Part shown: positions 1-29,786 of the stretch, one piece after another
Layout: every line of letters starts with the position of its first letter
Numbering within the stretch: position 1 is the first letter of the stretch
DNA from: a virus
Strand: one strand, 5' to 3'
IMG/VR virus record: IMGVR_UViG_3300037119_009897
Location: 1-29,786 of that record
Length of the DNA stretch: 29,786 nucleotides
The notes under the pieces: generated by a model
The model's input: the letters and a program-made list of their open reading frames with translations, nothing else
Databases searched by the model: none
Told to the model about the DNA's origin: nothing
Made by a program: the position numbers and the translations under genes

Positions 1-390
1 GATGACTGCTACCGCCGGAAGCTCGGCCCCTTCTTCGACGAGATCATCGCCGTCACCAAAGACAGGGAACGGATCAGGTTGACGCTCAGCAAACGGTCCC
101 CGGCCGAACGGGCCGGGCGGAGGAGGAACAAGGTGCGCCGCGGGTTCGAAGCCAAGGAACGTTCACGCCTCACCATGCTCGCCCGCACGAGGGCCTACTC
201 GAGGTTGACGAAGATCTTCCCCGAAATCTGGGAGGTCCTCTACGCCGACGAACGCGCCAAGCTCGGCATGCAGCCGGCGTGGACGATCGAGAAGGCCGTC
301 ACCCCGCACCGCGTCGACCACAAGACAATGGAACTCCTCCAGACATACCATGCGCTGGAGGAGGTCCCCAATGTTGACGTCGACCCGTGA
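1..390 (+). CDS. Unrecognised protein just upstream of portal (5' end missing)
   Basis: The reading frame is open from the first base of the window to a TGA at 388-390, so the true start is probably upstream; a TTG at 79 is the only start-like codon near the edge. The visible 129 residues are strongly basic in the first half (many Arg and Lys, e.g. RAGRRRNKVRRGF) and more acidic at the end (EEVPNVDVDP). I do not recognise a domain. The position directly before the portal is where terminase genes usually lie, but I see no ATPase or nuclease motif in this part. A DNA-binding or packaging accessory role would fit the charge and position, but that is only a guess. Its end overlaps the portal start by 20 bases. 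Confidence 0.6.
   Translation, partial: DDCYRRKLGPFFDEIIAVTKDRERIRLTLSKRSPAERAGRRRNKVRRGFEAKERSRLTMLARTRAYSRLTKIFPEIWEVLYADERAKLGMQPAWTIEKAVTPHRVDHKTMELLQTYHALEEVPNVDVDP
357..364 (+). promoter_or_regulatory. Strong ribosome binding site deciding the portal start
   Basis: GGAGGAGG ends six bases before the ATG at 371. An in-frame ATG at 350 lies upstream of this site and has no comparable signal, so 371 is the better start. Confidence 0.7.
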
Positions 391-1927
391 ACGCCAATCG
401 AACGTCACCGGCACGTCGACCACGTTCGCCGCCGTCGCCCTCAACCTCCGCAACAAGACGGATCAGGACTACCTCACCGAATCGTTGGCCGGCTCCCAAC
501 AGTTGTCGGCCAGGGCGTGGCGGCACTACAACTCGCTCGGCACCGTGAGGTATCCGTTGAACCGTGCCGCACGGTTGGCTGGCTCCGCCCGCCTGAACGC
601 CGTCCTCCTCGACGATCAGGGCAACATCATCGGCCCCATCGAACGCGGCTCCGGCCTGGATGCGGCGATCGACGTCGTCAACGGCATCTACAGCCCCGTC
701 GGCGGGGTGCGTGGCCTGGTGGAACGGTATTTCATCCACATGAAAGTCCCGGCCGACACCCACCTCATCCGGGTCAGGGACAGAAGTGGGACGGACGGCT
801 ACCAGTTCCTCTCCCCCGACGAGTTGACCACCGACGCCGCCGCGGAACCGGGCACCGTCAGCGCCGACCAGTCGGGCGGCAACTTCGGTGACCTCACCTG
901 GATCACCCGCCCCGGCGGCCCAGCCAGACCGTCCCGCACGAGGAAGGTGGCCCGCAAGGACTACCTGGGCCGCCTGTGGCAGCCGTCGGCACGGTTCATC
1001 GACATGCCCGACCCCGTCCTCTATACCTTGGACGGCGAATGCGACCTCCTGCTCCGCATGCAGGTGATGATGCGAGCCCAGATGCGCTCGAGGGCCGCGA
1101 CGGCGGGCATCCTGTTCCTGCCGCAGTCGTTGAAGCAGCTCGCCTCCGGTGAACGCACCGCCTCCGGGCCGCAGGATCTGGTGCAAGCCTTCAACGAACT
1201 GTTGTCGGAGAACATCGTCGCCTCCGAGGACGGTCAGGCGGCGGACGTGGCGAACATCGTCATCTCCGGCGACGACGACGCCGGCGCCAAAATCCGCGAG
1301 ATCGTGTTGGGGCAGGAGACGAAGGACACGGACCTGAAGCTCCGCCAGGAACTGTTCGACAACATCATGTTCGCGTTGGACATCAACACCAGAGCGTCGA
1401 AGGGTGACAGTCAGACCCGGTTCCAGAACTGGAACGACACCGCCGACGAGTTGCGTCTCGCGGTGATCCCGGACATCGAGGCCCTCTGCTGGGGCCTCAC
1501 CCGCCTCATCCTCCACGCCGAACTCCAAGCGAACTCGAGTCTGTCGCCGGAGCAGATCGTCCACACCGCCGTCTGGTACGACCTGTCCGAAGCATCCGTC
1601 CGCATCAACCGCGAAGACTCCGCCAACCAGTTGACGGACCGCGGCGCCTTGAAGAACTCGACCGGTCGGAGGGTGGCCGGATTCACCGAGGACGACGCCC
1701 CCGACGACCAGGAGTTGATCCGCCAGTTCGGCTGGCGGGCGAAGAATCCGTACCTCGCCTTCTGGGAGATGGACCTCCCCGACGACTTCGACTGGGAGAA
1801 GGCGATGATGAAACCCGACGGCTCACCGAGTACGACACCGGCCGGCGAACCGGAGTCTGGTCCGGGTCAGGGCGATCCCGGTTCGCCGCAGGACACCGTC
1901 ACCGAAGACGTCCCCGAAAACTCGTAG
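371..1927 (+). CDS. Portal protein
   Basis: This 518-residue protein should form the dodecameric ring at the capsid vertex through which DNA is packaged and to which the tail connectors attach. Supporting features are length, position directly before the capsid protease and capsid genes, and portal-like sequence: a central helical stretch with LLLRMQVMMRAQMRSR, a conserved DLKLRQELFDNIMFALDI region, and a C-terminal part with the WYDLSEASVRINREDSANQL type of segment found in portals of actinobacterial siphophages. The C-terminus is rich in Pro, Gly, Ser and acidic residues and is probably disordered. I chose ATG 371 because of the strong GGAGGAGG site; ATG 350 would add seven residues. It ends with TAG, 12 bases before the protease gene. 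Confidence 0.8.
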   Translation: MLTSTRERQSNVTGTSTTFAAVALNLRNKTDQDYLTESLAGSQQLSARAWRHYNSLGTVRYPLNRAARLAGSARLNAVLLDDQGNIIGPIERGSGLDAAIDVVNGIYSPVGGVRGLVERYFIHMKVPADTHLIRVRDRSGTDGYQFLSPDELTTDAAAEPGTVSADQSGGNFGDLTWITRPGGPARPSRTRKVARKDYLGRLWQPSARFIDMPDPVLYTLDGECDLLLRMQVMMRAQMRSRAATAGILFLPQSLKQLASGERTASGPQDLVQAFNELLSENIVASEDGQAADVANIVISGDDDAGAKIREIVLGQETKDTDLKLRQELFDNIMFALDINTRASKGDSQTRFQNWNDTADELRLAVIPDIEALCWGLTRLILHAELQANSSLSPEQIVHTAVWYDLSEASVRINREDSANQLTDRGALKNSTGRRVAGFTEDDAPDDQELIRQFGWRAKNPYLAFWEMDLPDDFDWEKAMMKPDGSPSTTPAGEPESGPGQGDPGSPQDTVTEDVPENS

Positions 1928-1939
1928 AAGGACACGACG

Positions 1940-3358
1940 ATGAAGACCACTTTTGGTGCGTTCGACCCCGACGGCGGCGACGGTTTCCTCCGCCCCGTCT
2001 ACTTCCCCTCCCTCGCCTCGATGGACGCCCGCACCGGCGACGGACGGATGCTCGTGTCGGGGGGAGGGTCGATCTACGGCGGCACCCTGCCCCGTCCGAT
2101 CATGGCCCAATTCGAAACCGCCTCCGCGCATGACGGGGCGAAGGTCGTCGGGTCGTTGCAGGAGGTGACGTTCCATGACGACGGGAACATCTCCGGGAAG
2201 GGCTGGCTCGCCGACGTCGACGACGCCCACCGCCTGGTCACGTTGGCGATGACGAAGTCGCTGTTCCACAACTCCGTCGATCTGGCCGACGTCGAGTACA
2301 CCGCCGAATGGGGGTCGGATGATCCTGACGATCCGGCGTTCTGGGATTTGAACGTCGACTTCACGAAGTACGGGCTCGCCGCCACGACGTTCGTGAACGT
2401 GCCGGCGTTCGCCAACGCCCACGGCCTCCTCAACGACGAAGAGGTCACCGCCTCCGCGAAGACGCCCGGACCCGTCCCCATCGAAATCAGCTTCGCCTCG
2501 ACGGCGATTTCGTTGACGGTGGAACGCCAGGAGATCACCGCCTCCGCCGGCGCGACCGTCCCCTGGGACGACTTCCACCGCCCGGAAGCCCCCACGTTGA
2601 AGAAGGTGGCGCCGGACGAGCACGGCGTCGTCACCGGCCACCTCGCCGCCTGGGGTTCCTGTCACGCCGGCATCGAAGGCCGCTGCGTCCTGGCACCGAG
2701 GCCGCCGGACAACTATGCCTCGTTCTGCGAACCCGGCGTGATGACGGACCGCGGCATGGTGGAGACGGGCCCGATCTTCTTCCTCGGCGGCCACCCCGCT
2801 AAACCACTCGGGACCGGGGACCGGTGGGCCGCCTACGGCGGTGTGGAGAACGCCTGGGCCGACGTCCGCGTCTCCAACGGACGCCTCGGCCCGTGGGTGT
2901 CCGGCCGGGTGCGGCCGGGCATCGACCCCGACGCCCTCTACGCCGCCCGCGCCTCGAGGGTGTCCGGGCATTGGCGCACCGACTCCACGCTGACGGCGAT
3001 CGTCAGTGTGAACGTGCCCGGCTACAACATTCCCGGCTCCGGCCTGTCCGCCGACAAGGACGGCGGACGCATCGAAGGCGGCAAGGTCGTCGAACTCGTC
3101 GCCTCCCTCCACGCCGTCCCCGTGGAACGTCCCACCGCCGATGCGATCATCAAGGCGTTGGGCGGCATCGAACACTGGACGTCGCTCACCCCGCTCACAT
3201 CAGCGAATACGACGTCGACGTTCACCGAGGTCATCGGCAAGGCGATGACGACCGCCGACATCGCCCCGATCGAACCGTTCGACCCCCCGGCTGTGCCCCT
3301 GTTGAACCGGGAGCGGTTGGCGATGGAACTGGAGTTGGAGCTGGAACTCGACGACTGA
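1940..3358 (+). CDS. Capsid maturation protease, two-part
   Basis: This 472-residue protein most likely cleaves the scaffold-like part of the capsid protein during head maturation. The first part (about residues 1-200) has a LFHNSVDLADVEY segment with H110 and S112, which resembles the His/Ser region of phage prohead serine proteases; assigning these as catalytic is an inference. The second part (about 231-345), with VTGHLAAWGSCHAGIEG, a GGHPAKP stretch and ending near SRVSGHWR, matches a domain widely found in capsid protease genes of mycobacterial and streptomycete phages. An AAGGA site precedes the ATG. The C-terminus is a short simple repeat (ELELELELDD). It lies between portal and capsid, the usual place, and there is no separate scaffold gene. 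Confidence 0.78.
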   Translation: MKTTFGAFDPDGGDGFLRPVYFPSLASMDARTGDGRMLVSGGGSIYGGTLPRPIMAQFETASAHDGAKVVGSLQEVTFHDDGNISGKGWLADVDDAHRLVTLAMTKSLFHNSVDLADVEYTAEWGSDDPDDPAFWDLNVDFTKYGLAATTFVNVPAFANAHGLLNDEEVTASAKTPGPVPIEISFASTAISLTVERQEITASAGATVPWDDFHRPEAPTLKKVAPDEHGVVTGHLAAWGSCHAGIEGRCVLAPRPPDNYASFCEPGVMTDRGMVETGPIFFLGGHPAKPLGTGDRWAAYGGVENAWADVRVSNGRLGPWVSGRVRPGIDPDALYAARASRVSGHWRTDSTLTAIVSVNVPGYNIPGSGLSADKDGGRIEGGKVVELVASLHAVPVERPTADAIIKALGGIEHWTSLTPLTSANTTSTFTEVIGKAMTTADIAPIEPFDPPAVPLLNRERLAMELELELELDD

Positions 3359-3428
3359 GTCGTTTGCGTTACTCAGGACCGCGGGGCAAGCATTCGTTCA
3401 ACACCACGTCACGCCAGGAGGGCGACAG
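3359..3428 (+). promoter_or_regulatory. Leader of major capsid gene with conserved two-block motif
   Basis: The 70 bases before the capsid start hold block A, GTCGTTTGCGT at 3359-3369, then 14 bases, then block B, GGGCAAGCATTCG at 3384-3396, then 32 bases including a CAGGAGGG ribosome binding site. The tail tube leader at 7092-7162 has the same 11-base block A, the same 14-base gap, a block B matching at 11 of 13 positions, and 33 bases to the ATG. Read as a promoter, TTGCGT (3364-3369) could be a -35 and AAGCAT (3388-3393) a weak -10, with 18 bases between. Alternatively TTTGC and GCAAG could pair in RNA. A 6-base inverted repeat, CTGAGT/ACTCAG, brackets block A here at 3355-3376 but not in the other copy. 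Confidence 0.6.
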
Positions 3429-5090
3429 ATGTTCTACGAGATCCCGCAAGTCCGCACCGGGATGAGTGCCGCAGAACTGCGGACCCATCTCATCGCGGCT
3501 CGCCAGTCGTTGCTTGCTGCCATGCGCTCCGATGACGCCCCGAGTGACGAAGACGCCACCGCCTACCGCATCGACATCAAGGCGCTTGCCACCGAGGTCG
3601 ACGACCAGACCGAAGTCGAAAAGGACGAAGCCGCGGCGTCGGCGGCGACCCCTCCGACGACGGCGTCGGACACCGAGCCCGAGCCCGACGGCGACGAGCC
3701 CGACGAGCCCGACGAACCGGAAGCTGAAGCCTCCGCCCCGCAGACCGTCGCCGCCCCCCCGGCCGTGATCCGCACCAGTGTGGAACTCGAAGCGTCCGAA
3801 GCCCCCGTTGAGAGTCTCGGCATCCAGATCGACAAGATCCTCACCACCAACTCCCGCCCCGGGATGAAGGTCGGCGACCCGTTCGCCTCGTGGGGCGACT
3901 TCGGCATGGCCGCCCTCGAACGGGCCAAGGCGCTCAACCCCGGGTCGGGGGAGAAGTTCGAAGTCGGCATGGTCCGCGGCAACTACCCGGCCGAACGGGT
4001 CCTCACCGATTCGGCGTTCGACAACCTCCGCAAGCTCGACACCCTGTCGTCGTTCAACCGGAGCACGGAGGAGATCACCGCCTCCCTGTGCGCCCCCGCC
4101 ACCCCGTACTACGGGATGGCCTGCCTCAACACGACGCGCCGTCCGGTCGCTGCGTCGCTGAACGGGTTCCAGGCTCCCCGCGGCAAGGTGTCCATCTACC
4201 CGTCGCCGTCGCTGTCGGCGGTGGCGGGTTCGGCTGGGATCTGGACCGCAGCCAACGACGCCAACGTCGGCGCCACGAAGAACGCCTGCGCCCGCATCAC
4301 CTGCGCCACCCCGACCGAGTACACGATGTACGGCGTCTACTGGTGCCTCACCGTCAAGAACATGGAACTCCTCACCTTCCCCGAACTGGTCGCGGCGTAC
4401 CTGAACCGGGGCGCAGCCAACTACGCCCGCCTCGGCGAACGGCAACTGTTGGATGCGATGGCGTCCGGCGTCGGCTCCGTCACCACCCTCGACCTCGGCC
4501 CGATCTCCGCCACGCAGCGTGTCGGCACACAACTGTTGCAGTACCTGGCGATGTACCGGGAGCAGCAACGTTGGGACGACGTCCCGATGCAGGCGTGGGC
4601 GCCCCGCTGGTTCCGTGACGCCCTCCGCGTCGACATCTCCCGCCGCCGCAACACCAACGGCCAGTTCCAGATCGCCACCGAAGCCGACGTCAACCGGGTC
4701 TTCGCCGACGCCGGCTTCGACATGACCTGGTATTTGGACACGCCCACCTGGGGCACCGTCGTCCCCAACCTGACGTCGAACGCCAACCTGTCCGCCGGCG
4801 CCACCGGCGTCCTGTCCGCCTTCCCGCAGACGGCCGAGGTGTTGGTGGCTCCGGTCGGGAAGTTCACGATGATCGACCGGGCCCAACTGTCGATCGGCGT
4901 CACCGGCAACAACTGGTATCGGGACAACACCTCCAACTCGAAGAACGAAGTCACCTACTTCTTCGAGAACTACGAAGGCGTCGTCGACACCACGTCCTGC
5001 CCCGCCCACCTCGTCAAGTTCGACACCCTATGTTACGCGGGAAATATGACCGCTGACCGGGCTGTCGCCTGCACCGGCGTCGCCACCTGA
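3429..5090 (+). CDS. Major capsid protein with fused scaffold-like N-terminus
   Basis: This 553-residue protein is expected to be the HK97-fold shell subunit. Residues 1 to about 115 look like a delta or scaffold domain: helical and charged at first, then acidic and proline-rich (EPEPDGDEPDEPDEPEAEA), and probably removed by the upstream protease. The rest has the features of actinobacterial phage capsid proteins: a conserved AWAPRWFRDALRVDI segment, a VLVAPVGKFTMIDRAQLSIGV strand region and an acidic YFFENYEG part near the end. It is rich in cysteine (for example in NACARITCATP and near the C-terminus), which hints at disulfide or metal links in the shell. It has a strong AGGAGGG ribosome binding site, a dedicated leader and a following hairpin, as expected for a highly expressed gene. 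Confidence 0.88.
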   Translation: MFYEIPQVRTGMSAAELRTHLIAARQSLLAAMRSDDAPSDEDATAYRIDIKALATEVDDQTEVEKDEAAASAATPPTTASDTEPEPDGDEPDEPDEPEAEASAPQTVAAPPAVIRTSVELEASEAPVESLGIQIDKILTTNSRPGMKVGDPFASWGDFGMAALERAKALNPGSGEKFEVGMVRGNYPAERVLTDSAFDNLRKLDTLSSFNRSTEEITASLCAPATPYYGMACLNTTRRPVAASLNGFQAPRGKVSIYPSPSLSAVAGSAGIWTAANDANVGATKNACARITCATPTEYTMYGVYWCLTVKNMELLTFPELVAAYLNRGAANYARLGERQLLDAMASGVGSVTTLDLGPISATQRVGTQLLQYLAMYREQQRWDDVPMQAWAPRWFRDALRVDISRRRNTNGQFQIATEADVNRVFADAGFDMTWYLDTPTWGTVVPNLTSNANLSAGATGVLSAFPQTAEVLVAPVGKFTMIDRAQLSIGVTGNNWYRDNTSNSKNEVTYFFENYEGVVDTTSCPAHLVKFDTLCYAGNMTADRAVACTGVAT

Positions 5091-5112
5091 CCTGACCCCT
5101 AGACCTGCCAGG

Positions 5113-5144
5113 ACACCCGGCTCGGCATGCGCCGGGCCGGGTGT
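5113..5144 (+). terminator. Hairpin after major capsid gene
   Basis: ACACCCGGC (5113-5121) pairs perfectly with GCCGGGTGT (5136-5144). Inside it, after one U-G pair, CGGC (5123-5126) pairs with GCCG (5131-5134) around a four-base loop. This gives a near-continuous 14-pair stem. The tail TCTGCG is not a U-run, so it may attenuate transcription or protect the mRNA end rather than act as a classical terminator. A hairpin of the same design follows the tail tube gene. Confidence 0.65.
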
Positions 5145-5164
5145 TCTGCGTGAGAGGATGAATC

Positions 5165-5965
5165 GTGCCATACGTACACGGGCCGCAGATTTCGCTGCCG
5201 GCGTTGGAGCCGCGGCCGTGGGGCCGGTTCATCGACGTCGCCACCGAACTCAAAGTCGAATCGGGTGGCGTCGACCGTGCCGCCCGGGGGGCGAAGTTCA
5301 TGGCCCCCGGCGAACTCTCCCCGATCGTCCGCGACTTCTCCTGCAACGTCGACGACGCCAAAACGGCCGGCAACCTCCTCCTCTCCGAAGTCGCCACCGC
5401 CGCCTTCTTGACGTTCAACATGTTGCAGTGCTCGACCCTGTCCGGCGACCTCGACGAGTTGGAGGGCTACGTCTCGTCCGCCTTCGAAGCCACCAAATCG
5501 GAAGCCTTGGCGACGGCAGCCACGACGGCCCTGTCGGCGTCGCATGTGAACCTGGCCGTCAACTCGCAGCCGTTGGCGTCGGCCACGTCGCTCGTCGATG
5601 TGATCGCCACCGTCGAAATGGGCCTGGCCGAAAGGATTTCGAACCAGCGGGGCGTCATCATGATCCACCCCCGCCAGCTCGGCCCCGCCGTCTCCGCCGG
5701 CGTCATCTTCCTCGCCAACGAAGGCTTGGTGTCGCCGGCCGGGCATCGGGTGATCTCCGACGCCGGGCACCGCCCGTACAACGTCGTGTACGGCACCGGC
5801 GTGTTGGGCTACTCGCTGATGGAGAACCATTCGCCGGCCGACCTGACGAGCCAACTGGACCGGACACGGAACATCGTCACCTGGATGCGGGAAACGTACG
5901 CGCTCGTCGTCTTCAACCCTGCGTGGTCGGTCCGTTCGACACTCACCGGCGGATACGCCGGCTGA
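5165..5965 (+). CDS. Second capsid-like minor head protein
   Basis: This 266-residue protein starts at GTG 5165, seven bases after GAGAGG. It belongs to a type often found just after the capsid gene in actinobacterial phages. The middle (LDELEGYVSSAFEATKSEAL) and the C-terminal half (a helix around VEMGLAERISNQ followed by GVIMIHPRQLGP and later VVYGTGVLGYS) resemble the A-domain of HK97-type capsid proteins, where a helix leads into a strand and then a G-x-P or G-x-G loop. It may therefore be a vertex or minor capsid subunit, or a head assembly protein derived from one. The family resemblance is from memory of sequence patterns and the structural role is inference. Confidence 0.5.
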   Translation: MPYVHGPQISLPALEPRPWGRFIDVATELKVESGGVDRAARGAKFMAPGELSPIVRDFSCNVDDAKTAGNLLLSEVATAAFLTFNMLQCSTLSGDLDELEGYVSSAFEATKSEALATAATTALSASHVNLAVNSQPLASATSLVDVIATVEMGLAERISNQRGVIMIHPRQLGPAVSAGVIFLANEGLVSPAGHRVISDAGHRPYNVVYGTGVLGYSLMENHSPADLTSQLDRTRNIVTWMRETYALVVFNPAWSVRSTLTGGYAG

Positions 5966-5968
5966 CCC

Positions 5969-6712
5969 GTGACCCTCCGGTACGCCTGCCAGCGGGTCAT
6001 CGAAAAGGAAGACCTGGCGAACTGCGAATGCTCGTTCGACAAGATCTCCCCCGCCCTCACCGAAGCCGAGATCGACGACATCCTCGACTCGGCCTGCGAC
6101 GCCCTCGCCCAAATCAGCAGCCTGCCCGTCGGCCGCTGCACGACCGTGTACCGGCCCTGCCTGGACCGCTGCCACTACTTCGGCTGCGGCTGCGGTTGTA
6201 GCCCGAACGGCATCCCCCTCCCCGGCGTCGCCCCCACCGTGACCGAAGTGAAGATCGACGGGGCGATCGTGTCGAACACCACCTACACCGTCCTCCGCAC
6301 GACCGGCGGCGTCCGCAGTTTGGAGCGGTTCCTCCCTTCCGGCGCCCCCGACCTGTGGCCGTCGACGCAGAACGTCCGCCTGCCTGACACGCACGTCGGC
6401 ACATTCTCCGTGTCGGTGGAGTCCGGCAACCACCCCGACCGCATCATGCGCCTCGCCGCCGCCGAGATCGGCTGCGACATCCTCCGCACCATCTCCAACG
6501 AACGCGACACGCCCGAAGGCATCCAATCCGCCAACGTCTACTCGGAGACGGTCGCCTACCAACGCTTCGGCGACCCCACCGACCAACAAACCATGACGTT
6601 GGCCGGGTTGGGTCAGGTGCGCCGTTTCGTCGCCGCCGCCGGCGCCGTCAAGTACGGTGCGTTCACGTCGAACGACCTCCTCCGTGGCTGGACCCTGTAC
6701 GTCCGCGAGTGA
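5969..6712 (+). CDS. Head-to-tail adaptor (connector)
   Basis: This 247-residue protein likely binds beneath the portal ring as the first connector. The N-terminal LTEAEIDDILDSACDALAQ helix, the GRCTTVYRPC strand, a cysteine cluster (CHYFGCGCGCSP), then IPLPGVAPTVTEVKIDG and the PDTHVGTFSVSVESG segment form the typical order of actinobacterial phage head-to-tail adaptors. The region near residues 150-190 (MRLAAAEIGCDILR) is the usual helix that packs onto the portal. The GTG start lies three bases after the previous stop, without a clear ribosome binding site, so translation is probably coupled. The Cys-x-Cys-x-Cys cluster could bind a metal. Confidence 0.72.
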   Translation: MTLRYACQRVIEKEDLANCECSFDKISPALTEAEIDDILDSACDALAQISSLPVGRCTTVYRPCLDRCHYFGCGCGCSPNGIPLPGVAPTVTEVKIDGAIVSNTTYTVLRTTGGVRSLERFLPSGAPDLWPSTQNVRLPDTHVGTFSVSVESGNHPDRIMRLAAAEIGCDILRTISNERDTPEGIQSANVYSETVAYQRFGDPTDQQTMTLAGLGQVRRFVAAAGAVKYGAFTSNDLLRGWTLYVRE

Positions 6713-6723
6713 CTGAGAGGATT

Positions 6724-7011
6724 GTGCGTCGCACCCCTTTGAAGAGGACGCCGTTCCGTCGTACGAAGCCGCGCCAGGAGGGCATCCCCCGCAGACTCCG
6801 GGAGCAGGTACTCCGCCGCGACGGGGGTTGCGTACTCCGCGAATCGGTGTACGGCCCGTGCTGGGGGGCCATCAACCTGCATCACGTCCTGCCCCGCTCG
6901 AGGGGCGGAGAGCACACCGACGACAACCTCATCGTCCTGTGCAACCACCATCACATCAACGAGGTCCACGCCCACCCGGCCTGGGCCCGTGACATGGGCT
7001 TACTCCGTTAA
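6724..7011 (+). CDS. Small HNH endonuclease
   Basis: This is a compact HNH nuclease of 95 residues. The HNH core is visible: LREQVLRRDGGCVL, then LHHVLPRSRGG with the first catalytic histidines, then a DNLIVLCNHHHINEVH finger that ends in the metal-binding His residues. The start at GTG 6724 gives the RRTPLKRTPFRR beginning seen in many phage HNH proteins and has GAGAGG three bases upstream; an alternative GTG at 6709 overlaps the adaptor stop and would add five residues. It may help the terminase in packaging, as HNH partners near terminases do, or be a free-standing homing nuclease. Its place between adaptor and tail tube is unusual. Confidence 0.75.
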   Translation: MRRTPLKRTPFRRTKPRQEGIPRRLREQVLRRDGGCVLRESVYGPCWGAINLHHVLPRSRGGEHTDDNLIVLCNHHHINEVHAHPAWARDMGLLR

Positions 7012-7021
7012 GGTGACCTAG

Positions 7022-7040
7022 CCCGCTCCCGGGAAGCGGG
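7022..7040 (+). other. Short stem-loop after HNH gene
   Basis: CCCGCT (7022-7027) pairs with AGCGGG (7035-7040) around a seven-base loop, eleven bases after the HNH stop. No U-run follows. It may end or slow the upstream transcript before the tail tube leader. The rest of 7041-7091 is GC-rich and shows no clear gene. Confidence 0.3.
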
Positions 7041-7091
7041 TCGTGGAGTGGGGCCCTCATCTCCGCCGGTGGGGGCTCCGCCGCGCCGGGC

Positions 7092-7162
7092 GTCGTTTGC
7101 GTAATGAGCGAGCGGCGGGCAACGATTCGGAGGCAGCCATCCATCGCACATAGGAGCAGAAC
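7092..7162 (+). promoter_or_regulatory. Leader of tail tube gene with conserved two-block motif
   Basis: Block A GTCGTTTGCGT is at 7092-7102 and block B GGGCAACGATTCG at 7117-7129, separated by 14 bases; 33 bases then lead to the ATG, with a TAGGAG ribosome binding site. Both blocks, the gap and the distance to the start match the capsid leader at 3359-3428. TTGCGT (7097-7102) and AACGAT (7121-7126) would be the -35 and -10 candidates with 18 bases between them. Confidence 0.6.
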
Positions 7163-7888
7163 ATGGCATCGAACCTTGCAGGCGCCCAGTGTCTCGGACA
7201 GCACAGTGCGTGCATCATCCGTGCTGCGCTCCTCGACGCAGACTGCACCCCGCAGGGCGGCGTCAACTCTGGCATCGTGTCGGTCGGCATCATCGACGCC
7301 ACCGCGACCCCCGAATACCGCGACGAACGACGGATCGAACCGACGAACGGCTGCGGCGACATCATGTTCTCCTACTACCAGGCCGGCTGCCTGCTCCGTG
7401 AGACGATCTCCGGGAACATCATCTTCCAGGACTGGGAAATGATGTCGATCCTGTTCGGCGGCACCCTGATTACCGGCCGCGCCTCGACCGGCTTCCCGAC
7501 GAAGATCATCGGCTGGGCCAAGCAGGCATGCCCCACCGCGCTGCAACGCAACGTGTACCTCGAGATCATCACCCGCCTCACCAGCCAGACGTCCGGTGAC
7601 TGCGCCTCCGGCGCCTCCGCGTTCCCCACCTACCAAGGCCACATCTTCCCGAAGGTGTTCTTGAACTGCGGCGCCGAGACGTTCAACGATCAGCAGTCGC
7701 CGCTGCCGTTCGAAGGGTTCTCCGTCTCCAACCCGTCGCTCGTCCGCGGCCCGTGGAACGACTACCCGGGCACCGGCGCCATGCCCGCCTCGCCGCACAT
7801 CCGCGTCGGCTACTCCGACGCCGAATATGCCTTGATCCTCGCCGCCGCCGGCTGCGGCCTGAAGGACCTTCCGATCACCTACAGCTAA
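7163..7888 (+). CDS. Major tail protein (tail tube)
   Basis: This 241-residue protein is the likely tube subunit stacked as rings along the tail. The layout matches tube proteins of Streptomyces-type siphophages: an early VSVGIIDATATPEY strand, then RRIEPTNGCGD, a QDWEMMSILFGG helix region and a late PLPFEGFSVSNPS followed by RGPWNDYPG. It has several cysteines (for example QCLGQHSAC and SGDCASG). Its own leader upstream and a hairpin downstream fit a protein needed in many copies. It comes before the tail terminator-like and gp10-like genes, whereas in many siphophages those come first, so the assignment rests on sequence pattern more than order. Confidence 0.7.
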   Translation: MASNLAGAQCLGQHSACIIRAALLDADCTPQGGVNSGIVSVGIIDATATPEYRDERRIEPTNGCGDIMFSYYQAGCLLRETISGNIIFQDWEMMSILFGGTLITGRASTGFPTKIIGWAKQACPTALQRNVYLEIITRLTSQTSGDCASGASAFPTYQGHIFPKVFLNCGAETFNDQQSPLPFEGFSVSNPSLVRGPWNDYPGTGAMPASPHIRVGYSDAEYALILAAAGCGLKDLPITYS

Positions 7889-7911
7889 CCCCCTCTGTGG
7901 GAGCCGTGCCG

Positions 7912-7941
7912 ACAGCCGTCAGCCTCCGGGTTGGCGGCTGT
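7912..7941 (+). terminator. Hairpin after tail tube gene
   Basis: ACAGCCG (7912-7918) pairs with CGGCTGT (7935-7941); after one U-G pair, CAGCC (7920-7924) pairs with GGTTG (7929-7933, one G-U) around a TCCG loop. The stem has 13 pairs and no long U-run follows. Its plan (outer stem, U-G pair, inner stem, four-base loop) copies the hairpin after the capsid gene. Confidence 0.62.
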
Positions 7942-7962
7942 TGCGCGTCGTAGGATCACGCC

Positions 7963-8502
7963 ATGCCGATCCCGCCGTGCAGTTCGGATCAGCCTGCCGC
8001 GGTCTGCTGCGACCGCCTGTTCACCGTCACCCAACAAGCCGCCCTGATCGCCGGCCTCGCCGTCCGCAACTGCTTCGGCGACATCTGCTCCGAAATGCCG
8101 ATCTACGTGTCGCATGGCGAACCGGTCGGCGGCGGCGACTACGTAGCCGCCTGGCTCGCCTCCATCACGACGCCGGCAGTCGTCGAGTCGGCCCGCACGT
8201 TCTTCGTCAAGTCCCGCGTCAACATCAACGTCGTCGTCTGCCTCTCCGGCTTCCCCCGCATCCGCGTCCAGGGCGGCGACATCGCCCCCTCCCCGTCACC
8301 GGATGAGCACACCAACGCCGCCTACTACAGCTACGGGGCGATGGAAACCGTCTACCGGGCCGTCATCTCGCAACTGTTGGCGACACCCGGCGCCCAACTA
8401 GGGGGTTGTGACGTCGCCGGCTTCTCGCAGCTCGTCCCGCACGACCCGGCGGCCGGGAATGTGCGTTGGTCGATGGGCATCTTCGTCGATTACAGGCCCT
8501 GA
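7963..8502 (+). CDS. Tail terminator-like protein
   Basis: This 179-residue protein probably caps the tail tube and joins it to the head connector. Evidence is position between tube and chaperone genes, size, and a pattern resembling tail terminators of actinobacterial phages: a Cys-rich start (PPCSSDQPAAVCCDRL), central beta strands around NINVVVCLSGFPRI, a helix around METVYRAVISQLLATP and an ending GCDVAGFSQLVPHD then VRWSMGIFVDY, the typical closing strand. A TAGGAT ribosome binding site lies eight bases before the ATG. The family call is moderate; it could be another neck protein. Confidence 0.55.
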   Translation: MPIPPCSSDQPAAVCCDRLFTVTQQAALIAGLAVRNCFGDICSEMPIYVSHGEPVGGGDYVAAWLASITTPAVVESARTFFVKSRVNINVVVCLSGFPRIRVQGGDIAPSPSPDEHTNAAYYSYGAMETVYRAVISQLLATPGAQLGGCDVAGFSQLVPHDPAAGNVRWSMGIFVDYRP

Positions 8503-8972
8503 TGGCGTTAATCACGTTCGCCACCCGCACGAACTTCGTCGCGAACGCGGTGAAGGTGCAGATGGAGGCGATCGCCGCGAAGCATGCCCGCGCCGTCTGT
8601 CAGGCGGCCGGCCCGCAAGCCCTCAACTTGATCGCCGCCGCCGCCCCGAAACCGAAACTGTCCCGGCCCCGCTCGAAGTCGTTGAGTGACCCGACGTCGT
8701 ACGCCTTCGACGTCAGCCGTCAGGCGAACGGCGCCCGGTTGAACATTCACATCATGGGTGACAGCAAGTTCAAGGCGAAGTTCTTCTCCGTCAACTACGG
8801 ATCTTCCCCCCATCCGATCATCGGGAATCAGTGGTTGTCGTTCCCCGGCACGAACGAGTTCGCCGGGTTGCAGATCGCCGTCCGGTCCGTGAACCATCCG
8901 GGCACGTCGGGCGTCCACTTCTACGAGGCCGCCCTGGAACAGGTCGAGGCGTTGATCGCTTCGATGCTTTGA
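8502..8972 (+). CDS. HK97 gp10-like head-tail joining protein
   Basis: This 156-residue protein starts at ATG 8502, which shares one base with the upstream TGA, so the two genes are probably translated together; a longer in-frame reading upstream lacks support. The C-terminal part contains the pattern of gp10-like tail completion proteins: a strand with HPIIGNQWLSFPG, then RSVNHPGTSGVHFYEAALEQ, where the HPG and final helix are characteristic. The N-terminal half is helical and Ala-rich. Such proteins sit in the neck or at the end of the tail tube. The exact role in this phage is inferred from family and position. Confidence 0.6.
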   Translation: MALITFATRTNFVANAVKVQMEAIAAKHARAVCQAAGPQALNLIAAAAPKPKLSRPRSKSLSDPTSYAFDVSRQANGARLNIHIMGDSKFKAKFFSVNYGSSPHPIIGNQWLSFPGTNEFAGLQIAVRSVNHPGTSGVHFYEAALEQVEALIASML

Positions 8973-8994
8973 CGGCTGCGCTACCCTGACAGCG

Positions 8995-9450
8995 ATGCCT
9001 GCCCCAACGAAACGCACGACGGTCCGCCCCTCGAAGAACGGGTCCGTCGTCGACGTCGACGCCATCCTCGCCGAGAAAGGGTTGACGCCGCAGGCCGTCG
9101 AGGACATCGAGACGTTCTCCATCACCCTGTTCGGCGAAGAGAACATCCGCGTGTTGAAGACGACGAACATGTTCAACCTGATGATGTTCGGCTCCGACGA
9201 CAACGACGACACCGCCAGGTCTGTGAAGGCGATCGTCGAAATGGTCCACCCCGACGATCAGCGCCGCTTCAAGACGGCGATCGCCCGTCAGGCGTCCCTG
9301 TCGGCGGAGGTCCTCGTCGAGATCATCAACCAGATGCTGTCGGGGGCCACCGGGGCAAACCCTACGAGTTCTTCTTCCGCCTCTGGGCGTACTGCGAAGC
9401 GCAGCACGTCTCGGGCGCTATCCGCGGCGAACTCATCCTCGCCGGAGTAG
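8995..9450 (+). CDS. Tail assembly chaperone, short form (gpG-like)
   Basis: This 151-residue product is read without frameshift. It has the usual shape of the first tail chaperone: a flexible basic start (PAPTKRTTVRPSKNG), an acidic helical middle (residues about 20-110, with LFGEENIRVLK, DDNDDTARSVKAIVEMV and VLVEIINQML), and then a low-complexity Ser, Ala and Thr tail after residue 120 (PTSSSSASG). This tail is what appears when the ribosome stays in frame past the slip site. It should bind the tape measure during tail assembly and be absent from the virion. Confidence 0.72.
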   Translation: MPAPTKRTTVRPSKNGSVVDVDAILAEKGLTPQAVEDIETFSITLFGEENIRVLKTTNMFNLMMFGSDDNDDTARSVKAIVEMVHPDDQRRFKTAIARQASLSAEVLVEIINQMLSGATGANPTSSSSASGRTAKRSTSRALSAANSSSPE

Positions 9451-9698
9451 ACCCGGACACGATCTCCCCGTCCGACTGGTGCGACGTCGCCTGGGCGTAC
9501 ATGTTGAAGCAGACGCCGATGATGGCGAACCCGCACGAGTACCGCGACCTCCTGTGGACCGTCCTCCATGAGGGCCGCTCACCCGACACGTCAGGGACGG
9601 ACTATGAGCCGGGTGGGGAGACGCCGCAGTCGGCGTTCGAGGAGATGGAAGCGATGAAGCGGGCTGCCATCGCAGCCCGCGAAACCGGCGAAGCATAG
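8995..9698 (+). CDS. Tail assembly chaperone, long form made by -1 frameshift (gpGT-like)
   Basis: The -1 frame is open past the end of the short form and encodes a clear continuation: KPYEFFFRLWAYCEAQ, then GAIRGELILAGVDPDT and SDWCDVAWAYMLK, ending with an acidic and helical stretch and TAG at 9696-9698. This part has no good start of its own near its conserved beginning, so it must be reached by slipping back one base, giving a protein of about 234 residues. The G run at 9342-9346 is the best slip point. The long form is expected at low ratio and to link chaperone, tape measure and tube protein. Confidence 0.72.
9342..9360 (+). other. Candidate -1 frameshift site
   Basis: In the zero frame the codons are TCG GGG GCC ACC GGG GCA AAC. 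The run of five G at 9342-9346 lets the glycine tRNA on GGG (9343-9345) re-pair with GGG one base back. It is not a textbook X-XXY-YYZ heptamer because the GCC codon does not re-pair well. A second possibility is around GCA AAC at 9355-9360, where only the AAC tRNA re-pairs reasonably (AAA). The homology switch from Ser-rich tail to KPYEFFFRLW favours a slip in this interval. Confidence 0.5.
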
Positions 9699-9743
9699 AC
9701 TCCCGGCCGTGCCTGGCTGCCTGAACGCGGACGCGGTGTAGCC

Positions 9744-12700
9744 GTGTCCGACACGGGCGGTGCTGACGCCACCTACAGACTGAAGGTAGAAGCGGATGCG
9801 GCGCAGGCGGCGAAGGACCTCGAAGCGAAACTGACGGCGGCGATCGTCGCAGCGTTGAACTCGGCGCCGGTCCAGGCGGCCATCGCCGGGCTCATCAAGG
9901 CGATCACCAAGGCCATGAAGGCGATGACCAAGGAGTCGGAACGGGCCTGGAAGGACGCGACGGCGGCCGGCGTCAAGTCGGCTCAGACGGTCGGCGACGC
10001 CTTCAAGAAGACGGCGAAGCAGTCACGCAACGCGTACAACGCCAACACGGCCCGCGGTGCGGCCCCCGAGTTCGCAGCGTTGAATGCCCTCGTCGAATCC
10101 CTCGCCAAGAACTTCGACCTGTTGGCGACGGACGCCCGCTCGTTCAACACGGTGATGACGCAGATGGCGACGTCGGCCCGCGCCCAACTGTCCGCCATCG
10201 GTCAGGAGCAACGCACTCTTCAACAGTTGACGACGTCGCAGAACGCGTTGACGAACACGCAGGCGTTGAAGGCCGCCGCCGACGCGAAGATCGCCGCCCG
10301 GGACCGGGCCAACGACGCCCGCATCCAATCAGCGTTGATCCGCACGTCGAGCGCGGAACGCGTCGCTTCGATCAGACGGTTCACGCAGATCTCGACGACG
10401 ATGATCCGTTCGTTGACGCAGGTGTTCCGCACCGTGTTCAACGGGGCGACGGTCCTCCTACGGAACGCCGTCAACGGCATGCAGTCCGTCATCCGCGGAT
10501 TGGTGTCGGCGTTCCGGTCGACGTTCCAGGCGATCAACAGCATCGTCCGCACGTTCGCCACCGGGTTCGCCCGGGCATTCTCCACGATCGGCCGAGGCGT
10601 CGGGGCGGCCCTCGCCGGAGTCTCTCGGGCGATCCGGTCGGCGTTGACCCGCGACGAGAAAGCGATCCAATCGTCGATGGCACGGCGGGAACGGACCATG
10701 TCGTCGTCCGCCAGCCGGCAGCAGTCGATGATGACCCGCATCATGCAAGGCGCCGGCCTCCTCGGCGGCGTCGGCGCCGTCACGTCGCTGCTCACCAGCG
10801 GCTTCGAACGGGCCGGACAGCAGGAACAGTTGCAGTTGACGTTCACGACGCTGCTCCACGACGGGCCGAAAGCCGCACAGGTGCTGGACGAAATCTCCCA
10901 GTTCGCCCGGACGACGGCATTCGACTTCGTCGAGGTCGCCGGTTCCGTCGCCCAGTTGACGGCCGGCCTCGGCGACGTCGACGAAGCGTTCAACCTGACG
11001 AAGTTCCTCGCCGACGTCACCGCCCTGACCGGCGGCACGACCGATCAACTCGCCCACGCCCGCCTCGCCTTCTCGCAGATCGCCGGGTCGGGCCGGCTCG
11101 CCGTCAACGACATCAACCAGCTCGTCAACGCCCTGCCCGGCATCCCGATCATGCAGATCCTCGCCGACAGTTTCTTTGGCGGTGACGTCGCCGCGGCGAA
11201 CGCCGCCCGCGAGTCCGGCGAGTTGGGCGGGAAGATTTCGTCGGACGCCTTCTTCGAAGCGTTCCAGTCCGGTGTCAAGGAACGGTTCCCGGAGATCGAC
11301 GGGTTCGCTCAGCAGGCGGCCGGGACGTTGACGGGCCTCGCCGCGAACTTGAAGGAGAACTTCGCCATCTTCGGCGCCACCCTCATCAACCTCGTGGCGG
11401 GGCCGTTGAAGTCGTTCATGGGCGGGTTGAACGAGGCGATGGACCTGGCCGGCCAGTTCATCTCCGGTGAAATGTTCAAGAGGGAGACGACGCCGTGGGG
11501 GACGCTGCTCCCGCAGTCGGACAACATGCTGAAGCTGCAACTGTTCCGCGACGTCCTCGGCGACGTCATCAAAGCGTTGGGTCTGCTTCTCGCCTTGAAG
11601 GGCGTGTGGGAAATCTTCGGCCTCATCGGCAAGGGCGTCGCGTTGGCGCTCACCCCGATGGGCCTGCTCGTCGTCGCCGTCGCCGGGATCACGGCGGCGT
11701 TCGGGTTCTTCCGTCGCACCAACGAGAAGTTCGCGGCGACGTGGGGTGTCGTCGTCGATCAGGTGAGGCCGGCGATCGACGCCTTCAAACGTCTCGGCCG
11801 GGCGTTGCGTGGCGCGTTCGGCGGCGGCGAAGGCGGCGACGGGAAGCCGACCCTGTTGACCCGCATCGGTGACGGCATGCGGTACGTCAACATCTACCTG
11901 GCCCGGTTGATCCGCGGTTTCGCCGTGTTCGCCGACGTCCTGTCGGACGGCTTGGAGTTGGAAGGCTTCAAGAACTTCGGGACGAACCTCGACAAGGCGG
12001 TGGCGTCCGGCCTGTCCGTCCTGTTCTACGGCGTCGACTCCGAAGCGGCGATGACGGAAGCGAAGGAACGGGGCGGGTCGCTGATCCTCAACCTGTTGGA
12101 AGGCACCTTCCTCGGTCCGGTCATCCGGTTCTTCCGCGGCCCGTTCCTCAACGTCGCCAAGACGGTCATCGGGTTCATCTCGAACATCGTCGGTCAGATC
12201 GCCAGTGCGGTCGGCGACATCTGGGGCATCGTCTTCGGCGGCGGCCAAGACGAGCAGGACCAGATGATCGCCTCCGTGTTGGGCGGCCCCGCCGACGACC
12301 GTTCCAAAGGCACCAAGATTTTGGACCGGCTCGAGGAAACGTTCCTGGGTCCGGTCGTCCGGTTCTTCCGGGGCCCGTTCGCCGACGCCATCGAAGGTGT
12401 CGGCGGGTTCATCGGCGGCGTCTTCCAGAACTTCCTGATCCCCGGCTTCAAAGCGGTCACGAACTTCTTCGCCCACGATTTCATCCCCGGCGTCATCAAC
12501 ATCGCGTCGGCGATCGGCCGGTTCTTCGAACCGGCAGTCCGCACGCTCGGCAACCTGTTGGGTCAGGTCGGCACGTTGTTGGCTCCGATCGGTGGGGCGA
12601 TCGAAGGGTTCATCGGGACGTGGCAGGACGAAGGCATCGGCGGAGCCCTCGACTCGCTGTGGGATGGCATTGCCGAATCGGCGGGGAACCTGTGGGAAGG

Positions 12701-15700
12701 CGTGGACGGCACCGGCGGCCTGAAAGCCGGATTGGAATCGGCGCTCAACTCCGTCCAGAACTGGTTCGCCGACAACTTCACTTGGGACAACCTGTCGAAG
12801 GCGGCGTTCGCGGCGATCAACGGGATACGGACCGTCGGCCGGGCGATCGGCAAGTTCCTCTCCTCCCCCGAGTTCATCGGGACCGTCACGGTCGCCGCCG
12901 CCGCGTTCGCCGGGATCGTCGCCACGATCCTCGGCGCCTTCCTCGTCGGCCTCGGCGAAGGCATCGCCCAGGAGGTGCCCCGCTGGTTGAAACTGATCTC
13001 GTCGGCGTTGGTCGCCGGATGGAACGCCCTGTCGGGCAGCGTCTTCAATTTCCTGCCGAAGCCGATCATCGACGGCATCGACGCCATGCTGCGGAACCCG
13101 TTGATCGCCACTGGCATCCTCGGCGGCCTCGCCTACCTCGGCACCCAGATCGTCTCCGGTCTCATGACGAAGATCGGTACCGCCATGAAGAAGGAGAAGG
13201 ACGGCAAGACGACGACGTCGTTCGCCAACCTGGGCATCAACATCGCCAAGGGCCTGTTCGACTCCGTCGTCAACGGCATCAAGGGGCTCACCACCGGCGG
13301 CGTGTCCCTCGCCAAGATGCTCATCCCGAAGTTCCCGGCTGATACGGGCGACACGGCCGCCACCGCCGGCCGCGGCATCGGGGCCCGGGTCATGGGCGGC
13401 ATGAACACGTTCTTCCGCCGCACCGTCGTCTCCCCCATTCAAGCCCTCCAAACGAGAATGACGGCGATCGGCGAGACAGCCAAGGACAAGTTCGGCGGCG
13501 TCGGCACGGCGATCGCCACTGCCGTCATCGGCGGCATCGCCGCCTACGAGATGGGCAACTACGCCGGCAAGACCGGGTCCGGCGGCGCCCTCATCCTCGC
13601 CCTCCTCGGAGCGGCGGCGACCGGCGGGTCGATCGGCGCGGCGTTCGGCGGCGTCGGCGCCGGCATCGGCGCGGCGATCGGCCTCGGCATCGCCGGCCTC
13701 GGCTACTACTTCGGGCAGGCAGCGAAAGAAGCCAAAGAGTTCGACGACGTCGTGAAAAGCATCCGTTCGTCGCTGGAAGGCATGGCGGGTGACAACGCCA
13801 ACCAGGCGCTCATCCAGAACATGTCGGACCGTCTCACCGGCGACGCCACCGTCTTCGAAGAATGGGGTCGGCAACTCTCCGAAAGTTTCGACTTCAGCGC
13901 CTTCGTCCAGTCGATCCTCGACGGCACCGCCGAAGCGGACACGGCGTTCGCCTCATTCATCTCTGGGATGGAGGCGGATCTGGTGGCGACCGGCGAGGTC
14001 GGCGGCGACGTCATGCACCGTTTCACGGATTCGTTGACGCTTGCCGCCAAGAGCGGCGACTACCAGAATGCCACCGACCTCCTCAATCGTGTCTTCGCGA
14101 ACTTCAGCGACGAGGAGATCAGGCAGATCAACGCCGCGATGGAGGCGATGCCGGGAGGGTTCGTCGGCATCATCGACGGCACCGACGACGTCGGCGACGC
14201 CTTCAACTTCCTGAAGACGACGATCAACGGCACCGACGCCGCCCAAGCCCAGATGGCCGCGGCGACGGACATCACGACGCAGGCGTTACGGGAACAGGTC
14301 GAAGCGATCGACACCGTCGAGGAGGGCCTAGCCAACATCAAGACGGCCCTCGACCTCGACCTCACCGGCCGGCAGATCGCCTCCATGCTCAACCAGACCG
14401 ACCTGACCACCGCCGAATCCCTGCAAGCCATCGCCGACGCCGCCGGCGAAGTCGAGGGCCGCCTCAACGACGCGACGCAAGCATTCCGCGAAGCCCTCGA
14501 CGCATTCAAACCGCCCGGCGACATCGCCGCGGACACGGCGGCCGGCATGGTCAACTCGGTCATCGCCCACGTCCCCGAAATGCAGGACGCCTACGAACAG
14601 ATGCTGACACCGGAGGAAGGCACAACCATCGACGTCGAAGTCCAGGCGGCCCTCAAACTGGAAAGCGAAGGCGAGTTCCACGACAAGGTGGCCGACATCA
14701 TCGCCCAGGGCGTCGCCGACGGGACGATCGTCGACGACGCCAGCATGGACGCGTTCCTCACCGACTTCGGCAACCAGCTCGCCGAGGCCGGCCTCGAAGG
14801 TGACGCCCTCATAATGGCGCAAAACGTCATCGCCGGGTTCATCTCCGGCGACTTCTCATCGACGATCGACCCGATCGTCGCCGCCCTCACCGACCGGGCG
14901 GCGCTCGCCGAAGCGGGCCGGATCATGGCGGAACAACTCAGGTCGGCGTTCTCGACGACACTCAACGCCAGTCGGGCATTGGGTGGCCCGGCGGCGCTCG
15001 GTGCCCTCGTCGGTACCGGGACCGCCCCGACGGCGGCGCTGCCGTTCCCGGCCGACCCGGACGCCGGCTCCGACGAAGGCGAAACGGCGGGCGGGAACTA
15101 TATGGAGCACATCTCCATCGGCGCCAACCACGGCCAGTCGAGGGCGATCTCCGCCATGAAACCGATCGTGCAGGCGGTCGGCACCGGCGTGGAGTCGACG
15201 GCGTCGTCGTCTGGCACCCTCGTCGGCATCAAGTTCGTGAAGTCGGTCGGGGCCGGCATCACGTCGGCCGCTCAGGTGGCGACGTCCGCCAGTTCCCAGG
15301 TCGCGAACGGCGTCAAACTCGCCGCCGCCCAAGGCAACCAGGGGATGCAGAACGCCGGTTCGAACCTGGCCCGTTCCCTCGCCCGCGGCATCCAAAACTC
15401 GGCGATCATCGCCGTCCTCGCCGCCGCGGCGATGGCCCAGGCCGTCGTCACCAAAGTGCAAACCATCTTGCAGATCGGGTCGCCGTCGAAGGTGTTCACG
15501 ACGATCGGCCGCCAAATCGGCGAAGGCTTCGTCGCCGGCATCGAAGACTCCGAAGTGTCGATGACGCAGGCGTTGGAGACGGCGATGTCGAACGCCATCC
15601 AGGCGGCGACGGAGACGGCGGCGACGGAGGTGAACCGGGCGAACGTCGCCAACACCCTGTTCGGTCTGCTGCAACCGTCCCGCCTCCCGGGTGGCACACC

Positions 15701-17045
15701 GCTGTCGGAGGAGACGAACGCGACGGCGAAGATCACGCAGCAGATCGCCGACTTCGCCACCGACCTCCTCGACACGTTGAAGGACAAGCTCAGCGACGTC
15801 CTCGACGGCCTCGGGACCGCCGACCTGTCGGAGGCCGGGTTCGCCGTCGGCGGCATCAACCTCGACATGCGACTGCATCAGGAGGACATCGCCGGGCAGG
15901 TCGCCGACGCCCGAACCCGCGACCTGGAACTCAGGACGTACGACGCCCGACTCCGGGCACTCAACTCTCAACGCGACAGGGGTGTGTTGGCGACGGTGCG
16001 CCGCGGCCGGCTGGAAGGCGAGGCGTACCGGGATCTTCAACACGATCAGGAGATCCTGACCGACAAGATCGCCCGACTCCGCGTCCAGTTGAACAACGGG
16101 ACGCTCGCCGGTAAGACGGCCGCCGACCGGTTGGCGACGTTCAACGAGAAGGTGAAGGACCTGCGCGACTCGTTCGACTCGACGAGCCTCGAGCATTACC
16201 GGGACGCGATGGCGCAGATCCGCATCGACTTCGACAAGGGCCGTCTCGGCCTGTTGGAGTACAACGAACAGTTGGAGAAGCTCGGCGACCGGCCGGACAA
16301 ACTATCGTTGACGGAACAGCAGGCGATCGCCGGCGGGGCTGGGACGTCGCTGTTGACGACGACGGTCATCGGCCGGGCCAACCGCGACGCCATCACCGAC
16401 GCCCTCGAGAAGATCAAGGATTACGCCCAGGCCCAGATCGACGTCGGAGTCGCAGCGACGACGGTGACGGCCGACATGACGAAGTACGTGAAGGCGCTGC
16501 GCGACCAGGCGATAGCGATGGGCTTCAACAAGGATCAGGTCGACGCCCTCATCAAGGCGTACGGCCTGAACAGCACGGCGATCAACACGCTCCTCGCCAC
16601 ATACACGTCACTCGACGCCACCACCGTCGCCGGCGCGGGGAACGTCCTCAGACTCAACGAGCAGCTCGGCGACATCCGCGAGTACGCCGCCACCTTGTTG
16701 GAGGCGGGCACCCCGGCCGCCGCGGTCCGCACGTCGATCATTGCCCTCGTCTCCCAGTTCCGTGCCACCGCCGTCTCGGCCGGTTTCACCGCTGCGGCGA
16801 TCGACAAGTTGATCGCCGACATGGGCCTGTCAACGACGGCGTTGAACGACTTCATCGCACAGTTGAACGCGTTCACGGCGGCGACGAACGCCGCCAACGC
16901 AGCCACCGACGCCGCAACCGCCGCCGGCGGCACCGTCGGCCGCGCCGTCGGAGAACTGCACGTCCACGTCCCGTACGGTGACCCGGAAGCCGTCGGTCGG
17001 GCCACTGTCAACGCGATGGCGTATGGCGGTCCGACGACATGGTAA
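9744..17045 (+). CDS. Tape measure protein
   Basis: This 2433-residue protein sets tail length and is ejected ahead of the DNA. The N-terminus is helical (DATYRLKVEADAAQAAKDLE). A TP901-type tape measure core is clear at about residues 365-560 (TTLLHDGPKAAQVLDEISQF and later ALPGIPIMQILADSFFGG). Hydrophobic segments follow between about 610 and 700, and a Gly/Ala-rich one (FGGVGAGIGAAIGLGIAG) lies near 1290-1320. The SPSKVFTTIGRQIGEGFVAG motif at about 1913-1932 is typical of these proteins. Two internal duplications are visible (780-801 with 858-879, and about 2224-2300 with 2311-2385). At roughly 1.5 angstrom per residue the tail would be about 350 nm. The GTG start has no strong ribosome binding site and no earlier start exists after the upstream stop. 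Confidence 0.92.
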   Translation: MSDTGGADATYRLKVEADAAQAAKDLEAKLTAAIVAALNSAPVQAAIAGLIKAITKAMKAMTKESERAWKDATAAGVKSAQTVGDAFKKTAKQSRNAYNANTARGAAPEFAALNALVESLAKNFDLLATDARSFNTVMTQMATSARAQLSAIGQEQRTLQQLTTSQNALTNTQALKAAADAKIAARDRANDARIQSALIRTSSAERVASIRRFTQISTTMIRSLTQVFRTVFNGATVLLRNAVNGMQSVIRGLVSAFRSTFQAINSIVRTFATGFARAFSTIGRGVGAALAGVSRAIRSALTRDEKAIQSSMARRERTMSSSASRQQSMMTRIMQGAGLLGGVGAVTSLLTSGFERAGQQEQLQLTFTTLLHDGPKAAQVLDEISQFARTTAFDFVEVAGSVAQLTAGLGDVDEAFNLTKFLADVTALTGGTTDQLAHARLAFSQIAGSGRLAVNDINQLVNALPGIPIMQILADSFFGGDVAAANAARESGELGGKISSDAFFEAFQSGVKERFPEIDGFAQQAAGTLTGLAANLKENFAIFGATLINLVAGPLKSFMGGLNEAMDLAGQFISGEMFKRETTPWGTLLPQSDNMLKLQLFRDVLGDVIKALGLLLALKGVWEIFGLIGKGVALALTPMGLLVVAVAGITAAFGFFRRTNEKFAATWGVVVDQVRPAIDAFKRLGRALRGAFGGGEGGDGKPTLLTRIGDGMRYVNIYLARLIRGFAVFADVLSDGLELEGFKNFGTNLDKAVASGLSVLFYGVDSEAAMTEAKERGGSLILNLLEGTFLGPVIRFFRGPFLNVAKTVIGFISNIVGQIASAVGDIWGIVFGGGQDEQDQMIASVLGGPADDRSKGTKILDRLEETFLGPVVRFFRGPFADAIEGVGGFIGGVFQNFLIPGFKAVTNFFAHDFIPGVINIASAIGRFFEPAVRTLGNLLGQVGTLLAPIGGAIEGFIGTWQDEGIGGALDSLWDGIAESAGNLWEGVDGTGGLKAGLESALNSVQNWFADNFTWDNLSKAAFAAINGIRTVGRAIGKFLSSPEFIGTVTVAAAAFAGIVATILGAFLVGLGEGIAQEVPRWLKLISSALVAGWNALSGSVFNFLPKPIIDGIDAMLRNPLIATGILGGLAYLGTQIVSGLMTKIGTAMKKEKDGKTTTSFANLGINIAKGLFDSVVNGIKGLTTGGVSLAKMLIPKFPADTGDTAATAGRGIGARVMGGMNTFFRRTVVSPIQALQTRMTAIGETAKDKFGGVGTAIATAVIGGIAAYEMGNYAGKTGSGGALILALLGAAATGGSIGAAFGGVGAGIGAAIGLGIAGLGYYFGQAAKEAKEFDDVVKSIRSSLEGMAGDNANQALIQNMSDRLTGDATVFEEWGRQLSESFDFSAFVQSILDGTAEADTAFASFISGMEADLVATGEVGGDVMHRFTDSLTLAAKSGDYQNATDLLNRVFANFSDEEIRQINAAMEAMPGGFVGIIDGTDDVGDAFNFLKTTINGTDAAQAQMAAATDITTQALREQVEAIDTVEEGLANIKTALDLDLTGRQIASMLNQTDLTTAESLQAIADAAGEVEGRLNDATQAFREALDAFKPPGDIAADTAAGMVNSVIAHVPEMQDAYEQMLTPEEGTTIDVEVQAALKLESEGEFHDKVADIIAQGVADGTIVDDASMDAFLTDFGNQLAEAGLEGDALIMAQNVIAGFISGDFSSTIDPIVAALTDRAALAEAGRIMAEQLRSAFSTTLNASRALGGPAALGALVGTGTAPTAALPFPADPDAGSDEGETAGGNYMEHISIGANHGQSRAISAMKPIVQAVGTGVESTASSSGTLVGIKFVKSVGAGITSAAQVATSASSQVANGVKLAAAQGNQGMQNAGSNLARSLARGIQNSAIIAVLAAAAMAQAVVTKVQTILQIGSPSKVFTTIGRQIGEGFVAGIEDSEVSMTQALETAMSNAIQAATETAATEVNRANVANTLFGLLQPSRLPGGTPLSEETNATAKITQQIADFATDLLDTLKDKLSDVLDGLGTADLSEAGFAVGGINLDMRLHQEDIAGQVADARTRDLELRTYDARLRALNSQRDRGVLATVRRGRLEGEAYRDLQHDQEILTDKIARLRVQLNNGTLAGKTAADRLATFNEKVKDLRDSFDSTSLEHYRDAMAQIRIDFDKGRLGLLEYNEQLEKLGDRPDKLSLTEQQAIAGGAGTSLLTTTVIGRANRDAITDALEKIKDYAQAQIDVGVAATTVTADMTKYVKALRDQAIAMGFNKDQVDALIKAYGLNSTAINTLLATYTSLDATTVAGAGNVLRLNEQLGDIREYAATLLEAGTPAAAVRTSIIALVSQFRATAVSAGFTAAAIDKLIADMGLSTTALNDFIAQLNAFTAATNAANAATDAATAAGGTVGRAVGELHVHVPYGDPEAVGRATVNAMAYGGPTTW

Positions 17046-17054
17046 GGAACTGAC

Positions 17055-19712
17055 ATGCCGGGCCCGATCCACAGTTGGTTGTACATCCGTGACCGTTCCG
17101 GCCTCGCCTACGAGGTCATCAACGCCGCCCGCACGAAGGGGTACCTGTCGAATCCGGCGTTGGCGGTGGGCGGGGTGGATGCCTGTCAGCCGTTCACGGG
17201 TTTGGCGTGTGCGACGTATCCGTACAAGCCGTACCTGGGGTCGACGATCTCCGGATCGGTGACGATCCCGTCCAACAACACCAGCTACGTCATCTCGGCG
17301 GACGCCGCGCCGGTCGACATCACCGGCGACATGACCCTGGTAGCGAACGTGGCCCCCGTGTCATGGGCGTCGGGAACCTCGCAGACGTTGATCTCGAAAT
17401 GGTCGGTGTCCGGGACGACCGACCTGTCGTACCTGCTCCGCATCACGACGACCGGCGGCCTCGAGTTCATCTATTCGACGACCGGTACCGGCTCGGCGAC
17501 GAAGCAGTCGACGGCGATCATCCCCGGCGTCGTCGCCGGACAGGCGAAATGGGTGGCGGTCACGTTCGACGCCGACAACGGGGCTACCGGGAACACGATC
17601 AGGTTCTGGTGGTCGAACAACGGGATCAACTGGACGAAGATCGGCGCGGACGTCGTGACGGCTGGCGTGACGACCCTGTTCTCGTCGACGACGGCGATCA
17701 GGGTCGGTAATCAGGCGGCGTCGCAGCCGCTCGTCGGTTCGATCTACGAAGCGTCCATACGTTCCGGTATCGGCACCGGCGGGGTCCCGGGCGGGACGGA
17801 GGTGTACCGCTTCGACGGCGACAACATCGTCGACGTCACCAACCTAGAGGTGACCGCACCGGTCGGGCTGCCGTCGAACATTGTGCGCCCCAACCTCGCC
17901 TTGCAGAAAGCGGTGGGGGCGACACCGGGCTACGTCAGGTTCCCGAACCTTACCGGCAACTTCCTGACCGTCCCGGACGCCTTGAACCTCGACATCGTCG
18001 GTGACATCACGTTCGTTGTCAGGGCGAGGATGTGGGACTGGACCCCGTCGTCAGGGTCGTACACGTTCGTCTCGAAGCGGTCCAGCAACGCCGTTGGCGC
18101 CTACCGGTTCAGCATGCTCAGCACCGGCCTCAGCATCATCACCACACCGGACGGCACTGACGCCAGCCAAGTCTCCTTCACCTCCACCGTGAACCTGGCC
18201 TCAATCAACGACGGCGAATGGAAATGGGTCGCCGGCACACTCGACGTCGACAACGGGGCGTCCGGCAAGACCGCCAGGTTCTGGACATCCAACGACGGCA
18301 CAGCCTGGACACAGCTCGGCGCCGACGTCGTCCAGGCCGCCGTGACGTCGATCGCCGCGACGACGTCGATCGTCGAGATCGGTTCGACGACCAACGGGAC
18401 GCAGAACTTCGCCAACGGCGACATCCAACACGCCTCGATCCGCAACGGCATCGGCGCGTCCGGGACGGTCGGCGGGACGGAAGTGTTCCGTTTCGACGGC
18501 ACCACGATCACGAACCCCGCCGCCACCTCCTTTCTGGCCGGCACCGGGCAGACCATCACCGTCAACAAGACGGCGACAGCAGGAACGACCGTGACCGCCG
18601 CCACCCTGTGCGGCGCCTGGCAGACCCAGACCTATACGACACCGACCGCCGACGCCGCCCCCTGGTACAACTCCGGCTACCCGCAATCCGCCGACGCCTT
18701 AGGTTTCGTCGTCGAGGACTGGACCGGCCTCGACGACGGCCACGTCACCCGCACGTCGACGCCGTGGGGCGGCTACGGCGGCGGCGCCGCACTCGCTCAG
18801 GTCGCCGCCGCCGGACGCACCATGAAAATCAACGTGTTCCTCTTCGGCCGCACCGAGGAAGCCGTCGAATACCTGTTCCGCTGGCTCGGCGCCACACTGA
18901 CCGGGGTGTGTTCGTCGTGTGCGACGGATTCGCTGCTGATCCGCCGCTACTGCGGATCGACCGCCAACCTGTGGGACGGCGTCGCCGAAATGCGGAACGT
19001 CGGCCTGATCGAAGGCGTCAAATGGGAATCGGAAATCGCCACCGTCGCCTCCTGCTACGTACGTCGGGCGTCGTTCGCGTTGATGGCCGGCGACCCATGC
19101 ATGTACTCGCAGGAGACGACCCTCGCCGTCGACGGCTCCGACCTGACCGCCACCCTGTCGACGTGTCTGACGACGAACAACTCGACGGCGTCGCGGGCGA
19201 TCTGCCGGCCCGCCTGTAGCGAACTGCGACTCGGGTCGTGTCGCACGACCCGCAAGTTCACGGTGAACCCGATGGCGGCGATGGCGCCGATCGTCACCTG
19301 GCAGAACTCGATGGCCCAGTACAGCTACCCGTTCCGGGCCATCTGCTATGCCGACCCGACCCTCGTCGGCCCCGGCAATCCGTGCGGCCTGCCGATCCTC
19401 GGCGAAATCTACGTCCGACCGTTGCCGTCCGGCGCCGGTCTACGGTGGGACGTCGTCGGCCGGCAAGTGCAGTACAAGGATGAGACGACGGGCGGTTGGG
19501 CGTCCGGCTGGGCGTACATCGACCCGAACGACCCGCCGGAGCAACGCTTCTTCGCCGTCCCCTGCGGCACCGGCTACGTCGTGTTGGAACCGGCGTCGCT
19601 GTGCGCGACGTTCGTGTCCGGCACCACCTGGACGTTGGACGGGATCACCTACAACCCGCCGGCGTATCCGACGATGACCGTGTCGATGGGCGAACGCATC
19701 TCGTGTCCTTAG
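17055..19712 (+). CDS. Distal tail protein with two inserted LamG-like domains
   Basis: The ends of this 885-residue protein match the distal tail proteins of actinobacterial phages, which form the hub ring at the tail tip. The first 60 or so residues (SWLYIRDRSGLAYEVINAAR) and residues about 535-885 (APWYNSGYPQSADALGFVVE, VFLFGRTEEAVEYLFRWLG, VCSSCATDSLLIRRYCG, EGVKWESE) are this core. In between sit two concanavalin A/LamG-like domains, about 88-256 and 312-487, that resemble each other: DITGDMTL and DIVGDITF at the start, FDADNGATGNTIRFWWSNNG and LDVDNGASGKTARFWTSNDG in the middle, GGTEVYRFDG and GGTEVFRFDG at the end. The inserted domains probably bind sugars on the host surface. The core is very rich in Cys, probably paired. 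AAGGA overlapping the upstream stop is the ribosome binding site. Confidence 0.75.
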   Translation: MPGPIHSWLYIRDRSGLAYEVINAARTKGYLSNPALAVGGVDACQPFTGLACATYPYKPYLGSTISGSVTIPSNNTSYVISADAAPVDITGDMTLVANVAPVSWASGTSQTLISKWSVSGTTDLSYLLRITTTGGLEFIYSTTGTGSATKQSTAIIPGVVAGQAKWVAVTFDADNGATGNTIRFWWSNNGINWTKIGADVVTAGVTTLFSSTTAIRVGNQAASQPLVGSIYEASIRSGIGTGGVPGGTEVYRFDGDNIVDVTNLEVTAPVGLPSNIVRPNLALQKAVGATPGYVRFPNLTGNFLTVPDALNLDIVGDITFVVRARMWDWTPSSGSYTFVSKRSSNAVGAYRFSMLSTGLSIITTPDGTDASQVSFTSTVNLASINDGEWKWVAGTLDVDNGASGKTARFWTSNDGTAWTQLGADVVQAAVTSIAATTSIVEIGSTTNGTQNFANGDIQHASIRNGIGASGTVGGTEVFRFDGTTITNPAATSFLAGTGQTITVNKTATAGTTVTAATLCGAWQTQTYTTPTADAAPWYNSGYPQSADALGFVVEDWTGLDDGHVTRTSTPWGGYGGGAALAQVAAAGRTMKINVFLFGRTEEAVEYLFRWLGATLTGVCSSCATDSLLIRRYCGSTANLWDGVAEMRNVGLIEGVKWESEIATVASCYVRRASFALMAGDPCMYSQETTLAVDGSDLTATLSTCLTTNNSTASRAICRPACSELRLGSCRTTRKFTVNPMAAMAPIVTWQNSMAQYSYPFRAICYADPTLVGPGNPCGLPILGEIYVRPLPSGAGLRWDVVGRQVQYKDETTGGWASGWAYIDPNDPPEQRFFAVPCGTGYVVLEPASLCATFVSGTTWTLDGITYNPPAYPTMTVSMGERISCP

Positions 19713-19725
19713 GGTGTGACGTCCT

Positions 19726-22218
19726 GTGAGCCCGCCGATCGTTCGTGGTACGGGGACGATGGCGTCGTCGACGGGGACGTCACTGAAAGTCCTGTTGCCG
19801 TCCCGGTCGCCGGGTCACCTCGTCGTCCTGTCGGCGTCCGGTTTCTACTCGGCCGGCGGCCTGTCCGGCACTCTGCTGCCGTCGATGCCGCCCGGCTATC
19901 AACAGTTGTACGGCTGGACGGACGGCGACGGCTGGGAGGTCCTCGCCTGGAAACAGATCAAACTGGTGGCGTCGGGCGAACCGGACCCGGTCATCACCCT
20001 GCCGCCCGGCATGCCGACGACCGGGTGGAGTCTGCGCGGCCACGCCGACACGTACAGCAACGTCGACTATCACGACCCGGGCTGGCTCGCCGTCCCCGGC
20101 ACCGCCGGCAACTATGCCACCGTCACCCGGACCGCGCTGCCGGCGGCGACGTCCCTGACGGTCGCCGTGCGGGCGTCGTTCGCCACGCTCGGCGTAGCGA
20201 ACTGGGCGTTCGGCTGGGCCAACGGCGACGTCGGCGTCGGCCTCGACGCGGCGAACAAGCTCGTCATCTACGCCACGAACACCGTCGCCGCCGTCATCGG
20301 CAACGCCGCGTCGACGATCACCGTCCCCAACATCACCGTCAATCAGAGATTGTGGTTCCTCGCCGACCTCGTCACGGCGACGGCGACATGCTCCTACTTC
20401 TATTCACTCGACGACGTCGAACATTTCTCCTCGGTCCGCACCTGGAACGAGTTGGGGGCCCCCGTCGTCGGCACGGGCGCCGGGACGACGATGCGGATGA
20501 GCAACTCCGGCACCGCCTTCGTCGGCGCCCGCGACGCGGCGACGACACCGACAGCGAAATCGGTGTTCTCACTGTACGAAGCGACGAACGTCGCCGTCTA
20601 CAACAACTGGACGTTGTCGGACCCGGACCCGGCCGGCTTCGCCCGCGTCGGCATCCTGTCACTCCACCGTCCGACGACCGGCATCTCATCCCCGATCGAA
20701 GACTTCAACCTGGACCCGACACCGGTCGCCGTTCCGTCGACGGACGCCCGCAACGTGTACGGCCCGGACCGTCTCGTCGTCAACGTCTTCACCGGCACGT
20801 CACCCGTGAAGGTGAAGGCCGGCGATTTGGTCGTCGGTCCGGCCGGCTGGACGGCGTACCCGAATCGGGCGATGACGGCGACCGGGCTGTGGGCCAAGGA
20901 CCTCACCCGCAGCATCGTCGCCCAAGCCAACGTCGCCGCGACACCGATCACCTCGACGACCGGCGGCTACAGCTACGGCTTCTACGGGTACACGATCCGA
21001 CCTTTGCCGGCCGTCGCCGTCCTGTCGTCGCCGCAACCGCCCCGCCTCAAACTGGGTTGCCCGGACACGTACACGACGTGGATCACCGACGGCACGTACC
21101 GGCGGCCGATCGAACTGCTCCGCTGGTCGCAGATCACCTGGGAACGGGTGCTCGACTCGATTTCGACGGCGTCGGTGACGATCCCCGACGAGTACGGCGG
21201 CGTCAATTGTCTCGCCCGGGCTGGCGGCCTGAAACCGTGGCTGTACGGGCTGCTCATCGAACGCAACGATCAGCCGGTGTGGTCCGGGCCGATCGTCAAC
21301 GTCGGCCGCAAAGGTGACGCCATCGTCGTCGCCGCCTCCGACGTCTTCGCCCGCTACCAGAAACGGTTCCTGATCCGCGACGCCGTCGTCGACTACACCA
21401 ACGTCGACGTCGGAACGATGTTCGCTGACATCGTGACGACGCACGCCTCGTCGACGCTCGACCTGTGGGATCTGCCGGTGCCGGTCATCGCGACGAACGT
21501 GTCGTTGACCCGATCGTTGAAACCGAGAGAGTTCAAGTACGCCTGGGACCTGATGTCGGAACTCCTCAACTCGTCGATCGACGCCTACATCATGAACGGC
21601 GTCCTCTACATGTGGGAGCCGGGCGGCGGGTGGCGTTTCCAGTCCGGCTACAAACAGACGTTGGAAGGCGCCTACAACCCGGATTTCGAATTGACGTACG
21701 GGACGTTCACGGAGGAGTCGTTCGTCACCCGACCCGACTGGTCGCTCGACGGGATGGGTCAGACGAACTACACGGTCGTCCCCGCCGCCGACACCGGCGA
21801 AATGGGGTTCCGCACCTACAGGTTCGCTGAGATGCCGGCGTCGCAGGACGTGTACGGCCTGCTCGACATGGTCGACCCGGACCCGATGCAACTCCCCGAG
21901 GACGACACGGACGTGGAGGCGGTGAAACGTGTGGCCGCTGCTCTCGCCGCCCGCGCCTCGACCGTGTCGGCGTTGCGGGCCTTCCCGCCGATCACGATCG
22001 AAGGCGGCGTCCTGTCCCAGCAGGCGCCGGTCTCCGTCGACCATCTCCGACCCGGTTCCCTGTGGAAACTCGACGTGTTCGACTCCGGCTACGGCGAACT
22101 TCTTTCCCTGCTCCGCCTACGCCGCGTGTCGGTCGCCGTGTCCCGTTCGGCGGCCGGCGTCGACGAGAAGGTCAGTCCGGTCCTGGAACCGCCCGGCTGG
22201 GAAGGCGAGATCAACTGA
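19726..22218 (+). CDS. Tail hub protein with N-terminal adhesin and LamG-like domain
   Basis: Residues about 437-830 are a siphophage baseplate hub (gp27-like or Tal type): ITWERVLDSISTASVTIPDE, KPWLYGLLIERNDQPVWSGP and a following strand-rich part that carries on to EPPGWEGEIN. This ring sits under the distal tail protein and opens at infection. Residues 1-435 are an extension. Its outer parts (for example KVKAGDLVVGPAGWT and GYSYGFYGYTIRPLP) resemble a beta-rich domain common in minor tail proteins; a LamG-like domain sits at about 112-300 (SLTVAVRASFATLG, VNQRLWFLADLVTATATCSY, FVGARDAA). The start is GTG 19726, 13 bases after the previous stop. No peptidase motif is seen. Confidence 0.72.
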   Translation: MSPPIVRGTGTMASSTGTSLKVLLPSRSPGHLVVLSASGFYSAGGLSGTLLPSMPPGYQQLYGWTDGDGWEVLAWKQIKLVASGEPDPVITLPPGMPTTGWSLRGHADTYSNVDYHDPGWLAVPGTAGNYATVTRTALPAATSLTVAVRASFATLGVANWAFGWANGDVGVGLDAANKLVIYATNTVAAVIGNAASTITVPNITVNQRLWFLADLVTATATCSYFYSLDDVEHFSSVRTWNELGAPVVGTGAGTTMRMSNSGTAFVGARDAATTPTAKSVFSLYEATNVAVYNNWTLSDPDPAGFARVGILSLHRPTTGISSPIEDFNLDPTPVAVPSTDARNVYGPDRLVVNVFTGTSPVKVKAGDLVVGPAGWTAYPNRAMTATGLWAKDLTRSIVAQANVAATPITSTTGGYSYGFYGYTIRPLPAVAVLSSPQPPRLKLGCPDTYTTWITDGTYRRPIELLRWSQITWERVLDSISTASVTIPDEYGGVNCLARAGGLKPWLYGLLIERNDQPVWSGPIVNVGRKGDAIVVAASDVFARYQKRFLIRDAVVDYTNVDVGTMFADIVTTHASSTLDLWDLPVPVIATNVSLTRSLKPREFKYAWDLMSELLNSSIDAYIMNGVLYMWEPGGGWRFQSGYKQTLEGAYNPDFELTYGTFTEESFVTRPDWSLDGMGQTNYTVVPAADTGEMGFRTYRFAEMPASQDVYGLLDMVDPDPMQLPEDDTDVEAVKRVAAALAARASTVSALRAFPPITIEGGVLSQQAPVSVDHLRPGSLWKLDVFDSGYGELLSLLRLRRVSVAVSRSAAGVDEKVSPVLEPPGWEGEIN

Positions 22219-22718
22219 TGGCCGACCGTCTCCTGCGTGAACAGGCCCAAGCTTTTCAGCAGCGCCTGTCGTTGATCGAGTCACGGCTACGGGCGTTGGG
22301 TTTGCGGGCCTGGCCGGGCGCCGTCCGTTCCGAACAGTCGTTGGATTCGTTCACGCCGACCGTGTATTCGACCGAGTCGCAGATCCTGTCGTTGTCGGTG
22401 CCGGCCGGCCGGTGGATCGTGTTGGCGTCGGCGACGATCGCCACGTCGACCGTCGACGCCGCCGGCGAGGCGTGGACGCTGTCGGTCGCCGCCTCCGACC
22501 CGGTGACCGGTGACGCCCTGCCCGTCGCCGCATTCGACAATCCGTCGGCCTACCTGTGGCTCCCCCCGAACGACGGCTCCTCGACGATGTATTCGTCGAT
22601 GACGTTGACCGGCGACCTGCGCTGCGACGAGTCGGCCCTCCTCACCCTCGCCGTCGCCGACGCCGGCGGTCGCGCCTTCACCGTCGTCAAACCGCGGTTG
22701 CGGATGCTCCCGGTGTAA
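22218..22718 (+). CDS. Small fibre or minor tail protein
   Basis: This 166-residue protein starts at ATG 22218, which overlaps the hub stop by one base. Residues 2-30 (MADRLLREQAQAFQQRLSLI and on) form a likely coiled coil, and residues about 45-166 are a beta sandwich with many short hydrophobic strands (ILSLSVPAGRWIVLASATI, AYLWLPPN, SALLTLAVADAGG). A trimeric stalk with a beta head attached near the hub would fit. No known family is certain. The gene is co-translated with the hub, so it is likely a tail-tip part. Confidence 0.55.
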   Translation: MADRLLREQAQAFQQRLSLIESRLRALGLRAWPGAVRSEQSLDSFTPTVYSTESQILSLSVPAGRWIVLASATIATSTVDAAGEAWTLSVAASDPVTGDALPVAAFDNPSAYLWLPPNDGSSTMYSSMTLTGDLRCDESALLTLAVADAGGRAFTVVKPRLRMLPV

Positions 22719-22747
22719 GCCCATGACGATGTGGGAGAATCGGCGTC

Positions 22748-23416
22748 GTGATCTGTAGCAACACTTGTAGCTGCGGCATCATCTCGAATTCGTTGACGAT
22801 CTCCGGGTCCGGCGGCCAGGGCGACCCGTTGCAGCTCGAGACGAACGCCTTTCAAGTGGTCACGTCGTCGACGCGGCCGGCCGGGCCGACGACGGGCCAG
22901 TCGATCTATGAGACGGACACGAAACGGTACCTCGTGTACGACGGCACGTTCTGGGTCATCATGGCCGGGTCGATGCCGGGCTGCCTGGCCTACGTCGCCG
23001 CCGGTTCGCAGGCGGTGTTGACCGCCGCCAACACCGACATCAATCTGCCGACGGAACGGTACGACACCGACGGCTTCCACGCCTCGACGAATGCTTTCCT
23101 GACGATCCCGTCCGGCCTGGCCGGCGACTACTACCTGTCGATCGGGGCGCATACGTCCGGGAATGCCGTCGGTCAACGCACCGTCAGCCACGGAGTCACG
23201 TCGAACGGCGCCCTCGGCAACGGCGCCCTGTATCGCGGTTCGATCTTCCCGTCGAACAGCACGGCGAACGCCTGGGTCAACTCGTCCGGCACGTTCCGGG
23301 CCGTCGCCGGCTGCGTCATCACGATCTCGCTGTATCAGGATTCGGGGTCCACGCTCACGATCCCCGACGCCTACCTGGGGCTCGACATGGTCCGACACAT
23401 TCCGTCGCTGGTGTAG
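22748..23416 (+). CDS. Minor tail protein with C1q-like head
   Basis: This 222-residue protein starts at GTG 22748 with GGGAGA upstream. The first 35 residues (ICSNTCSCGIISNSLTISG, then GDP) form a Cys-rich module shared with the next gene. Residues about 45-75 contain GPTTGQSIYETDTKRYLVYD, a common linker in phage fibres. The rest is a C1q/TNF-like jelly roll: TERYDTDGFHAS, LAGDYYLSIGAHTSG, a central glycine-rich part and VITISLYQDSGSTL at the end. This kind of head occurs in actinobacterial phage tail proteins and is thought to bind the host surface as a trimer. Confidence 0.68.
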   Translation: MICSNTCSCGIISNSLTISGSGGQGDPLQLETNAFQVVTSSTRPAGPTTGQSIYETDTKRYLVYDGTFWVIMAGSMPGCLAYVAAGSQAVLTAANTDINLPTERYDTDGFHASTNAFLTIPSGLAGDYYLSIGAHTSGNAVGQRTVSHGVTSNGALGNGALYRGSIFPSNSTANAWVNSSGTFRAVAGCVITISLYQDSGSTLTIPDAYLGLDMVRHIPSLV

Positions 23417-23425
23417 GAGACGTTC

Positions 23426-24496
23426 ATGTTGTGCGACCAGATCTGTGGATGTGCGGTCACGTCGACGACGCTCGTCATCACCGGGTCCGGCACACCGGGC
23501 GATCCGTGGGTGATCGAACAGGCCGAGTTCAACGACATCACCCAGTTGCAGACCGACGTCGCCAACAACACGGCGGCGATCGCCAACCTGCCCGCCACCT
23601 ACGTCGACGTCACCGGCGACTCGATGACCGGCGAACTCGTCATTTCGAATCCGGGTGGCCGCCAGTTGAAACTGGTGGAGACGACGAACGGCACACCGTA
23701 CCTCGATTTCCGTGACGCCGCCGGGGCCCGGGTCGGGTTCGTGCAGGGCCGTACGACGACGGACGCCATCCCGGGTCTGCGTGTCGGCGCCGACTCCGGG
23801 GACCCGTTCCGCGTCTACATCAGTTCCGTCGACCGGGTCATCGTCGACGCCGCCCAGGCCCTGTTCTACAAGACGGCGGCCGGCATCGGCGTCCAGGGCA
23901 CCGAAATCACGGCGACCGGCACCGTCATCCAGACCCGCTCCGACTCGACCGCCAACCTTCAACTCAACAAGATTTCGACGGGTGCGACGGCGTCCGGCAC
24001 CGTGTTCGCCAACTTCTACCTGTCCGGCACGGCGATCGGTTCGATCACCCGCAACGCCGCCACGTCCGCCGTCCTCTACAACGTGTCGTCCGACGCCAAC
24101 CTGAAGACCGTCATCGGCGACCTGGACCCGGAACTGGCGGAGTACGTCCTCGCCTTGGTGACGCCGATGATGTACTCGTGGAACGAGGACCCGGATCACA
24201 CTCCGGCGATCGGGTACATCGCCCAGCAGGTCGCGCAAGCATGGCCGCAGGCCGTCGAGTTGGGGTTCGTCACACCGGGTGTCGGCGACGTCGCCGACCG
24301 CACCTGGGACGACGACGGGAACGAGACGACGCCGGAAGGGGTGTGGCGGCCGTGGCAGATGGACCCGAAGGTCATCATCCCGCTGCTCCACGCCTCCCTG
24401 GTTCGGACGACGACGAAACTGTCGTATCTGCGGGCCGAGCACGACGAACTCGTCGCCCGCGTCGAAGCGTTGGAATTGATCGCGAAACCGAAATGA
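23426..24496 (+). CDS. Tail fibre with self-cleaving S74 chaperone domain
   Basis: This 356-residue fibre begins with the same Cys-rich module as the previous protein (LCDQICGCAVTSTTLVITGSG, then GDP), followed by a short helix and a DSMTGELVI fibre motif. The middle is beta-rich. The end, from about residue 222, is an intramolecular chaperone of the S74 family: SDANLKTVIGDL with S222 and K227 as the probable Ser-Lys cleavage pair, then MYSWNE, IGYIAQQVAQAWP, PKVIIPLLHASLV and a final coiled coil (YLRAEHDELVARVEAL). In this family the domain guides trimer folding and then cuts itself off, which would leave a mature fibre of about 221 residues. The ribosome binding site is TAGGAGA. Confidence 0.82.
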   Translation: MLCDQICGCAVTSTTLVITGSGTPGDPWVIEQAEFNDITQLQTDVANNTAAIANLPATYVDVTGDSMTGELVISNPGGRQLKLVETTNGTPYLDFRDAAGARVGFVQGRTTTDAIPGLRVGADSGDPFRVYISSVDRVIVDAAQALFYKTAAGIGVQGTEITATGTVIQTRSDSTANLQLNKISTGATASGTVFANFYLSGTAIGSITRNAATSAVLYNVSSDANLKTVIGDLDPELAEYVLALVTPMMYSWNEDPDHTPAIGYIAQQVAQAWPQAVELGFVTPGVGDVADRTWDDDGNETTPEGVWRPWQMDPKVIIPLLHASLVRTTTKLSYLRAEHDELVARVEALELIAKPK

Positions 24497-24503
24497 GGAC
24501 GCC

Positions 24504-24602
24504 GTGAGCGACACCAAACCAGTCGAAGACGATGAGACGCCGCCCGAGCATGTCACCGACCCGGTGGAACCCGTGGAAGCGGTCGAGCCCGTCGATGGCT
24601 GA
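24504..24602 (+). CDS. Acidic 32-residue peptide before endolysin
   Basis: GTG 24504 follows GAGGA by four bases, and the reading frame ends at TGA 24600-24602, eight bases inside the endolysin gene. The peptide is acidic and rich in Pro, Glu and Val, with a DPVEPVEAVEPVDG end. There is no membrane segment and no recognised family. It may exist mainly to couple translation into the endolysin gene, or be a small regulator; a good ribosome binding site makes real translation likely. Confidence 0.5.
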   Translation: MSDTKPVEDDETPPEHVTDPVEPVEAVEPVDG

Positions 24603-26100
24603 AACCACGTTCCCTGATGGCTATGGCAACCCGCCCCGCCAGGCCACGATCGAACAGGTCTTCGCCCGCTCCTCGGTGCAGATGCTGCACCCCGAGTACC
24701 AGAAGCGTCTCAAGGGGCTGATGATCGCGAGTGGTGGGAAGCTCGGCGTGGGTGGCGCCGGACGATCCACACAGCAGCAGGAGTCGGTGTTCCTGCAACG
24801 CCACCATCAAGTCTCGTCCGGCGGCTGCTGCGTCTACCAAGGCAAGCGCTACCAGTTGAACACCGGCATGGCGCACGCCGCCCCACCCGGACGTTCCTTC
24901 CATGAGACGGTCGTCTACGGCTATTCGGCGGCCGTCGACTTCGTCGGCGACCTCCGATGGTTCGCCCTCAACTGTGAGAGGTATGGCCTCGAGCAGGCCA
25001 CCTGGGGGGGAGAGGATTGGCACGGGCAGTTCACGGAGTTCCCGCATTCGGTGGCCCAGTGGCAGAAGCTCGGTTCGCCGCAGCCGCAGAAATGGGTCCT
25101 TCCCGGACAGGATGTGGACACCGTGTTCGGGGCTGACACGTCCGTCTACGACGATGGCCTCGTCCCGCCGACGCCGCACGGCGTCGCCTTCCAAATCGCT
25201 AGGGCCTCGATCGGCAACCTGTCGGATGCGACGTGTGCGAAGACGTTGGCTTGGGCGAAGGCGAACAAGGTGCCGTTCGCCGGCTACCACTTTGCCTACC
25301 CCGTCGCCTCGCATCCGGCGGCGGGGCAGGCCAACGCCTTCCACAAAGGCGTCGGTGGCGACACGTCGATCCCGTGCGTCGTTGATTGGGAAGCCGACTC
25401 CGACGACAACTGCCACGCCAACGGGGGACCGCAGAAGACGTTGTGGGCCGACGTCCTCGGGGTGGTCACGGCGATCCGCGGCCTCGGCCACAAAGTCACG
25501 TTGGTGTACGCCCCGAAGTGGTACTGGACGGAGGCCGGGCAGCCGAACATGGTCGGCGTCGGCGTCGACCTGATCTCGGCCGACTTCGGGTTGAAGCCGT
25601 GGCCGACCGGCACCCCGGCGAACATCTACAACGTCCGCGGCGGCGACAACGGCACCGGCTGGCAGGCGTACGGCGGCCTCACCCCGACCTTCTGGCAGTT
25701 CACCGAGACGGCCACCTGGGGGAACCGGACGAACGTCGACTTCAACGCCTACCGCGGGACCACAACCGACCTGGGGCGCTGGTTCACCACCTGGACGACG
25801 ACACCACCGCCACAACCCGCCCCAGTATTGGAGGACGACAACATGCTGTTCATTTCCCGCCTCGACTCGAACCCGAATCTGATCGTCGTCGGCGACGGCA
25901 TCACGTCACGCCGCATCCGCGCCGACGAGATCGACGAGCTGACCGCCGCGTTGAGCAAGGGTGTCGGCCCGCAGTTCCATGATCCGACGGTGGTCGGTGC
26001 CCCGGTGATCCGCGACATCAACAAGCTGCCGAAGGTGTCGGACGACTGGCAGCAGTTGTTCGGCATTGAGACAACCGAGAGCGTGAACCAGCCGGGATGA
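24595..26100 (+). CDS. Endolysin: M15-type peptidase plus GH25-type muramidase
   Basis: This 501-residue enzyme should cut peptidoglycan for release. The first domain (about 40-155) is an M15-like peptidase with zinc ligands H103 (GRSFHE), D115 (SAAVDFVGD) and H143 (EDWHGQF). The second (about 178-395) is a GH25-like lysozyme: D181 in VFGADTSVYDDG, a GYHFAYP strand and D264/E266 in CVVDWEAD match the usual catalytic acids; TFWQFTET and VDFNAY are near its end. A Thr/Pro linker (TTPPPQPAP) joins a C-terminal 85-residue part that may bind the wall. I chose ATG 24595 because MAETTFPDGYG is a plausible start; the frame is open upstream. The genes after it encode membrane proteins for lysis. Confidence 0.8.
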   Translation: MAETTFPDGYGNPPRQATIEQVFARSSVQMLHPEYQKRLKGLMIASGGKLGVGGAGRSTQQQESVFLQRHHQVSSGGCCVYQGKRYQLNTGMAHAAPPGRSFHETVVYGYSAAVDFVGDLRWFALNCERYGLEQATWGGEDWHGQFTEFPHSVAQWQKLGSPQPQKWVLPGQDVDTVFGADTSVYDDGLVPPTPHGVAFQIARASIGNLSDATCAKTLAWAKANKVPFAGYHFAYPVASHPAAGQANAFHKGVGGDTSIPCVVDWEADSDDNCHANGGPQKTLWADVLGVVTAIRGLGHKVTLVYAPKWYWTEAGQPNMVGVGVDLISADFGLKPWPTGTPANIYNVRGGDNGTGWQAYGGLTPTFWQFTETATWGNRTNVDFNAYRGTTTDLGRWFTTWTTTPPPQPAPVLEDDNMLFISRLDSNPNLIVVGDGITSRRIRADEIDELTAALSKGVGPQFHDPTVVGAPVIRDINKLPKVSDDWQQLFGIETTESVNQPG

Positions 26101-26318
26101 CGATGACGTCCGAGCAGCTCGCCCACGGGGCCCGCCTCATCATCCCCATCATCATGGGGTTGGCGGCGTTCGTGCTCGGACTCCTCAACGGCAACATGGG
26201 GGTGATGGCGTTCGGCGCCGGTCTGATCGGGGCGCCGAGTGTTCTGCGGGTCGTCGGTGGCACCCCCACCCCACCGCCGGCTGCCCCGGCGCCTGCTCCG
26301 GCGGCTGTCAGTGAATGA
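26097..26318 (+). CDS. Small two-helix membrane protein, holin-like
   Basis: This 73-residue protein begins with an ATG that overlaps the endolysin stop (ATGA). It has two hydrophobic segments, about residues 13-31 (IIPIIMGLAAFVLGLL) and 34-48, and a Pro/Ala-rich tail (TPTPPPAAPAPAPAA). Size, two membrane segments and position after the endolysin suggest a holin or holin partner. ATG 26103 is an alternative start two codons later. The family is not recognised with certainty; the gene at 26689 looks more like the main holin. Confidence 0.55.
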   Translation: MTMTSEQLAHGARLIIPIIMGLAAFVLGLLNGNMGVMAFGAGLIGAPSVLRVVGGTPTPPPAAPAPAPAAVSE

Positions 26319-26652
26319 CCGGATGGACAAGACGGACCGCCTGTTCCTCGGCGTCGCCTACCTCCTCCTCGTCTGCATCGTCGCCGGGATGGGCTGGTGG
26401 ATCGGCCACGAGTTCGACAACGCCCAGGAGGAACGCTGCTCCCTCGCCCGCGCCGAAATGATTTTGGCTGCGACCCAGGCGTTGGCGTTGGAACGGGAGA
26501 CGCCGACCGATTATCAGGACGACGTCGCCAACGCCATCATCCGGGCTGCCGACGAGATCCAAGGCGTCTGCGACATCATGATCGAACCGGCCGACCTGTT
26601 CGAACGCCTTCAGGACGCCGTCGAACCGCCCCCTGCTAGTACGCCTGACTGA
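26311..26652 (+). CDS. Single-span membrane protein of lysis cassette
   Basis: This 113-residue protein has one membrane segment near its N-terminus (residues about 11-31, LFLGVAYLLLVCIVAGMGWW) followed by an acidic, mainly helical soluble part. The GTG at 26311 overlaps the previous gene by eight bases; ATG 26323 is the alternative. The one-span plus soluble helix arrangement resembles small lysis accessory proteins or antiholins, but I recognise no family. Its place between two other membrane genes supports a lysis role. Confidence 0.5.
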   Translation: MNDRMDKTDRLFLGVAYLLLVCIVAGMGWWIGHEFDNAQEERCSLARAEMILAATQALALERETPTDYQDDVANAIIRAADEIQGVCDIMIEPADLFERLQDAVEPPPASTPD

Positions 26653-26688
26653 TTGCGTCATCGTCGGAGGCCGCGGGAAGATAGGCCG

Positions 26689-27084
26689 ATGATCCAGACC
26701 TTCCTGGCTACGGCGACGCCGGTCGGCCCGGACGCCACATCGGACTCGATGTTCAACCTCGACCCGTTCACCGTGTCGATCATCCTCGGTTTCATCATCC
26801 CGATCGTCAACGGCATCCTGACGAAGGCGTCGACGCCGGCCTGGGTGAAGGGTGTCGTCACCCTGTTCCTGTCCGCCGTCTCCGGCCTCCTCACCGTCGG
26901 CCTCACCGACAACGGCGGCGCCGTCTTCTCGCAGGCCACACTCAAGTCGGCTGTGTTGGCCTTCGGGATTGCCGTCGCCTCCTACTACAGCGTGTGGAGG
27001 CCGTTCGGGTTGACATCCACGCCGACGCCGGGCGGCGAAGCGAAACTGGCACCGATCGGCATCCACGACCCGGCCGCGGCCTGA
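26689..27084 (+). CDS. Holin
   Basis: This 131-residue protein likely forms the membrane lesions that release the endolysin. It has three hydrophobic segments, about residues 27-45 (SIILGFIIPIVNGILT), 52-73 (VVTLFLSAVSGLLTV) and 84-104 (SAVLAFGIAVASYYSVW). The pattern LGFIIPIVNGILTK, then LSAVSGLLT, then ASYYSVWRPFG matches holins common in Streptomyces-type phages. The start ATG 26689 follows GGGAAGATAGG; the frame is open upstream but without a better site. Confidence 0.72.
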   Translation: MIQTFLATATPVGPDATSDSMFNLDPFTVSIILGFIIPIVNGILTKASTPAWVKGVVTLFLSAVSGLLTVGLTDNGGAVFSQATLKSAVLAFGIAVASYYSVWRPFGLTSTPTPGGEAKLAPIGIHDPAAA

Positions 27085-27104
27085 CCCACCATTAGGAGAA
27101 CTCG

Positions 27105-27563
27105 ATGGCCCACTTCCTCACGAACCGCGGGAAGCTCCTGCTCATGCAGGGCGGCTGGAACTCGGCCGGCGGCACCGCCTACAAGATGGGCCTGCTGGCC
27201 GGGGCGGCGATGCCGGCGGCGATCGACACCGCCACCGAAGTCTCGGTGTTGAACACGGTCGCCGACCTCCTCCCGACCCTCGCCACCGAATGCACCGGCG
27301 GCACCTACGCCCGCCTCTCCATGACCCGGACGAACGCCACCGAGGACGACGCCAACAACCGGGTCAACATGGACGCCTCCGACGTCGTGTTCGCCTCCGG
27401 CACGAACGGGCAGCAAACGTACGGGGCGTTCTGGTACGACGCCACGTCGGATTCGACGGACACGACGCGACTGTTGATGGGTGTCCTGTCGTTCGCGTCG
27501 GCGATCACGTTCAACGGTTCGACGGTGACGGTAGCGATCACCGACCTTGTACGGGCCTCCTGA
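27105..27563 (+). CDS. Virion-associated beta protein
   Basis: This 152-residue protein follows a TAGGAGA ribosome binding site. It begins AHFLTNRGKLLLMQGGW and contains LNTVADLLPTLATECTGG, YARLSMTRTN, NNRVNMDASDVVF and a final strand TVTVAITDL. This order is seen in a family of phage structural proteins of about 150-200 residues that often lies among tail genes. The exact place in the particle is not known to me. It starts a second block of structural genes behind the lysis cassette. Confidence 0.55.
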   Translation: MAHFLTNRGKLLLMQGGWNSAGGTAYKMGLLAGAAMPAAIDTATEVSVLNTVADLLPTLATECTGGTYARLSMTRTNATEDDANNRVNMDASDVVFASGTNGQQTYGAFWYDATSDSTDTTRLLMGVLSFASAITFNGSTVTVAITDLVRAS

Positions 27564-27570
27564 CCTAGCA

Positions 27571-27599
27571 GTCGAACGGCCGTCGAACTGTTCAACAGT
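27571..27599 (+). repeat. Short repeats upstream of the gene at 27623
   Basis: GTCGAAC occurs twice in a row (27571-27577 and 27582-27588) and is followed by ACTGT/ACAGT (27587-27591 and 27595-27599) around a three-base loop. This 29-base cluster lies in the gap between two genes and could be an operator or a weak hairpin; the function is unknown. Confidence 0.3.
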
Positions 27600-27622
27600 A
27601 ACTTTGACCCGAGGAGACAACG

Positions 27623-28054
27623 ATGGGCCACTACTACTCGGGCATGACGACGACGATCGCAGGCTCGTCGGTGCTGCCCGTCTTCGCCATCCTGTCCACG
27701 GCGACGGTCGCTCCGACGCTGCGCGAGGTCGCCGTCTACAACACGACGTCCACCGCCTGCACGTACCGTCTCGTCACGTTCACCGGCGGCACGGCCGGGT
27801 CGACCAACGCGACTCGGGCGGCCGCGGGTGTCCCGCCCGCCCTGTGCCTCGCCAAGGCCGGGTGGACGGCCTCGGCGACCATCGTCGCCGATGTCGGGCC
27901 ACGCCTGCGGATCGGCGCCGCCGACGCCTCGGCGGTGATCCTCGGGTTCGGAGGCGATGGGATTTGGGGTGACACCGGAGCCACCGCAGGCATCGGTCTC
28001 ATCCCGGTCGGCACCGGCCAGATCATCGAGGTGTACTTCGGCTGGGATGAGTAG
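27623..28054 (+). CDS. Small beta-rich virion protein
   Basis: This 143-residue protein has a GAGGAGA ribosome binding site. It begins with GHYYSGMTTTIAGSSVLPVF, has a REVAVYNTTSTACTYRLVTF strand pair and ends in GLIPVGTGQIIEVYFGWDE. Proteins with this kind of ending are found next to fibre genes in phages, and a decoration or accessory fibre role is possible. I cannot name the family. The gene is separated by 45 bases from the next one. Confidence 0.5.
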   Translation: MGHYYSGMTTTIAGSSVLPVFAILSTATVAPTLREVAVYNTTSTACTYRLVTFTGGTAGSTNATRAAAGVPPALCLAKAGWTASATIVADVGPRLRIGAADASAVILGFGGDGIWGDTGATAGIGLIPVGTGQIIEVYFGWDE

Positions 28055-28099
28055 GCGATGCAGAGGATAGGACCACACGAAGTTTATCGGGAGTGACCG

Positions 28100-28858
28100 A
28101 TGGCGGTCACGTTCACCGGGGCCGGGACGGGCGTCGCAGCCAGCGGTGCGTCACAGGCGGTGACGACGGCCACGGCATGCGCCGCCGGCGACTTCCTCGT
28201 CGTCCTGATGGCGTACGACAACAACGCAGGTAGCGGCAACTCCGATCCGATCACCGGCACGTTCAGCATCTCCCCGGCCACCGGGGCGGTGGGGGCCTCC
28301 GTGTCGTCGCAGACCGGGCTGAATGATCCCGGTGCGGCCAGTGCTGGACTCGTCATTCGCTGCGAGGCGTATCGGGTGACGACGACGATCCCGACGAGCA
28401 CGGTCGTCACCGTCAACTGGTCGGCGGGCACCGTCACCGTCCGAGCCGTCGCCTTCATGAAGGTGTCGTCCGCTCTGCTCACCGGCTACCGCACGAACTC
28501 GGGGGCGACCGGAGCCAACGGCGTCGGCGTGACGACCGTCGCCCACACGACGCCCTCTACGAACGTCGGGGAAGGCTTGCTGTGCTGGGCCGGGCACGAG
28601 AACGGGGCGGCGATCACCGGGGACGCCGTCAACACGAACGGGACATGGTCGGCGGTGTACGGCAACTTCACCGGGACGACTACCGCAGGCATGGCCGCCT
28701 ACTTCCAGTCGAAGGTGCAGACGACGACGGCGGCGACGAACTCGTTCGACCCGTCCGGGGCAACGTCGGATTGGATCGTCGGCTCCCTCATCTTCACCGA
28801 GTCTCCCTTCCCGACTGATCCGGTCGTCCCGACGATGTACCCGAGGATTCCGGCCTGA
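28100..28858 (+). CDS. Beta-rich minor virion protein
   Basis: This 252-residue protein has a CGGGAG ribosome binding site. It is built almost entirely of strands rich in Thr, Ala, Val and Gly: AAGDFLVVLMAYDNNAG, VTVNWSAGTVTVRAVAFMKV, EGLLCWAGHENGAA and SDWIVGSLIFTESP. The AGDFLVVLMAYDN part resembles the N-terminal beta module in the hub protein at 19726 (KAGDLVVGP) and in other actinobacterial phage adhesins. An accessory fibre or surface adhesin is likely. Its stop overlaps the next ATG by one base. Confidence 0.55.
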   Translation: MAVTFTGAGTGVAASGASQAVTTATACAAGDFLVVLMAYDNNAGSGNSDPITGTFSISPATGAVGASVSSQTGLNDPGAASAGLVIRCEAYRVTTTIPTSTVVTVNWSAGTVTVRAVAFMKVSSALLTGYRTNSGATGANGVGVTTVAHTTPSTNVGEGLLCWAGHENGAAITGDAVNTNGTWSAVYGNFTGTTTAGMAAYFQSKVQTTTAATNSFDPSGATSDWIVGSLIFTESPFPTDPVVPTMYPRIPA

Positions 28859-29786
28859 TGGTCGCCTACGCCAACCCGATCCAGCCGGGCAGCGGCCAAC
28901 TGGTCCAGCGGTCGATGGTGTTCGGGCCGCGCACCACCACCCAATCCGCCGCCGCCGACGTCGCCGCCTTGACTCTTACCGGGCAGACGCCGACTGCGTC
29001 GCTGGCGACGGTCGTCCAGGAGGGTTTCCGTTGGCGCAACGACGACGGGTCGGAGACGTCGGCGACCTGGTTGGCGGCGCAGGATACGAACGCGTCGGTG
29101 GCGTTGGCGACGAACGTCCGGTTGCGGGTCGTCCTCGACGCCACAGGTGTCCCGGCTCCGGCGGCGTACACGCTGTACTACAAGAAGACGTCGGACTCGA
29201 CGTGGCTGCCGGTGCCGGTCGGCGCCACCACGAGTGGCGGCTTCGCCAAGTACCGCACCTTCAACGGCTCCTCCGACCTTGTCACATGGTCGCTCGGCAA
29301 CCTGTCCGGGGCCTCATCCAACCCGCAGACGTACGTCATCGTGATGCGCCTTCTCAGCGGCCCCGCCGACGCCGTGTTCATGTACTCGCCGGGCTACACC
29401 ACGGTCGACTGGTTCTACATCCAGGGGACGCAGCTCATGGCCTTCTACGACGGCGCAACCAACGCCGTCGACGGTCCGAACTGGTCCCCGTCGGGCACCC
29501 CGTGGCGGCTCGGTGTCGTCCGTGCCTTCTCCGGTTCCGCCGCCAAATGGTCGGTGTCGACGTACAACGGGACGTCGTGGCCGACGCCGACGCACACCAC
29601 GTCGGCGCATACGTTCGGCGCCCGTACGTATCCCACGTCGGGTGTGCTCACGCAGGGCGGCACGCCTGCGACGAACGCCGACATCGTCCTCATCGCCCGC
29701 TTCGACGCCGCTCTGTCCGACGCCCAGATCAACGCCATGACCAGCGTCGCCGCAATCCAGGCCACCTCGAACATCACGAATCTGTG
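28858..29786 (+). CDS. LamG-like virion protein (3' end missing)
   Basis: The frame opens at ATG 28858, overlapping the previous stop, and stays open to the last base, giving 309 residues so far. It begins VAYANPIQPGSGQLVQRSMV. Residues about 20-120 form a first beta domain with AYTLYYKKTSDSTWLPV. Residues about 125-305 look like a LamG/concanavalin A-like domain: FNGSSDLVTWSLGNLSG, a central APWRLGVV-type strand (PWRLGVVRAFSG) and the near-terminal IVLIARFDAALSDAQINAM, a hallmark of such domains. A host-surface or sugar-binding role is inferred. The rest of the protein lies beyond the window. Confidence 0.65.
   Translation, partial: MVAYANPIQPGSGQLVQRSMVFGPRTTTQSAAADVAALTLTGQTPTASLATVVQEGFRWRNDDGSETSATWLAAQDTNASVALATNVRLRVVLDATGVPAPAAYTLYYKKTSDSTWLPVPVGATTSGGFAKYRTFNGSSDLVTWSLGNLSGASSNPQTYVIVMRLLSGPADAVFMYSPGYTTVDWFYIQGTQLMAFYDGATNAVDGPNWSPSGTPWRLGVVRAFSGSAAKWSVSTYNGTSWPTPTHTTSAHTFGARTYPTSGVLTQGGTPATNADIVLIARFDAALSDAQINAMTSVAAIQATSNITNL

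Follow-up and report, generated by a model that had tools for sequence, protein, structure and literature searches.

The 885-aa protein encoded just downstream of the tape measure gene in a 29,786-base virus record (the window, meaning the whole stretch of DNA analyzed here) is a distal tail protein (Dit) of the family PHROG 838 whose chain is interrupted by two LamG-like jelly-roll domains, as confirmed by sequence comparison and predicted structures. These lectin-like domains probably help the virus hold the surface of its host. The interruption lies in a loop that some other phages of the family fill with other extra sequence.

A Dit core interrupted by two LamG-like domains

The window has a G+C content of about 66%, with no foreign island seen in base composition across it. 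The Dit ORF (17055–19712, + strand) starts 9 bases past the ORF for a 2433-aa tail tape measure protein (9744–17045, +; Pfam TMP_3, E = 5.7e-21, and several PHROG tape measure families). It directly precedes the gene for a putative 830-aa baseplate hub protein (19726–22218, +), which matches the minor tail protein family phrog_837 over residues 433–813 (E = 5.6e-22); this placement between tape measure and hub is the one expected of a Dit gene. Phlyer gp30, which adjoins the Dit of that phage, is also phrog_837. Farther along the window lie a tail fiber protein ending in an S74 chaperone domain (23426–24496) and an endolysin with a glycosyl hydrolase 25 domain (24532–26100).

PHROG 838, which includes Phlyer gp29 and TurkishDelight gp29 as full-length members, matches the 885-aa protein at residues 524–742 (E = 4.2e-20). 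Members of the family are annotated merely as minor tail proteins or as proteins of unknown function, with one (H94) annotated as distal tail protein Dit, and searching solved structures by sequence returned no Dit for the core of the window protein. Evidence for the core comes from the fold: the insert-free protein of a related viral contig (L003), modeled from 28 sequences with moderate confidence (pLDDT 64.2, pTM 0.62), returned nine Foldseek matches in the PDB at E ≤ 0.001, and all nine are siphophage baseplate or monocin-tip chains, SPP1 Dit included. VIA-align gave Z scores of 8.2–11.2 for nine Dit-bearing entries and 6.8 for the row that followed; the best was p2 (11.2 over 253 residues at 6.1 Å), with Douge at 10.5, SPP1 at 10.3, Bxb1 at 9.5, monocin at 9.4, TP901-1 at 9.3, NF5 at 8.7, and 80alpha at 8.2. 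Within the limits of its moderate confidence, the model contains the two-domain Dit fold of ring domain plus C-terminal β-sandwich, and these matches bear out the distal tail core that the sequence-only reading had proposed. The alignment of tail-tube-like proteins to the model covers residues 1 to about 228–236, and the C-terminal sandwich begins near residue 279. Across PHROG 838, the L003 core (5755–7059 of that contig; alignment A7) shows four nearly invariant cysteines, C167, C170, C326, and C386 in L003 numbering, which could form a metal site or disulphides.

The first piece of the core, the N-terminal part of the ring domain, comprises residues 1–62 (17055–17240, +) and ends in ...YPYKPYLG; in L003, whose core is 70% identical, it runs straight into the second piece. 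LamG-like domain 1 (residues ~67–258; 17253–17828, +) and LamG-like domain 2 (residues ~291–489; 17925–18521, +) are joined by a flexible linker (residues 259–290, all at pLDDT < 50; 17829–17924, +). A second linker (residues 490–513; 18522–18593, +), within a stretch at pLDDT < 50 that extends over residues 490–525, matches the sequence after the single LamG domain of another relative, L004. The second piece of the core, residues 514–885 (18594–19712, +), holds the phrog_838 match and supplies the rest of the ring domain and the C-terminal β-sandwich, the Dit fold being that of the L003 model. The core had been read from sequence as split after about 60 residues and resuming near residue 535: The break stands, after residue 62, and comparison with L003 moves the resumption to about residue 514. 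The span first given for the insert, 17317–18530, cuts off the start of domain 1 and is replaced by the two domain spans above. Because the tail-tube-like alignment spans the break at residue 62, the insertion site falls inside the ring domain.

The two inserted domains are homologous, as had been claimed: two segments, one from residue 67 and the other from residue 292, align over 199 aa with 39.7% identity (E = 6e-31 for a database size set at 1e7 residues), and the DNA of the insert contains a 163-nt direct repeat at 71% identity. A model of the full-length protein (pLDDT 70.8, pTM 0.37; placement of the domains not reliable) shows two β-rich domains near pLDDT 90, with stretches below 50 between and flanking them. 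Their best Foldseek matches are laminin LG4-5 and neurexin pairs, and VIA-align places them with pentraxin, laminin G, and CBM40 domains at Z of about 15–17 (domain 1: PAPP-A LamG 16.9, CBM40 16.1; domain 2: Limulus SAP-like pentraxin 16.9, PTX3 16.8). The predicted fold is thus a LamG-type jelly roll and, by the CBM40 and pentraxin matches, also a β-sandwich of carbohydrate-binding type. Most residues conserved among 111 aligned LamG sequences are kept in both window copies, the D-x-D-N-G loop included. A Pfam Laminin_G_3 (PF13385) scan gave no match in the window domains and 25.8 bits for the L004 copy, below the curated cut-off of 27.6; a sequence search of solved structures with the LamG pair gave a chance match only. 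In the full-length alignment behind the model (A6), the first ~45 residues of distant relatives are misaligned into the LamG region; it was used despite this, and a trimmed (A8) and a smaller alignment (A9) also placed distant relatives poorly.

Relatives with none, one, or two modules

The C-terminal core, used to scan viral contigs, picked out L003, L004, and L005, all three with cores about 70% identical to that of the window. L003 encodes the same protein with no insert (434 aa from its ATG), and in the alignment its PYLG is joined directly to the stretch that follows domain 2 in the window. L004 and L005 encode 661-aa proteins, nearly identical to each other, with one LamG domain at the same site. 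In the broad sense of the term, a domain insertion absent from classical relatives, the window protein is therefore an evolved Dit, with none in L003, one in L004 and L005, and two in the window.

More distant relatives are mostly insert-free. A viral profile scan gave 29 loci, the three above among them; 24 of the other 26 are clearly insert-free, judged by how far the APW motif lies from a plausible start, and the remaining two lack a clear start (L016) or are cut at the contig end (L018). In genome contigs, the close core profile found no relatives and a broad profile nine distant Streptomyces or actinobacterial loci; all nine bacterial-genome loci are insert-free. Phlyer gp29 matched 551 phage records, and in 494 of these the match takes in at least 80% of its length at a single place. 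The idea of an insert universal in the core family is ruled out by L003, these viral loci, and the Phlyer gp29 matches. The sequence-only reading had named a fold other than a jelly roll, or an insert present in all members, as grounds for abandoning it; structure prediction gives a LamG/pentraxin jelly roll for both domains, and the insert is confined to some members. Among 119 sequences, a LamG module joined to this Dit core occurs only in the window lineage, and no other ORF in the scanned loci combines them.

The origin of the pair was considered as a clear recent tandem duplication in the window lineage, and this was rejected: Two trees join domain 1 to the single LamG domain of L004 (support 99/82 and 98/97) and set domain 2 apart, with a clade of both window copies not rejected (p-AU 0.102). 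A narrow LamG profile recovered known contigs only. A broader one gave 370 matches, and the best 80 of them, from 78 distinct loci, were retained. LamG modules of this family are widespread among phage contigs, where tandem copies are frequent. PHROG and Pfam scans of ten other LamG-bearing phage proteins found no Dit family; Pfam found a GDSL lipase domain in one of the ten. One phage protein (L077, 4119–6875) carries a tandem LamG pair ahead of a GDSL lipase/acylhydrolase domain. In Streptomyces phage Dubu, the product of the gene that immediately follows the tape measure (gp16; L010, 3944–7765) carries a LamG-like domain close to the N-terminus and gave no match to this Dit core profile.

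The neighboring hub protein contains a third, divergent LamG-like domain at residues ~119–274 (20080–20547, +). Compared with the 111 aligned LamG sequences, this segment gave an hhalign E value of 1.5e-9 (probability 96%), after an earlier, weaker match at 2.6e-4; of the controls, eight shuffled sequences (best E = 0.023) and four segments taken from other parts of the protein were negative, and two segments overlapping the domain matched LamG, as expected. The hub of the insert-free L003 has the domain too. At the 6:3 ratio of Dit to hub described in PMC13252515, the number of LamG-like domains at the tail tip would be 15 for the window phage, 9 for L004, and 3 for L003.

The same loop in other phages

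Baee gp27, a member of the family that aligns with Phlyer and L003, has arginines at exactly R51, R67, and R132. R51 and R67 fall after the N-terminal helix and ahead of the APW motif, within the stretch broken up by the insert in the window protein, and R132 sits just past it. The record of Baee gives Acadianvirus, and the phage presumably belongs to cluster B5. In the cluster B5 mycobacteriophage Mysterious, the distal tail protein (DTP) gp28, probably of the same family, is described as having an enlarged corresponding loop in domain I, where R51, R67, and R132 dock one gp40 trimer per DTP (PMC13252515). As reported there, that loop forms a fiber-docking arginine claw with no folded module, unlike the window.

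Inserted modules occur in the same loop in Microbacterium phages. In eight of their Dits (L129, L130, L131, L133, L134, L140, L141, and L145), annotated merely as minor tail proteins and assigned to PHROG 838 in the three tested, the core profile matches residues 1–26 or 1–27 and resumes after 216–418 residues. Teamocil, Megan, and Ariadne carry one loop module of ~200 aa; Metamorphoo, RobsFeet, Tyrumbra, Fireman, and Jayden carry about twice as much. Comparison of the modules from five of these phages (Teamocil, Megan, Metamorphoo, Jayden, and Fireman) shows them to be mutually related; a Teamocil–Megan module profile is unrelated to LamG (hhalign E = 0.053, probability 1%). A loop insert of at least 150 extra residues occurs in 11 of the 24 family members chosen for examination, a total that includes the window, L004, and L005; it is no frequency, since members were picked partly where a match hinted at an insert. 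The Dits of Hendrix, Kowalski, and Quhwah carry a large block of extra sequence at a second site, later in the ring domain (L135, 2201–4135; L136, 2183–4129; L139, 4594–6546).

In cluster EC, phages from Microbacterium foliorum and M. paraoxydans are reported to have high pairwise identity, with a single minor tail gene (40 in Quhwah, 38 in RobsFeet) as the point of difference, which may relate to host preference (PMC7302621). Both genes directly follow the tape measure and match the Dit core; RobsFeet has loop modules and Quhwah has none. The host link is imperfect: Terij, which likewise comes from M. paraoxydans NWU1, lacks a loop insert, and the phages with and without the insert differ in flanking genes as well. 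We offer as a tentative idea, with the balance somewhat against it, that in PHROG 838 Dits the domain I loop serves as a general plug-in site, occupied in separate actinophage lineages by a fiber-docking claw, LamG domains, or unrelated modules, whose exchange may help phages change hosts; if so, the published difference in the cluster EC gene would be explained.

Proposed function and comparison with known Dits

We consider it quite probable, from the sequence and the models, that the 885-aa protein serves as a Dit ring subunit and that its insert acts in adhesion, with multivalent, low-affinity binding of host surface glycans as the likeliest role. A loop of the N-terminal ring domain would bear the two LamG-like domains on their flexible linkers. 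Should the ring be hexameric, as in solved Dits (PMC13252515), and the domains face outward, twelve would surround the tail tip, with three more in the hub trimer. They would bind cell-surface glycans of an actinobacterial host early in adsorption, the best reading being that they raise avidity, and may influence host preference; the loop itself would tolerate module gain and loss, giving close relatives with none, one, or two. Analogous cases are described: Evolved Dits help adsorption (PMC10688798), and CBM-like domains of mycobacteriophage baseplates bind cell-wall glycans (PMC13033339 and PMC13252515). For the window domains, sugar binding is suggested by the predicted fold.

The same fold leaves room for another partner, in that LamG-type domains often bind proteins, which counts against the glycan reading. 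The domains could be docking or structural parts that hold baseplate proteins or fibers and make no contact with host sugars, much like the Mysterious claw, which occupies the same loop and docks the gp40 trimer (PMC13252515) and whose three arginine positions are all kept in Baee gp27. We judge this unlikely: The long, flexible linkers that flank the domains would let them roam, the number of copies varies among close relatives while the hub gene stays, unlike an essential docking part, and the GDSL lipase domain found in one of ten LamG-bearing phage proteins also speaks against docking. Far less probable, and already disfavored, is a core that is some other minor tail protein or a fiber, which would leave no ring of twelve modules; the noncommittal family annotation and the lack of a sequence match to any solved structure would allow it, against the Foldseek and VIA-align fold matches, the gene position directly after the tape measure, the Dit annotation of H94, and the presence in Baee gp27 of arginines at the positions where a solved mycobacteriophage DTP has them. 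A neutral passenger or assembly artefact with no role in adsorption, to which the insert-free close relative L003 might point, is hardly credible given a single open frame of 885 codons, conserved LamG residues mostly kept in both copies, a similar one-domain version in two further contigs, and repeated, independent use of the loop.

On the adhesion reading, the nearest parallels are the evolved Dits of lactic phages. The J-1 study reportedly presents an evolved Dit with an inserted CBM. The lactic Dits (Lactobacillus J-1, lactococcal 936/P335, and streptococcal phages) resemble the window protein, so far as they are described, in having one or two inserted carbohydrate-binding-like β-sandwiches on linkers and insert-free classical relatives, and skunavirus Dits likewise carry one or two inserted modules (PMC10688798). 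They differ in belonging to another phage group, in having BppA-like or J-1-like CBMs in place of LamG, and in reported insertion sites within the galectin domain or arm rather than the ring domain (PMC7291167, PMC9437275, PMC9692632, and PMC8540738). Under the narrow definition of an evolved Dit as given in PMC9437275 and PMC9692632, the insertion belongs in the galectin domain; the window site, equivalent to L003 residue 62, lies in the ring domain (residues 1 to ~230). The window protein is thus best described, from sequence and models, as a decorated Dit that would work like the evolved lactic-phage Dits, with another module type at another site, and that is no evolved Dit in the narrow sense.

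Other decorated Dits show further arrangements. Oenococcus phage OE33PA has a 659-aa Dit that, like the window protein, contains several inserted domains (PMC8540738), but its insertion lies between the belt and galectin domains. Among mycobacteriophages, Corndog DTP gp58 and Bxb1 DTP are likewise actinophage Dits with extra domains, which are described as a Rossmann-like domain between domains I and III in Corndog and three CTE-like domains in Bxb1, both unlike the window (PMC13252515). Arthrobacter phage Shoya gp25 has the same LamG family at 40% identity, although not in a Dit. Literature searches, with subscription papers outside their coverage, returned no paper joining LamG, phage, tail, and Dit; laminin G and Laminin_G_3 queries gave unrelated items only, the matches listed included no LamG domain or evolved Dit in actinophages, and work on belt domains with CBMs was found in Oenococcus phages only.

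The results give a function to a large family that had none in PHROGs (PHROG 838; 551 phage records match Phlyer gp29) and indicate ring-domain decoration of Dits in some actinophages. With natural sets carrying none, one, or two modules, together with related Microbacterium phages, the role of Dit modules in adsorption becomes directly testable. New here are the modules in the N-terminal ring domain, away from published evolved-Dit sites, the unrelated modules in the same loop of Microbacterium phage Dits, and the third LamG-like domain in the neighboring hub gene. The host-linked minor tail gene of cluster EC was already known and is identified here as this Dit.
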